Translations under genes and position numbers: made by a program | Assembly: GCA_016938685.1 (NCBI GenBank) | Contig: JAFGUD010000235.1 | Span: forward strand, 1-64,000 | DNA length: 64,000 bases | Origin: Bacteroidales bacterium | GTDB taxonomy: Bacteria; Bacteroidota; Bacteroidia; Bacteroidales; JAFGUD01 | Direction: 5' to 3' | Shown: positions 1 to 64,000 of the stretch, piece after piece | Numbering within the stretch: position 1 is the stretch's first letter | Layout: each line of letters opens with the position of its first letter | Notes under the pieces: generated by a model | Seen by the model: the letters and a program-made list of their open reading frames with translations, nothing else | Told to the model about the DNA's origin: nothing | Database searches by the model: none

Positions 1-2
1 AT

Positions 3-137
3 TATTTTTTACAAGTTGTTATGCCGATTGACTTTAAAACCGATTTTAAGAAAATGAAATCGGATTTTTTAAAGCATTTCGGTATAATTTCTCAGAAAGC
101 TACAATACATCTCGGAATGGCACTGGGAATTGTATGA
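3..137 (+). CDS. 3' end of an uncharacterised protein, truncated by the window start
   Basis: Frame 3 open from the window edge: YFLQVVMPIDFKTDFKKMKSDFLKHFGIISQKATIHLGMALGIV*; followed by a strong hairpin terminator at 180-214. Confidence 0.5.
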   Translation, partial: YFLQVVMPIDFKTDFKKMKSDFLKHFGIISQKATIHLGMALGIV

Positions 138-179
138 AAATTTCGGATAACCGTAAGTTCCGGGATACTAAATAAATAC

Positions 180-214
180 ATCCTTTTAAGATTGACTTAA
201 AAGGATTTTTTTTT
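180..214 (+). terminator. Rho-independent terminator
   Basis: ATCCTTTTAAG-attga-CTTAAAAGGAT followed by a T run. Confidence 0.8.
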
Positions 215-460
215 AAGAATATTGACTATTGAATAAATAACTCAATTATTTGTTTTAAAAAAACTAATTCTTCGACAAAACATCTTTGTTTTTAACAAAA
301 AATAAATCTAACAAAAAATCATACGAATAAACTTTGTTTTCAGGCAAAAAAGCGAAAATAGTAATTATTTGAACCTGATTTTCATTTAAACCTAAAACAT
401 TTTTAGTTTTTTTCATAATAACATCTAAAATTTACTCTTTATAACAAAATTAACTCTTAC

Positions 461-1855
461 CTATTTCCGATGATGTTTGATAAAACTCTCAACTTCTTCA
501 ACTCCTCCTTGATAAACAAGGTATCCGTTGTAAGGTTCCCGTTCGGTTATTTCATCGTTAACCGGTTTTAACATAAGCCGTTTTACTTCATCAGGATCTT
601 GTGACATTCCCATTGCCCAACCTAATTTCACAAAAGCAACTTCCGGCAGCATATTCCCAAGTGGTGTAACACCTTTTGCTAGCAAATCACGCCCTGTATC
701 ATACACATACATGTGAACATATCCCCAAAGAGTTTGAAGAGTCATATAAAACTGAACTCCTTTTTCAACGCCTCTTTCTATTGACGGATAAAGTTCCCTG
801 TTTACATGACCAAGTCCTGTCCCAACAATTATTATTCCTTTGTATCCCATATCAACCAAAGCATCAATTATTTCAGGATTCATGTGCGGATAATAATATA
901 ACATTGTGACTTTTTCCTCGAAAACAGGAAAAATATCAACATTACGATCTTTTCTACGATGATTATATTTCTTTTTAATCAACTTTATTTCATCTTTTGT
1001 AACGGTAGCAATTGGAGTATCTCCAATAGTTCTAAAAGTAGAACGATAAGAAGAGTGCATTTTTCTAACTCTGGTACCACGATGTAGAAATCCATATTCA
1101 TCAGAAGTAGGACCAAACATACAAACCATAACTTCGGCAATATTAGAATGACCTGCAGTATGAACAGCATGAATAAGATTTAAAGCAGCATCAGAAGAAG
1201 GTCTGTCAGAAGAACGTTGAGAGCCAACCAAAACAATTGGCACAGGAGAATTTTGAACCATAAAAGATAAAGCAGAAGCAGTATGATGAAGCGTATCAGT
1301 ACCATGAGCAATCACTATTCCGTCAACTCCTTTTTCAATCTCTTTTCCTATTGCTTTTGCAAGTTGAATATACTGAGCGGGACCCATATTTTCACTAAAA
1401 ACAGCAAAAACTTTTTCGGTTGTAAGGTTGCAATAATCAGCAAGTTCAGGAACGGCACCATATAATTCTCCGGGGGAAAAAGCAGGAATAACAGCACCTG
1501 TTCTATAATCCAATCGTGAAGCAATAGTTCCTCCGGTTCCAATTAGTTTTACAGACGGTAATCCCTCGGTTGTAGGAAATTGTTTTTCGGGGATTTTATA
1601 ATTAGCTTTTTTGTAGCCAACTTCTTTGGCTTCTGTAATTGTTTGAATATCCAAACCAATATTATAACCTGTAATTATTTTCAGGACAATATGTTGGTCA
1701 TCGTCATTTTCAGCACGCGGTAAAACAGTTCCAAAAAAACTACCTCGAGTTGTTGAAAACTCAGCTTGACCCCAAACTCTAACATTGTATTTTTTCAACA
1801 CTTCAAGAGCGTCACCTTTATATCCTTGAAAGAAATCAACAGTTTCCTTTTGCAT
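461..1855 (-). CDS. gatD: Archaeal-type Glu-tRNA(Gln) amidotransferase subunit D / asparaginase-like protein
   Basis: N-terminal GatD-like beta domain (RGSFFGTVLPRAENDDDQHIVLKIITGYNIGLDI) plus type I asparaginase motifs TGGTIASR, AHGTDT, GSQRSSDRPSSDAALNL, HRGTRVRKMH. Confidence 0.8.
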   Translation of the reverse strand: MQKETVDFFQGYKGDALEVLKKYNVRVWGQAEFSTTRGSFFGTVLPRAENDDDQHIVLKIITGYNIGLDIQTITEAKEVGYKKANYKIPEKQFPTTEGLPSVKLIGTGGTIASRLDYRTGAVIPAFSPGELYGAVPELADYCNLTTEKVFAVFSENMGPAQYIQLAKAIGKEIEKGVDGIVIAHGTDTLHHTASALSFMVQNSPVPIVLVGSQRSSDRPSSDAALNLIHAVHTAGHSNIAEVMVCMFGPTSDEYGFLHRGTRVRKMHSSYRSTFRTIGDTPIATVTKDEIKLIKKKYNHRRKDRNVDIFPVFEEKVTMLYYYPHMNPEIIDALVDMGYKGIIIVGTGLGHVNRELYPSIERGVEKGVQFYMTLQTLWGYVHMYVYDTGRDLLAKGVTPLGNMLPEVAFVKLGWAMGMSQDPDEVKRLMLKPVNDEITEREPYNGYLVYQGGVEEVESFIKHHRK

Positions 1856-1867
1856 AATAATATTAGT

Positions 1868-3076
1868 TTATTTATGTATTTCTATTTTTTTGACAGACCC
1901 TAATTCGGGATAAAATTCGATTTTAACATCACCAGCTTCAAATAATGAAGCAGGAAGAGATTCTATAGTTCCAAGTTGAGCAACAAAAATTGATTTTTGA
2001 GCAATAATCTGAGAGTTATATAAAACTCTTAAAACAGCACTTTCAGGTATTCTATATACCAATCCATCATTTTTTTTGATTTTTTCCATTTGCTGATACA
2101 AAAACTGATTTTGTTGAAAGCTTCTAATGTTTTGCACATAATTATCAGCATTAATTTCTATAAAAACAGGTGTTCCATACAAATTATCAGCAGGCAATAC
2201 TCCACTATTTGCAGAAAATTTGAATAAAATTATTTTTTTGTAAAAAACATTTTCATCAGGCACATAACTAAAAGTGTATGTATACCTAATAGTGTCAATT
2301 TTCCCGACAAACATCGAAAGATATTCTTTTTCAAGCTCATCAATTCCATCTAACATTATTTGCAAGGCATCACCATCAGGCAAAAAGTCACTATCTCCCT
2401 CTCCTACCAAAAGAGCAGCTCTATCGTCTCTTAAAACAAGAATTTGGTCTGCCAAATCTTTAGCTTGTTCTTCGGTTGTTTTAAGTATTACATTCTTCTT
2501 TAAAATTGGGATTTTTCTAATAATAGTATCATACACTTCTTCCTGATAAATAGTATCGTAAACTACTTTGTAGTTTTTATCTGAAGTTAATACATTAAAA
2601 GTCAATTTTTCAGATTTCTTATTCTGATTATTAGCACCAAAAACATCGAAATTATTATTTTCGTATACAACTTCAGGGCTGTTAAGAGCAATCAAAAAAC
2701 CTTCTTTAGTTTGAGAAAAACCGTATAACAAACCTAAATCAGTAGTATTTAAAACATAAGTATTCAATGTATCAGGAATCGGAACAGAATGAAAAGCCAC
2801 ATTTGATATTTCAAACTCAGTTTTATTCTCTGTTACAGAGTTTTTCAAAGACCCAAGATAATTTTGAGTGTAATCAGCATAAGGTCCTTTGCTTTGAACT
2901 ATTTTAAGAACTTCAACTTCTACGAAAATTTTAGTTTTGGGAAGATTATAAATCAATCCCGTAGAAGTATATTTTTTCAAGTTATTTATATTTTGAACCT
3001 GAAACAAATTCTTTGTGCTATTACAAGCAGAAAAAAAAGCAACAAGCAACACTAAACTAAACAAATATTTATTCAT
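1868..3076 (-). CDS. DUF4831-like lipoprotein
   Basis: Lipobox (FFSAC); overall pattern of the Bacteroidota DUF4831 family (GLIYNLPKTKIFVEVEV...). Confidence 0.65.
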   Translation of the reverse strand: MNKYLFSLVLLVAFFSACNSTKNLFQVQNINNLKKYTSTGLIYNLPKTKIFVEVEVLKIVQSKGPYADYTQNYLGSLKNSVTENKTEFEISNVAFHSVPIPDTLNTYVLNTTDLGLLYGFSQTKEGFLIALNSPEVVYENNNFDVFGANNQNKKSEKLTFNVLTSDKNYKVVYDTIYQEEVYDTIIRKIPILKKNVILKTTEEQAKDLADQILVLRDDRAALLVGEGDSDFLPDGDALQIMLDGIDELEKEYLSMFVGKIDTIRYTYTFSYVPDENVFYKKIILFKFSANSGVLPADNLYGTPVFIEINADNYVQNIRSFQQNQFLYQQMEKIKKNDGLVYRIPESAVLRVLYNSQIIAQKSIFVAQLGTIESLPASLFEAGDVKIEFYPELGSVKKIEIHK

Positions 3077-3902
3077 TTTTCAAAAATTTAAAAATCTCTA
3101 AAACAAAGGCAAAAACAAAAGCCAAAACAAAAACCAAAACAAAATAAATTAAACTTTTAACTAATCTTTCATCAATAATTTCCGGATAATCGGAAAAACC
3201 ATTTACTATAACAACCGGATTATTAGAAGAAATTAGTGCATTTAATTTCACCTTACTAAGCTCTAAATCAACAACGCTAGCCCAGTCTCCAAGACTAAAT
3301 AAGACAACCTGATTGTTCTTCAATACTTCATTTTCTATTAAGTCATTTAAGCTATCAACAAAATTCAACTTTTCATCAATTATTCTGGTAGAATTTTTTA
3401 TCGTAACATCTTGGTTTTCAAAAGAAGCACGAATAAATTCATTATTATTACAATAATCTAATATTTTTCCCTGCAGTTCATTTAACTTTGATTTATCTGA
3501 AACTTCAACTGTAATCTCAATATTTTGCGGATCCGACTTAAACAAAGCTTTATCTGAATAAATTGCAATATCCATACTTTTAAGGAAAGAAGCATCATCT
3601 AAATCAAGAAAAGAACTAATATAATTGTAATTACTAGTTTCGACTTTATCCTGCAAAATAGACAACAACATCGAAACAGGCTGTAAATCTACAACATAAA
3701 CACCCGAAGAGTTTTCAATAAATAACGTACTTGTTACAATCATTTTTGCCTCATAACGAATTTTTGTGGTACTATATTTATAGATACCAGCTAAAATAGC
3801 TATTACAAAAGCAATAATCCAAATTATTTTATGATTACCCAAAAACTTGAATATTTTCAACCCTAATTCTTTCAAATCAATTTCATCATTTTTTTTACTC
3901 AT
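3069..3902 (-). CDS. Wzz/chain-length-determinant-like membrane protein
   Basis: N- and C-terminal TM helices flanking a long soluble segment; overlaps the downstream gene by 8 nt. Confidence 0.5.
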   Translation of the reverse strand: MSKKNDEIDLKELGLKIFKFLGNHKIIWIIAFVIAILAGIYKYSTTKIRYEAKMIVTSTLFIENSSGVYVVDLQPVSMLLSILQDKVETSNYNYISSFLDLDDASFLKSMDIAIYSDKALFKSDPQNIEITVEVSDKSKLNELQGKILDYCNNNEFIRASFENQDVTIKNSTRIIDEKLNFVDSLNDLIENEVLKNNQVVLFSLGDWASVVDLELSKVKLNALISSNNPVVIVNGFSDYPEIIDERLVKSLIYFVLVFVLAFVFAFVLEIFKFLKNE

Positions 3903-4030
3903 AAAAAAAACATTTTAAAAATTACAAAAAAATAAAACCAAAATAGAAAAACAACAGTCAACCAATAAATAAATTAAACACAAGAATAGTAAATTTATCA
4001 CGATTGTTTAATTGCAAAGTAAAAAAATTT

Positions 4031-4038
4031 TACTTTTG
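4031..4038 (+). promoter_or_regulatory. Bacteroidota-type -7 element (TAnnTTTG) upstream of bcp
   Basis: TACTTTTG 24 nt before the bcp start; TTG elements about 19-27 nt upstream. Confidence 0.45.
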
Positions 4039-4061
4039 TTTGTATAAAAAAAATAATAATT

Positions 4062-4553
4062 ATGGAAATAGGAGATAAAGCCTACGAATTTTGCTTGCCA
4101 AACGAACTAAACGAAAATATTTGTTTAAAAGATCAAAAAGGCAAATGGGTAATTTTGTATTTTTACCCCAAAGACAACACTTCGGGTTGTACAAAAGAAG
4201 CAATTGATTTTACTGAAAAAAGAACAGAATTTACAAATAAAAATGCTGTAATTTATGGTGTAAGTCCTGATAGTATTGTGTCTCATGTTAAATTCATTTC
4301 AAAACACACTTTGTCAATTCCTCTATTGAGTGATGAAGAAAAAACTGTTATGAAAGCTTATGGAGCATGGGGTTTGAAGAAAAATTACGGCAAAGAATAC
4401 GAAGGAGTAATAAGATCTACATTTATTATTAATCCTGATGGAATAATAGCCCATAAATGGCATAATGTTTCAGTTCAGCAAAAAAGAAAAGACGGAATAG
4501 TGAAACATGCAGAAATAGTTCTAAAAAAACTAACAGAGCTTCAACAAGATTAA
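4062..4553 (+). CDS. bcp: Thioredoxin-dependent peroxiredoxin (Bcp/PrxQ type)
   Basis: FYPKDNTSGCTKEAIDF active site, GVSPDS, STFIINPDGII. Confidence 0.9.
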   Translation: MEIGDKAYEFCLPNELNENICLKDQKGKWVILYFYPKDNTSGCTKEAIDFTEKRTEFTNKNAVIYGVSPDSIVSHVKFISKHTLSIPLLSDEEKTVMKAYGAWGLKKNYGKEYEGVIRSTFIINPDGIIAHKWHNVSVQQKRKDGIVKHAEIVLKKLTELQQD

Positions 4554-4651
4554 AAGCACATAAACAAAAAATATTGAAACGTCTTGAATCGTTACATAGA
4601 CAATGTTATTTCTGATTCAGGCTTTTTTCAATTCATAAATTTCAATAAAAA

Positions 4652-5083
4652 ATGAAAAAAACAATTCTACTCCTTTTCGGACTGATAATTACTAATCTGT
4701 TATCAGCTCAAAACAATTCGATAGTACCAATTATTCAACAAACAGGTGAATATGTTCAACTTATTGAAGAAAAATATCAACAAAAAGTAGTTCATTTAGA
4801 ATTTGAGGTTTTAAAAACATCAAAAGAAATATACAGACAGATGTACGCTGATGTACAATATGGAATTATTATTTTTGGAGATGGCAATTTTAAAAATTTA
4901 AGCCTAATATCATCATTTGTAGAAGACGACGATTGGAAAGTAGTAATCGACGAAGAAGGACAAGACGGAATAGTAATGTTATATTTTACTTTTGAAAAAA
5001 CAGATTTTTACAGATTTGAAATCTTAGCTGATTTAAAAGCAGAATCAGATTACGGTTATTATAGCTTTTTAATTTTCAGATAA
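4652..5083 (+). CDS. Secreted hypothetical protein
   Basis: Signal peptide MKKTILLLFGLIITNLLSAQ. Confidence 0.6.
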   Translation: MKKTILLLFGLIITNLLSAQNNSIVPIIQQTGEYVQLIEEKYQQKVVHLEFEVLKTSKEIYRQMYADVQYGIIIFGDGNFKNLSLISSFVEDDDWKVVIDEEGQDGIVMLYFTFEKTDFYRFEILADLKAESDYGYYSFLIFR

Positions 5084-5162
5084 AACGCTTTTTTTGACGA
5101 AAGATTTGTCAATAAAGGCTCTTTTGAATACTTTTAGACCATAAACTTTAAAAAAACAACTC

Positions 5163-6008
5163 ATGAAATTTAAAATTATCACATTACTATTATTATTTGC
5201 CGGAATGAATTTATTCGGGCAAACTGTCATTCACAATGGACAAGAAGTTTCAGGAAAATGGACAAAATCAGGTTCACCTTATATTATTGAAGGAGAAGCT
5301 ATTGTTCCAGATGGTGAAAAATTAACAATAAAACCCGGCGTTGAAGTGCAATTTAAAACCGGAACGGACATCGATTATAGAGATTATTACGGAGACAGAA
5401 ATCCTAATTTTGATGTAGGCTTTTTGAGAGTAAACGGAACAATTATAGCCAAAGGCAAAAAAAACAAAATGATTCTTTTTACTAGTAAAGACAAATACGG
5501 AAAATGGGGCAACGTTTTTATGGAAAATTCTTCTGACAATATTTTTGAATATTGCCATGTAGAAAAATCTCAATATCTACGTTCGGTAACAGAAGACGAC
5601 AATGCAACCGGAGCAATTTCATTTATTGCTTCTTCGGGAATTGTAAAAAACTGCATTATAGAAAATTCATGGTCGGGAATAAATTGCAAGCAGAAATCAA
5701 TGCCTGAAATTCAAAATTGTGTTATTTATAACAACGAATATGGAGTAGAAGCCAATTCTGATTCAAAACCTAATGTAGTTAACTGTATAATATGGAATAA
5801 CGCCACCTGTTTTTATATAAATCCCGGGGCTTCAATTAAAATTTCTTATTCCTTAATTCAAGATGATTTCAAAGAAGAAGGGTTATTCGACAAAGGGGAT
5901 AATATATATGGGAAAGACCCAAGATTAGATGGAAATTTTAAATTAAAAGATAATTCCCCTTGTATAAAAAAAGGAAAAGATAACAGCAACATGGGAATAA
6001 AATTCTAA
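5163..6008 (+). CDS. Secreted right-handed beta-helix repeat protein
   Basis: Signal peptide; beta-helix pattern (IVKNCIIENSWSGINCKQKSMPEIQNCVIYNNEYGVEANSDSKPNVVNCIIWNN). Confidence 0.75.
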   Translation: MKFKIITLLLLFAGMNLFGQTVIHNGQEVSGKWTKSGSPYIIEGEAIVPDGEKLTIKPGVEVQFKTGTDIDYRDYYGDRNPNFDVGFLRVNGTIIAKGKKNKMILFTSKDKYGKWGNVFMENSSDNIFEYCHVEKSQYLRSVTEDDNATGAISFIASSGIVKNCIIENSWSGINCKQKSMPEIQNCVIYNNEYGVEANSDSKPNVVNCIIWNNATCFYINPGASIKISYSLIQDDFKEEGLFDKGDNIYGKDPRLDGNFKLKDNSPCIKKGKDNSNMGIKF

Positions 6009-6028
6009 TTCAGAAATACTAAAAAAGA

Positions 6029-6066
6029 AATACTTCAAAAAATCTACTTTTTGAAGTATTTTTTTT
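6029..6066 (+). terminator. Rho-independent terminator
   Basis: AATACTTCAAAAA...TTTTTGAAGTATT followed by T run. Confidence 0.8.
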
Positions 6067-6113
6067 ATATCCATGTCTCAAAAAAATTAGCATATTTGCA
6101 AAAAAAAGATAAA

Positions 6114-7160
6114 ATGACTGACATAAAAACAATTTCATTAGAAGATATTAAAGAATTTCTAAAAGCAAATAACGAAAAAGAATTTAGAGCTAAGCAGATT
6201 TTTCATTGGTTATGGCAAAAAAATGTTCAGAATTTTGAGGAAATGACAGACCTTTCCAAAGGATTGAGAGAAAAACTCCAAACGGAATTTATTATCAATC
6301 CAATAAAAATAACTTACACTGCAAATAGTTCCGAAGATCAAAGCAGTAAATTTGCATTTTCCACACACGACAATTTATATATAGAAGGAGTTTTGATTCC
6401 TGATAATAAAAGAGTTACTGCTTGTATATCAACACAAGTCGGTTGTCCGCTTGCGTGCACATTCTGCGCAACCGGCACAATGGGACTAAAAAGAAACTTA
6501 ACTACCGGAGAAATTTACGAACAAGTTTTTCTACTAAATCAAGAAGCAGAAAAAAAACATAGTAGAGGGCTTACAAACATTGTTATAATGGGCATGGGAG
6601 AACCATTGCTAAATTTAGACAACACGCTTAGAGCAATAGATTTCATAACAGGAAAAACAGGTCTGGCAATGTCTCCGCAAAGAATTACACTTTCAACAGT
6701 AGGACTAATCAAACAACTGAAAAAATTAGCCGATGCAAATCCTAAATTCAATCTTGCTATTTCTCTTCATACGGCTATTAACACAAAACGAAGCAGAATA
6801 ATGCCTGTAAATATTCATCACTCAATACCTGAGCTGATTGAAGCACTAAAATATTACTACGAAAAAACACAAAATAGAATTACATTTGAATATTTACTAA
6901 TTGGTGGGCTAACAGATACAATGGAAGACGCAAAAGCTTTGGCAATATTTTGCAGAAATTTTCCGACAAAAGTAAACTTAATAGAATTTAACCCTGTTGC
7001 ACATACAGATTATAAAAAATCTAAGGCGGAAGACGTAGATAATTTTTATGAATTTTTGAAATCTAAAAACATGGTAGTTACCATAAGAAGAAGCAAAGGG
7101 CAAGACATTGATGCAGCTTGCGGACAATTAGCCTTAAAAACTAAAAACACAGAAAAATAA
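6114..7160 (+). CDS. rlmN: 23S rRNA (adenine2503-C2)-methyltransferase; start revised from 6051 to 6114
   Basis: ISTQVGCPLACTFCATG radical SAM motif, IVIMGMGEPLLN, DIDAACGQL; the ORF extension overlaps the upstream terminator. Confidence 0.95.
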   Translation: MTDIKTISLEDIKEFLKANNEKEFRAKQIFHWLWQKNVQNFEEMTDLSKGLREKLQTEFIINPIKITYTANSSEDQSSKFAFSTHDNLYIEGVLIPDNKRVTACISTQVGCPLACTFCATGTMGLKRNLTTGEIYEQVFLLNQEAEKKHSRGLTNIVIMGMGEPLLNLDNTLRAIDFITGKTGLAMSPQRITLSTVGLIKQLKKLADANPKFNLAISLHTAINTKRSRIMPVNIHHSIPELIEALKYYYEKTQNRITFEYLLIGGLTDTMEDAKALAIFCRNFPTKVNLIEFNPVAHTDYKKSKAEDVDNFYEFLKSKNMVVTIRRSKGQDIDAACGQLALKTKNTEK

Positions 7161-7162
7161 AA

Positions 7163-7795
7163 ATGCGGAAACTGATTATAACATTGTTTTTCTTTTTTTT
7201 CATTCTAAATTCTTTCGGCCAACAAACTGATATTTTAGAAAATATTTACACTATTGAAAATAATATTTTAACAAAGAAGAATCTGAAAACCAATGAGATA
7301 TACAGTTACAAAAACGATGCCTTGGGAGATATTACAAGCATAGATGTTTCAAATCCATTCCAAATTTTGATTTTTTACAAACAATTTAATACTTGTGAAA
7401 TAATCAGCGAAAAATTTGCAAAAAAACAAACAATAAATTTTGACAATTTTGATATAAAATCTGACGCAATATGCAATTCCAGCTCAAATGGCATTTGGAT
7501 TTATGATGATATTCAACAATATTTAATAAATTTTGACTTAAATTTACAAGAAATAAATTTTAAAAAACACTTTGTTGCTTACGCTAGTGTCATTCTGATT
7601 TTTGAGCAAGAGAATTATATTGTTTTAACAACTACAAACAAAATTTATATTTTAAATAACTTATGTAAAATTAAAAATAGTTATGATGTTAACTACAAAA
7701 AGCACACTATAAATAAAAATAATATAATGATTGAAGATTTGGAAGGAAAAACTTATCTTCAAAAAAACGGAAAATTAGAAAAAACGAACAATTAA
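7163..7795 (+). CDS. Secreted hypothetical protein (propeller-like)
   Basis: Signal peptide; starts 3 nt after rlmN. Confidence 0.5.
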   Translation: MRKLIITLFFFFFILNSFGQQTDILENIYTIENNILTKKNLKTNEIYSYKNDALGDITSIDVSNPFQILIFYKQFNTCEIISEKFAKKQTINFDNFDIKSDAICNSSSNGIWIYDDIQQYLINFDLNLQEINFKKHFVAYASVILIFEQENYIVLTTTNKIYILNNLCKIKNSYDVNYKKHTINKNNIMIEDLEGKTYLQKNGKLEKTNN

Positions 7796-8025
7796 ACCTC
7801 AACCATGGCTTTTAAATCGGGAAAAAATTTCCGTATATGTTTTTCAACAACATACTTTGTTTCTTCTTTAAATTTACAATTCTGACAACTTTCTCCATAT
7901 CTAACTTTCAGAACAAAATCGTCGGTTAACTCAACAAATTCAATATCCCCGCCATCTTCCTGCAAATATGGTCTAATTTTATCCAGAGCCATTTTAACTA
8001 AATTAATATTTTGTGAATTATCCAT
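7792..8025 (-). CDS. nfu: NifU C-terminal domain (Nfu) Fe-S scaffold
   Basis: IRPYLQEDGGDIEFVE...GESCQNCKFKEET (CxxC). Confidence 0.88.
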   Translation of the reverse strand: MDNSQNINLVKMALDKIRPYLQEDGGDIEFVELTDDFVLKVRYGESCQNCKFKEETKYVVEKHIRKFFPDLKAMVEV

Positions 8026-8071
8026 ATTCGCCAGAGTTGAAAAAAAGCTAAAAATTAATTTTTTAAAATAA

Positions 8072-8101
8072 ATCCCGAAAGGTCAAAGACACTTTCGGGA
8101 T
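8072..8101 (-). terminator. Rho-independent terminator of the Mrp gene
   Basis: ATCCCGAAAG...CTTTCGGGAT, T-rich on the minus strand. Confidence 0.75.
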
Positions 8102-8112
8102 ATAAAAATTCA

Positions 8113-9228
8113 TTATTTTGTTGTAATTTCTACAATTTTAGTAGGATCTAACTTTTCATTTCTTTCATTAAGCTGTTTTACTACATTGTCGGCAATTTCC
8201 AACATCACTTTTGATTCAATGCTACCTTCTTGCATAATAGCAGGTTTTCCATTATCGGCATTTTCAACAATATTTTCAACCAAAGGAATTTGACCTAAGA
8301 GTTTTAAGTTAAATTTATCGGCTAACTTTTGCCCACCACCTTTTCCGAAAATATGATATTTTTTATCAGGAGCATCAGCAGGAGTAAACCAAGACATGTT
8401 TTCAACAATACCTAAAATCGGAACTTCAATTTTATTAGCTTTAAACATTCCAATTGACTTAATAACATCAGCAACTGCAACTTGTTGAGGAGTTGTAACA
8501 ATAACAGCACCTGTAACAGGTATTGTTTGAACCATAGTCAAAGGTACATCACCGGTTCCAGGAGGTAAATCAATTACAAAATAGTCTAAATCGCCCCATT
8601 TAACGTCATTAATAAGCTGTTTTACGGCGCTTGTAGCCATAGAACCACGCCAAATAAGAGCATCCTCTTCTTTTACAAAAAATCCGATAGAGATAAGTTT
8701 AATTCCAAATTTTTCAAAAGGAATAATGTAATCTTTTTCGTCAATTTTTTCAACCATTGGACGTTCAGTTGTTAATCCAAACATAGTTGGAATAGAAGGT
8801 CCGTAGACATCAGCATCAAGAAGCCCAACTTTTGCACCTGTTTTTGCCAAAGCAATAGCCAAATTTGTAGAAACTGTAGATTTGCCAACTCCTCCTTTGC
8901 CGGAAGCAACAGCAATAATATTTTTTACTTTATCCAATGGATTTTCAGCAACCTGTGGATTAACATTTACTTTTTGAAATTCTAATTTTTCGGCAGTAAC
9001 AGTAAGGTTTAGATTATAACCTGCTTTTTTTATGTCTGTTAAAACATTTGAAACAACTTTTTCTAGAGAATTTTTTAATGGAGACGATTTTTTATCTAAA
9101 TCAATTTTCAGATTAATGTTTTTGTCTTCAATTTGTAATTCTTTGATATATTCGCTAACAGGCTTATTTGATTCCGGAACAATAATGTCTTTTAACTTGC
9201 TGATAATTAAATCTTTTGTAACTTCCAT
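8113..9228 (-). CDS. mrp: Mrp/ApbC-type iron-sulfur carrier P-loop ATPase
   Basis: GKGGVGKSTVSTNLA deviant Walker A; LLDADVYGPSIPTMFG; FVIDLPPGTGDVPLT; GIVENMSWF. Confidence 0.93.
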   Translation of the reverse strand: MEVTKDLIISKLKDIIVPESNKPVSEYIKELQIEDKNINLKIDLDKKSSPLKNSLEKVVSNVLTDIKKAGYNLNLTVTAEKLEFQKVNVNPQVAENPLDKVKNIIAVASGKGGVGKSTVSTNLAIALAKTGAKVGLLDADVYGPSIPTMFGLTTERPMVEKIDEKDYIIPFEKFGIKLISIGFFVKEEDALIWRGSMATSAVKQLINDVKWGDLDYFVIDLPPGTGDVPLTMVQTIPVTGAVIVTTPQQVAVADVIKSIGMFKANKIEVPILGIVENMSWFTPADAPDKKYHIFGKGGGQKLADKFNLKLLGQIPLVENIVENADNGKPAIMQEGSIESKVMLEIADNVVKQLNERNEKLDPTKIVEITTK

Positions 9229-9303
9229 CTTTGTATTTTTTTTCTTATTTTTATTTAGTTTAAATAAACATTACAAAGATAAAATAAATTTCAGGTTTTC
9301 AAA

Positions 9304-10539
9304 TTATTTAAAAACATGTTCCATTATAACCTGACTTGCACCTTTATTTTTGCAAACATAGTTTTTTGCTTTTTCAGAAGTAGCCGAAATAAAATTAAGG
9401 TCTGAGAGAAAGGTTTTAACAATTGTATTAAACTCTTCAGAATCAGTAATTGAAAAAGCAGCTTTGAGTTCGATCAAATCTTTAGCTTCGTTAAATTTTT
9501 TAAAATTCGGACCAAAAATAACCGGCATTCCATAAACAGCAGCTTCAAGAATATTGTGTATTCCTGCACCAAAACCACCTCCAATATAAGCTATTTTACC
9601 ATACTTATATATCGAAGCCAACATTCCTATATTGTCAATAATCAAAACCTGATATTCAGAAACAGACTCTAAATTAGCTTTTGAATATCTTACAACTTTT
9701 TTGTTTAGCAATTGCAAAAGGTCAATTATTCTATTTTCTTCGATATTGTGAGGAGCAATAATAAATTTAATATCATCAACATTAGAATTAATAAATTGGG
9801 AAATAATTTTTTCATCACTTGGCCAAGTACTTCCGGCAACAAAACAAATGCTATTACCTGCAAATTCTTCAATAATATTAAAATCAACAGATTTTTCCGA
9901 TATTTCAATTACTCGATCAAATCTAGTATCTCCGGCTATTGTAACAGTTTCTATTCCAATGTTTTTCAATAAAAACAATGATTCTTTATCCTGAACAAAA
10001 AAATGATTAAAACATTTTAAAACCTCAGCATATTTTTTACCTTTTCTTTTAAAAAAAATTTGATTTCTGCGAAAAACACCGGAAACAAGAAACAATGGAA
10101 TATTCTTTTTGTGAATTTGTTGAATATAATTAACCCAGAAATCGTATTTAACAAAAAACACCAGAGATGGGTTTATCAATTTTAAGAACAAATTTGCATT
10201 TTTCTTTGTATCAACAGGTAGATAAAAGACATAATCTGCGCTCTCATAATTTTTTCGAATTTCGTAACCGGAAGGAGAAAAAAAAGTAATCAATATTTTT
10301 TTGGAAGTATTTTGTCGTTTTATTTTTTCAATCAAAGGCCTGGCTTGCTCAAATTCACCCAGCGATGAAACATGAAACCAGATAACATTTTCTGAAGCAA
10401 TATTCAATTGTGATATTTTAGCAAAAATATTTTTTCTTCCTTTAATCCACAATTTTGCTTTGGGGTTAAAAAAAGAAGCTAACCACACTAAAAAAGCATA
10501 ACCTCTAATACCTATTGAATAAAAAAATCTAAAGAGCAT
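9304..10539 (-). CDS. waaA: 3-deoxy-D-manno-octulosonic acid (Kdo) transferase
   Basis: HVSSLGEFEQARPLIE, AGDTRFDRV, AGSTWPSDE, YIGGGFGAGIHNILEAAVYGMPVIFGPN. Confidence 0.93.
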   Translation of the reverse strand: MLFRFFYSIGIRGYAFLVWLASFFNPKAKLWIKGRKNIFAKISQLNIASENVIWFHVSSLGEFEQARPLIEKIKRQNTSKKILITFFSPSGYEIRKNYESADYVFYLPVDTKKNANLFLKLINPSLVFFVKYDFWVNYIQQIHKKNIPLFLVSGVFRRNQIFFKRKGKKYAEVLKCFNHFFVQDKESLFLLKNIGIETVTIAGDTRFDRVIEISEKSVDFNIIEEFAGNSICFVAGSTWPSDEKIISQFINSNVDDIKFIIAPHNIEENRIIDLLQLLNKKVVRYSKANLESVSEYQVLIIDNIGMLASIYKYGKIAYIGGGFGAGIHNILEAAVYGMPVIFGPNFKKFNEAKDLIELKAAFSITDSEEFNTIVKTFLSDLNFISATSEKAKNYVCKNKGASQVIMEHVFK

Positions 10540-10545
10540 TTTTTT

Positions 10546-11886
10546 TTATTTAAACCATTTGGCTATTTTTGAACTAAACCCCGGCAAACAAAAAACAACA
10601 ACTTTATCATCAGGCAGTAATTGAGTGTCCCCGACCGCAATAAAAGGCATTTCTTGTCTAACTATACCTCCGATTATTGCTTGCTCAGGAAAGTCCAAAT
10701 CTTTAATGGGTTTACGAATAACCTTAGAACTATTGTGAACTACAAATTCTAGTATTTCAGCCTGCGTGTCTGTAAAATACTGAATACTAAGAACTTCTGC
10801 ATCAATCACAAGAGCAAAAATTTTACTGGCAGCAATAAGTTTTTTATTAACAACATAATCAATCTCAGATGATTTCGCTAAATCAAAATAATCAATATTT
10901 TCTATTTCTGCAAAAGTATTTTTTACACCAAGTTTCTTCGCCAACATACAAGAAAGCATATTTATTTCAGAATTTCCGGCAACTGCAATAAAGGCGTCTG
11001 TTTTACCAATCCCCTCATCAAGTAAAAAATCAGCAGTTCTGGCTTCCGAATTTAAAACAAGAGTATCTTTTAACATATCAGCAATCTCAAAACTTTTGTC
11101 TCTAAGTTTTTCAAACAATTTTACATAACAATGCTTTTCTAATAATTTTGCAACCTTAACACCAATTCTACTACCACCCAAAATCATTACATTTTTTATA
11201 TCGTGTTCATGTTCCCCTATAATAGAAGACACAATAGTTCTACCTTTATCATCTGTAATAATGTACAAAATATCATTAAGTAAAATAGTATCTTTTCCTC
11301 TTGGGATTATTGTGTCAGACTCACGAACAATAGCAACAATTCTAGCAACAACCCCCGGGAAAAGCTGAGCAATATCACTCAAGTTTTTGTTAACAAGATC
11401 CGACTTTTCTGTAATACGAATAGTATATAAATTAAGTTTTCCGGAAGCAAAGCTTATTGTTTTCAATATTCCCGGCTGCTTTAAATGATTATAAATTTCT
11501 TCACTCGCTAGAATTTCGGGATAAATAAGAATATCCACACCTAAATCCCTTAACATTTGCTCATTGTCTTCAACCAAATACTCTGAATTATCAATTCTGG
11601 CAACAGTTTGTTTTGCACCTAATTTTTTCGCTAAAATTGCACTTAATATATTTGTTTCCTGATAATTAGACACTGCAATAAATAATTTGGCCTTCCCAAT
11701 TTCAGCTTCTTCAAGTATCTGACGAGAAGATGCAGTTCCAAAAACAGTCATAACGTCATAATGAGATGCAATTTCGTGTAAATTATCTCTATTACTATCA
11801 ATAATAACAACATCATGATTATTATCAGTAAACATTTTAACTAAATGAGTACCAACATTTCCGGCTCCGGCTATAACAATTCGCAT
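10546..11886 (-). CDS. trkA: Trk system potassium transporter subunit TrkA (start revised from 11946)
   Basis: MRIVIAGAGNVGTHLVKMF Rossmann start; two RCK-N/RCK-C modules. Confidence 0.92.
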   Translation of the reverse strand: MRIVIAGAGNVGTHLVKMFTDNNHDVVIIDSNRDNLHEIASHYDVMTVFGTASSRQILEEAEIGKAKLFIAVSNYQETNILSAILAKKLGAKQTVARIDNSEYLVEDNEQMLRDLGVDILIYPEILASEEIYNHLKQPGILKTISFASGKLNLYTIRITEKSDLVNKNLSDIAQLFPGVVARIVAIVRESDTIIPRGKDTILLNDILYIITDDKGRTIVSSIIGEHEHDIKNVMILGGSRIGVKVAKLLEKHCYVKLFEKLRDKSFEIADMLKDTLVLNSEARTADFLLDEGIGKTDAFIAVAGNSEINMLSCMLAKKLGVKNTFAEIENIDYFDLAKSSEIDYVVNKKLIAASKIFALVIDAEVLSIQYFTDTQAEILEFVVHNSSKVIRKPIKDLDFPEQAIIGGIVRQEMPFIAVGDTQLLPDDKVVVFCLPGFSSKIAKWFK

Positions 11887-12068
11887 TCTAAAAAAATTTT
11901 TCAATAATATAAATACTCTACTTTGAATATATTTGACAAAAAGCAAAGAAAATTTCGGAGCGCAAATTTACTAATATTTAAACAAAATACAATCAAAAAA
12001 GAAACTGTTAAGCCTCAAAAAAAGTGATAATATTTGTTAATTGATAAACAAAAATTGACAATTGTTTT

Positions 12069-12076
12069 TATATTTG
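12069..12076 (+). promoter_or_regulatory. Bacteroidota-type -7 element TATATTTG
   Basis: TTGAC-N12-TATATTTG upstream of the DUF2723 gene. Confidence 0.45.
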
Positions 12077-12118
12077 CCGAGTTTTAAGCAATAATATACT
12101 AAATCAAAAAATAGAACA

Positions 12119-15100
12119 ATGACTGATTTTAAGAAATTTAACTTAATCGGAGGTTGGATAGTTTTTGCTATTGCAGCATTTACATATATTTCGACAATGG
12201 AGCCGACTTCCAGTCTGTGGGACTGCGGAGAATTTATAGCAACATCATACAAATTAGAAGTAGGACATCCTCCGGGAGCACCTCTTTTTATGATGATTGC
12301 AAAAGTTGCGTCACTACTTTCCTTTGGTAATCTCACAAAAGTAGCAATGACAATGAACTTAGTTTCTGCATTATCAAGTGCATTTACAATATTATTCTTA
12401 TTTTGGTCTATAAGTTATATTGCCAGAAAAATAATTCTTAGAAATTCAGACGAAAAAGTTCTTTCAAAAGGTCAATTGTACGCAGTTATTGGAAGTGCTG
12501 CTGTGGGAGCTTTAGCATATACATTTAGCGATTCATTTTGGTTTTCTGCAGTAGAAGCAGAAGTTTATGCAATGTCATCTCTATTTACGGCGGTAGTTTT
12601 TTGGGCTATCCTGAAATGGGACGAACAAGCGGACGAACCACATTCTGACAGATGGATAATACTAATAGCTTATTTAATGGGGCTTTCAATTGGAGTTCAC
12701 TTACTTAACTTGCTTGTAATTCCTGCAATAGCATTGGTTTACTATTTCAGAAAATTCAAACCAACAATAGGAGGTTCTTTTTTAGTGCTAATTGGGTCAG
12801 GAGTTGTTCTTCTTTTTGTTATGTACGGAGTAATTCAAGGATTAGTTGGGGTTGCTTCCGGATTTGAAAAAATGTTCGTTAACTCATTCGGATTACCTTT
12901 TAATTCAGGGCTATTATTCTTTCTTGTAATACTTATCGGTGCTATAGTAGGACTTTTATATTGGACAAAGAAAAATTCAAAACAAGTAATACATACTTCT
13001 CTGTTAGCATTTTTAGTGATAATAATTGGATATTCTTCATTTGCAATGATAATGATTCGATCTGCTGCAAATCCTCCAATTGATGAAAACGACCCTGAAA
13101 ACACATTTGCTTTAAAATCATACTTAAATCGCGAACAATACGGTGACAGACCACTTATTTCGGGGCAATACTACGATGCTGATGCAGTTGATAAAATAGA
13201 CCTTTTCACTTATGTTAGAAGTGGGGAGAAATATATCAAAGTTAAAAAAACAAACCCAAAATATTTGTACGACCCCAAAAGAACAACTATTTTCCCAAGA
13301 ATGTACAGTTCAAGTCCTGAACATATTCAGGCATACAAAACATGGGGGAATGTTAAAGGAAGTAAAGAACCTACTTTTGCAAACAATATGGTTTTTTTCA
13401 TGAATTATCAGGTAGGTTTTATGTATTTTAGATATTTTGCCTGGAACTTTATAGGAAAACAAAATGATATTCAAAATCACGGAGGTCCACTAAACGGAAA
13501 TTGGTTAAGTGGAATACCTTTTCTCGATAAAATTGTTTCTCCACAAGAAGATATACCAGATAAATGGAAAAACGAAGAATCAAGAAACACCTATTTCTTC
13601 TTACCTCTAATTTTAGGGATTTTAGGTTTTGTTTTTCACTTAAGCAAAGAAAAACAATCATTTTGGGTAGTCTTTTTATTATTCTTCATGACAGGTATAG
13701 CAATTGTTTTATATCTAAACCAAACCCCTTATCAACCACGCGAACGGGATTATGCTTATGTCGGTTCATTTTACGCTTTTTCTATATGGATTGGCTTAGC
13801 TGTTATTGCGGCTTACGATGCTATTAAATTTATTAAAAATAACGCAACAAGAGCGATTGCTGTAACCGCAGTAATGCTTCTTGTTCCTGTACTAATGGCT
13901 TTCCAAAACTGGGATGACCATGACCGTTCAGGAAGATATCACACATTGGCTTTTGCTTCAAATTATCTAAATTCTTGCGCTGATAACGCAATCTTATTCA
14001 CTTTTGGAGATAATGACACATTCCCATTGTGGTTTGCTCAAGAAGTTGAAGAAGTTAGAACTGACGTTAGAGACGTAAATCTTAGTCTTTTCAGCACAGA
14101 TTGGTACACGAACCAAATGAAACGTAAAGCATACGATTCCGATCCAATTCCTGTTTCATTAGACGAAAGCACTTATTTAGTTGGAACAAGAGACGTTGTT
14201 TTTGTTAAAGACAATCCAAATGTATTATTTGAGGAAAAATATCAAGCTAACAAAAAAGAGCTTGAACCATTTTATATTGACTTATACAACGAAATGATGA
14301 TTGTTGTAGAAAACTCTAGTTTCAAAACACAATATCCTTCTGACTATGAAACATTATCAAAAGGATCAAATTCATTAGGATTACAAGGTTTTATAGCTTT
14401 TGTAAATACATTAAGCGCTAATGCTGAAAAATTGGGAATTGACAAAGAATCTATTGAATCTTTAAAAACAAATGTTAATAATTTTACACAAAAAGTAGCA
14501 GATTCTTATGCTCCTATCGATGCTGTTATGAAATTTGTAATTTCTGATGATCCAAATACAAAATTGGGTTACGGAGATGAGAAAGTTGATTATTTGCCAA
14601 CAAAAAAATTACTTATTCCTGTTGACAAACAAAAAATTATTGATTTAGGATTTATACCTAAAGAAGACGAAGACAAAATTGTTGACAACGTTAAGTTTAC
14701 CATAAACAAACAATATTTGCTTAAAGCACAATGGTTAATTCTTCAAATGCTTGCAGAAAACAACTGGGAACGACCAATTTATTTTGCAACAAGTATTGGA
14801 AATGAAAATTACATGGGATTAACAAGTTATTTCCGTTTAGAAGGATTTGCATACAGATTAGTACCTATTAAAACTCCTCCGAAAGAACAAGGTGTGTTTG
14901 GGGATATCAATACAGATATTCTTTATGACAATGTAATGAACAAATTCACCTGGGGAAATATTAACGAACCAGGATACAATGTTGATCATTATGTAGAAAG
15001 GACAATTGCTGTGATGGACATTAGAGATTTATTCCATCGTTTAGCAAAAGCCTTAGTTGAAGAAGGGAAAGAGGAAAAAGCATTAGAAGTTCTAAATAAA

Positions 15101-15424
15101 GTAGTTGAAGTTCTTCCTGATTATGCAATTCCTTATGACTATTCAATGTTACCAATTATCGAAGATTATTATTTAATAGGTGAATTTGAGAAAGGAAATC
15201 AAATAGCTTATGTAATTCTGGACAATTATGCTCAACAATTGCAGTATTTCTCTCATTTTAAAGGTGAACAAGCAACATTTATTGAAAGAGATCAAACAAT
15301 TGCGGTTTATGTGCTTCAACAACTTTATGCTTATGCAACTGAATACGAACAAGAAGAGTTATTGAACAAAGTAGCTCCTATATTTCAAGCAAATATAGAT
15401 AAAGCAAATTTTAACATGCAATAG
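12119..15424 (+). CDS. DUF2723 family multi-TM protein (O-mannosyltransferase-like)
   Basis: Characteristic WDCGEFIATSYKLEVGHPPGAPLFMMI, YQPRERDYAYVGSFYAFSIWIGL, FGDNDTFPLWFAQEVE. Confidence 0.92.
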   Translation: MTDFKKFNLIGGWIVFAIAAFTYISTMEPTSSLWDCGEFIATSYKLEVGHPPGAPLFMMIAKVASLLSFGNLTKVAMTMNLVSALSSAFTILFLFWSISYIARKIILRNSDEKVLSKGQLYAVIGSAAVGALAYTFSDSFWFSAVEAEVYAMSSLFTAVVFWAILKWDEQADEPHSDRWIILIAYLMGLSIGVHLLNLLVIPAIALVYYFRKFKPTIGGSFLVLIGSGVVLLFVMYGVIQGLVGVASGFEKMFVNSFGLPFNSGLLFFLVILIGAIVGLLYWTKKNSKQVIHTSLLAFLVIIIGYSSFAMIMIRSAANPPIDENDPENTFALKSYLNREQYGDRPLISGQYYDADAVDKIDLFTYVRSGEKYIKVKKTNPKYLYDPKRTTIFPRMYSSSPEHIQAYKTWGNVKGSKEPTFANNMVFFMNYQVGFMYFRYFAWNFIGKQNDIQNHGGPLNGNWLSGIPFLDKIVSPQEDIPDKWKNEESRNTYFFLPLILGILGFVFHLSKEKQSFWVVFLLFFMTGIAIVLYLNQTPYQPRERDYAYVGSFYAFSIWIGLAVIAAYDAIKFIKNNATRAIAVTAVMLLVPVLMAFQNWDDHDRSGRYHTLAFASNYLNSCADNAILFTFGDNDTFPLWFAQEVEEVRTDVRDVNLSLFSTDWYTNQMKRKAYDSDPIPVSLDESTYLVGTRDVVFVKDNPNVLFEEKYQANKKELEPFYIDLYNEMMIVVENSSFKTQYPSDYETLSKGSNSLGLQGFIAFVNTLSANAEKLGIDKESIESLKTNVNNFTQKVADSYAPIDAVMKFVISDDPNTKLGYGDEKVDYLPTKKLLIPVDKQKIIDLGFIPKEDEDKIVDNVKFTINKQYLLKAQWLILQMLAENNWERPIYFATSIGNENYMGLTSYFRLEGFAYRLVPIKTPPKEQGVFGDINTDILYDNVMNKFTWGNINEPGYNVDHYVERTIAVMDIRDLFHRLAKALVEEGKEEKALEVLNKVVEVLPDYAIPYDYSMLPIIEDYYLIGEFEKGNQIAYVILDNYAQQLQYFSHFKGEQATFIERDQTIAVYVLQQLYAYATEYEQEELLNKVAPIFQANIDKANFNMQ

Positions 15425-15444
15425 ACAAAAAAAACAATAAATAT

Positions 15445-15475
15445 AAAGCCAATTCCATTGAATTGGCTTTTTTTA
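15445..15475 (+). terminator. Rho-independent terminator
   Basis: AAAGCCAATTC-catt-GAATTGGCTTTTTTT. Confidence 0.85.
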
Positions 15476-15583
15476 TATAATAATTTAAAACGGCATTAAA
15501 TATAATTCAAAAAAAAATATTTTAAATTCAATGTTTGATTTTTATTGATTTTTTGATAATTTTACACAATAAAGCACTCACAA

Positions 15584-17722
15584 ATGGAACAACCCGAAAT
15601 AATAAAAAAATTAGCTGAAAGTTTAAATTTTGAGTTTAATGAAGTTAGCAGTGTACGTAGTATTTTCTTTGATTTAGCTGAAAAAGAAGCAACATATTCG
15701 CTAAATAATTCAAACGAAATTATCGGTCTTAAAATCAAAGGTTTTGAACTTCAGGAAATTCCGGATGAAATTACAGAACTAAAATCTCTTTCAGTTTTAA
15801 ATTTCAGCAGAAATAAATTTTCAGATCTTAATCCTTTAAAAAGTCTATTTGAACTAACTGCTTTGAACCTAGACGACAACAAAATTTCGGACTTAGAACC
15901 AATATCTAATCTTCTGAAAATAAAATGGTTAAACCTACAATTTAATGAGATTTCAGACATAAATTCGGCATATAAATTAAAGCAGTTACGAAAACTTTAT
16001 CTAGATAATAATTCCATTAACAATATCAGCGGAATAAGCCGATTAACATATCTCACGGAATTATCGCTGGTTTCAAACAATATAAAAGACATTAAACCTT
16101 TAACTTATAACAATAACCTAAAAAAACTGGATCTTTCAAACAACAAAATAATTGATGTTTCCGAAATAATTAAACTTACAAATCTTGAAGAATTAAATAT
16201 TTCCAGAAATAAAATTACTGTAGTTCCTGATTTAAGAGCAATACGAACACTTGTTTCATTTAAAGTTTCATATAATAAAATAAAATCGACCAAAGTTTTT
16301 GAAGGGCTTAGATGTTCAATTGATGCAAATGGAAATCCAATAAAAGATGTCTATATTTTTAACGAACCACAAAAAGGTGTTTTGTATATTGATGGACTTA
16401 CCAATATTACTGCAAATATTTTAGACCAGATTGTTACAGAAAAAGGATCAATGGCAGGAATTTTCGGTAAATGGGGACGAGGAAAAACTTTTTTCTGGAA
16501 AGTGCTTCGCACCAAAATGGAGCAAAAAAATTATCAGATAGTAGAATTTTTAGCTTGGAAATATCACGACACACCTGCTTCTTGGGCATATTTATACGAG
16601 GCATTCGCAAAAAAATATTTCAACAAACCTCAAAATAAATTTTCATTAAAATGGATTTCGTACATTATAAAAATAATAATCACAAATTTCCGAAGAGAAC
16701 CAATTTTAAATTTTTTTCGCCTTATTATCGGCGTTTTTGTTCCTATAATGCTCTATTTTGGAGTTAAAAGAAACATTGACAATTTTAGTGGTAATTTTGA
16801 ATTTTTAGATGGACTGGAATTTAATATTGGATTTTGGGGTACTTATATCTCGGTTATAGGTTATTATTTTTCAAAGATATACAGCCTTAATATGCCTAAT
16901 ATTTTCAAGCGAATTTCCGCCAAAAAATTTGAAAATTTACTGGGAATGCAAGCAACAATAGAAAAAGAATTTGTTTTTTTGTTCAAAACATGGAAAAAGA
17001 AAGTTATTCTTTTTGTTGATGACCTTGACAGATGCAGCGAAGACCACATTCTGAACATCATCGACTCTTTACGAATAATGACTGAAAATCAAATAATATC
17101 AGAAAATTTAACCATTTTAGCCGCTATTGACGAAAGAATATTAAAGCGCGTTATCAAAAATAAATACAAAGAAATGGTTGAGGACGATAAACAAATTATT
17201 CATAACCTCACTCGCGAATACCTCGATAAATTATTTCTTTTCGGCATAAAACTTTCAGCTTTAAGCAACGAAGAAAAAATAGATATTTTTGATAATTACA
17301 CAAACAATCTTCAAGTTCTTTTTGGTTCTCTAACCTACGATATGAACGATAAAAACTTTGACACAGAAATACAACGTGTTTACAGAGAAGACTTTACATT
17401 TATCAGAAAATATCTAAAACTTGTTACAGAAATTACACCACGACAAATCAGAATTATTTACAATAAATATATTTTAGCCAACGAAATATTAAAATTAAAA
17501 TCGAATCAAATAGAATTAAGCAATGACCAAAAAGAAATAATTATTGCTCTAATAATGTGGTTTTCAATAGAAAGCAAAATAGAAGACTTAAATTCATTTT
17601 TCAAAAATGTAACTGAAACCGAAGACAAATTCACGCTAAAGTTATTTAACAAAGAATTTGAATCAAGCGGTAAAATGTGGCACAAATACATAGACATTGT
17701 TCGCGCTACGGTTCCTTATTAG
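15584..17722 (+). CDS. Leucine-rich-repeat (SDS22-like) + KAP family P-loop NTPase
   Basis: About 8 22-residue LRRs (LTALNLDDNKISDLEPISNL...); Walker A GIFGKWGRGKTFFWKVL; two TM-like segments (IIGVFVPIMLYFGV; FNIGFWGTYISVIGYYF); Walker B KKVILFVDDLDRCSEDHIL. Confidence 0.85.
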   Translation: MEQPEIIKKLAESLNFEFNEVSSVRSIFFDLAEKEATYSLNNSNEIIGLKIKGFELQEIPDEITELKSLSVLNFSRNKFSDLNPLKSLFELTALNLDDNKISDLEPISNLLKIKWLNLQFNEISDINSAYKLKQLRKLYLDNNSINNISGISRLTYLTELSLVSNNIKDIKPLTYNNNLKKLDLSNNKIIDVSEIIKLTNLEELNISRNKITVVPDLRAIRTLVSFKVSYNKIKSTKVFEGLRCSIDANGNPIKDVYIFNEPQKGVLYIDGLTNITANILDQIVTEKGSMAGIFGKWGRGKTFFWKVLRTKMEQKNYQIVEFLAWKYHDTPASWAYLYEAFAKKYFNKPQNKFSLKWISYIIKIIITNFRREPILNFFRLIIGVFVPIMLYFGVKRNIDNFSGNFEFLDGLEFNIGFWGTYISVIGYYFSKIYSLNMPNIFKRISAKKFENLLGMQATIEKEFVFLFKTWKKKVILFVDDLDRCSEDHILNIIDSLRIMTENQIISENLTILAAIDERILKRVIKNKYKEMVEDDKQIIHNLTREYLDKLFLFGIKLSALSNEEKIDIFDNYTNNLQVLFGSLTYDMNDKNFDTEIQRVYREDFTFIRKYLKLVTEITPRQIRIIYNKYILANEILKLKSNQIELSNDQKEIIIALIMWFSIESKIEDLNSFFKNVTETEDKFTLKLFNKEFESSGKMWHKYIDIVRATVPY

Positions 17723-17891
17723 TGAAAAGTTGAAAGAAAGAAAATGGAAGAAAATATTGAACGTTAAAAATTAAAAACTTGACGAACTCAACTAACTATA
17801 TTGAACTTTTTTGTATATTTATCGCAAGAAAAATCAGTTAAACAGTAAAGTTTGGACTACTTTTTGACTATTTTATAAAAACATTAAAATT

Positions 17892-18500
17892 ATGACAGAA
17901 AATCAAAATATTAGACAAAACGTAAAGCTTTATTTAAAAAACAGAGATTATAAAAAAGCAATTGAATACCTTGATACACATGCAGAAACAGAAAATGTAA
18001 AAAATAAAATATCAACCAATCTTTCAGAATACAAAACCCTTGAACAAAAGCTAAATAAAAGTCAAATTGATAATAAATCTTTTTTTTACGGTGTAAATAA
18101 AGTTGTAATGGATATTTTGGATATTATTGACGAAATTACCGGAGAACCTGAAAATGACTGGGATTTTATTGACGAACTTAACAGCACTTTAAAATTTAAC
18201 CTTGTTGATGCTCCTGAAAATGGCATGAAACAACAACAAGACTTGCATGAAAATTCTAACAATTTTGACAAAATTCATTTAAAAAAAGAAGATATTAAAG
18301 ATCAGGAAATCAGCCTAAAAGACACTATACGAAAACTCATAAATCAACTCCACAAATACGAAGAAATGGAAATTTCAGCCACTGATGCCGAGGAAAGAAA
18401 AAGATACCACGATATTATTGACGGAATTAACAGTCAAATACTTAGCTATTCAAAAAAATTAAAAGAACTAATACCCGAAGAAAAAACAAATGTCAAATAG
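17892..18500 (+). CDS. EAD11-like (effector-associated domain) protein with C-terminal coiled coil
   Basis: VKLYLKNRDYKKAIEYL...LSEYKTLEQKLNKSQIDNKSFFYGVNKVVMDILDIIDEI fits my recollection of the EAD11 helical pattern; C-terminal heptad-rich segment. Confidence 0.55.
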   Translation: MTENQNIRQNVKLYLKNRDYKKAIEYLDTHAETENVKNKISTNLSEYKTLEQKLNKSQIDNKSFFYGVNKVVMDILDIIDEITGEPENDWDFIDELNSTLKFNLVDAPENGMKQQQDLHENSNNFDKIHLKKEDIKDQEISLKDTIRKLINQLHKYEEMEISATDAEERKRYHDIIDGINSQILSYSKKLKELIPEEKTNVK

Positions 18501-19527
18501 AAATTTTCAAGACGACACCAAAACACCTATTAAAAATGGTCTTTTTCAATTCGGCACATACAATAAATCTTTTGATAACATTAACCTGCTCGAAGCAAAA
18601 AAACCTCTCGGAAATTTCAGTCCGCTTTTTCTAAAAAAGTTCAAATTGAAAGAATGGCAAGCTTTTCAGATTGGAAATGAACGTTTTTTTATTCTTGTAG
18701 CTATTTATAATGCCAAATTTACCGGAGTTGTACAATTTTTTATTTATGATAAAATTGAAAACAAACAATATTTCTACAAAATACAACCTTTGCCAATTAA
18801 TTTAAAAGTCCCCGATAAACTCACAAATTCCGTAGCTGAATATAAATCTTCAAATTTTCATATCAAAGCAGAATATTCTGCAAAAGGAGAAATTATAGTA
18901 AAGGCTTCTAGCAATAATTTAACTAAATTACCAAATTTTGAAGCTGAATTTTATGCTGATTTGAACGAAAACACTCCCCAAGTTGTTTGTGTTCCATTTG
19001 GTGAAAATAGAGGCATGTATTCACAAAAATCTGCCTTGAAAACGAAAGGAAAACTCAAAATTGGGAATGAAAATTATGAATTTAAGCAAGAAAACAGTTT
19101 CCTGATACTAGACGACCACAAAGGATATTACCCAAATCCGATGATTTACGATTGGTGTACAGGCGCAAAAAATGACAACAATAAATTAATTGCTTTCAAC
19201 CTAACAGATAATCAATCAATTGATTCCGAAAAATTTAACGAAAATTGTATTTGGATAGACAAAAAAATTCATCTTCTGCCACCTGTGAAATTTACACGCC
19301 CCGAAGGAGTTCAAAAAACGTGGATAATAAAAGACAAAAACGGAATGATTGATATTGAGTTTACACCAACTGTAAAAAATGAATTTATACTAAACTTTCT
19401 TGTGATAAAATCGGATTATTACGGTCCTTTTGGACACTTCAAAGGTTATATTCAACCCGAAAATTCAGAAAAAATAATAATAGACGGATATTTTGGAATG
19501 GGAGAACAAAAATATATTCGTGGTTAA
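18490..19527 (+). CDS. DUF2804-like protein
   Basis: YDWCTGAKNDNNKLIAFNLTDN...ENCIWIDKKIHLLPPVKF...FGHFKGYI...IDGYFGMGEQ; overlaps the upstream ORF by 11 nt. Confidence 0.65.
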   Translation: MSNRNFQDDTKTPIKNGLFQFGTYNKSFDNINLLEAKKPLGNFSPLFLKKFKLKEWQAFQIGNERFFILVAIYNAKFTGVVQFFIYDKIENKQYFYKIQPLPINLKVPDKLTNSVAEYKSSNFHIKAEYSAKGEIIVKASSNNLTKLPNFEAEFYADLNENTPQVVCVPFGENRGMYSQKSALKTKGKLKIGNENYEFKQENSFLILDDHKGYYPNPMIYDWCTGAKNDNNKLIAFNLTDNQSIDSEKFNENCIWIDKKIHLLPPVKFTRPEGVQKTWIIKDKNGMIDIEFTPTVKNEFILNFLVIKSDYYGPFGHFKGYIQPENSEKIIIDGYFGMGEQKYIRG

Positions 19528-20276
19528 AACCACTTTTTGCGTAAAACAAACCACGAAAATTTCAGTCCATTTCTCACATGAATAAATGAAGTAGTCAAAA
19601 ACCCGTAATATTTTGACATGATTCTAAATCTTTCACGTAAACTTTTAATCAAACGTTTTTTTGTAAGTCCACCATCAAGATATCTTATAATTGTTTGATT
19701 TGTATTTTGTATATTTTCGGCATTTTTCATTATACGCACGCACCAATCAAAGTCGCTGGAAAACTTGTATTTAAGATTATAATTTGGTGCTAATTTTCGG
19801 GCAGGAATAAAAGCCTGATGACTAACAAGCATTCCGTTTTTGAACGATTTCCAATCGAGTTTTTCGGGAGCAGAAAGTCTGCGTTTGCCTTTAATTTCAC
19901 CTTGTTCATCAATTATTACAGTTTCGCCGTAAAAAATATCAACTTGCTTATTTTCAGCAGAAGCAAACATTTTTTCAACTGTTGTTTCATCAAAAAACAA
20001 ATCTCCTGAATTAAGAAAACAAATATAATCACCGGAAGTTTTCTGCAATCCTTTGTTCATGGCATCATAAAGACCTTTGTCAGGTTCGCTATTCCAAAAA
20101 TCTAATTTATCATCATACTTTTTAATAATATCAACGGTACCGTCATTTGAGGCACCATCGATAATTATGTATTCTATTTTATCGTACGTTTGTGACAAAA
20201 CAGAATTTATAGTTTTTTCGATGTGTATTACATCATTAAAAACAATTGTAACTACTGATAACTTCATAATATTCAA
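19524..20276 (-). CDS. Family 2 glycosyltransferase
   Basis: LSVVTIVFNDVIHIEKTINSVLSQTYDKIEYIIIDGASNDGTVDII; SEPDKGLYDAMNKG; GDYICFLNSGD. Confidence 0.93.
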   Translation of the reverse strand: MNIMKLSVVTIVFNDVIHIEKTINSVLSQTYDKIEYIIIDGASNDGTVDIIKKYDDKLDFWNSEPDKGLYDAMNKGLQKTSGDYICFLNSGDLFFDETTVEKMFASAENKQVDIFYGETVIIDEQGEIKGKRRLSAPEKLDWKSFKNGMLVSHQAFIPARKLAPNYNLKYKFSSDFDWCVRIMKNAENIQNTNQTIIRYLDGGLTKKRLIKSLRERFRIMSKYYGFLTTSFIHVRNGLKFSWFVLRKKWF

Positions 20277-20324
20277 TAAACAATCAGAAAATTTTTCAAT
20301 CGGTGAATAATCAATAAAAAAAAC

Positions 20325-20446
20325 AAATATTTACACATTGACAGATTGAAATATTGACTGATTAAAATATTTACACATTGACAGATTGAAATATTCACTG
20401 ATTAAAATATTTACACATTGACAGATTGAAATATTGACTGATTGAA
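20325..20446. repeat. Three tandem copies of a 40-bp unit
   Basis: TTACACATTGACAGATTGAAATATTgACTGATTAAAATAT recurs at 20331, 20371 and 20411 (exact 40-nt period, one internal G/C substitution). Confidence 0.9.
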
Positions 20447-20450
20447 AAAT

Positions 20451-20591
20451 TTAGTTGTCTCTTTTCTCAAAATTTTCCTTATCCTTATTTTTTACTCGTC
20501 TGATAACCAGAACTATAATAGCAACAATTACAAAAAGTGCACCTAAGCCATAAAGACTAAATATTGCTGCTACAATACCTAAACCTCCCAT
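20451..20591 (-). CDS. Small single-TM protein (46 aa), below the ORF-track cutoff
   Basis: MGGLGIVAAIFSLYGLGALFVIVAIIVLVIRRVKNKDKENFEKRDN*; begins 1 nt after the stop of the upstream YbjQ-like gene. Confidence 0.65.
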   Translation of the reverse strand: MGGLGIVAAIFSLYGLGALFVIVAIIVLVIRRVKNKDKENFEKRDN

Positions 20592-20592
20592 G

Positions 20593-20907
20593 TTATTGAA
20601 CTTTTACAGCTGTTCCATAAGCTAACATTTCCGAAGCACCTTGCATAATAAGCGAAGTAGCAAAACGCATATTAATAATTGCATCTGCACCCATTTTTTC
20701 GGCATCCTGAATCATTCTTTGAAAAGCTTGTTCGCGTGCATCTGCCTGTAATCTAGTGTATTCTGATATTTCGCCACCAACAATATTTTTTAAACCGGCA
20801 AAAATATCTCTACCAATATTTCTAGCTCTTACTGTACTTCCTCTTGCAACACCTAATATTCCAACGATTTCCTTTCCGGGAATATAATCCGTAGTAGTTA
20901 TTATCAT
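20593..20907 (-). CDS. YbjQ/DUF74 family protein
   Basis: MIITTTDYIPGKEIVGILGVARGSTVRARNIGRDI...MGADAIINMRF. Confidence 0.9.
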   Translation of the reverse strand: MIITTTDYIPGKEIVGILGVARGSTVRARNIGRDIFAGLKNIVGGEISEYTRLQADAREQAFQRMIQDAEKMGADAIINMRFATSLIMQGASEMLAYGTAVKVQ

Positions 20908-21041
20908 AGTTGTAAATTTTAAAAGTTAAAAATCATATCAAAAATACAACAATTTTTACAACCATCAAACGAATATTCTTGTCTATTAAAAAAATTTATA
21001 ATTTTAGCTGAAATTTTTCACAACCTCAAAGCTTAATACCA

Positions 21042-23483
21042 TTGAGAAATATCGGAATTTTAATAGTATTACTCCTTCTTTTTTCACCATTTGTTAATGC
21101 GCAACGCGAAGCAAACATTTGGTATTTTGGAATTCACGCCGGAATTGATTTCAACTCGGGAGTTGCCGTTCCTTTAACAGACGGAAAAATAAATCGCTGG
21201 GAAGGAGTTGCAAGTTTCTGCGATAGTTTGGGCAATCTTTTATTTTACACTGACGGAGATAGTGTTTGGAACGCTATTCATGAACCCATGGAAAACGGCT
21301 ACGATTTATTAGGCGACCCAAGTTCTACTGAATCGGCAATTATAATTCCCTATCCCGATAACGATTCTCTTTATTACATCTTTACAATTGACGAAGAAGG
21401 AGGAGAAGACGGACTTTGTTATTCAATCGTTAACATGAACAACAACAACGGATTAGGTGCAATAACAACAAAAAACATACAATTAGTAACTCCGGTAGTA
21501 GAAAAATTAACAGCCGTCAGACACAAAAACAACTCTGATTTTTGGGTAATTTCTCATGGTTGGGAAACAGACTCGTTTTTTGTTTACATAGTAACTCCAA
21601 CAGGAATTAACCCAACACCACAAATATTTGAAGTAGGCGCTATCCACAAAGATATAGGCCTGCATGGCAACAACGCAGTTGGATATTTACGTGTATCACC
21701 TGATGGTTCAAGATTAGCATCAGCATTACAAGTTTCTCAGCTTTTTGAAGTTTTTGATTTCGATAACGAAACCGGAGAAATATCAAACCCAATTTCAATT
21801 CCTCAACCTATTGGTAGTCCTTATGGAGTAGAATTTTCTCCTGATGCCTCAAAATTATACATGACAAGCGGTTACGATTTATATCAGGCAGATATTACTC
21901 TTGCAACCGAAGAAGATATTAATAACTCGGTTACTCTAATCGGTAGCTCTGAAACAAGTAATTTTTTCGGTGCAGTTCAATTAGCTACCGACGGTAAAAT
22001 TTATCTTGCACACGAATTTAATGATTACTTAGGAGTAATTAACGACCCAACAGAAGCAGGAGATTCTTGTCATTTTGAACTATACGGATTTTATCTTGCC
22101 GGAAAACAAAGCAGAATGGGATTACCTGATTTTATTCAAACCTACTTTTTACCGCCTGATTTTAAATATATTAACTTCTGTTTTGGCGACAGCACATTGT
22201 TTTTTATTGCCGATACTTTTGGAATAGATTCTGTTTCGTGGAATTTTGGCGATACACTTTCGATAGAAAACACAAGCAAAGATTTTTCTCCAAAACATGT
22301 CTATTTATCAGCCGGAAAATATTTTGTTATCCTTACTTTGTGGAAAAACGGCGTAGATTATTACAAAAAACAAATCATACAAATAAACCCTTTACCAAAC
22401 ATTTTTTTAGGAAATGACACTCTTATTTGTAGCGGTGATTCGATAATGCTTGTTGCAGAATGCACCGAAAGCACATTTTTATGGAATACTTTATCAACCG
22501 ATTCAACAATTTGGATAAATAGTTCAGGAGAATATTCAGTTTTAGTAACCAAAAATTATACATATTGCCAAAATTCAGACACAATTTTTCTTGATATTTC
22601 TCCACTTCCAAGTTTCAACATCGGACAAGACACAGGTTTTTGCAAAAATGATTCTATTTTACTACACGTTGAATATGAAAACGCACAATTCCTATGGAAT
22701 ACCGGAGAAACAAACGATTCTATTTATGTCGAAATTCAAAATACTTATATTTTAGAAATTACTGATACACTTGGATGCAAAAACAAAGACACTATTTTTA
22801 TAGAAGAATATCAACTTCCAAGTTTTAATTTGGGCAACGATACTGTTATCTGCCCCGAAACACAAATCAACATAACAACCAATATTTCAGGCATTTATCT
22901 TTGGTCTGATTCAACAACTGCAAATTACATCACAATAAATCAAGGAGGAGAATTTTGGTTAAAAATTACAAATGAAAATTCATGTACTTTTAGCGACACA
23001 ATAATAATAACAGATAAAAATTTTCCTATTGTAAATTTAGGAAACGACACACTAATTTGCGAAGACGATTATTTAATACTAAAAGCAAGTCCGGTTGACT
23101 GTTATTATTTATGGTCTGACGGAACAAACGGAAATGAATTTGAAGTTTCAGAACCGGGCAATTATATTCTTTATTCAACAAATATTTGCGGAACCGATGT
23201 CGATTCAATTTTTGTCGATTTTGAATATTGTGGCGAAATTTATATCCCAAATATTTTCACACCAAACAATGATGGGATAAATGAAACTTTCTACATAAAA
23301 GGCATTTTGCACGAAACCTGGCAAATTTTTATTTACAATCGTTGGGGCGAAATAGTTTATGAATCAGAAGATTACAAAGGAGACTGGGACGGCGGAAAAT
23401 GTTCAGAAGGAACTTATTATTACATTCTACAAAAACCCGATACTGAAACTATTTTTTCAGGACATGTAAGAATTTACAGATAA
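21042..23483 (+). CDS. Secreted beta-propeller/PKD protein with T9SS type B (gliding motility-associated) C-terminal domain; TTG start
   Basis: Signal peptide; VSWNFGDTLS PKD motif; repeated LGNDTLIC modules; C-terminal IYIPNIFTPNNDGINETFYIKG...IYNRWGEIVYES...WDG. Confidence 0.88.
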   Translation: MRNIGILIVLLLLFSPFVNAQREANIWYFGIHAGIDFNSGVAVPLTDGKINRWEGVASFCDSLGNLLFYTDGDSVWNAIHEPMENGYDLLGDPSSTESAIIIPYPDNDSLYYIFTIDEEGGEDGLCYSIVNMNNNNGLGAITTKNIQLVTPVVEKLTAVRHKNNSDFWVISHGWETDSFFVYIVTPTGINPTPQIFEVGAIHKDIGLHGNNAVGYLRVSPDGSRLASALQVSQLFEVFDFDNETGEISNPISIPQPIGSPYGVEFSPDASKLYMTSGYDLYQADITLATEEDINNSVTLIGSSETSNFFGAVQLATDGKIYLAHEFNDYLGVINDPTEAGDSCHFELYGFYLAGKQSRMGLPDFIQTYFLPPDFKYINFCFGDSTLFFIADTFGIDSVSWNFGDTLSIENTSKDFSPKHVYLSAGKYFVILTLWKNGVDYYKKQIIQINPLPNIFLGNDTLICSGDSIMLVAECTESTFLWNTLSTDSTIWINSSGEYSVLVTKNYTYCQNSDTIFLDISPLPSFNIGQDTGFCKNDSILLHVEYENAQFLWNTGETNDSIYVEIQNTYILEITDTLGCKNKDTIFIEEYQLPSFNLGNDTVICPETQINITTNISGIYLWSDSTTANYITINQGGEFWLKITNENSCTFSDTIIITDKNFPIVNLGNDTLICEDDYLILKASPVDCYYLWSDGTNGNEFEVSEPGNYILYSTNICGTDVDSIFVDFEYCGEIYIPNIFTPNNDGINETFYIKGILHETWQIFIYNRWGEIVYESEDYKGDWDGGKCSEGTYYYILQKPDTETIFSGHVRIYR

Positions 23484-23556
23484 AATTTTCATCAAAAAAA
23501 GAAAACTTTTAGTGTTTTCAATCGTTACATTTTATAAACTCTAAATTATAATCATT

Positions 23557-24615
23557 ATGAAACATGTCTTTTTTATATTTTTAGTTGTATTTTTAGGAAT
23601 GAATTTATTTTCACAGGAAAACATTGTAGACGATGGTTTTTCGAGTGATTTTCACAAAACCAACACCGGAAAAATTCTCTTTTCTCCTACTGAAGTCCTA
23701 TTTCAGCAAGAAAACCTAAACTCTTACACAAATGAGTTTAACTGGGGAGATCCTATTTATGGAAGGCTATTCTGGAGCGAAGGTTTGAATAAAATTTATC
23801 AAAAAAACGGTTGGTCAACCGAAGAAGATTATATTTATCAAATTGTTTTCACCCTAAACGGAAAACTTTTAGATTCATACATTTGGAACACCAAAGGCGA
23901 AAGAACGACAAAACCTATTTGTCTTTATCCCGATGAAAATGATTATTACGAATGGGATTACAAAAACGTTTTAAATTACTATTTGTCAAAATTTTCAACC
24001 GGCAAAAACACAGTAAAAATTGAATTTTTTGCTTATGATTTTATGAACCAAAAAAGAGGAGAATTACTATGCGAAGGCAGTTTCAATTTAAACGTTAAAC
24101 AGGAACAGATAAACCTTGCCAAACAATTTATTTTCACAAATATTGAAACAAGATGGTCTTCGGGAAATGCCTGGAATGAATGGAATATTTATTTGAACAA
24201 CAAAAGTGGTTCTTTAAAAACTCAATGGTCTGACGATAAAAGTAAATGGAACTTCTCTCTAACCGGAATAAACGGAACAATTAACACAAAATGGACAGAT
24301 GACTTTAGCTCATGGACATTAGTCTCTGATAATGAAACAGTTGAAATAAAACAAAAATGGTCAAATGACTGGAAACAATGGGAAATTTCTGACGGTTCTT
24401 CAACCCTCAACGTAAAAACAAAATGGTCATCAGACGATTCATGGGACGAATGGGAAGTAAGCGGAAATAAAGGGACAATTTCGGTTAAAACAAAATGGTC
24501 GAGCGGAGATGATAAATGGCAAAAATGGCAAATTACCGACAACATGCCAACCGAAAAAGCAGAACTTAAAATGGCTGCAATTTTTATTTGTATTTTTAAC
24601 GGAATACCACATTAG
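23557..24615 (+). CDS. Secreted protein with six Trp-rich approximately 22-residue tandem repeats
   Basis: Repeats TRWSSGNAWNEW.., TQWSDDKSKW.., TKWTDDFSSW.., QKWSNDWKQW.., TKWSSDDSWDEW.., TKWSSGDDKWQKW. Confidence 0.75.
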   Translation: MKHVFFIFLVVFLGMNLFSQENIVDDGFSSDFHKTNTGKILFSPTEVLFQQENLNSYTNEFNWGDPIYGRLFWSEGLNKIYQKNGWSTEEDYIYQIVFTLNGKLLDSYIWNTKGERTTKPICLYPDENDYYEWDYKNVLNYYLSKFSTGKNTVKIEFFAYDFMNQKRGELLCEGSFNLNVKQEQINLAKQFIFTNIETRWSSGNAWNEWNIYLNNKSGSLKTQWSDDKSKWNFSLTGINGTINTKWTDDFSSWTLVSDNETVEIKQKWSNDWKQWEISDGSSTLNVKTKWSSDDSWDEWEVSGNKGTISVKTKWSSGDDKWQKWQITDNMPTEKAELKMAAIFICIFNGIPH

Positions 24616-24659
24616 TGGAAAGTATTTAGGAGTTGGAAACTTTAATAAAATAAAAATAA

Positions 24660-24692
24660 CCTTGCAAAAAATTGCAAGGCTATTTTTATTTT
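24660..24692 (+). terminator. Rho-independent terminator
   Basis: CCTTGCAAaaaaTTGCAAGG then T-rich. Confidence 0.7.
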
Positions 24693-24733
24693 AAACTAAA
24701 TTTTACTCTTAACTGGATGCTACCATTTTCAAA

Positions 24734-25894
24734 TTAAATCATCATCAAAGTTTTATCTCCGTATATATATTTAGCTCCTGAACCTTTAAAAGAATATAAT
24801 CTCATAAAAACAGAAAGAGCAAATCTGTTTATAGCAAAATAAGAAGTAGTATTTAAAGCTCTTTTATATTCAAATTTCACTAAAAAAACGGTACTTCGGT
24901 AATAAATAGAAGGATTTACACCATATAAAATCTGAGTTTTAGTCTGCGAAGCACTATTTTCTCCATAATAACTAGCACCAAAACCACCAACAGAAAAACC
25001 TAAAAATGCTTTATTCAAACTATAAATATTAAAATTTTTATTAAGTTGTAAAAATATATTATTTGTTGCAGAATAAGTTGTTGTACTACTATTAAAAGGC
25101 AAATCAACTTTATTATATTCACTTGAATAACCTCCAATTATATCAAAATTATAAACATTTTCGTGAATACCGGCTTGATAACAAGCTAAAAAATCATATC
25201 CTGAAATTTCCCCGCCGGCACCACCAAATAAATATTCAAAACCTGGTGCGCCATATTTTTTTTTCATGCCATAATCCTTCAATATTTTTTTCTCATCACT
25301 TTTATGCAAATAATCTGCTGTGTTCAAAGGAGAATGAACCTGACTGGAATAACCACTCTTTTTGGGATTATATTTCAAAATTGTTTTAACTACATCTGAA
25401 TGACCATTTTGAACTGCAATACTTAGAGCTGTATGTCCATCTGTATCCTCTGCGTCAACTTTTGCTCCATTTTTCAATAAATAATCAACAGATTTCACAT
25501 ACCCTTCCTGTGCTGCATACATTAGTGGAGTATAATCATTATCATCTTTGCAATTAACATAAGCCCCTGCATCAATCAACATTTGAATTGAAGTAGGATT
25601 ATCGTTATTAACCGCAGCAAACATAGGATGAACATTATTATATTTTCCTTTTACATTAGCCCCTTTGTCTATTAAAGCCTTCATTATACCTTGATAACCA
25701 TAAGCACAAGCATATATCAGCGGAGTGTAGCCATTATCATCAACAGTATTAGGATTTGCTCCTTTGTTTAATAGTGAAATTACCGTAGCTTCATCGCCAT
25801 CATAAGCTGCCTGAACTAATAATTTGTCGTTTGATTGAGAAAAAACAGAAAAAGAAACCAAAATCAAAAGTGATAAAATTTGAAGAACTTTCAT
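24734..25894 (-). CDS. Secreted ankyrin-repeat protein with C-terminal beta-barrel-like domain
   Basis: Signal peptide; 5 ANK repeats (DDNGYTPLIYACAYGYQGIMKALIDKGANV...); last about 190 aa alternate as amphipathic strands. Confidence 0.8.
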   Translation of the reverse strand: MKVLQILSLLILVSFSVFSQSNDKLLVQAAYDGDEATVISLLNKGANPNTVDDNGYTPLIYACAYGYQGIMKALIDKGANVKGKYNNVHPMFAAVNNDNPTSIQMLIDAGAYVNCKDDNDYTPLMYAAQEGYVKSVDYLLKNGAKVDAEDTDGHTALSIAVQNGHSDVVKTILKYNPKKSGYSSQVHSPLNTADYLHKSDEKKILKDYGMKKKYGAPGFEYLFGGAGGEISGYDFLACYQAGIHENVYNFDIIGGYSSEYNKVDLPFNSSTTTYSATNNIFLQLNKNFNIYSLNKAFLGFSVGGFGASYYGENSASQTKTQILYGVNPSIYYRSTVFLVKFEYKRALNTTSYFAINRFALSVFMRLYSFKGSGAKYIYGDKTLMMI

Positions 25895-25904
25895 AACATG
25901 TATT

Positions 25905-27962
25905 TTATTGATTATTAGAAAGATATTTATGAACCTCTAATTGGGCATTAACTTTTTTACTAGAATTTGTATATAACTGATTCGATAATAGATTATCAAG
26001 TACTCTGGCAGAAGTATTATCTTTTAGATGAATTTCAAAAATATCAATTAATTGTTTTTTAATTTTCGGATCAAGAATTTCTGCACCAACCTCTACCCTT
26101 CTATCAATATTTCTAACCATCAAATCAGCTGAAGTAATATAAATTTTGGGGTTACCATCATTTGCAAAAATCATAAAACGACTATGCTCCAAATAACGAT
26201 CTACAATTCCTCTTGCTACAATATTTTCACTCACTCCCTTAAGGTCTGTAACCAAAGAAAACATTCCTCTAACCAACAAAATAACTTCTACACCAACTTG
26301 TGAAGCTTCATATAATTTATCAATTATTTCTCTATCGTCAATATTGTTGATTTTTATATGAATATATGCTTTTTTGCCATGTTTAGCATTTTTTATCTCA
26401 TTAGTAATCAGCTTTTTAATAACTTTTCTTGTATTAAAAGGAGAAACAAGCAAAGTTGAATATTCGTAATGTTTGTAATTATTTTTCAGAAAAGAAAAAA
26501 CTCTTCCGACATCGTGTGTAATATTTTCATTTGCCGTAAGTAGAGTAAAATCAGTGTATAACTTAGCAGTAGATTCGTTGTAATTACCTGTTCCAATTGC
26601 GGAATAATAAACAATTTTTCCTTTTTCGTTTCTTTTAATTAAAGTCAATTTTGAATGCACTTTTAATCCGTGAACACCATGAATGACCTTAACTCCCCCA
26701 TCTGTAAGAATTTCACTCCACTGCAAATTTGCTTGTTCGTCAAAACGAGCCTGAATTTCTAAAACAACAGTAACCTCTTTCCCATTTCTGGCAGCATTTA
26801 ATAAAGCAGCAATTACATCAGAGCTTTTACTTAGTCTATAAAGTGTTATTTTTATGCTCTCCACGTATTTGTCAACCGATGCAGCTTTCAAAAAATCAAT
26901 AAAATAGCCAAAAGAATGATATGGAAAATGCAAAAGAATATCTTTCTTTTTAAGGACATCAAAAAAATTATTCTTTTTTTCTAAATCAGAGATACAAATA
27001 ATTGGTAATTTATTATAAACAAACTTCTTACCCAACACATTTGGGAATTTTAAAAAATCTTTTGTATTGTGATATCTACCTCCGGAAAGAACAGCATCAA
27101 CTTTCCCAATTTTGAATAATTTTGTAAGATAGACTAAAATATCTTTACTCATATTTTTATCATAACTAACTCTAACCGGATTTCCTTTTTTTCTTTTTTT
27201 AAGGCTTTTATCGATAGTTTCAAGATAAGTTGAAGAAATATCATCTTCAATATCCAATTCGGCATCTTTTGTTATTTTAAAAGCAAACGAAACAATTTTT
27301 TCATGCTCTATAAAATAATACAAATCAGACAATCCTAATCTTACAACATCGTCTAAATATATCATTTGTGTAATACCACTATCTTTTGGTAAAATTATAA
27401 ATCTATCAAATTTTTCGGTAGGTATTTGCAAAATAGAGTAAACAATTTTCTCTCTATCGTCTTTTGTAGTAATCTTAATAGCAAGATAAATACTATCATC
27501 TACCAAGTCCGGCACATTTTTTCTATCAAAAAGCAAAATTGGCATTAATGAATTTTTCAATTCTTTATTAAAAAAATCCATTAAATATTCACGTTGTTTT
27601 GCTGAAAGTTGTTTTTCGTCTATTAGTTCAACATTATGATTTTTAAGTTCTTTTCTGATAGACAATCTTGTTTCATCGTAATAAACACTTTGTTTTGAAA
27701 CAATTTCGTTTATTAGTTTTAAAGTTTCGGCAGGTTCGTGTCCAATAATTTCTTTTGCATGTTCTCCAAGCTTAACAAGTCGCTTTAAAGTGGCAACACG
27801 AACTCGAAAAAACTCATCTAAATTACTAGAATATATGCCAAGGAATTTAATCCTTTCCATCAATGGCACATCGGTGCTATTTGCTTGTTGAAGCACTCTC
27901 TCATTAAAAGAAAGCCAACTTATTTCTTTTGGACGGAATTTGTCAAGCATTTTTTCCTTCAA
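25905..27962 (-). CDS. ppk1: Polyphosphate kinase 1
   Basis: RPKEISWLSFNERVLQQA, FPYHSFGYFIDFLKAAS, ARFDEQANLQWSEIL, HSKLTLI, GTGNYNESTAKLYTDF. Confidence 0.95.
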   Translation of the reverse strand: MKEKMLDKFRPKEISWLSFNERVLQQANSTDVPLMERIKFLGIYSSNLDEFFRVRVATLKRLVKLGEHAKEIIGHEPAETLKLINEIVSKQSVYYDETRLSIRKELKNHNVELIDEKQLSAKQREYLMDFFNKELKNSLMPILLFDRKNVPDLVDDSIYLAIKITTKDDREKIVYSILQIPTEKFDRFIILPKDSGITQMIYLDDVVRLGLSDLYYFIEHEKIVSFAFKITKDAELDIEDDISSTYLETIDKSLKKRKKGNPVRVSYDKNMSKDILVYLTKLFKIGKVDAVLSGGRYHNTKDFLKFPNVLGKKFVYNKLPIICISDLEKKNNFFDVLKKKDILLHFPYHSFGYFIDFLKAASVDKYVESIKITLYRLSKSSDVIAALLNAARNGKEVTVVLEIQARFDEQANLQWSEILTDGGVKVIHGVHGLKVHSKLTLIKRNEKGKIVYYSAIGTGNYNESTAKLYTDFTLLTANENITHDVGRVFSFLKNNYKHYEYSTLLVSPFNTRKVIKKLITNEIKNAKHGKKAYIHIKINNIDDREIIDKLYEASQVGVEVILLVRGMFSLVTDLKGVSENIVARGIVDRYLEHSRFMIFANDGNPKIYITSADLMVRNIDRRVEVGAEILDPKIKKQLIDIFEIHLKDNTSARVLDNLLSNQLYTNSSKKVNAQLEVHKYLSNNQ

Positions 27963-28010
27963 ATATAATATTATTTTTGAAATGCACCTAACAAAAACCT
28001 GAATTTTAGC

Positions 28011-29825
28011 TTAGTTTTTGATAACTTTGGAAGAAAATACTTTTTCATCAAAAGAAACGCGAATTAAATAAACCCCTGCAGGAAAATTTGCAACATCTAT
28101 TGAAGTATAATTACCGGAAAAATCTTCTTGAAAAACAACTTTTCCCGAAAAATCATAAACAATCAGATTTGCATTTTGACTTGGCAACACAGGTAATTGA
28201 ATATTTAAAATATCACTTGCAGGATTTGGAAAAATATTTATTTCAAGTTCATTTTCAGTAATTTTGGCAAGATCTGTATTCCCAAAAATTGGTCGAATCA
28301 TAAGGACTCCGTCAATAGTAGATTTTTGCCAATCACCGTAAATATTATAATATTTATAGTTATTTTCAGTAGAATTTAGGTCCAAACCAACGTTCATTAT
28401 TTCTTCATAAGTTTTCATCCAACCAATGTAAAATGTATCGGTTACCTCAACCGGCTCATCAAACGTAAACACCTGAAAATCATCTAAATTGTTATGATCA
28501 ATATCAAACCCTTCTTGTTCATAAAGTTTTTCTCCCGGACGGCTTGTGCTTTCATCATTATTCCAAACTTCCGCATAAAAATAATACGGTTGTACTTCTT
28601 TAAAAGCTTTATTAAGATAAATTTGTATTCCTGTTAAATAATCAGGAGAATAAGTATTAAATTTTTGAGCAACATGAGCGTAAAAAGTTCCTGTTCCTAA
28701 CAGACCATAGCCATTTTCAGCAGTACCATCGTCATAAGCATATACAACACTCATTTCTTTGTGCTGTTCTACAACATTATTACAAACAGAATCATAAGTA
28801 TTAGTAATTAAATGTGTTCTTAATGTAAAATTCATTTCATCATACGAACTAACCGGATATTGATAATTAACATCATTTTCAACTAATTCAAAAGCATTAA
28901 AACTTGGGAAAGTATATGAACCTAAAAATAAAGTATCATTTTCTAGTAAATCCAATTTTTGTTCAAAAATAATATACAAACTATCAATATCACGAGTTGT
29001 AATATCATTATTCCTAAAATTCACCAAATAATTTTGATTTAGAACTCCTTTTGCAACATTATCCAAGTAATGAGCATAAGGAATACTTTGGTAATCATCT
29101 ATTTTAAACTGAATTGGATACTGAAAAGCCACGTCATGATAAACAGTATCTGAAGCAGAGCGATTTTTATCTAAATAAATATAGTCAACAAACCATTGAT
29201 CGCAATTGCCCACTAAACTTGGATACGCATTTGTAGGCATTGATATTCTATTGTAAAACCTAAATTGAAAACCTTTTTGCAAAAAACTTGTATCGGAAAT
29301 ATTAAGAATAACTTGTTTAAAATCCTGATCAGATTGAGCATTTGAAGCTGACCAAACTGTTGTCCATTTATTTTGATTTGGAGCAAAAAACTGAAGAACC
29401 AAAGAGTCATTTGCTTCAGGTAAGTCTAAAAAACCTTGTGGTTGATAAAAAAAACTAAAATATATTGAATTATTATCAGGATATAGTAAATTTATTGGTT
29501 TAGAAGTTAATTTATCAGCAACTAACGAAGCGTTATAACCTCCTGCAAAAAAATCGCCATCACTATCTACTGCATCAAACATTGCAGCACCAATAGAAGG
29601 AGGCAAAACTGCAGAATTAACTGATATTGTAACATCATTATCAATAAAATTTTCAGCAAATTTTGATTTTACAGAAAAATCATCAAAAAACGGCAGTTCT
29701 AAAGTGTCTGCCGATTTATTTTTTTCTATTTTATCTGATTTTGTATATGATCCTATTACTGTGTATTCTTGAGCTGTAAGGCTAATACCCAACAATACAA
29801 ATATTACTAAAACATTAAACTTCAT
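28011..29825 (-). CDS. Secreted protein with T9SS type A C-terminal sorting domain
   Basis: Signal peptide; C-terminus NIFPNPASDILNIQLP...VVFQEDFSGNYTSIDVANFPAGVYLIRVSFDEKVFSSKVIKN. Confidence 0.9.
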   Translation of the reverse strand: MKFNVLVIFVLLGISLTAQEYTVIGSYTKSDKIEKNKSADTLELPFFDDFSVKSKFAENFIDNDVTISVNSAVLPPSIGAAMFDAVDSDGDFFAGGYNASLVADKLTSKPINLLYPDNNSIYFSFFYQPQGFLDLPEANDSLVLQFFAPNQNKWTTVWSASNAQSDQDFKQVILNISDTSFLQKGFQFRFYNRISMPTNAYPSLVGNCDQWFVDYIYLDKNRSASDTVYHDVAFQYPIQFKIDDYQSIPYAHYLDNVAKGVLNQNYLVNFRNNDITTRDIDSLYIIFEQKLDLLENDTLFLGSYTFPSFNAFELVENDVNYQYPVSSYDEMNFTLRTHLITNTYDSVCNNVVEQHKEMSVVYAYDDGTAENGYGLLGTGTFYAHVAQKFNTYSPDYLTGIQIYLNKAFKEVQPYYFYAEVWNNDESTSRPGEKLYEQEGFDIDHNNLDDFQVFTFDEPVEVTDTFYIGWMKTYEEIMNVGLDLNSTENNYKYYNIYGDWQKSTIDGVLMIRPIFGNTDLAKITENELEINIFPNPASDILNIQLPVLPSQNANLIVYDFSGKVVFQEDFSGNYTSIDVANFPAGVYLIRVSFDEKVFSSKVIKN

Positions 29826-29901
29826 GTTTCTTAATTTAATTTCATTCTATTTTGAACGTAACACTAAGCTAAAACGTATCACATTTGAGGAATTTTAACA
29901 A

Positions 29902-30681
29902 CTAATATTTTTCAGGGTCAATTGTAAGCCAAATATCAATCTCTTCTCCATACGCTACCATTCTATCCACACCCAAAGATTGTTTCCAAATTACAGCTTC
30001 TGCTTTATCTTGTTCAGAAACAACCGATTCATCATAATTTACTTGTCCAATATTTAAAGAATATTCAGCCGCTTTAAAAGATGCCTGATCTGCAGTTAGG
30101 CCTATAAGTTTAGGCACAACAGCCTCAGAACCTTGTTTTTTTCCTACAATTAAGTCTATTTTTGTACCTGCCGGCAGAGAAGTTCCGGGAGCTATTATTT
30201 CATCATTTAATAATTGTTCAATTACTAAATCATTGAACTGACTAGGCTGATAATCAATTTTTCCGATTTTTAAATAATTTGATTCAATCTCAGAACGGGC
30301 TTGAATTAGTGAAACAGAACGTAAATTAGGCATAGACACCATTTTTTGTCCATTAGCTTTTATCGTCAAGAAAATATTTCTACCTTCTTTAATCATAAAA
30401 TTTGACTTTGGAGTTTGATCGATAACAGTCCCCGGCTCTCCATAAGCTTCGTAAACAGAATCAATAACTTCAATCTTAATTTTCTTATCCTGAGCAAGTT
30501 TCTGAGCTTCGGCAACAGTTAAACCTTTAAAACTTGGAGTGAAAATTTTCTGACCATGATTTGTGTATGATTTTAAATAAAAAGAAACAGCGACAACAAC
30601 GACCAAAGCAACTATTGCAGCGAACACAATATGTCTTAAAACTTTACTTTTAACAATTTTTTTTAAAAAATTAGTAGCCAT
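29902..30681 (-). CDS. Membrane-anchored PASTA-domain protein
   Basis: One N-terminal TM; three PASTA-like units (FKGLTVAEAQKLAQDKKIKIEVIDS; LRSVSLIQARSEIESNYLKIGKI; LIGLTADQASFKAAEYSLNIGQV); no kinase domain. Confidence 0.88.
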   Translation of the reverse strand: MATNFLKKIVKSKVLRHIVFAAIVALVVVVAVSFYLKSYTNHGQKIFTPSFKGLTVAEAQKLAQDKKIKIEVIDSVYEAYGEPGTVIDQTPKSNFMIKEGRNIFLTIKANGQKMVSMPNLRSVSLIQARSEIESNYLKIGKIDYQPSQFNDLVIEQLLNDEIIAPGTSLPAGTKIDLIVGKKQGSEAVVPKLIGLTADQASFKAAEYSLNIGQVNYDESVVSEQDKAEAVIWKQSLGVDRMVAYGEEIDIWLTIDPEKY

Positions 30682-30842
30682 TTTAAAAATATTTTATTTG
30701 AAAAATTTTTTGTAAAAATAAAAGAATATTTGACAAAATTCAAACCCCATTAAAGATTTAACTGAAGTTAAAATTATTGTTTTTTTTCTAGACCAAAATG
30801 AAAAGCTCTTATAATATTTACCCTAACTTAAATATTCATATT

Positions 30843-31973
30843 TTATTTAAAAATATTCAATTCGTTGTAAATAGAATCTCTTTCGACAGGAATAAGGTTT
30901 GCTGCTTTGATCAAATTTACCATTTCTACGCTTGACATTCTTGGACTTCTTTCGGCAACACCTGCCATTGTATATATTTTTGTAGAATCGTCAATTGTTC
31001 CATCTAAGTCATCAACACCATAAGCCAAAGCCATTTGAGCATGAGAACGGCCAAGCATTACCCAATATGCTTTAATATGAGGAATATTATCCAAAAACAA
31101 TCTTGAAACAGCATAATTCCGCATGTCTTCAATAGTGCTAACCTCAGGAACGTGTGAAAGTTTATTATTAAAATTCCTGAATTTAAGGGGAATAAAAGCA
31201 TTAAAACCTTTGGTTTCATCTTGTAAATCTCGCAACATATTCAAATGTTCTATTCGATGCTCATAGTTTTCAAGATGTCCGTATAACATTGTTGCATTTG
31301 AAGGGATACCTATCTTATGAGCAGTTCTGTGAATATTAAGCCATAATTTAGCAGATGATTTTTCATCACAAACCAGATTTCTAATTTCTTCGTTAAATAT
31401 TTCTGCACCACCACCCGGCAAAGAGTTCAAACCACATTCTTTAAGTTTCAAAAGTCCTTCCTGAGTAGACATTCTGGCTTTTTTGCACATATAATCTATT
31501 TCAACTGCAGTGAAAGCCTTAATATGAATATTCGGCAAAATCTGTTTGATTTTTTTGATTAACGTACAGTAATTAAGCACGTTATAATGCGGATGAACGC
31601 CTCCGGTAATATGGACTTCGGTAACATCGGTATTTTTGTATTTTGAACAAAGTTCTAACATTTGTTCAATACTATAATCCCATGCATCTGAGTCGCCAAA
31701 ACGCCTTTTATAGGAACAAAACTTACAGTTGTAAATACAAATATTAGTTGGCTCTAAGTGAAAATTTTTATTAAAAAAAACCTTTTTGCCGTTAATTTTC
31801 TGTTTCACAAAATTTGCAAGCAGCCCCAAAAAATGCAAAGAAGAATTTTGATATAAAAAAAGGCCTTCTTCAATAGTTAATCTTTCTCCTTGAAGTATTT
31901 TTTCAGAAATTATTTTTTCCGTACTGCTTAAATCGACAGTCTTTAATATTTTTTTAATTCGTTTTTGTAACAT
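30843..31973 (-). CDS. mqnE: Aminofutalosine synthase (radical SAM)
   Basis: LEPTNICIYNCKFCSYKRR (CxxxCxxC), HITGGVHPHYNV, LPGGGAEIF, ATMLYGHLE. Confidence 0.9.
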   Translation of the reverse strand: MLQKRIKKILKTVDLSSTEKIISEKILQGERLTIEEGLFLYQNSSLHFLGLLANFVKQKINGKKVFFNKNFHLEPTNICIYNCKFCSYKRRFGDSDAWDYSIEQMLELCSKYKNTDVTEVHITGGVHPHYNVLNYCTLIKKIKQILPNIHIKAFTAVEIDYMCKKARMSTQEGLLKLKECGLNSLPGGGAEIFNEEIRNLVCDEKSSAKLWLNIHRTAHKIGIPSNATMLYGHLENYEHRIEHLNMLRDLQDETKGFNAFIPLKFRNFNNKLSHVPEVSTIEDMRNYAVSRLFLDNIPHIKAYWVMLGRSHAQMALAYGVDDLDGTIDDSTKIYTMAGVAERSPRMSSVEMVNLIKAANLIPVERDSIYNELNIFK

Positions 31974-32049
31974 AAATGCTTATTTAGCAAAATTAGACTA
32001 CAAAGAAAGTAATATTTTCTAAAACAGACAATCACAAAAAAAAGAGCAC

Positions 32050-34116
32050 TTAGTGCTCTCCTCCTCCATGCTTTAAATTTCCCAAGAACGTAAAACCATC
32101 ATCAGAATCAAGAAATTTATATTTAACATTATCATCTTTTGCCCACGCTTTTTTTATTTCTATTTCAGCTTCAAGTCTCTTTAAATCAGCTACCATTTGA
32201 TGTTTGTGATGTTCAAATTCTTCTTTAGTTTTTTCAAATTCTTTGAATGTTTCTTTAACAAAATCTATTCTCGGAATAATTACTTTCAATGGTTTATACT
32301 TGCTTACAGTAATAAATTTAATTCGATTATTGTCTGATTTAACAATATGATGTTTTTCTGAGTGAACATTACGTTTTTCTGAGTGTTCAACTTTATGTAA
32401 ATCTGTTTTTTCTTCGTGAGTATTATGATTTTCAGAATGTTCTCCGTGTCCCAACAACTGAACTCTTTTCATTTGGGCTTCTTCAACGTATTCAATATCA
32501 ACATTTCTGGTTTCTTCCATCAATCGATACAAAACATTTTTAGATATATTTTCAATGTTGACAATAATTTCATCATGATTATATTTCCGTTGTATTTCAT
32601 CAATTATAATTGCACTTGCACGCTGAAAAAGAATAGTTTCATCGCTACCTTTGAAATAATTATTCGGCAACAAAACCGCTTCAATCATCATATCAACAAG
32701 AATTTCAATATTGTCTTTTGTTGTAACTCTTAATTTTTTTGTTTCAAGAAGCTCGTGTCCTTCTTCGTCTTTATTTTTCACAAAATCCTTCAATAAAACA
32801 GGATTAAGAGCATTAAAAATTGCTTCTTTGAAAGAAATAACTTTAGTTTGATTTATAAGCTTTGCGGTATTGTATGAAATAAAAACATCATGCTCTTTTG
32901 CATATTTAATATAATTTACTACTTCATAAACATCAACTCCTGCTAAATAATCGTTAAAAACTTCATTAGCAATTTCTTCTTTACTTAATGGTTCTAATCC
33001 CAAATCTATTTGTTCTGCTTCAACTTGCAAATACGCTAATTCAATAGCCTTAATACAAGTATATGAATTGAAATTTAAGTCCTCATTTTTAACTAATAAT
33101 ATTTCCAAAATTCTATTAAAAAGAACTTTTTCGTCAATTATTTTTCTTTTTCTGTTGTACAAAAATGCTTCATGTAATTTATCCAATTCTCCATCAAAAA
33201 CCCGAAAATTCCTCAAACTAGCATAATTTACAGAGTCAAATCCTGAATCATGAAATTTGATTAAATACCTCATAACTGACCAAACATCTCGACCCAATTT
33301 CATATCATCGTAAAGAGTTTCAAAATCCAAATATATTTCGGCAATTTTAGATTTAATCATCAAACTAATAAACTCTCCTATTTTAGGTTGAGGAACATTA
33401 AAAATTTTGAATTTTTCATAAGGAATTGGCAAATCGTTGGAAATAATTTTATTATAATTAACAACGTAAATATGAGGATCTCGTTCATACTTTATAGCTT
33501 GAATAAAATCCATAATTTTTACCGGAATTTCATGTTCGTGAGCAAAAATCCAAGCTTCTCTTAAACTGTTTAAATTTTCGGAATGAGGTCTGTTTGAGTC
33601 GTAATATTTAACAATGTCTTTCTGACTCAAAGGACAACCTGCATTTTTAGTATAAATTAATGTGTCAACAATAAGCTCTAAATCTCCCTCATTAATATCA
33701 ACATAACCAATGAGTTTTTTAAAATCTCCCTGATTATTTTCATCTAAATTAAAATTTTTATAAAATTTAGCTAATTTGTAATAAAAATCAGGCGATTTAT
33801 TTTTCAAAAGTAATTTAAGAATTTGATTAAAATTAAAGTATTGTTCTAATTTAAATTCCTTAGCTTTACTTGATAATTTAAGATATTCAAATGCTTCTTG
33901 ATACGACTTAACATTTGTAACAAAAACTCTTATATCTCTTTTACTAACAGTTAATTCGCTTATAACGTTATCAATTTTATATAAAAATTTTCTTCGATCT
34001 GCTTTTACTTCATCACGAGGAACATCATTAGCAAGTAACTCATAGTCGAGCTGACTAACCAAACGATAAGTATTTAAACATATACGATTTAATATGAGTT
34101 GCATTTCTTTATTCAT
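32050..34116 (-). CDS. Soluble FloA/YqfA (flotillin-like)-related protein with extended N-terminal repeats
   Basis: NDYLAGVDVYEVVNYIKYAKEHDVFISYNTAKLI...KEAIFNALNPVLLKDF...KKLRVTTKDNIEILVDMMIEA...DETILFQRASAIIIDEI...ISKNVLYRL is colinear with FloA (YLAGGNVDRVVNALIAA...LEAVQMSVNPKVI...ARITVRANIERLVGGAGEETI..); no TM. Confidence 0.6.
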   Translation of the reverse strand: MNKEMQLILNRICLNTYRLVSQLDYELLANDVPRDEVKADRRKFLYKIDNVISELTVSKRDIRVFVTNVKSYQEAFEYLKLSSKAKEFKLEQYFNFNQILKLLLKNKSPDFYYKLAKFYKNFNLDENNQGDFKKLIGYVDINEGDLELIVDTLIYTKNAGCPLSQKDIVKYYDSNRPHSENLNSLREAWIFAHEHEIPVKIMDFIQAIKYERDPHIYVVNYNKIISNDLPIPYEKFKIFNVPQPKIGEFISLMIKSKIAEIYLDFETLYDDMKLGRDVWSVMRYLIKFHDSGFDSVNYASLRNFRVFDGELDKLHEAFLYNRKRKIIDEKVLFNRILEILLVKNEDLNFNSYTCIKAIELAYLQVEAEQIDLGLEPLSKEEIANEVFNDYLAGVDVYEVVNYIKYAKEHDVFISYNTAKLINQTKVISFKEAIFNALNPVLLKDFVKNKDEEGHELLETKKLRVTTKDNIEILVDMMIEAVLLPNNYFKGSDETILFQRASAIIIDEIQRKYNHDEIIVNIENISKNVLYRLMEETRNVDIEYVEEAQMKRVQLLGHGEHSENHNTHEEKTDLHKVEHSEKRNVHSEKHHIVKSDNNRIKFITVSKYKPLKVIIPRIDFVKETFKEFEKTKEEFEHHKHQMVADLKRLEAEIEIKKAWAKDDNVKYKFLDSDDGFTFLGNLKHGGGEH

Positions 34117-34196
34117 AATCTGACACTTTCGATTGATTTACAACAAAAATACTGCTTTTTAAAAACAAAACCAATATTTTTTGATCTTTACAAAAT

Positions 34197-34216
34197 AATA
34201 CCTAACAATTGGTATT
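34197..34216. promoter_or_regulatory. Candidate operator palindrome AATACC-N8-GGTATT
   Basis: Perfect 6-bp inverted repeat with 8-nt spacer just upstream of the -7 element TATTTTTG (34238-34245). Confidence 0.4.
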
Positions 34217-34263
34217 GTATATAAACTTTCAAAACTATATTTTTGCATACATTTTTCAAACTA

Positions 34264-34629
34264 ATGAAATTTTTCAGAAAAGCGAGCAAACTATTTGTTT
34301 TGTTGACTATTCCGGCTTTATTGGCATTATTTTTCAACAACTCAACAAACAAACACTATCATATATCAAATGATGGATGTCTGATAGAAGTTGCGCACCC
34401 TTTTGGTGAAAAATGTAAGGATTCAGAACATCCGGCAGAATCAAAATCAAAAAGTGAGGACATATTATTTTCTCTTATTTTTTCTGCCTTTTCAGATGAA
34501 ATTTCTCAAATAGTATTCGATTTACATTCAATATTTTTTGAATTTAACGTAATTGAGCAAGTCATTTACAATTCTTTTTACAAATCAATTTCTGACCATT
34601 ATAGAGGAAGAGCTCCTCCAGTGTTTTAA
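34264..34629 (+). CDS. Small hypothetical protein preceding a TonB receptor (start revised from TTG 34243)
   Basis: N-terminal hydrophobic segment; the TAnnTTTG element overlaps the upstream TTG start. Confidence 0.55.
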   Translation: MKFFRKASKLFVLLTIPALLALFFNNSTNKHYHISNDGCLIEVAHPFGEKCKDSEHPAESKSKSEDILFSLIFSAFSDEISQIVFDLHSIFFEFNVIEQVIYNSFYKSISDHYRGRAPPVF

Positions 34630-34739
34630 TCATCATTTTCAAATAATTATTATAATATTTCAAATATCGAAAAACTGAAATATTATTTGGACTCTTTCCT
34701 CATTAATAAACTTTATTTTTATATACTTAATTTAAAAAA

Positions 34740-36950
34740 ATGAACAAACAAAGATATATTTTATTAGTTTTAGCTATAATGTTCAGCGGATTTTTTTCAT
34801 TCTCGCAAACATTATCAGGCACAGTAATTGACGAATTTTCAAAACAACCTATTCCGGGTGTAGTAGTTGAATTACCTGAACTTCAAAAAGGAATTGTTAC
34901 CGACGAAAATGGGGTTTTTGTATTTGATGTAATTCCAAAAGGAGATTTTAAACTTCAAATTTCATCTTTCGGCTACAAATCAGTAATTCTTAGTTGTAAC
35001 ACAGACAAAAGCAAAAAAATAGAAATTGCAATCTCGCCCACACTAATTGAAACAGAGAAAATAGTAATAAGCGGAGGAAATTTTTCTTCGGCACATTCAA
35101 ATGCTGTAAAAGTTGACATGGTTAAAATTTCGGATTTAAAAACAACCGGAAATTTATCTGGATTTTTAGATAATATTTCAGGAGTAGATATTATCAGTCA
35201 GGGATTAGGAGTTACAAAACCGGTAATAAGAGGACTTTCAGGCACAAATATACTAATGTTAAACAATGGTTTCAGGCTTGAAAATTATCAATTTTCGGAA
35301 CACCACCCATTTTTAGTAGATGAAATAGGAACAGACAGAGTAGAAGTTATCAAAGGTCCTGCTTCTTTATTATACGGAAGTGACGCTGTTGGCGGAGTTA
35401 TCAATATGATTGCCGAAAAACCTGCACCTATCGGCAAGTTTAATGCTGATTACAACGCCTCTTATTTTTCAAACACAAATGGAATTTTGCAAAATATTGG
35501 AATAAAATCATCTACCGAAAAATTTATGTGGGGATTTAGGGCAGGTCTTATTAGTCATCAGGACTTCTACGATGCCAATAAAAACCAAGTAAAAAACTCG
35601 CGTTTTAACAGATATTTAGCCAAAGCTTTTTTTATTTTTAATGCAAAAAATGCAGTGTTTAAATTAAACTACGAATTTTCAAAAAGTTTACTTGGAATGC
35701 CAAATGAAGAAGCAATAACACTGGTTAACAACAACTTATACAAAAACGAAATATGGTATCAAAACCTAAACAACAACCTTATTACTTCTCAAAACACATA
35801 TTTTTTAAATAAAATTAGGCTCAAAGCAAATTTTTCATACCAAAATAATAAAAGAGGTTTGGTGGTAAAAGAAGATGTTTATGGTGTTAAAATGTTTCTA
35901 CAAAATGTAACTTATGAAACAAAAATGGAATATTCCAAAGAATCTTTTTCAATTATAAGTGGATTTCAGGGCAACTACGCTGTCAACAAAAATTTAGAAG
36001 GTGCAGTCAATAAAATAATGCCTGATTACAGCTCCAATACTAATGCTTTATTTACTCTTCTAAAATATAATTTTGCTGATAAATTTAATTTACAATCGGG
36101 GATTAGATACGAAATTTCAAACATTAAAATTAAAGCACAAGATTACCACGAAATATTTAATGAAACCAAAAAATTTGACTATGAAAATTTCAGTGGCTCA
36201 ATTGGAGCAACCTACAATCCTATTCATGAATTAAATTTCAGAATAAACTTTGCAAGTGCTTACCGTATGCCCAATATTGCAGAGTTGACACAGTTTGGCG
36301 TTCACGAATTAAGATTTGAACAAGGAAACCTTGATTTAAAATCGCAACGGAGTTTTGAAGGAGATTTTTCAGCACATTTTCACAGCAAAAAAATTCTGTT
36401 TGACTTTGCTTTGTTTTACAATAAAATAGACAATTACATTTACCTTTCGCCAACAAATGATACAACGGCAGATGGCTATGAAATTTTCAAACATATTCAA
36501 AACAATGCAGATTTATATGGTTTTGAAACAGGAGTTGAAGTTTACCCAATAAAAACACTCGATATAAAAGGAACTTACAGTTATATTATTGGAAAACAAA
36601 ACAAAGAATATCTACCATTTATTCCGCACAATAAGTTAAAGATAAATGCAAACTTAATACTCGGAGATTTACTTTTTGCAAAAAATATTAATTTTGGAAT
36701 ATCTTCAATTTACGCTTTTGAGCAAAACAAAGTATCAGAAGAAGAAGAAATTAGCCCTGAATATTTTTTACTCAATGCAAATTTGAATTTTAATGTTTTT
36801 ATTAATAAACAGCAAATTTCAATTCAATTTGCCGGAACAAACTTATTAAACACCTTATATGTTGACCATTTATCTGAATTAAAAGAAAACGGATATTACG
36901 ACATGGGGAGAAATTTTGTAATAAGTTTAAAAATTCCAATCGAAAATTAA
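34740..36950 (+). CDS. TonB-dependent outer-membrane receptor
   Basis: Carboxypeptidase-like N-domain (LSGTVIDEFSKQPIPGVVVEL), plug (VIRGLSGTNILMLNNGFRLENYQFSEHHPFLVDEIGTDRVEVIKGPASLLYGSDAVGGVINMI), beta-barrel C-terminus. Confidence 0.93.
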   Translation: MNKQRYILLVLAIMFSGFFSFSQTLSGTVIDEFSKQPIPGVVVELPELQKGIVTDENGVFVFDVIPKGDFKLQISSFGYKSVILSCNTDKSKKIEIAISPTLIETEKIVISGGNFSSAHSNAVKVDMVKISDLKTTGNLSGFLDNISGVDIISQGLGVTKPVIRGLSGTNILMLNNGFRLENYQFSEHHPFLVDEIGTDRVEVIKGPASLLYGSDAVGGVINMIAEKPAPIGKFNADYNASYFSNTNGILQNIGIKSSTEKFMWGFRAGLISHQDFYDANKNQVKNSRFNRYLAKAFFIFNAKNAVFKLNYEFSKSLLGMPNEEAITLVNNNLYKNEIWYQNLNNNLITSQNTYFLNKIRLKANFSYQNNKRGLVVKEDVYGVKMFLQNVTYETKMEYSKESFSIISGFQGNYAVNKNLEGAVNKIMPDYSSNTNALFTLLKYNFADKFNLQSGIRYEISNIKIKAQDYHEIFNETKKFDYENFSGSIGATYNPIHELNFRINFASAYRMPNIAELTQFGVHELRFEQGNLDLKSQRSFEGDFSAHFHSKKILFDFALFYNKIDNYIYLSPTNDTTADGYEIFKHIQNNADLYGFETGVEVYPIKTLDIKGTYSYIIGKQNKEYLPFIPHNKLKINANLILGDLLFAKNINFGISSIYAFEQNKVSEEEEISPEYFLLNANLNFNVFINKQQISIQFAGTNLLNTLYVDHLSELKENGYYDMGRNFVISLKIPIEN

Positions 36951-37019
36951 ATTTATTTAAAATGATTCTAAATAACAAAACATTTTGTAAATTTGCAAAA
37001 AAATAAAAATCTTAAAATC

Positions 37020-37829
37020 ATGAATAAAGCAAACGATATTTTCGACAAATTGTGGACAATATATACAGAACAAAACCCACAAGCAAAACACATACACGAA
37101 CTATTTGTAGAAAGAGGAGAAAATGTTATAAACGATCACATAGCATTTAGAACTTTTGACGACAGTAGAATTGACATTGAAGTATTGGCAAAACCATTTA
37201 TAGAATCAGGTTACGAACACAAAGGAGATTATCATTTTCCGGAAAAGAAACTTTATGCAAAACACTACGAACATAAAACAGATAAAAATGCTCCAAGAGT
37301 ATTTATAAGTCAGCTGATAACTAAAGAATTTTCAGCTTTTCTTCAAGAAACAATTTCTGATACAATATCTAAAACTTCTGAACAAGATTTAATATCAGAC
37401 AAGTTGATATATTCAGGCAAAATATGGGGCGAAGTTTCTTATGAAATATACAACAAACTTAGAGAAGAATCAGAATACGCAGCATGGCTTTATGTTAACG
37501 GCTTTAGAGCAAATCATTTTACAGTAAGCGTAAATAATCTAAAAACATTTGACGGGATAAGAGAAGTGAATCAGTTTTTAAAAGACAACGGATTACTTAT
37601 GAATGATTCCGGCGGAGAAGTAAAGGGAACAAAAGAACAATTATTAGAACAATCGAGCATAAAAGCAGGAATGGAATTAACTAATTTTAAAGAAGGACAA
37701 TTTGAAGTACCTGCTTGTTATTACGAATTTGCTATGAGATATCCAGACAAAAAAGGAAATTTATATAGCGGATTTATTGCAAATTCAGCAGATAAAATTT
37801 TCGAAAGCACTGATTTTTATAAAAAGTAG
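37020..37829 (+). CDS. DUF1338 family protein (HglS-type 2-oxoadipate dioxygenase/decarboxylase superfamily)
   Basis: INDHIAFRTFDDSRIDIEVLAKPFIESGYEHKGDYHFPEKKLYAKHYEH; FRANHFTVSVN; PACYYEFAMRYP. Confidence 0.82.
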   Translation: MNKANDIFDKLWTIYTEQNPQAKHIHELFVERGENVINDHIAFRTFDDSRIDIEVLAKPFIESGYEHKGDYHFPEKKLYAKHYEHKTDKNAPRVFISQLITKEFSAFLQETISDTISKTSEQDLISDKLIYSGKIWGEVSYEIYNKLREESEYAAWLYVNGFRANHFTVSVNNLKTFDGIREVNQFLKDNGLLMNDSGGEVKGTKEQLLEQSSIKAGMELTNFKEGQFEVPACYYEFAMRYPDKKGNLYSGFIANSADKIFESTDFYKK

Positions 37830-37844
37830 ACAAAAAAAACCCAC

Positions 37845-37885
37845 AAAAATAGGCTAACAATCAGAATGTTAGTCTATTTTTATTT
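37845..37885. terminator. Bidirectional Rho-independent terminator
   Basis: AAAAATAGGCTAACA...TGTTAGTCTATTTTT. Confidence 0.8.
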
Positions 37886-38060
37886 TATCTGAATCTTCCA
37901 ACACAAATATTACAATATAGCTCATTTTATCATAGTGTTCCTCCTCTACAATTGTGAACTTTTCATTGTTTGAAAGAATTTTAGCAGTTTCAATTAAATC
38001 AAACCTTCTTTTTAATAAGCTTTCATTAGAGAAAGGCAATTTTATTTTTATTCGCCTCAT
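37869..38060 (-). CDS. Small hypothetical protein
   Basis: MRRIKIKLPFSNESLLKRRFDLIETAKILSNNEKFTIVEEEHYDKMSYIVIFVLEDSDKIKID; composition looks coding; bounded by a terminator. Confidence 0.45.
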   Translation of the reverse strand: MRRIKIKLPFSNESLLKRRFDLIETAKILSNNEKFTIVEEEHYDKMSYIVIFVLEDSDKIKID

Positions 38061-38186
38061 GATAAGCAATTTAATATTTACAAATTGTAAAGCTCAAATT
38101 ACGTGCCAAAAACAATTTTCACATATATATACCTGTATTTCAAATACTTATAATTTAGCAAGTTTTCAAAAAAAACAATAAACACA

Positions 38187-38202
38187 TGTGACTTATATCA
38201 CA
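38187..38202. promoter_or_regulatory. CRP/HcpR-type palindrome TGTGA-N6-TCACA
   Basis: TGTGACTTATATCACA exact match to TGTGAnnnnnnTCACA. Confidence 0.6.
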
Positions 38203-38286
38203 CATTATTTTAAAATAAGTTAAATCAACATAAACAATATTTATAAATAATATTTTTTGCAAAAAACAATGAAATCAATAAATTAA

Positions 38287-38300
38287 TTGATAATAATCAA
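38287..38300. promoter_or_regulatory. FNR-type palindrome TTGAT-N4-ATCAA
   Basis: TTGATAATAATCAA exact match to TTGATnnnnATCAA. Confidence 0.6.
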
Positions 38301-38382
38301 CAAAACAAATACTATTAGCCACGAAAATTTACACTTAAAAATAATTATGATTTTTATCAGGATTCGAGCTTATAGATGCACA

Positions 38383-38390
38383 TATCTTTG
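38383..38390 (+). promoter_or_regulatory. -7 element TATCTTTG
   Basis: TAnnTTTG match 37 nt before the rhodanese start. Confidence 0.5.
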
Positions 38391-38426
38391 TAGTAAAATA
38401 TTTTTCTAACTTAAAAATTTTGTATT

Positions 38427-39482
38427 ATGAAAAAGTATTCAGTAATGTTTTTAACAGTTGTTTTATCAGCTTTTATGTTCTTTGGTTGCGGAAATGGCAA
38501 CGAAGGGAAAGATAATAATGCTGATTCAGTTGCAAAAGTCAATGAATTTGAGGTATTAATAAAATATCTTGAGGAAAACGGCAACTTTATTAATAGTGAT
38601 GCAGTACCTGCAATGATTGGTGCTGATGTAGTTTATGAAAATGTGGACAACGCTAAGTTCAAAGTATTAGACTTACGCGGACAAGTAGATTTTCTTACTG
38701 GTCATATTAACCATGCTACAAATGTAAAAACAGAAGATTTGTTAACTTATTTTGAAAATGACATTGTGCCTTCTGATTATGAAAAAATTATTTTAGTATG
38801 TTATTCCGGTCAAACTGCAAGTTATGCAACAAGCATATTAAGAATAGTTGGTTATGACAATGTATATGCAATGAAATACGGGATGAGTTCTTGGAACAAA
38901 AAATTTGCTGAAAACATGTGGTCAGCTAAAGTTACTTCAGACTATGTAGATCAACTAGAAACAGCCGGAAATGCAAAAAATCAAAAAGGAGATCACCCAA
39001 CAATTGAAACAGGGAAAACTGATCCTAAGGAAATTTTAATGGAAAGAGCTCAAATTGCTTTATCTGCACCTTACAAAACAAAATTAGTAAAAGCAGAAGA
39101 TTTATTTGTAAACGGTTCTCAGTACTATATTATGAACTATTGGGCAGCAGAAAAATATGACATGGGTCATATACCCGGAGCAATTCAATATACTCCTAAA
39201 AAATCTTTCATCACAACTGCCGATTTATACACACTACCTATTGACAAACCAGTTGTAACATATTGTTACACAGGACAAACAGCTGCTTTTGTAACTGCTT
39301 ATCTTACTATTTTGGGATATGATGCAAAATCTCTGGGTTTTGGAGCAAACAGTTTCATGCACAGCATACTTAAAGCTAACGAATGGCATGCTTTCGGAGC
39401 CGGTGCAATTCACGATTATGACTTCATTGAAGAAGAAGTTGGTGATGACGTAGCAAACGAAGGCGGACCAAGTTGTGGATAA
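38427..39482 (+). CDS. Lipoprotein with two rhodanese domains
   Basis: Lipobox FFGCG; LVCYSGQTASYATSILRIVGYDNVYAMKYGMSSWN and TYCYTGQTAAFVTAYLTILGYDAKSLGFG active-site loops. Confidence 0.88.
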   Translation: MKKYSVMFLTVVLSAFMFFGCGNGNEGKDNNADSVAKVNEFEVLIKYLEENGNFINSDAVPAMIGADVVYENVDNAKFKVLDLRGQVDFLTGHINHATNVKTEDLLTYFENDIVPSDYEKIILVCYSGQTASYATSILRIVGYDNVYAMKYGMSSWNKKFAENMWSAKVTSDYVDQLETAGNAKNQKGDHPTIETGKTDPKEILMERAQIALSAPYKTKLVKAEDLFVNGSQYYIMNYWAAEKYDMGHIPGAIQYTPKKSFITTADLYTLPIDKPVVTYCYTGQTAAFVTAYLTILGYDAKSLGFGANSFMHSILKANEWHAFGAGAIHDYDFIEEEVGDDVANEGGPSCG

Positions 39483-39493
39483 TTTTAATAAAA

Positions 39494-39528
39494 AAACAGT
39501 CGGAATAACCCCTTCCGACTGTTTTTAA
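39494..39528 (+). terminator. Rho-independent terminator/attenuator
   Basis: AAACAGTCGGAA...TTCCGACTGTTTTT. Confidence 0.85.
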
Positions 39529-39580
39529 AACTAAATGCAATTTATTGCTTTTCAAATAAAAACTCCAAAAAAAAAACACT

Positions 39581-40978
39581 ATGAATTTTAAAAAAACTTT
39601 ATTTTTAATTGTATTCGCTTTAATAGCATACACCTCTATGAACGCTCAACTTTTAGTTGATGGAGAATACAGAAGTCGTTTTCAAACCCTTCATGGATGG
39701 GGAATGCCTGTAAAAGAAAACACTGACGCTCTTTTTGGCTTTGACCAAAGAACAAGAATTAACCTTGATTTCAAAAGCGAAAAATTCTCAACAAGATTCA
39801 CATTACAAGACGCCCGCGTTTGGGGATCGGAAGACATTTGGAATGCAACAGGTATTGTTGGAAAATCAAATGGTCTTGATATTTATGAAGCTTGGGTTGA
39901 TGTGAATTTAGGAGGAAATTCAAGTCTTAAAATAGGACGCCAGGAATGGAACTACGATGACATGAGGATTTTATCTTACAGAAACTGGTGGACAACAGGA
40001 CATAGCTATGATGGTATTCTTTACCAAATGCACAATAAAGACGCCGGATTATTTGTTGATTTTGGATTATCTTACAACGCAGACGGAGAAAACAACGCTT
40101 CAATCTCAACAAATGTATATCCTGATAGAATGAAGACTACAGACTTCATCAATATCAAAAAAACATTTAACGAAAACACATACGCATCTTTAATGCTGTC
40201 TATAGCCGGAAAACAAGATGTTACAATGTCTACAGCTCCTCTTTTAGTTAAAGGAACGCAAGGAATTAACTTCTCATTAAACGAAGGTAAAAAAGCAACA
40301 AGTGGAATTACAGCTAATTTCAGCGGTTATTATCAACACGGAACAGACATGGCTAGAGCAAGCACAGGAAAACGCAAACAAGTTTCTGCGTATTTAGTTT
40401 CCGGACAAGTTGGTTATAGAGGCAATGACAGCAAATTTGAAATTCTTTTGGGAGCTGAACTTTTATCAGGAAACGATGCAAAAAACACTGACCAAGCATA
40501 CATGGACGTTCAACACAGTTTTGATTTGCTTTACAGCGCACGTTTTCCATACTATGGAGGTAATATCACATGGTTTGTTGTACCAACAAGTGGAACAAAA
40601 GGAACAAAAGGCGGAGGTCTATTAGATCCTTATTTGAAAATTAATCTTATGCCTAAAAAAGGAAGAGTTATAAACTTCTCAGCATGGATGCCAATGTTAG
40701 CAACAAATGTTATGAAAGGAACAGATACAAACGGAGATCCTATTTATTATGACGACAAAGGTTTGGGATATGCTTTTGACTTAGGTTATACTCATAAATT
40801 CGCTCCAAATGTTATTTTCAAAATTGGAGGTTCTTATGCAATTGCATCAGACACAAAAAATCACATGACTTTTGGAAACAATCCTGCAACAGGAGATTTA
40901 TTTAATCTTGGACAAAACTACTTTGTGTATACAATGTTAGTAATCAAACCTACTTTTTTTAAAGGAAAATCAGAATAG
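39581..40978 (+). CDS. Outer-membrane beta-barrel porin (alginate-export-like)
   Basis: Signal peptide; EYRSRFQTLHGWG...QRTRINLDFKSEKFSTRFTLQDARVWGSE...IGRQEWNYDDMRILSYRNWW. Confidence 0.78.
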   Translation: MNFKKTLFLIVFALIAYTSMNAQLLVDGEYRSRFQTLHGWGMPVKENTDALFGFDQRTRINLDFKSEKFSTRFTLQDARVWGSEDIWNATGIVGKSNGLDIYEAWVDVNLGGNSSLKIGRQEWNYDDMRILSYRNWWTTGHSYDGILYQMHNKDAGLFVDFGLSYNADGENNASISTNVYPDRMKTTDFINIKKTFNENTYASLMLSIAGKQDVTMSTAPLLVKGTQGINFSLNEGKKATSGITANFSGYYQHGTDMARASTGKRKQVSAYLVSGQVGYRGNDSKFEILLGAELLSGNDAKNTDQAYMDVQHSFDLLYSARFPYYGGNITWFVVPTSGTKGTKGGGLLDPYLKINLMPKKGRVINFSAWMPMLATNVMKGTDTNGDPIYYDDKGLGYAFDLGYTHKFAPNVIFKIGGSYAIASDTKNHMTFGNNPATGDLFNLGQNYFVYTMLVIKPTFFKGKSE

Positions 40979-40996
40979 TTTAAGTTTTTTATTTAT

Positions 40997-41030
40997 AACC
41001 CCGATTCATTTTGATTCGGGGTTTTTTATT
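40997..41030 (+). terminator. Rho-independent terminator
   Basis: AACCCCGA...TCGGGGTTTTTT. Confidence 0.85.
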
Positions 41031-41185
41031 TTTAAATAATCCATATTATCAAAAAAATTTGGAAAACAAAAGTAACTATTTTACCTTTCACAACATTGAA
41101 CGAACTTAAAGAATGGCAATGAATTCACACACAAATTGATGATGTTTTAATGATTGGAATTAAATTATAACAAAACAGCATAAAT

Positions 41186-42505
41186 ATGAACAAACAAATA
41201 ATTATTATTTCCGTTTTTTTTGTGTCATTTTTCACATCGTGTATGCACAAAAATGTTGAAACCTGTAATGTTGACGATATCAATAAAATCATCGTTCATA
41301 AGCACAACAATCAAAATTATTTAATCAGTTACGAACTCATTTTCCAAGCCCGCTCAAAAAGTTCGGGAAACGGAATTACAACTATTTCCGGCTTCAATGA
41401 CACCCGAATATCTGTGTATGACATTGATTCCGGCGAACTGATTGCCAGAAAAAAATTCGGCAGATATCTTGAAAAAACCGGAGAAATTGTTCTTGGTGCA
41501 ATTGATGATAAAATTTGGCTTTATTCAATGAAAGACGAATTATATGCCGTAGATATTTCAACTTTGGAACCTGCAATTACAATGACTAAAATTCTTGAAA
41601 AAAACCCCGATTTTAACATTGAATTAGCTAAACCTCAGTGGTATGAAGCCCAAAACTATTTTGGATACAATCAAATAGAAAAAAAGATAATATTTTCTGA
41701 CAATATGGGCTATAAATACGAACTTAATCCATCTTCTTTGAAAATTAAAAAAACTGATGATTCTAAAGAAATAGGGTCTGATTCACACAATAGTCCCTTA
41801 AGCACATATGTTTCATTAAACAATACTTACATAAGTTTTAATGGGGATTTACGTCAAACTATCTCAATAAATTCCGAAGAAATAAATCCTGAATTAAGCT
41901 TTTTAGAAGGCAAATTCATACTTGACAACAATATTAACCGAATTTACAAATCATTTCTAAAAAATGCTGATTTCTGCACCAAAGAAATAAACAAAATAAA
42001 CTTCAAATTGGACTCCTTAAAAAGCTTATACGGAGATGACGAATGGGAATGGGAAAAAGACCTCAGAAATTACTATCGTGATCTGAAACAAGAACTTGAT
42101 TTAATTGAAAGAGAAAACGAATTTGCAGAAAAAAAAATAGACGAAATAAAAGAAGGAGACTTATTTTCAATCACTTATTTGCTAATGCCGGAAGAAAAAA
42201 CTGATTTTTTTGTATTCCACAGCGACAATACTAACCCTGATTCACGAGTAAGAATTTCTATGATTGAAATAAATCAAGAACAAAAAGGAGTTGAAAAATG
42301 GAATATTTTGCTCGATAAATTATTTTTTGATTACAATCAAGCTTCTGAAAACAATGATTTCAAAAGAGTATTTTCAAAAGGCGATCCTTCTTTTGATTTT
42401 CAATTTTTTGATTTAGTTGACAATAAACTAATTGTAATCTACATGTTACATGCGTATTGCATAGATATTAACAACGGAAATGTTTTGTGGAGTATGCAGA
42501 TGTAA
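41186..42505 (+). CDS. Lipoprotein, PQQ/WD-propeller-like hypothetical
   Basis: Lipobox FFTSC; propeller-like strand pattern. Confidence 0.6.
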   Translation: MNKQIIIISVFFVSFFTSCMHKNVETCNVDDINKIIVHKHNNQNYLISYELIFQARSKSSGNGITTISGFNDTRISVYDIDSGELIARKKFGRYLEKTGEIVLGAIDDKIWLYSMKDELYAVDISTLEPAITMTKILEKNPDFNIELAKPQWYEAQNYFGYNQIEKKIIFSDNMGYKYELNPSSLKIKKTDDSKEIGSDSHNSPLSTYVSLNNTYISFNGDLRQTISINSEEINPELSFLEGKFILDNNINRIYKSFLKNADFCTKEINKINFKLDSLKSLYGDDEWEWEKDLRNYYRDLKQELDLIERENEFAEKKIDEIKEGDLFSITYLLMPEEKTDFFVFHSDNTNPDSRVRISMIEINQEQKGVEKWNILLDKLFFDYNQASENNDFKRVFSKGDPSFDFQFFDLVDNKLIVIYMLHAYCIDINNGNVLWSMQM

Positions 42506-42510
42506 AAAAC

Positions 42511-42548
42511 AAATCCCCCGAAAACATTTACTTTCGGGGGATTTTTTT
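42511..42548. terminator. Rho-independent terminator
   Basis: AAATCCCCCGAAA...TTTCGGGGGATTTTTTT. Confidence 0.9.
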
Positions 42549-42635
42549 GATCAATATAAATTACTTTGCCAACCTAAAACGGCAAAATATTATTTTGTAA
42601 AGCTAAACAATAATGCTTTATGTTTTAATATTTAA

Positions 42636-44191
42636 TTATGGTTTTATCTTAACAATTCGATCATCATTGAGGATATAATCAGGAAGGTTGCCGGTATCAA
42701 AAACGGCAATTTTATATTCTCTACACCTAATTTTGTCAATCTGTTCCTTATCAGGAATAAAATCATAAGCAATTGAATTTGTATAAAACATAACAGAAAT
42801 ACGTCCATTTAATCTTATTCCTGTATTAAAAACAACATATTTTTCATTATCCAGTTTTTTAGTTTCCCTTATATATTTCATTAAGAGTTCTTCCTTTCCT
42901 CTTCCACAATTATCCCCAGGATATTTAAAGGAATGATTTCTTTCGATTCCAGGCATATTCAACAGAAACCAACAAGTAATAAGAACAAAAACAATTTTTA
43001 TAAAAACTGAAATTTTATCTTTTTTCAAATATTTTTTCACCAAAATCATTAAAAAATCTACTAAAGAAGCTAATCCTAAAAAAATAAACGGAGAAACAAT
43101 TAAAGTAAAGGAAATCATTTTTGTCTTAGCAATAGTAAAAAAGGCATACACAAATACAATAGCAGAAGAAATAACTATTCTATAAGTTTTTTCAGTTGTG
43201 TTTCTAATTAAAATAATCAATCCAAATAATAAGAAAAAAGGAACTAAAAATCCCGAACCGTAAATATTTTTCAGAGCATTAAAGTGAAACCAAAAATTGC
43301 CACCATGATTTTCAACAACTGAACTAAAATGCGATGAATTCAGCCCAAACTCATAAAATGCTTCGTTTGGATATTTAATAAAAATAAAAATCTGCCAGGG
43401 AATAACCACAACAAAACTAACAATTAATGACTTCGCTAAAGGCTTATATGACTTTAATTTAAACAAAAATTTATCTTTATCTAAAATCGTTGTAAAAAAC
43501 CAAATAACATATATCAAAAAACCCATAATCCATTTTACCAGTACCGCACAGCCGGAAAAAAGACCAATTAGAAACAACCAATACGTTTTTTTAGACCTAT
43601 TATATTCAAACCAAGCCCAAAAACTAACAGTCACGTAGAACAAAAATGCCACATCATTATGGTCAGTGGAATATCTTCCTGCTAATAATTCTAAAGGATA
43701 ATAAGCCATTGAAAAAAATAAAGCACCTAAAAACCCAACTGAATTATTATATGAAATTTTTCCTATCCTATAAATAAAAATCGTTGTAAAAGCATGCATA
43801 ATTATGCTTGGTATTCTAACAGACATTTCATTAACACCAAACAACTTTAAACTAATAGCTATTTGCCACAAAAACAATGGTTGTTTATGTAACCAAATAT
43901 AATTTTCTGTCCAATTTTGGCTATTATATGCCAGTAATGGAGTTTCATATAATACTGGTTTAAAAGGATTTTTCATTAAATTTTTGGCAACAAGAGCATG
44001 ATACTGTTCATCCCAAATAATTAAAAAATGATCAAGATTTGCAACAAAAAACCCAAAATAAGAGCTCCAATAAAAAGAAATAATATGGCAATATTGCTTT
44101 TTAAGAAATAAAAACTTATCACAGAAAAAATCATTATTACCGCACCCAGCCAAAAAGGAAATATTTGATTTGATGAAAAATATTGAAACAT
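42636..44191 (-). CDS. ArnT-like family 39 glycosyltransferase, N-terminus encoded in another frame (frameshift at 44046-44051)
   Basis: Main frame: DHFLIIWDEQYHALVAKNLMKNPFKPVLYETPLLAY...HKQPLFLWQIA. Upstream frame: ATG at 44191, MFQYFSSNQIFPFWLGAVIMIFSVISFYFLKSNIAILFLFIGALILGF. One added T in the T6 run fuses them as ...ALILGFFVANLDHFLIIWDEQ. Confidence 0.75.
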
Positions 44192-44280
44192 AGTAAATAA
44201 TTTTTCTAAAAAGTTTTCGACGAATTATTTCTTCTTAGTACATTTATAGACTTAATATTTATAAATATCAAAGATAAAAT

Positions 44281-44380
44281 GACCTCTTCAATGCGAACGA
44301 TAGTGTGGCATTCTCAAACTCGTTAAAACCACATCTACATCGAGATTGAGTTACCACTATACAGTTCGCAATGACAAATT
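44281..44380. repeat. Long imperfect inverted repeat (dispersed palindrome type A)
   Basis: TGCGAACGATAGTGTGGCATTCTCAAACTCG (44292-44322) vs reverse complement of 44341-44370 TGCGAACTGTATAGTGGTAACTCAATCTCG. Confidence 0.75.
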
Positions 44381-44414
44381 TTAGTATATATTTATTTTTC
44401 AGCAACAACCAGTT

Positions 44415-44500
44415 TTGTGTTACTCCGAAGAATGAGGAGTCTTTAACTAGTTATAAACTTTTCGAAATATAGACTCCTCCTTTCGTCGGAGTGACAAACA
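44415..44500. repeat. Long imperfect inverted repeat (dispersed palindrome type B)
   Basis: GTTACTCCGAAGAATGAGGAGTCT (44419-44442) vs reverse complement of 44471-44495 GTCACTCCGACGAAAGGAGGAGTCT. Confidence 0.8.
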
Positions 44501-44649
44501 GAGTAATCCGTCATTAAACTTTTAAGCTATATAAATGATGACGCTAATTATTAATGAGTTAACCTTATTTGTTGTTGTTTTTTATTTACTTGTAATATCT
44601 TGATATGCTAAATAAAATTTAAATACCAAACTTTCCAGTTTATAAAAAA

Positions 44650-44677
44650 GCTCCGAAAAACATAAAATATTCGGAGC
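44650..44677 (-). terminator. alaS terminator
   Basis: GCTCCGAA...TTCGGAGC followed by T run on the minus strand. Confidence 0.75.
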
Positions 44678-44758
44678 AATGTTAAATATACTATTCTCTA
44701 TTGTGATTAATAACATTTCTAATTCAAAAAAACATTATCCATAAGTCACAATAAATCA

Positions 44759-47377
44759 CTAATTTGCAATCAATTTCACACATTTTTTCAAAGCGGCATC
44801 AAGTCCGGCAGGATTTTTTCCACCAGCTGTTGCGTAGAATGGTTGTCCTCCACCTCCGCCTTGAATTTCTTTTGAAGCTTCTCGAATAATTGTATTAGCG
44901 TTCATTCCTTTTTCTAAAAGCTCATTTCCTAGCATAACTGACAATAATGCTTTACCGTTCAACTCAGTACCCAAAGCAAGAAACATATTACTAACCTCGC
45001 CTTTAAGCTCATAGCTAATTTGTTTCAAAAAATCTGCATTAGGAGCATCTAGTTTTGCCGTAATAACATTTAAGCCGTTAATTTCTTTGATATTAGCTTT
45101 TAAGTCCAGCTTAATAAATTTGATCTTTTCTTTCTGCATTTCTTCAACTTGTTTTCTAAGAGTTTTATTTTCTTCAACAAGTTTTTCTACTTTTTCCTCA
45201 ATTTTAGCGGGCGTTTTCAATATATCTTTGATATTGTCCACTGTATTTTCTAAATCGGCTAAATATTTTTCAACTTCAACAGCAGTAATAGCTTCTATTC
45301 TTCTAATTCCGGCAGAAATAGCACCTTCGCTGATAATTTTTATCATACCTATTTCTCCGGTAGAATTTACATGAATACCTCCGCAAAGCTCAACCGATTC
45401 GCCAAAACGAATAACACGAACAGTGTCGCCGTATTTTTCGCCAAAAAGAGCCATTGCTCCCATTTCTCTTGCTTCGTCAATAGGTATATTTCTAAATTCA
45501 TTTAAAGGAATATTCAACCTAATTAAATTATTTACTATTACTTCAATTTGCTTAATTTCTTCATTGCTTACTTTTTGATAATGAGCAAAATCGAAACGAA
45601 GTTTTTTTTCATCAACCAAAGAACCTTTTTGCTCAACATGTGTTCCCAACACCTTTCGCAAAGCATAATGCAACAAGTGAGTAGCACTGTGATTTGAAGC
45701 TGTAAATTTTTGTTTTTTTGAATTCACAACTGCGTGAAACTCAGTCTCAATATTTTTTGGCAATTTTTTAGTAATATGAATTATTTGATTGTGTTCTTTT
45801 TGAGTGTCAATAATTTCAACTTTTTCTTCATTTGATTCTATAAATCCTGTATCACCAACTTGTCCCCCGCTTTCAGCATAAAAAGGGGTCAAATTAAAGA
45901 CAAGATGAAATTCTTCCTTTCCTTTTACTTTTGCTTTTCTGTATCTGGAAATTTTAACTTTAGCTTCTGTCCTGTCATAACCAACAAACTCCTCAACATC
46001 ATCTTCATACACATTAATCCATTCATCTGTTTCCTGTTTTACAACATTTCTAGACCGGTCTTTTTGAACTTTCATGTGTTCATCAAAACCTTTTTTATCC
46101 ATTTCATATCCTTTTTCAGATAATATTAATTGTGTCAAATCCGGCGGAAACCCAAACGAATCATATAAAGTAAATGCAAGTTTACCGTCTAAAACAGTTT
46201 CTTTTTCAGCATTTAAAATTTCAATAGCATTGTCTAATAATCTAATTCCCGTATCAAGAGTTTTAAGAAATGAAAATTCTTCTTCTTCGGTAACTTTCAT
46301 TATCAATTCCTTTTGTTTTGAAATTTCGGAATATTGTTCACCCATAACTTCAATCAAAGTAGGAATAAGTTTAAATAAAAAAGGAGATTTTTGGTCTAAA
46401 AACGTAAATGCATAACGCACAGCACGACGCAAAATCCTGCGAATTACATAACCTGCTTTTTCATTTGAAGGTAATTGTCCATCGGCAATAGAAAAAGAAA
46501 TTGTTCTGATATGGTCAGCAATTACTCTCATTGCAATATCTATTTCTTTATCCTTTCCGTATTTAAAACCCGAAAATTCACTTATTTTAGAAATAATAGG
46601 TTGAAAAACGTCGGTATCGTAGTTAGAATATTTTCCCAGAACAGCCATACATAAACGTTCAAAACCCATTCCGGTATCAACATGTTTTTTTGGAAGTTGT
46701 TCAAGACTTCCATTTTGTTTGCGATTGAATTGAATAAAAACCAAATTCCAAATTTCAATCACAAGCGGATGGTCTTTATTTACAAGGTCTCTTCCTGATA
46801 TTTTTTTTCTTTCTTTATCAGGACGTAAGTCGATATGAATTTCGGAACAAGGACCACAAGGACCTGTTTCACCCATTTCCCAAAAATTATCTTTTTTATT
46901 TCCTTCTAAAATTCTCTCTTTTGGTAAATATTTTTCCCAATATTTTTCGGCTTCAGTATCTTTTTCCAGATTATCGTCAGCAGCTCCTTCAAAAACAGTT
47001 GCATAAAGTCTGTTTTTGTCAAGTTTCATAACATCAGTTAGAAATTCCCAACCCCATTCAATTGCTTCTTTTTTGAAATAATCGCCAAACGACCAGTTTC
47101 CAAGCATTTCAAACATTGTGTGATGATAAGTATCTTTTCCAACTTCTTCTAAATCGTTGTGTTTCCCGGAAACTCTCAAACATTTCTGGGAATCTGCAAT
47201 TCTTTTAGCATCAGGCTGACGAAGTTCAAGAAAAATATCCTTGAATTGATTCATCCCTGCGTTTGTAAACATTAAAGTAGGATCGTTTTTTACTACCATC
47301 GGAGCAGATGGAACAATCTTGTGTTTTTTAGATTCAAAAAAATCCAAAAAAGCTTTACGTATTTCTTTTGATGTCAT
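44759..47377 (-). CDS. alaS: Alanyl-tRNA synthetase
   Basis: [84 protein letters not shown]. Confidence 0.97.
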
Positions 47378-47683
47378 TTATAGTGGGTTTATAAAGTTCC
47401 TGATTTTATTAAAGTTAAAAATAAAAAAGCTTCATTTATTCTTTAAAAACTTTCAACTAACTGAAAGCGTTTGCAAAATTAAAAAAAAATGTTTCCATTT
47501 GTAATAATATTTAAGCTTGGATTTATATTACTTATAAAATATAGGTTAGCTTGTAAATATCATTCAAGAATTGATATTATAGTAGAGTTCAAAAAAGCAT
47601 CTTCAATTTGCAAATATAAAAGCCTTTAACTATGTTTGTACAAAATTGCAGTTCAACTCTAATTATGTACAAAAAAACGCAAC

Positions 47684-48859
47684 ATGTTTATAGAAAGAGA
47701 CTTAACCCAAGAAATAAAAAACGGATTACAGCATTATCCAATAGTTGTAATAACAGGAGCACGACAAACCGGCAAAACAACATTGGTAAAAAAAATCATT
47801 GAAAAAGAATATCTCAACCTTGAAAGCCCTGAAATAAGAGAACTTGCGAAAAATGACCCAAACTTATTCCTTAAAAACATTTCCAAAAAAGGAGCAATTA
47901 TTGACGAATTTCAACGAGTTCCAGAGCTTGCTTCATATTTACAAGTAGTTGTTGATGAAAAAAAACAAAATGGACAATTTATTCTTACCGGAAGCAATAA
48001 TTTTTTGCTAATGAAAAACATTAGTCAATCATTAGCTGGCAGAGTAGCGTTATTGAAGCTTCTACCATTAACTATTAAAGAATTAACAAATCAAAATATT
48101 ACAAATGATTTGAATAATTTGCTTTACAATGGTTTTTATCCTGCTATATATTCAGAGAATAGAAACCCGACACAAGTTTATAATTTTTACTATCAAACAT
48201 ACATCGAACGAGATTTAAGACAACTAATAAACATAAAAGACATAAATAATTTCCAAACGTTCATGAAACTTTGTGCCGGAAGAATTGGACAAGAATTGAA
48301 CATAAAATCTTTATCAAATGATATCGGCATAAGTTTTAATACTATCAAAGAATGGTTGTCGGTACTGTCAGCATCATACATCATTTTTCTACTTCCACCT
48401 TACTTTGAAAACATAAACAAACGAGTAATTAAATCTCCAAAATTATATTTTTATGACGTAGGACTTGCGTCATATTTACTTGGTAATGAAAACCCAAGGC
48501 ACATAGAAACTCATCCATTGAGAGGTAATTTATTTGAAAATTTAGTCATTTTAGAATATTTAAAATATAGATATAACAAAGGACTAGAAAACAATGCGTT
48601 TTTTTACAGAGACAATCACCAAAACGAAGTTGACTTAGTAGTAAAATCTGGAAATAATTATTTGCTAATCGAAATAAAATCAGCAAGTACATACAACAAT
48701 GGATTTAAGAAAAATCTTGACTGGTTAGAAAAAAACATTAATGGAAATGTTATTAAAAAAATCATAATTTATTCAGGCCAAAAAGAATGGAAAGACGACC
48801 AATTTGAAATTATCAACTACCTTAACTTCATCAAAAGTTTGAAACAAAACGATTTTTAA
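47684..48859 (+). CDS. ATP-binding protein (AAA_14 + DUF4143)
   Basis: VVITGARQTGKTTLVKKIIE; AIIDEFQRVPELASYLQVVVDE; FILTGSNNFLLM; YIERDLRQLINIKD; FFYRDNHQNEVDLVVK. Confidence 0.9.
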   Translation: MFIERDLTQEIKNGLQHYPIVVITGARQTGKTTLVKKIIEKEYLNLESPEIRELAKNDPNLFLKNISKKGAIIDEFQRVPELASYLQVVVDEKKQNGQFILTGSNNFLLMKNISQSLAGRVALLKLLPLTIKELTNQNITNDLNNLLYNGFYPAIYSENRNPTQVYNFYYQTYIERDLRQLINIKDINNFQTFMKLCAGRIGQELNIKSLSNDIGISFNTIKEWLSVLSASYIIFLLPPYFENINKRVIKSPKLYFYDVGLASYLLGNENPRHIETHPLRGNLFENLVILEYLKYRYNKGLENNAFFYRDNHQNEVDLVVKSGNNYLLIEIKSASTYNNGFKKNLDWLEKNINGNVIKKIIIYSGQKEWKDDQFEIINYLNFIKSLKQNDF

Positions 48860-48922
48860 CAAAACTTTACTTAAAAAGCAATCTTTAAATTCTCTTAAAA
48901 CAATATTTATTCAAAAATTTTT

Positions 48923-48930
48923 TAAGTTTG
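48923..48930 (+). promoter_or_regulatory. -7 element TAAGTTTG upstream of gldF
   Basis: TAnnTTTG match. Confidence 0.4.
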
Positions 48931-49048
48931 TCAACGTTTTTAATTGATTGATAGAAAAACAATCAAACGATTTAACATAATACGACAAACAAAAAAAACA
49001 GTACACATATAACTGGTTTACTGACAACTCGATAAACTCGACAACTCT

Positions 49049-49777
49049 ATGTATGCACTATTAAAAAAAGAAATTTCCACATTTTTCAGTTCCCTTACAG
49101 GCTATCTTGTGATAGTTGTTTTTTTGACTGCTGTTGGGCTTTATATGTGGGTTTTCCCGGGTGAATTTAATATTTTTGACGTTGGATATTCATCTATCGA
49201 CACATTATTTAACATTGCCCCTTGGGTGTTTTTATTTTTAGTTCCTGCTGTAACGATGCGACTTTTTGCAGAAGAGAAAAAAACCGGAACTCTGGAAAGT
49301 CTTCTTACCAGGCCTCTTACAGACATGAATATCGTATTAGCAAAATATCTTTCAGGCTTATCTTTAGTTTTACTTGCGCTTGTTCCCACTTTTGTATATT
49401 TTATTAGCGTACAGTTCTTTTTAAGCCCCGGGAATATGGACGTAGGAGGAACATTTGGTTCATATATAGGACTATTTTTCCTTGCCGCAATATATGTTGC
49501 AATTGGGCTTTTCGCATCAGTTATAACTCAAAATCAGGTAGTTGCCTTTGTAATTGGAATACTTTTTTCATTTTTCTTTTTTATGGGATTTGAATACATT
49601 ACTCAATTAGGAATTTGGGGTGGATTTGCTGCAATAATAGACTATCTGGGAATAAATGCACATTACAATTCAATCAGTCGCGGAGTAATTGACACTCGAG
49701 ATGTTATTTACTTTTTAAGCATTATTAGCTTATTTATTTTTCTAACAAAATTTGTTTTAGAAAGCAGAAAATGGTAA
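49049..49777 (+). CDS. gldF: Gliding-motility ABC transporter permease GldF
   Basis: MYALLKKEISTFFSSLTGYLVIVVFL; MRLFAEEKKTGTLESLLTRPLTDMNIVLAKYLSG. Confidence 0.9.
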   Translation: MYALLKKEISTFFSSLTGYLVIVVFLTAVGLYMWVFPGEFNIFDVGYSSIDTLFNIAPWVFLFLVPAVTMRLFAEEKKTGTLESLLTRPLTDMNIVLAKYLSGLSLVLLALVPTFVYFISVQFFLSPGNMDVGGTFGSYIGLFFLAAIYVAIGLFASVITQNQVVAFVIGILFSFFFFMGFEYITQLGIWGGFAAIIDYLGINAHYNSISRGVIDTRDVIYFLSIISLFIFLTKFVLESRKW

Positions 49778-51534
49778 AAATGGACAGTAAAATCAAAATA
49801 AAAAGAAAAAAAGCAGGACAACTTATTTTAGCACTGGCAATCATTATTTTAATAAATGTAATTTCTTCGCAGATTTTCACAAGAATTGACCTAACTGCTG
49901 AAAAAAAATATACGCTAACCGATTATACAAAAGAGTCGCTAAAAAATCTGGACGGACAAGTATTCATAACGATATACCTTGATGGCAACGACTTACCACT
50001 TCAATTCAAAAAATTCAGAAACTCTGTTAAAGAAATATTAGATGTTTTTAAAATGTATTCCGGGCAAAATTTCAACTACGAGTTTGTTGACCCGACAAAT
50101 GAAGAAAACAATGTAAAAGAAAGAGATCTTTTATTTCAGGAATTGTACTATTTAGGAGTAGTTCCGGTAGAAAACAACGAAGTAAACGAAGGACAAGCAA
50201 CTCAAACTCTTATTTTCCCTTCGGCTGTAATAAATTACACTTATTACGACACAGACGCGGACTCACTTATATCAAGACGAGTTGGTTTAAATCTTTTAAA
50301 TAACGATCCAAATTACGAACAATCAAGTCCTGAAAATATTAATAATTCGGTTCAAAATCTTGAATACTCATTTATCAACGAGATCATAAAAATCAGCAAA
50401 AAAGAAAAACCAAAAATAGCATTTATAGAAGGACATGGAGAATTATCAGAAATATATGTAATAGAAATGGAGCAAAAATTAAGCGAATATTACAACATAA
50501 TGCGAGGTAAAATAGATGGACAATACGGAAGATTAGACAATTTTGAAGCAATTATTATTGCAAAACCAACAGCACAATTTTCAAAAGAAGATAAATTTGT
50601 AATTGACCAATATGTAATGAATGGCGGCAAAGTTCTTTGGCTTGTTGACGGTATAAATATCAGCATGGACAGCGTTTATTACTACGAAAGAGCTTTTGCA
50701 ATGCCAGCGTATACACAAGTTTTGAGCATAGATGATATTCTTTTCACGTATGGAGTTCGCATCAACACAGATATTTTACAAGACGCTTTCAGTTCATCAA
50801 TTATGCTAAAAGGGACTTCTGCAACAGGCGAAGTTAGAAATCACTGGTATCAGTGGTTTTATTTTCCTCTTTTGATAACAAAAAACACGCATGTAATTAA
50901 CCGTTATATAGATGCTGTAAGGACTGAATTTGTAAGTTCTATTGACACTGTCGGGAAAAATCCGGAAGTTACTAAAACTCCATTGCTTACAACATCAAAC
51001 ATGACAAGAGTAATGAAAGTAAATATGCCTTGGCAAGTTGATTTTAAAGAAATAAACGAAACTCCCGACCAGAAATTATTCAACGCAAAAGATATTCCGG
51101 TTGCAATATTGCTTGAAGGAGAATTTCCTTCATTGTTCAAAGGCAGAATGATTGATAATTTATTACCTCAAAAATCGTTATTCAAAGAAAAAAGTGTTCC
51201 AACAAAGATGATTGTTGTAGCAGATGGAGACATTATCAAAAACGTTGTAAAAAGCGACAACCAAACAATGCCTTTAAGTTTCGACAAATATTCTTTGTAT
51301 AATTACTATGGAAACGAACAATTTCTAATGAATGCACTTAATTATTTATGCGACGACGAAGGATTAATGTCTCTCAGATCACGCGAATTTAAACTGAGAC
51401 TACTTGACAACGCCGTGGTTAGCACAAAAAAATCTATGTGGCAGTTTATAAATCTTTTATTACCAATTGTGTTGATAATAATTCTAGGTCTGGTAATGCA
51501 CTTTATAAGAATTAGAAAATATACTAGGAAATAA
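49771..51534 (+). CDS. gldG: Gliding-motility ABC transporter substrate-binding protein GldG
   Basis: RIDLTAEKKYTLTDYTKESLKNLDGQVFITIYLDGNDLPLQFKKFRNSVKEIL; KPKIAFIEGHGEL; overlaps gldF. Confidence 0.92.
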   Translation: MVKMDSKIKIKRKKAGQLILALAIIILINVISSQIFTRIDLTAEKKYTLTDYTKESLKNLDGQVFITIYLDGNDLPLQFKKFRNSVKEILDVFKMYSGQNFNYEFVDPTNEENNVKERDLLFQELYYLGVVPVENNEVNEGQATQTLIFPSAVINYTYYDTDADSLISRRVGLNLLNNDPNYEQSSPENINNSVQNLEYSFINEIIKISKKEKPKIAFIEGHGELSEIYVIEMEQKLSEYYNIMRGKIDGQYGRLDNFEAIIIAKPTAQFSKEDKFVIDQYVMNGGKVLWLVDGINISMDSVYYYERAFAMPAYTQVLSIDDILFTYGVRINTDILQDAFSSSIMLKGTSATGEVRNHWYQWFYFPLLITKNTHVINRYIDAVRTEFVSSIDTVGKNPEVTKTPLLTTSNMTRVMKVNMPWQVDFKEINETPDQKLFNAKDIPVAILLEGEFPSLFKGRMIDNLLPQKSLFKEKSVPTKMIVVADGDIIKNVVKSDNQTMPLSFDKYSLYNYYGNEQFLMNALNYLCDDEGLMSLRSREFKLRLLDNAVVSTKKSMWQFINLLLPIVLIIILGLVMHFIRIRKYTRK

Positions 51535-51539
51535 GTAAT

Positions 51540-51579
51540 CAGTTGACCAGTTAACCAGTTGACTAGTTAAACGGTTAAG
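51540..51579. repeat. Five degenerate 8-bp tandem units
   Basis: CAGTTGAC CAGTTAAC CAGTTGAC TAGTTAAA CGGTTAAG. Confidence 0.75.
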
Positions 51580-51642
51580 TATCAGAGAGACATAAAATCA
51601 ATAAAATCAAAAAAACATATTCAATATTTTAAAAATAAAATC

Positions 51643-52356
51643 ATGAAAAAAATACTTTTTATAAGCATAATTTTGTTGGCGGGAATCAGCCTTTTTGCAC
51701 AAGAAACAGAGTTTTCAAACTACGACCCCGAAGCAAAAAAAATTCTTGATAAATTATCAGATAAACTTGCCGAAAAAAACACAGCAAGAATTTATTTTGA
51801 ATATTCTGCTCACAATGCTCAAGATTCCACAGAATATTCATACATGGGATATTTATTTGTAAAAGATGAATCGAAATACAAAGTTATTATTCCTGAAAAT
51901 GAGATTTTTTCTGACGGAGTAAAAGTATTTTCGTACAACAAAAAAGCAAATGAAATGAACATTACTTTTTCAGATCCAAAAAATGATGCAATTTACACAC
52001 CACAAAACCTAATTAACGCATATAAAAAAGGCTACAAATACAGTTATCGAGGTGAATTAACATTTGAACCCAAAGCCAGAGTTAACGGAGAAATTGTAAA
52101 AGTAACCAAAACATGCCATGTTATTGACCTTTATCCTGAGAATCCAAAAAAATCGCCGTATTCTATCATTCGTATTTGGATTGACAAAGACAAAAACGAA
52201 CTTGTTAGTGTAAAATATCAGGAAAAAGACGGAGTAGAACAAGTAGTTGATATTCTTTCATTTGAACTTGATATTACTATCAATGATGATATTTTCACAT
52301 TTGACCCCAAATTATATCCAGAAAACATTGATGTAATAGACTTCACAGAAGAATAA
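51643..52356 (+). CDS. LolA-like outer membrane lipoprotein carrier
   Basis: Signal peptide; DPEAKKILDKLSDKLAEKNTARIYFEYSA...; IIPENEIFSDGVKVFSYNKKANEMNIT. Confidence 0.8.
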   Translation: MKKILFISIILLAGISLFAQETEFSNYDPEAKKILDKLSDKLAEKNTARIYFEYSAHNAQDSTEYSYMGYLFVKDESKYKVIIPENEIFSDGVKVFSYNKKANEMNITFSDPKNDAIYTPQNLINAYKKGYKYSYRGELTFEPKARVNGEIVKVTKTCHVIDLYPENPKKSPYSIIRIWIDKDKNELVSVKYQEKDGVEQVVDILSFELDITINDDIFTFDPKLYPENIDVIDFTEE

Positions 52357-52400
52357 AAAATTCAAATAATAGACATAAAATCAGCGTCTTAGACATTTTA

Positions 52401-52512
52401 TTTAAATCAGGTGGACAACACCTGATTTAGGCAAAGCGTTTTGTTTAAATCAGGTTGGAAACACCTGATTTAGGCAAAGTGCCTCTGGCAAGTGTTTTCC
52501 ATCTGCCAGTAC
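52401..52512. repeat. Cluster of palindromic repeats (two near-identical hairpins plus a third)
   Basis: TAAATCAGGTG-gacaa-CACCTGATTTA (52403-52429); TAAATCAGGT-tggaaac-ACCTGATTTA (52446-52472); CTGGCA...TGCCAG (52485-52509). Confidence 0.85.
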
Positions 52513-52542
52513 TTTTAAATCAATTCACATAAAAACTTAAGA

Positions 52543-55077
52543 CTAATAATCCCATTTCTTTTTATAAGAACTAAAATTACTAAGTCCAATTTTTACCGAA
52601 AAATCAGCATTTGAAAGATTATTATCTGCTGTAACAGCATAAATACCAAATCGAAACAATTCTGTTTTAATTCTGAAGACCTTTTCAAGTCCGGCAAACA
52701 TTTCATAATGATAAAAATCTTCATTTGGAATAAGCAAACTAGCACCACCAAAAGCAATTGATAATTTCAAATACTTAAAAAGCGGAACTTTGTTCAATAA
52801 ACTTCCATTAAAATGATGCACATAATTCGCTTGCAAAAATTCGCTATTGGTGCTGAAAATTGAAGGCAATAATTGCATTGATGTGACAGGGCTGGAAAAA
52901 AACAACTGATCGGAACCACGAAAATATTTATATTCCAAAAGCCTCAAATTACTTGTATTTAAAAACTTACCAACTTTTAACTGCCAGCGACTTTCACCAA
53001 ATCTGGCAAGAGTAAAAATTCCTTTAGAACCAAGTTCTACATAGTCAAAATTAACTTCGCTGTTGAACAAATTCGGAATTCCTTTGCGATAAGTAAAAGT
53101 AATTTCAGGCAAATCAGACCCAATAATAATTTTTCTATTCCCTTTTATAATATATTTCTGCGCAGGAACATATTTCAAATCAAGCTGCACTTCAGTTTTT
53201 ATATATTGCTCAAAATCAATTGGTTCATTAAGCTCACCAAACAAAAAATCAGACCAATTAGATAATTGCAGGTTGTTTATTGGTATTTGGTTAGAATATA
53301 AAAAGCCAAGTTCAGCATATAATCCATTAACAATTTCCATTCTCTGTTTTATGGCAAAAGTTTTATTTCTAACGTAATTACTTCTGCTGAAAATTTGTTC
53401 AAACGAAGCATAATTATTTATAACGTCGTAATAATCTCCAATTTCCACATAAGTACGAACAAACTTCTTGGGGAAATATGTTAACCCAAATCCAAACTTT
53501 CCTTTAACATCCTTATTTTTAAAGCCATAATCAATCTGAAATTTTATTTCAGCAATCATGTCATTACTAAATCTTTTTTGAATATCAACCGGTAATTTAT
53601 GCCTATACCCTCCAATACCAAAGGGATTAACCTGTTCCAACAGTCCACCAACATACCACTGAGTACCATTATAATGATTTTTTCGTCCAAATCCAACTAA
53701 CGGAGTCCACCAAGTAAGCCTGTTAAATAAACTATCTTGTTCATCAAGATACTCATCGCTTGTATAGTAACTTTTTATGCTGTCAGTTTTATCGATAAAT
53801 TCCAACTCGTTTTCTTTCAGAGCAATCGGACGATTATCTCCCCAAAACAAGCTATCTTTATCCATTGCATCTTCTTGATAAGTAATTATTTCATTATTGA
53901 AAATTTTATTATTAATTTCTTGATTAATTACGTAATCTTTCCTAATTATTTTGGTATTTCCCAGAACGATATTGTCTTTTCCATTAGCAATTGTATATAT
54001 GATTTCGGTTCTAACAGGAAGATAAATACTATCTCCAAACCGTTGATAATTCTGAATAATATTGAATTTTTGATAATTAAGCAAAGCTTGTTCATTTATA
54101 TATAAATCAACGCTCAACAAAGCCCAAGAACTATCTTCAATATAAATATTTCCGTAAAATAAAGCACTTACTTCATTTTTAGGTTCTACTTTAATTTTAT
54201 TAATTTTCACTCCATTTTCGTAAAAAGAAGTATTAAATTCGTAATTATAAAAAAGGTTTGAATTTGAAGCAATCGGGCTAACAATAGGTTGGTTGCAAAG
54301 ACTAGGTAAATCAAGCTGGTTTTGATAAAAATTAAAATCTGCACTTGCTACATTTTTGTAAAACACAAAAGGATTTTCGTATGTATAATAATTTGCTGCT
54401 ATATCCATCTCCCCGTATTCTGCACCAACAACAATTGACCTTCCATAATCCAGAGGTTTTTCCTCCGTAAAATCGTGATAAGCTAAAACAACTTCTTTGT
54501 ATTTCTGCGGTCGTTTAAAATAAGTTTCAGCAACATATTCAATTAAATTCAGATTTTCTTTTTTTAGGTAAGTTTCAAAATCTTTTTCCTTCAAAGTGCT
54601 GTCCTGTTTTTTTTCTTCAAATTCATTTTCAATTGAAGTTTTGACATAAGAAGTACACTCAAAATTTTCAACACTTGTTAAAAAAGAGCGTCGATTATTT
54701 CTAACATGTTTCATTATTTTTTTCGCCTTATCTGCCTTATTAGCAACAACTTCAATGCCCGGGATTTGAACATCTGTTTTTTGTAGAACCACGTTAACTA
54801 CAAGTTTTTGATTAGAACCAACGACAATTTCTTTTTCCAAAGTTTTATAACCAAGATAATTATATACTAATGTATATTTACCTTGTTTAAGCTCAATAAA
54901 ATAATTACCATTAAAATCAGCCGTTACGCCATAAGTGGAATTTTTAACATAAACAGTTGAAAAAGATAAGACAAGACTGTCTGAACCAGTTATTTTTCCG
55001 GAAATTGTTGAACCAAAACAAAAAGCAGGAACAATAAACAATAACAACAACAAAAGAGAAGTAAATTTTAATTTCAT
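52543..55077 (-). CDS. DUF5686/carboxypeptidase-like regulatory-domain outer-membrane protein
   Basis: SGKITGSDSLVLSFSTVYVKNSTYGVTADFNGNYFIELKQGKYTLVYNYLGYKT; KKIMKHVRNNRRSF; large C-terminal barrel. Confidence 0.82.
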   Translation of the reverse strand: MKLKFTSLLLLLLFIVPAFCFGSTISGKITGSDSLVLSFSTVYVKNSTYGVTADFNGNYFIELKQGKYTLVYNYLGYKTLEKEIVVGSNQKLVVNVVLQKTDVQIPGIEVVANKADKAKKIMKHVRNNRRSFLTSVENFECTSYVKTSIENEFEEKKQDSTLKEKDFETYLKKENLNLIEYVAETYFKRPQKYKEVVLAYHDFTEEKPLDYGRSIVVGAEYGEMDIAANYYTYENPFVFYKNVASADFNFYQNQLDLPSLCNQPIVSPIASNSNLFYNYEFNTSFYENGVKINKIKVEPKNEVSALFYGNIYIEDSSWALLSVDLYINEQALLNYQKFNIIQNYQRFGDSIYLPVRTEIIYTIANGKDNIVLGNTKIIRKDYVINQEINNKIFNNEIITYQEDAMDKDSLFWGDNRPIALKENELEFIDKTDSIKSYYTSDEYLDEQDSLFNRLTWWTPLVGFGRKNHYNGTQWYVGGLLEQVNPFGIGGYRHKLPVDIQKRFSNDMIAEIKFQIDYGFKNKDVKGKFGFGLTYFPKKFVRTYVEIGDYYDVINNYASFEQIFSRSNYVRNKTFAIKQRMEIVNGLYAELGFLYSNQIPINNLQLSNWSDFLFGELNEPIDFEQYIKTEVQLDLKYVPAQKYIIKGNRKIIIGSDLPEITFTYRKGIPNLFNSEVNFDYVELGSKGIFTLARFGESRWQLKVGKFLNTSNLRLLEYKYFRGSDQLFFSSPVTSMQLLPSIFSTNSEFLQANYVHHFNGSLLNKVPLFKYLKLSIAFGGASLLIPNEDFYHYEMFAGLEKVFRIKTELFRFGIYAVTADNNLSNADFSVKIGLSNFSSYKKKWDY

Positions 55078-55244
55078 TATTAAAAATTTTAGGCAAAGTT
55101 AAAATATAATTCTGTGTGACGGTTGAATTAAAGAAAAGTTACTACACAAATCTTCATTTTTACATAAATTTAACTTAACAGAATATACGAAGAAAGTCTT
55201 ATTATTATTTTTTGTTTTAACTTTGTTGCAAATAATACAGACTT

Positions 55245-56504
55245 ATGAATAAGATTTTAACTTTAATTTTAGGCATTCTACTAACAACAAACCTTTTTGC
55301 TTCTAGCATTTTAGTACCCATGGACGATTCCCAAACCAATCACCTAAAAGCTTATGGCGTTACTTTTTGGGTTTTAGAAAATGGCTTAGAATGTGACTGG
55401 CTTTTAAATTATCGCGATGGTAGTTTTTTGCTTCCAGCAAGACCAGAAATTCAAGAAAAATGCATAATTTTCAACGTATCTTATGAAGTAATTTCAGATG
55501 CCGAAGTAAACAGCATATTTTCTTATATCTCTAAGCCTGAAATTAACATGGACAAGGTAAAACTCCAAAAAGCTCCACGTGTTGCAGTATATGCTCCCAA
55601 AACTTATCAACCCTGGGATGATGCAGTTATGATGGTTTTGGAATATGCTGAAATTCCATACGATGTAGTTTACGACGAAGAAGTATTACGCGGAGATCTT
55701 AATAATTACGATTGGCTTCACTTGCATCACGAAGATTTTACAGGTCAATACGGTAAATTTTGGGCTTCGTACAGAAATGCATCATGGTATCAGGATCAAG
55801 TAATAGAATCAGAAACACAAGCAAAAAAATTAGGATACTCAAAAGTATCTCAGCTAAAACTTGACGTAGCTCTTACTATAAAACAATGGATTTTTAACGG
55901 AGGGTTTTTATTTGCAATGTGCTCAGGAACAGATTCTTACGACATAGCGCTTGCCGCCGAAGGAGTAGATATTTGTCAGCCAATGTTCGACGGCGACCCA
56001 ATTGATGCAGATGCACAAAGTAAGCTGGATTATTCAAAAACCTTAGCTTTTCAGAATTTTAAGATAAGTACAAATCCTTATGAATATGAATTTTCTGATA
56101 TTGATGTTACTAATTATAGACCCATTAAAAATGAAGAAGACGACTATTTTACATTATTTGAATTTTCGGCAAAATGGGACCCAATTCCAACAATGTTAAC
56201 TCAATGTCAAACAAAAATTTTAGAAGGTTTTATGGGTCAAACTACTGCTTTTAATAAAGATTTAATAAAACCAAACGTTATCATTATGGGTGAATACAAA
56301 GTAGCAAATGAAACACGATACATTCATGGCGAATATGGTCAGGGAACCTGGACTTTTTATGGAGGACACGACCCCGAAGATTATCGTCATTTGGTTGGGG
56401 ATCCACCAACAGAATTACAATTGCACCCAAATTCTCCAGGCTATAGACTTATTTTAAATAACATACTATTTCCTGCTGCCGAAAAGAAAAAAAGGAAAAC
56501 CTGA
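55245..56504 (+). CDS. Secreted protein of the Bacteroidota family often labelled 'asparagine synthetase B'
   Basis: LVPMDDSQTNHLKAYGVTFWVLENGLECDWLLNYRDGSFLLPA; no N-terminal nucleophile Cys or PPi-loop motif; signal peptide. Confidence 0.6.
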   Translation: MNKILTLILGILLTTNLFASSILVPMDDSQTNHLKAYGVTFWVLENGLECDWLLNYRDGSFLLPARPEIQEKCIIFNVSYEVISDAEVNSIFSYISKPEINMDKVKLQKAPRVAVYAPKTYQPWDDAVMMVLEYAEIPYDVVYDEEVLRGDLNNYDWLHLHHEDFTGQYGKFWASYRNASWYQDQVIESETQAKKLGYSKVSQLKLDVALTIKQWIFNGGFLFAMCSGTDSYDIALAAEGVDICQPMFDGDPIDADAQSKLDYSKTLAFQNFKISTNPYEYEFSDIDVTNYRPIKNEEDDYFTLFEFSAKWDPIPTMLTQCQTKILEGFMGQTTAFNKDLIKPNVIIMGEYKVANETRYIHGEYGQGTWTFYGGHDPEDYRHLVGDPPTELQLHPNSPGYRLILNNILFPAAEKKKRKT

Positions 56505-56581
56505 AGAGCATGTAAATCTCATTCATTGAGCCAAAGAATGAAAGAAATAATAATAAACAACTAAAAAGACAATTTCTGAAA

Positions 56582-56606
56582 AAATAGCCGAATTATCGGC
56601 TATTTA
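56582..56606. terminator. Hairpin terminator overlapping the end of the proline dehydrogenase gene
   Basis: AAATAGCCGA-atta-TCGGCTATTT. Confidence 0.7.
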
Positions 56607-57778
56607 TTTTCTGTTTTTCTGCGTTGTTTTTCAGAAGTAAAAAGCTGAAGTTCTCTTGATGTTTGTCCTGCAACAGAAGTGTTTTCTTCGGTTCTACGCA
56701 GCAAATAGGGCAAAACATGTTTTATTGGTCCGTAAGGAGTATATTTAGCAACATTATAACCTGCTTTTGCCAAATTGAATGTAATATTATCACTCATTCC
56801 GTAAAGTTGAGAGAAAAAACATCTTGAATCATCTTTTGCTAAACCGTTTTGGCTCATTAGTTCTGTCAAAAAACGACTACTTTTTTCATTATGAGTAGCA
56901 TTAAAAATTGAGATTCTATCGATATGCTCCACCGAAAATTTAAGAGCAGCATTAAAAGCATCGTCTGTATCTAGTTTAGTATTATGAATAGGGTCAGGAT
57001 ATCCTAATTTCTGAGCCAATTCTCTCTCTTTTTCCATATACGCACCACGAACAAATTTAACACCTATAAAAATATTATCCGAAATTGCTTTTTGATACAA
57101 ATCCTTCAAAAAATCAAGTCTGTCTTTGCGATACATTTGAAGAGTATTATAAACAATAGCTTTTTCCTTATTAAATTCTTGCATCATTTCATAAACAACA
57201 ATGTCGATAAAATTCTGATAAGCAACATCTTCTGCATCAATCATAATGGGCATATCTAAATCATAAGCTTTTTGACAAAGAGTTTTTACTCTGGTTCTGA
57301 ATTTTTCGGTTTCAAGAATTTCCTCTTCTGTTAAGTGCTCTTTTCTGCCTGCTTTACGCAAAACATCAGGATAACAAAAAGCAGTTGGTTTAAACACTGC
57401 ATAAGGGATATTAGAATTTGTAGCAGCATTATCAATTGTTCTTAACGTTTCTTTTAATGCTGCATCAATTTTAGCTTCTGTATCTCCACCTTCAACAGAG
57501 TAATCAAGGATTGTTTTAACATTAAATTTAGCTAATTTTTCAACAAGAGGATTACAAGATTCTAGTGTTTCACCACCTACAAAATGTTGATAAATTGTAG
57601 GTCTAACAGCCCAGCCAATAGGAAAATGAATAGCAATAGCAGTATTTATTAAAGCGTTTCCAACTTTTACCATTGAATTTTTACCAATCATTTTAAATAA
57701 AAAAACAGCCTTATTCAATTCTTTGTCTGTTTTCCAATCGAATGCAATTTTTGTGTCATTAAAATTTATTTGTTCCAT
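56600..57778 (-). CDS. Proline dehydrogenase
   Basis: FCYPDVLRKAGRKEHLTEEE; IMIDAEDVAYQ; GVKFVRGAYMEKER; CFFSQLYGMSDNITFNLAKAGYNVAKYTPYGPIKHVLPYLLRRTEENTS. Confidence 0.93.
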   Translation of the reverse strand: MEQINFNDTKIAFDWKTDKELNKAVFLFKMIGKNSMVKVGNALINTAIAIHFPIGWAVRPTIYQHFVGGETLESCNPLVEKLAKFNVKTILDYSVEGGDTEAKIDAALKETLRTIDNAATNSNIPYAVFKPTAFCYPDVLRKAGRKEHLTEEEILETEKFRTRVKTLCQKAYDLDMPIMIDAEDVAYQNFIDIVVYEMMQEFNKEKAIVYNTLQMYRKDRLDFLKDLYQKAISDNIFIGVKFVRGAYMEKERELAQKLGYPDPIHNTKLDTDDAFNAALKFSVEHIDRISIFNATHNEKSSRFLTELMSQNGLAKDDSRCFFSQLYGMSDNITFNLAKAGYNVAKYTPYGPIKHVLPYLLRRTEENTSVAGQTSRELQLFTSEKQRRKTENK

Positions 57779-57913
57779 TTATATTCTTTTTTGTAATATA
57801 TAATAAATCAATCCGTTAATATATTTTTTTCAGGCGAGCAAAAATAGAATAATTTACAGATATAGATTGATTTTTACAATGTGTTTTTCAGCATATTAAG
57901 AAAGAGGCGGGAA

Positions 57914-60619
57914 TTAATTAAATTTTACACCAACCACAAGAACGTCGTCAACTTGTTTTTTTGTTCCTTTTAGGTTGATAAATAATTTTTTCAGCTCGTC
58001 AGCTTGTTTATTAAAAGGTAAAGGTGATACTTTTTTAAGGATTTCAATAAAATTAGACAGACCTAATTTATGGTTGATTTTATAGTCAATTTGATTGATA
58101 AAACCATCTGAGAACAAATAAACAACATCACCTTTTTTATAATCTATTTTTTTCAATAAAAAGGGTTCATCAAAAAACTCAGAATAACCACCAATAGAAA
58201 AATTATTAGCATCTAACTCTATACTATCACCTTTTCGGATAATGACTATTGTTTGTCTGGCTGCGCTATATTCAATTGTTGTTTTATTTTTATCGTAAGC
58301 AATTAAACTTATGTCAAAACTATCCTGAATCTGACGTTCGTTGTTTTTCATGCCTAAAAGCTTAACATATCGTTCTCTAACTTTCTCCAAAACTAAAGAT
58401 GGGCTACTATCATTTCCGTTAATTTCAGAAAAAACATCTTCAAAAGTAGTTAGGATTAAAAAGCTTAAAAATGTTCCGGTTACATTTTGACCTGTGCTGT
58501 CAATAGCACTGATAAAAATTTTATCATCAAATTCATATCTAGCCCAGAAATCGCCACTAACAATATCTTTTGGAATTGAAACTTCAAAAAAATCGGCGTT
58601 GGAAATTGTCAGTTGTCTTCCAAAAATAGTTTTGTGAATATTTACTGCATATCTAATACTTGAATCAATATCAGATTTCTTTTGCAGAAGTTGATTTTTG
58701 TGACGGGTAATTTTATGTTGTTGAGCTTCAAGAGTATTATTTGTAACAGAAATCTCTTCTCTTCTGCTAACCAACTCTTCGTTTAAATCTTCAACTTTTT
58801 TAGCAGAAATTTTCAATTCATCAATTTTAGTATCAAGTTCGGCTGATTTAGACACAAGTTCATCTTTCTGGATATAAACAAGTTGAGTTCTTTTTTCTAT
58901 TATACCTTCTAAATTTTTATTTATATTTTCAAGATTCCAGTAATAATAGTAATTATCGTACATAACATCAATTTGCGAAGAAAGATCTTCAAAAATAGTA
59001 ATTTGTTCTGCAGAAAACTTTGAGTTTTTGCCAATGACAAACATTGATTTTATTTTTCCGTTTAAGAACAATGGCATTGACAAATAATATTCTCCATCAA
59101 AATTTATAACACTATTTTTACTGTTATTTACGGATTTTTGAATTACTTCAGGAGATATATCAGATACAATATTTTGCTCCAATTTAGCAAACGCAACACC
59201 GGCTTCTGTCTTTTTACACTCACAAAATCCTTCGCTTCCTCTAATTACTAAAAACTCAGCGATTTCAGCATTAAACTCTTTTCCTATAATACCAACTCCC
59301 TCAGCCAAATCAAAAGAAGGAATTTTTAATAACTCATTTCTTATTCTGTTTAATATCTGAAACCGATTAGAAATTGTATTAATCTTTGTTTCAGCAATTG
59401 AATAATTTAGAGCCAAAAAAACACTATGACTAATAAAAAAAATAAGTAATCCGGTATTTAATAAATAAGCTGTATTAATAATTGTCAGATTGAACAATAT
59501 ATCGTTTATCATACCAATTAGAAAAACAGTCATCCCAAAGAAAGAATAGATAATATTAGGTATTTTTTTTAATAGTCCTCTTAGTAAAACAATATTAATA
59601 TAAAAAAACAAAAATAATCCCAGCCCCATAAATGGTAATAACGTATACGAATATATACGGCAAGGCGTTACTAAAACAACAATTGCACCAGCAATTGAAC
59701 TAACTAACAACACATAATAAACATATTTATTGATAATTTTATAATCACGAAACAAATACCATATAAAAAGAATAAAAAAAACAGCTCGACCATAGTTACC
59801 AATAAAATCAATTTTTTTTGTTAACTCCCAGTAAGAAATATCCGGGAAAAGTCGCATAAACAACATTTCACCATTAACAATTTCAAATAATAAAGTGATA
59901 ATAATGGCAAGACTAAAAAAAAGGTAAGCCGGATTTTGACGACGAAAGAAAAATGTAAGAAGAAAAAATATTGCAAATATTATTTCAGCACCGATAATTA
60001 TATAGGAATAAATTAAATTTCCTCGTACCTTAGTCATCACTTTTTCAACCGATCCAAAAGATACATTTTCTTGAATTCCACCTAGTCTATGTGAAAAATT
60101 ACTTACCTGAATAACAACATCTATTGTGTCAGAAGAAGATTCTATGAAAAATTCTCTTGGAATAGTTTTAGGAATTGATTCTTCAGGCGATTTCCCAACT
60201 TTCCCTATTTCATCAATAGGTTCTCCGTCAATCCAAATTTTATACGAAGAAATAACTTGCCTAACTTTTAGAACATATTGTCCTTGTGGCACTAAAATTT
60301 TAACATGAAAAGTAGCAAATCCATGCCCTCCAATTTTTTTGCCTTCTTCTATCTCATATTCCTGCCAAGTATTATTTATTTTGATATATCTAATAGAATC
60401 CTTTGGATAATTTTGAATTTCCTGAGGAGTAAGTAATTGATCCCAATAAAACTCCCAATTTCCATGAACTGAATAAATAGAATTTGAGTTAAAATCAGAA
60501 AGGTTCAGCACGCCTTTGTCAACCAAAACAGCATCGTTTTTTTCGTTTTTGCATGAGCTAAAAATAAAAGTAACAAAAACGAAAACGCCAAACAATATGT
60601 ACTTAACTAATTGTTTCAT
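57914..60619 (-). CDS. 7TMR-DISM sensor with GAF-like/coiled-coil and SpoIIE (PP2C) phosphatase domain
   Basis: HGNWEFYWDQLL...IQVSNFSHRLGGIQ; 7 TM region; FEVSIPKDIVSGDFWARY; AIDSTGQNVTGTF; LFSDGFINQ; KQVDDVLVVG. Confidence 0.88.
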   Translation of the reverse strand: MKQLVKYILFGVFVFVTFIFSSCKNEKNDAVLVDKGVLNLSDFNSNSIYSVHGNWEFYWDQLLTPQEIQNYPKDSIRYIKINNTWQEYEIEEGKKIGGHGFATFHVKILVPQGQYVLKVRQVISSYKIWIDGEPIDEIGKVGKSPEESIPKTIPREFFIESSSDTIDVVIQVSNFSHRLGGIQENVSFGSVEKVMTKVRGNLIYSYIIIGAEIIFAIFFLLTFFFRRQNPAYLFFSLAIIITLLFEIVNGEMLFMRLFPDISYWELTKKIDFIGNYGRAVFFILFIWYLFRDYKIINKYVYYVLLVSSIAGAIVVLVTPCRIYSYTLLPFMGLGLFLFFYINIVLLRGLLKKIPNIIYSFFGMTVFLIGMINDILFNLTIINTAYLLNTGLLIFFISHSVFLALNYSIAETKINTISNRFQILNRIRNELLKIPSFDLAEGVGIIGKEFNAEIAEFLVIRGSEGFCECKKTEAGVAFAKLEQNIVSDISPEVIQKSVNNSKNSVINFDGEYYLSMPLFLNGKIKSMFVIGKNSKFSAEQITIFEDLSSQIDVMYDNYYYYWNLENINKNLEGIIEKRTQLVYIQKDELVSKSAELDTKIDELKISAKKVEDLNEELVSRREEISVTNNTLEAQQHKITRHKNQLLQKKSDIDSSIRYAVNIHKTIFGRQLTISNADFFEVSIPKDIVSGDFWARYEFDDKIFISAIDSTGQNVTGTFLSFLILTTFEDVFSEINGNDSSPSLVLEKVRERYVKLLGMKNNERQIQDSFDISLIAYDKNKTTIEYSAARQTIVIIRKGDSIELDANNFSIGGYSEFFDEPFLLKKIDYKKGDVVYLFSDGFINQIDYKINHKLGLSNFIEILKKVSPLPFNKQADELKKLFINLKGTKKQVDDVLVVGVKFN

Positions 60620-63285
60620 TGTTTTTTAAAAAATAAGCCAACAGCAAGATAATCATCTACTTGTTTCATATCTTTTTTCCAATTTATAAATTCATCTTCA
60701 ATTAATATATCATGTTCATCAAACTCAGAATTCTGAATTTTGGTCAACATTTCGTTTATTCTTTGAACACCAAACTTCCGCATATCTTCTCTTCTGATTT
60801 GATTCATAAATCCATCAGTTTGCAGGTATAAAATATCATTATAATTCAATGTTGTTTTTCGTAAATTGTAGTCAAAATTACGTTTTTCAATGAAAACTCG
60901 TTTATCAACATCTAACATGGTTACTTGTTTGTTTCGCGCTAAATGAGCTATTAAATTTTCGCCACAGTAAAGAAATTCTCCTGTTTTTATATTCAAACTA
61001 GAAAAGAAAATATCAAAACTATCTTCAATTCCTTGATTTTTATCTATTATTTCAAAGAAATTTATCTTAAGTAATTTAACAAATTCATCGGGTCTAATAG
61101 TTGCTATTTCAGGATTTTCTGCAAGTAATTCTTCAAACAATGTTTTTATCAAAATAGTAATAAAAGTAGACGTGATATTATGTCCGGTGCTATCTATTAC
61201 AGCTATCAATAAATAATCGCCAACAGGATGGCTAAACCAAATATCGCCACTAACTGTCTCTTTTGGCAATGAAAGCTCAAAATATTGAGAAGACATATTT
61301 TTTTGAGAACTCAACAGGGTCTTCAATATTACATTTGAATATTCAACGCTACTATTTATTGTAGAAATTTTCTTTTCAATTATTTCTTTTTGGGCTAATA
61401 TTTCCTCATTTTTATTTTCTAAGACATCAATATTTGTTGAGATTTCGGAAGTTCGTTCAATTATTTCATTATTCAAATCCTCAACAATTCCATTTGTTAT
61501 ATTTAGCTCTTCTAATTTTTCATCTAGAGAGGCTTGATTTATAAGTAATTGTTCTTTTTGTTTTGTTATAGTCTCTATTCTTTTTTCAACAATAGTTTCA
61601 AGATTTTTATTCAGATTTTCCAAAGAATAATAATATATATAATTATCCAAAAAAGTAGAGAACTCAGTATGTAGCATTTCTAAAACATCAGCATCTTGCT
61701 TTCTATTAATCCTTGAATTTTTAAGAAAAATAAAAGCTTTAATACTATTTTTATCAAAAACAGGATAAGCCAAACTGTTTTTTTCAACAACAACATTTCT
61801 TGTTATTCTCATTTTTTCGATCACCGACTTATCTACGGAATACTTCAATGGTTCATTTAAATATGACGCTCTAATAAAGCCGTCTTTATATAAAATTTCA
61901 CTCTTAATATTTTCATTGTTTTCTATAAAAATTGCAGATTCAACCGATTTTAAATTATCTGAAATAATTTTCAGCATTTTTTCAAGCTCAAAGGGCTTAA
62001 TGTTAGTAAGTTGATTTCTGATATAATTTACATTTCCCCACAATTGAGAATATTTTGTATTGGTACTATGAGCAGAAGAAATATTAAGAGCTAAAATGAT
62101 AGCGTTTGTAAGAATAAAAACAAATAAACCAAAATTTGCCAAATAAGGAGTAGAAATTAAGTTCATATAGGAAAACAAGTCATTTAACATCGATAATACA
62201 ATAACGACTGTTCCGATAAGAATAAGAAAAGCTCTTCGATCTCTTTTCAACGAAAGTTTGGAAAGCAAAAATATGATATAAAAAAAAGCAACAAGTGTAA
62301 CACCTAAAAAAGGATAAAGGGTACTTGTAAAAAAAGAGGCTTTGGTAACAATAATGAGTCCTGAGAACACAAAAAGAAATCCCATAATTATTCTGGAAAA
62401 AATATTTTTCAATAATTTTTCCTGTATAAATATTTGACGAAGAAAAAGAACAAAGAATATTATTCGCCCATAGTTTGAAATAAAATCAATTTTTTTTGTT
62501 AATTCCCATGTCATATTTGAGAAGACATCTGTAAATATGCTTTCTCCATTAACTGATGCAAATAAAGCACTTAATAGTATTGTTAAACTAAAATAAAGAG
62601 GCGCAACTCCTCCATTTTTAATAAACAAAAAATTAAACAAAAAGAAGATTGCAATTATTAAAAAACTACCTAACATAAAAAAAGTAGAAATAAGCCCTTT
62701 TGATTGGGATTTCACAATTGTCTGAGGTTTCCCAATAATAATTTTATTTTGAATACCTCCTACTCTATGATGAAAATTGCTAACCTGAATGACAATACTA
62801 GTCGTATCATTTTGTGATTCAAAAAAAACAATTTGTGGATTTAAATCAGGAACAGAAGAATTGGCATTAGTGCCTACGGTTCCATTTTGAGCGACTAATA
62901 AATCATCAACCCAAATATTATAAGCAGTTTCAATCCGTTTGAACTTTAATGCATATTCTCCTTTGGGAATTACTAATTGTAGATGAAAAGTACCATAAGT
63001 AAAGTTTCCTATTTTCTGACCATCAACTATATAATTATTCCAAACACTATTTACTTTAACAAAAGCTGCCGTATCAGCAGAGTATTTTTCGAAATTAGAA
63101 GGTATTAATAGTTTTTTCCAATAAAATTCCCACTGTCCATCAAGTGGAAACATTTGATTTTCAAAAATTGAGTCAACTTTCAACACACCATTTTCAGCCA
63201 ACTGAAAATCGGTTTTTTGCTGTTTACAAGAAAAAAGCACTAATGTTAACAACAATATTACTATATGTAATAATTTTTTTTTCAT
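60616..63285 (-). CDS. Paralogous 7TMR-DISM SpoIIE phosphatase
   Basis: DGQWEFYWKKLLIPSNF...IQVSNFHHRVGGIQ; 7 TM; FELSLPKETVSGDIWF; VIDSTGHNITSTFITIL; LQTDGFMNQ; KQVDDYLAVG; ATGA overlap with the next gene. Confidence 0.88.
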   Translation of the reverse strand: MKKKLLHIVILLLTLVLFSCKQQKTDFQLAENGVLKVDSIFENQMFPLDGQWEFYWKKLLIPSNFEKYSADTAAFVKVNSVWNNYIVDGQKIGNFTYGTFHLQLVIPKGEYALKFKRIETAYNIWVDDLLVAQNGTVGTNANSSVPDLNPQIVFFESQNDTTSIVIQVSNFHHRVGGIQNKIIIGKPQTIVKSQSKGLISTFFMLGSFLIIAIFFLFNFLFIKNGGVAPLYFSLTILLSALFASVNGESIFTDVFSNMTWELTKKIDFISNYGRIIFFVLFLRQIFIQEKLLKNIFSRIIMGFLFVFSGLIIVTKASFFTSTLYPFLGVTLVAFFYIIFLLSKLSLKRDRRAFLILIGTVVIVLSMLNDLFSYMNLISTPYLANFGLFVFILTNAIILALNISSAHSTNTKYSQLWGNVNYIRNQLTNIKPFELEKMLKIISDNLKSVESAIFIENNENIKSEILYKDGFIRASYLNEPLKYSVDKSVIEKMRITRNVVVEKNSLAYPVFDKNSIKAFIFLKNSRINRKQDADVLEMLHTEFSTFLDNYIYYYSLENLNKNLETIVEKRIETITKQKEQLLINQASLDEKLEELNITNGIVEDLNNEIIERTSEISTNIDVLENKNEEILAQKEIIEKKISTINSSVEYSNVILKTLLSSQKNMSSQYFELSLPKETVSGDIWFSHPVGDYLLIAVIDSTGHNITSTFITILIKTLFEELLAENPEIATIRPDEFVKLLKINFFEIIDKNQGIEDSFDIFFSSLNIKTGEFLYCGENLIAHLARNKQVTMLDVDKRVFIEKRNFDYNLRKTTLNYNDILYLQTDGFMNQIRREDMRKFGVQRINEMLTKIQNSEFDEHDILIEDEFINWKKDMKQVDDYLAVGLFFKKQ

Positions 63286-63287
63286 TA

Positions 63288-64000
63288 TTAAACAAGAAAA
63301 CTTACGATACTAACATCGTCAATCTGGGAATTATTTCTCTTCCAGCTTTTAAATGTATCAATCAAAATATCAGACTGTTCTTTGAAAGGAAATTTTTGAA
63401 TATCAATCAGAAGTTTTTTAAAATTAGCCATGTAGTATTTTGTGTAATTTTCGCCTCCAAATTGATCAACATATCCATCAGTAAATAAATAAATAATATC
63501 GTTTTCCCGAAGAGTTAAAGAGTTATTAGAAAATGGTTTTTCATAACCTTCTATGTATGAACCTATTGGCATCCTATCGCCCTTAATATGAATAATTTCA
63601 TTATTTCGGATAATAAAAATTGGATTGTAAGCTCCTGAAACTGATAATTCTTTTGTATCCGAATTATAAATACAAAAACTCATATCAAAACCATCTTTAA
63701 TTGCCTGATTTTCGTCTGTTAACTGCTTAATAATTGTTTCTCGGAGTATATTTAAAATATTTGCAGGAGTAAAATCAGAATTTGATGCAAAAGTTTTATT
63801 AACAGCTTTGTTAATTAGTCTTATACCAAGCAAGCTCATTAAAGCACCGGGAACACCATGTCCTGTGCTATCTGCAAGAGCAAAAATAAATTTATTTTCT
63901 ATTTTTTTACTCCAGAAAAAATCGCCGCTAACAATGTCTCTTGGAAAATCTATCACAAAAAAATCTCGAAAAGGAATATTCTCCTCTTCTTGTTTTAGTG
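63288..64000 (-). CDS. SpoIIE (PP2C) phosphatase domain protein, N-terminus beyond the window
   Basis: Frame open to the window edge (..TKQEEENIPFRDFFVIDFPRDIVSGDFFW); ADSTGHGVPGALMSLLG; LFTDGYVDQFGG; SQIDDVSIVSF. Confidence 0.88.
   Translation of the reverse strand, partial: LKQEEENIPFRDFFVIDFPRDIVSGDFFWSKKIENKFIFALADSTGHGVPGALMSLLGIRLINKAVNKTFASNSDFTPANILNILRETIIKQLTDENQAIKDGFDMSFCIYNSDTKELSVSGAYNPIFIIRNNEIIHIKGDRMPIGSYIEGYEKPFSNNSLTLRENDIIYLFTDGYVDQFGGENYTKYYMANFKKLLIDIQKFPFKEQSDILIDTFKSWKRNNSQIDDVSIVSFLV

Follow-up and report, generated by a model that had tools for sequence, protein, structure and literature searches.

GatD and GatE subunits of an archaeal-type Glu-tRNA(Gln) amidotransferase in a Bacteroidales genome and its relatives

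The GatDE amidotransferase has been described in reviews as exclusive to archaea (PMC8762117; PMC9499178; PMC8007984), organisms that are without GlnRS (PMC9499178), and the explanation given in the literature for archaea never gaining GlnRS is the coevolution of GatDE with archaeal tRNA-Gln. A gene resembling gatD at positions 461 to 1855 of a 64,000-nt stretch of Bacteroidales DNA (referred to as the window, in its whole length) raises the questions of whether it encodes a genuine GatD, whether the E subunit accompanies it, and what such an enzyme would do in a bacterium. The first-pass annotation had proposed an archaeal-type GatD that was either horizontally acquired or repurposed as an asparaginase, on the premise that GatDE is archaeal and that bacteria use GatCAB. 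This textbook distribution is contradicted by the Bacteroidota GatD described here. No papers linking GatDE to Bacteroidales were found in the open-access literature. In automatically annotated databases, these proteins probably carry the names GatD and GatE already; what is new is therefore the recognition of a complete bacterial system and not the name of the gene.

Identity of the gatD gene and of its partner

The gene was located on the minus strand (1855..461) as an open reading frame with an ATG start and 464 codons for amino acids, the plus strand across the same interval being full of stops; the first-pass annotation had given no strand. Its product was identified as the ammonia-releasing (amidohydrolase) subunit D of Glu-tRNA(Gln) amidotransferase by profile models, nearest structures and tree. 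It achieved 501.8 bits with the NCBIfam model NF003217 for GatD (cut-off 310) and 498.1 bits with TIGR02153 gatD_arch (cut-off 324), and just 373.7 bits with TIGR00519, the model for ordinary type I asparaginases. The GatD_N beta domain that had been read from the sequence was confirmed by Pfam (PF18195, residues 39–75, positions 1631..1741; 38.9 bits, cut-off 25.7). It is followed on the same minus strand by Pfam matches to the asparaginase N-terminal domain (PF00710, 971..1552) and the asparaginase C-terminal domain (PF17763, residues 315–428, 572..913), which is the domain order of archaeal GatD.

The TGGTIAS and HGTDT motifs had been noted as kept, and both are indeed present and invariant among the relatives. 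The asparaginase-site residues are all invariant, namely T107 and T110 of the TGGT catalytic motif (1526..1537, minus strand; invariant across archaeal and Bacteroidota GatD), T186 and D187 of HGTDT (1292..1306, minus strand), and K265, the catalytic lysine by homology, of the RKMH motif (1055..1066, minus strand). The catalytic residues are shared with archaeal GatD. A PDB search placed the GatD chains of Pyrococcus abyssi (1zq1_A, 1.5e-115) and Methanothermobacter thermautotrophicus (2d6f_A, 1.9e-110) on top, the best asparaginase reaching 1.4e-39. According to the sequences obtained from this search, the window GatD is 45% identical to that of M. thermautotrophicus, the two archaeal GatD being 58% identical to each other. 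In contrast to the archaeal proteins, Bacteroidota GatD features an extra conserved C-terminal segment that extends past the ends of the archaeal matches.

AnsA, the type I cytosolic asparaginase of bacteria, has the catalytic domain fold and motifs of GatD, but lacks GatD_N, is about 27–31% identical, and forms a separate clade in the GatD tree, the split (support of 100/98) leaving the window protein on the side of archaeal GatD. Profile scores were bimodal in the genomes drawn from the whole phylum and in the relatives, with about 240 bits as the upper limit for ordinary asparaginases and a range of 467–522 bits for full-length GatD. No placement among AnsA was seen, and the protein encoded at 461–1855 is GatD by curated models and phylogeny, residing in a Bacteroidota genome as the first-pass annotation had stated.

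No gatE was found within the 64,000-nt window, which had also been noted correctly. A GatE protein of 658 amino acids is encoded elsewhere in the genome, on a separate contig (C16). It is the only protein with a GatB_N domain, and GatB itself is absent, hence there is no GatCAB. This GatE passed the cut-off of NF003107 barely (457.1 bits, cut-off 456) and that of TIGR00134 clearly (393.4 bits, cut-off 319.6), and failed every GatB model (119.8 bits, cut-off 338). Its nearest PDB chains were 2d6f_C and 1zq1_C, which represent GatE in either GatDE structure. Residues H43, E187 and E214 are invariant and align with H15, E157 and E184 of M. thermautotrophicus GatE, the Mg ligands of the Mg/ATP site in that enzyme (2d6f). 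Both subunits of the archaeal enzyme are represented in Bacteroidota, GatE sharing the catalytic residues and probably the archaeal order of catalytic cradle, GAD domain and YqeY-like tail. Bacterial GatB shares the cradle and the type of reaction with GatE, but in GatCAB the ammonia is provided by the amidase GatA, whereas in GatDE it is provided by the asparaginase-type GatD. The first structural matches of the AlphaFold models for GatD and GatE were GatD and GatE chains, respectively; these models were built from shallow alignments and are of moderate confidence (mean pLDDT of 66 and 75), the GatE model representing a relative's protein (locus L035) that is 68% identical to the GatE of the window genome.

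The window genome is a MAG broken into 555 contigs (total of 4.75 Mb, completeness of 95.5%, contamination of 5.4%), which could suggest that archaeal or other foreign DNA was introduced by assembly or binning. However, gatD and gatE are also present, again at two separate places, in the congeners G297 and G298, and both genes lie in the same contexts in all three genomes of the genus, gatD adjoining the genes at 1868–3076 and 3069–3902 and bcp, and gatE adjoining SPOR-like and TraB-like genes. Moreover, gatED occurs in cultured strains of Marinifilum, Labilibaculum and Ancylomarina, and in three genomes (G295, G124 and G132) the locus is held on a single multi-megabase contig. Contamination or an assembly artefact was thus rejected, its probability being negligible, and for the GatDE family as a whole this explanation is already refuted.

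Distribution, selection and origin of the pair in Bacteroidota

Scores above the GatD cut-off were obtained for 22 out of 297 Bacteroidota genomes drawn from the whole phylum, and GatE was detected in all 22 of them and in none of eight GatD-negative controls. A second set comprised 60 relatives, nearly all from different families of the window's order. Here, GatD was present in 27 genomes, and GatE in 25 of these versus 0 of the 33 without GatD (hypergeometric p of ~7e-15, our own estimate, in which kinship is ignored). The two exceptions differ in kind. In one (G344), gatD is cut by the end of the contig exactly where gatE would come next. In the other (G310, 99% complete; locus L282, C463:1-3156), gatD is without gatE in the 1.5 kb upstream and no GatE was found in the genome, so that GatE may have been lost or may fall into a gap of the assembly.

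In 80 named Bacteroidota contigs, among them those of the cultured Marinifilum, Labilibaculum and Ancylomarina, GatD is 76–83% identical to that of the window, and gatE was found upstream of gatD in 75 of them. Wherever both genes are of full length (81 of 81 loci), gatE lies upstream and on the same strand, with a median gap of 30 bp. Apart from gatE, no conserved neighbour of gatD hinting at a function was found in the 80 loci, a NUDIX-like gene following gatD in just 17 of them.

Purifying selection acts strongly on both genes, with dN/dS values for gatD of about 0.04–0.08 within the genus and about 0.02 in Marinifilum, and for gatE of 0.03–0.05 in Marinifilum; these values are rough, since synonymous sites are near saturation for some pairs. 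Because both genes are constrained in this way, the data agree neither with contamination nor with a repurposed asparaginase acting alone. That GatD and GatE are kept together by selection as a pair is close to shown by their co-occurrence and conservation.

The proposal that GatD was repurposed as a stand-alone cytosolic asparaginase, the amidotransferase function having been lost, could draw on the observation that no asparaginase-family protein other than GatD was found in the window genome and its two congeners, and on the genome G310 with its solitary gatD. Nevertheless, repurposing is disfavoured, because GatE is present in the window genome and tracks GatD across the phylum, usually as its immediate neighbour. 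Furthermore, GatE keeps its catalytic residues under the constraint described above, 18 of the 27 GatD genomes of the order additionally encode an ordinary AnsA, and the asparaginase fold is equally a property of archaeal GatD. We consider this alternative offered by the first-pass annotation improbable. The other alternative, acquisition, is not peculiar to this genome, as a single GatD lineage spans many families.

In the GatD tree, the Bacteroidota sequences form a single clade (support of 100/100) with two main lineages. GatD from three of the 80 contigs, labelled Chlorobiota, also fell inside this clade. The tree contains just two archaeal sequences, both on long branches, which fix neither the donor nor the root, and no further archaeal GatD for rooting was found among viral contigs and plasmids. 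A single entry of gatDE into Bacteroidota from an archaeal-type source is most likely, and the enzyme would later have adapted to bacterial tRNA. Vertical inheritance since a remote ancestor, the genes having been lost by other Bacteria, would also fit the single, firmly supported Bacteroidota GatD clade, which lies apart from both archaeal sequences, and GatDE has been proposed by reviews for LUCA (PMC9499178). However, the patchy distribution within the phylum (22 of 297) would require very many losses, and the two long-branch archaeal sequences lend it no fixed root, so that such a descent appears very improbable. A separate event is suggested by gatD of G156 (L022, G156:C73), a genome of family f35, which groups with the window's order and away from the other f35 genomes, and transfer of gatED within the phylum is likely in this case, judging from the tree position.

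Glutaminyl-tRNA routes and tRNA-Gln in the host genomes

The window genome encodes GlnRS, GluRS and AsnRS. Of the 22 GatDE genomes drawn from the phylum, 20 have a GlnRS that scored above the cut-off, as do 55 of the 60 relatives, with hardly any exception among the order's GatDE genomes; for AsnRS, the count was likewise 20 out of those 22. GatB was detected in 16 of the same 22 genomes and in 4 of the 60 relatives, and most GatDE hosts in the window's order are without GatB. In two genomes, the direct and the indirect genes for Gln-tRNA are neighbours: glnS adjoins gatED and is convergent with gatD in G014 (L288, C45:507500-514500), and is found directly upstream of gatE, in the same orientation, in G337 (L292, C78:19500-27500).

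GatDE was detected with neither GlnRS nor GatB in G332 (96% complete), and the truncated GatD of G344 occurs in a genome (94% complete) in which neither was found. These genomes represent a lead only, because about 1.2 genomes without GlnRS and GatB are expected from MAG incompleteness alone, by our own estimate. In both, the gltX-folB region is uninterrupted and without glnS, but the same arrangement was seen in G352, which has glnS elsewhere, so that a true loss of glnS is no more than suggested. In a third GatDE genome, G252, which is one of the two without GlnRS in the phylum-wide draw, the absence of GlnRS is probably an assembly gap, since the contig breaks inside gltX and its congener G055 has gltX, glnS and asnS together. 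The GluRS residue R358 (T. thermophilus numbering), considered as a mark of a discriminating GluRS, was uninformative, since all tested genomes have Arg there, irrespective of GlnRS. It is doubtful, with G332 and G344 as the candidates, that GatDE is the sole source of Gln-tRNA(Gln) in some Bacteroidota, which would combine the archaeal indirect pathway with a bacterial tRNA.

Archaeal GatDE recognizes the D-loop and the A1-U72 pair of tRNA-Gln (PMC9499178). The tRNA-Gln genes recovered from the relatives have U1-A72, with or without GatDE, the single exception being a tRNA-Gln(TTG) with an archaea-like A1-U72 in G160, a GatDE-positive genome without GatB (L247, C109:13370-13600). No tRNA-Gln gene was found in the incomplete assembly of the window genome, from which 28 tRNA matches were recovered in total. 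A second, archaeal-like tRNA-Gln was not seen in GatDE genomes in a pattern search covering TTG anticodons and one form of the T-arm, the tRNA-Gln of GatDE-positive and GatDE-negative relatives being alike. There is thus no sign of an archaeal tRNA-Gln acquired alongside GatDE. Since the relatives present U1-A72 and the archaeal enzyme reads A1-U72, the Bacteroidota GatDE must have adapted if it acts on tRNA-Gln. On sequence grounds, U1-A72 would bear on the sameness of substrate recognition and not on membership in the protein family. Two further observations concern tRNA genes in these genomes. The congener G297 has two tRNA-Gln(TTG) genes that differ at the discriminator base, G73 versus A73 (L225 and L226). 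In G132 (L252, C1:2631540-2632300), a tRNA-Pro(TGG) gene is followed at 121–593 by four tandem units of ~114 bp repeating the 3' half of this tRNA plus a spacer, which look tRNA-derived, no copy being called a tRNA by ARAGORN.

The tail of archaeal GatE contacts tRNA in the 2d6f structure. In Bacteroidota GatE, the catalytic cradle is strongly conserved (123 of 270 columns at ≥98%), whereas GAD (12 of 119 columns) and the tail (3 of 137 columns) are strongly diverged. The Pfam scores for the GAD and YqeY-like domains, 71 and 107 bits in the Pyrococcus GatE used as control, drop to about 18–32 bits or none (weak to significant) in the Bacteroidota relatives, and the GatE of the window genome is without a Pfam match to either at E<0.1, though its length aligns with archaeal GatE. 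This drift suggests that the tRNA specificity may differ from that of the archaeal enzyme. Together with the nearly constant presence of GlnRS, it could mean that GatDE is indeed a tRNA-dependent amidotransferase but acts wholly or mainly on something other than Glu-tRNA(Gln), namely a different mischarged tRNA, only some of the tRNA-Gln isoacceptors or a carboxylate that is not on a tRNA. However, adaptation from archaeal to bacterial tRNA-Gln would equally produce drift in the tail, and with AsnRS above its cut-off in 20 of the 22 phylum-wide GatDE genomes, a role in Asn-tRNA formation is likewise unneeded. A substrate of this kind is regarded as rather unlikely.

Proposed function and its meaning for Bacteroidota

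The reading we favour, as the probable one, is that GatDE is functional in these bacteria and, by amidating Glu-tRNA(Gln), offers an additional or corrective path next to that of GlnRS. Both subunits are encoded by the organism and conserved together, with their catalytic residues kept under strong selection; action on Glu-tRNA(Gln) is predicted from family membership. GatD would be the D subunit of a complete heteromeric enzyme whose E subunit is encoded on the other contig. Its asparaginase site would hydrolyse Asn or Gln, and the ammonia would be passed to GatE, which, with ATP, would activate the side-chain carboxylate of Glu on tRNA(Gln) and amidate it to Gln-tRNA(Gln). The substrate would arise from an imperfect GluRS, and GatDE would correct it. 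Such a backup or repair role, suggested by the near-constant presence of GlnRS, is the most likely one because the hosts also have GlnRS; the same presence means that a Gln-tRNA function is not obviously needed, which is the counterpoint to this reading. In the few genomes without detected GlnRS and GatB, GatDE might be the sole path.

In contrast to the archaeal setting, the Bacteroidota enzyme resides in a bacterial host, coexists with GlnRS and is confronted with a bacterial tRNA-Gln. A widespread and selected GatDE in GlnRS-bearing bacteria breaks the archaea-only rule, the pair being frequent in a phylum of bacteria that possess the usual Gln-tRNA pathway as well. Bacteroidota GatDE represents a natural test of the adaptation of this enzyme to bacterial tRNA-Gln, and the cultured hosts Marinifilum, Labilibaculum and Ancylomarina allow the purpose of a second Gln-tRNA route to be asked.
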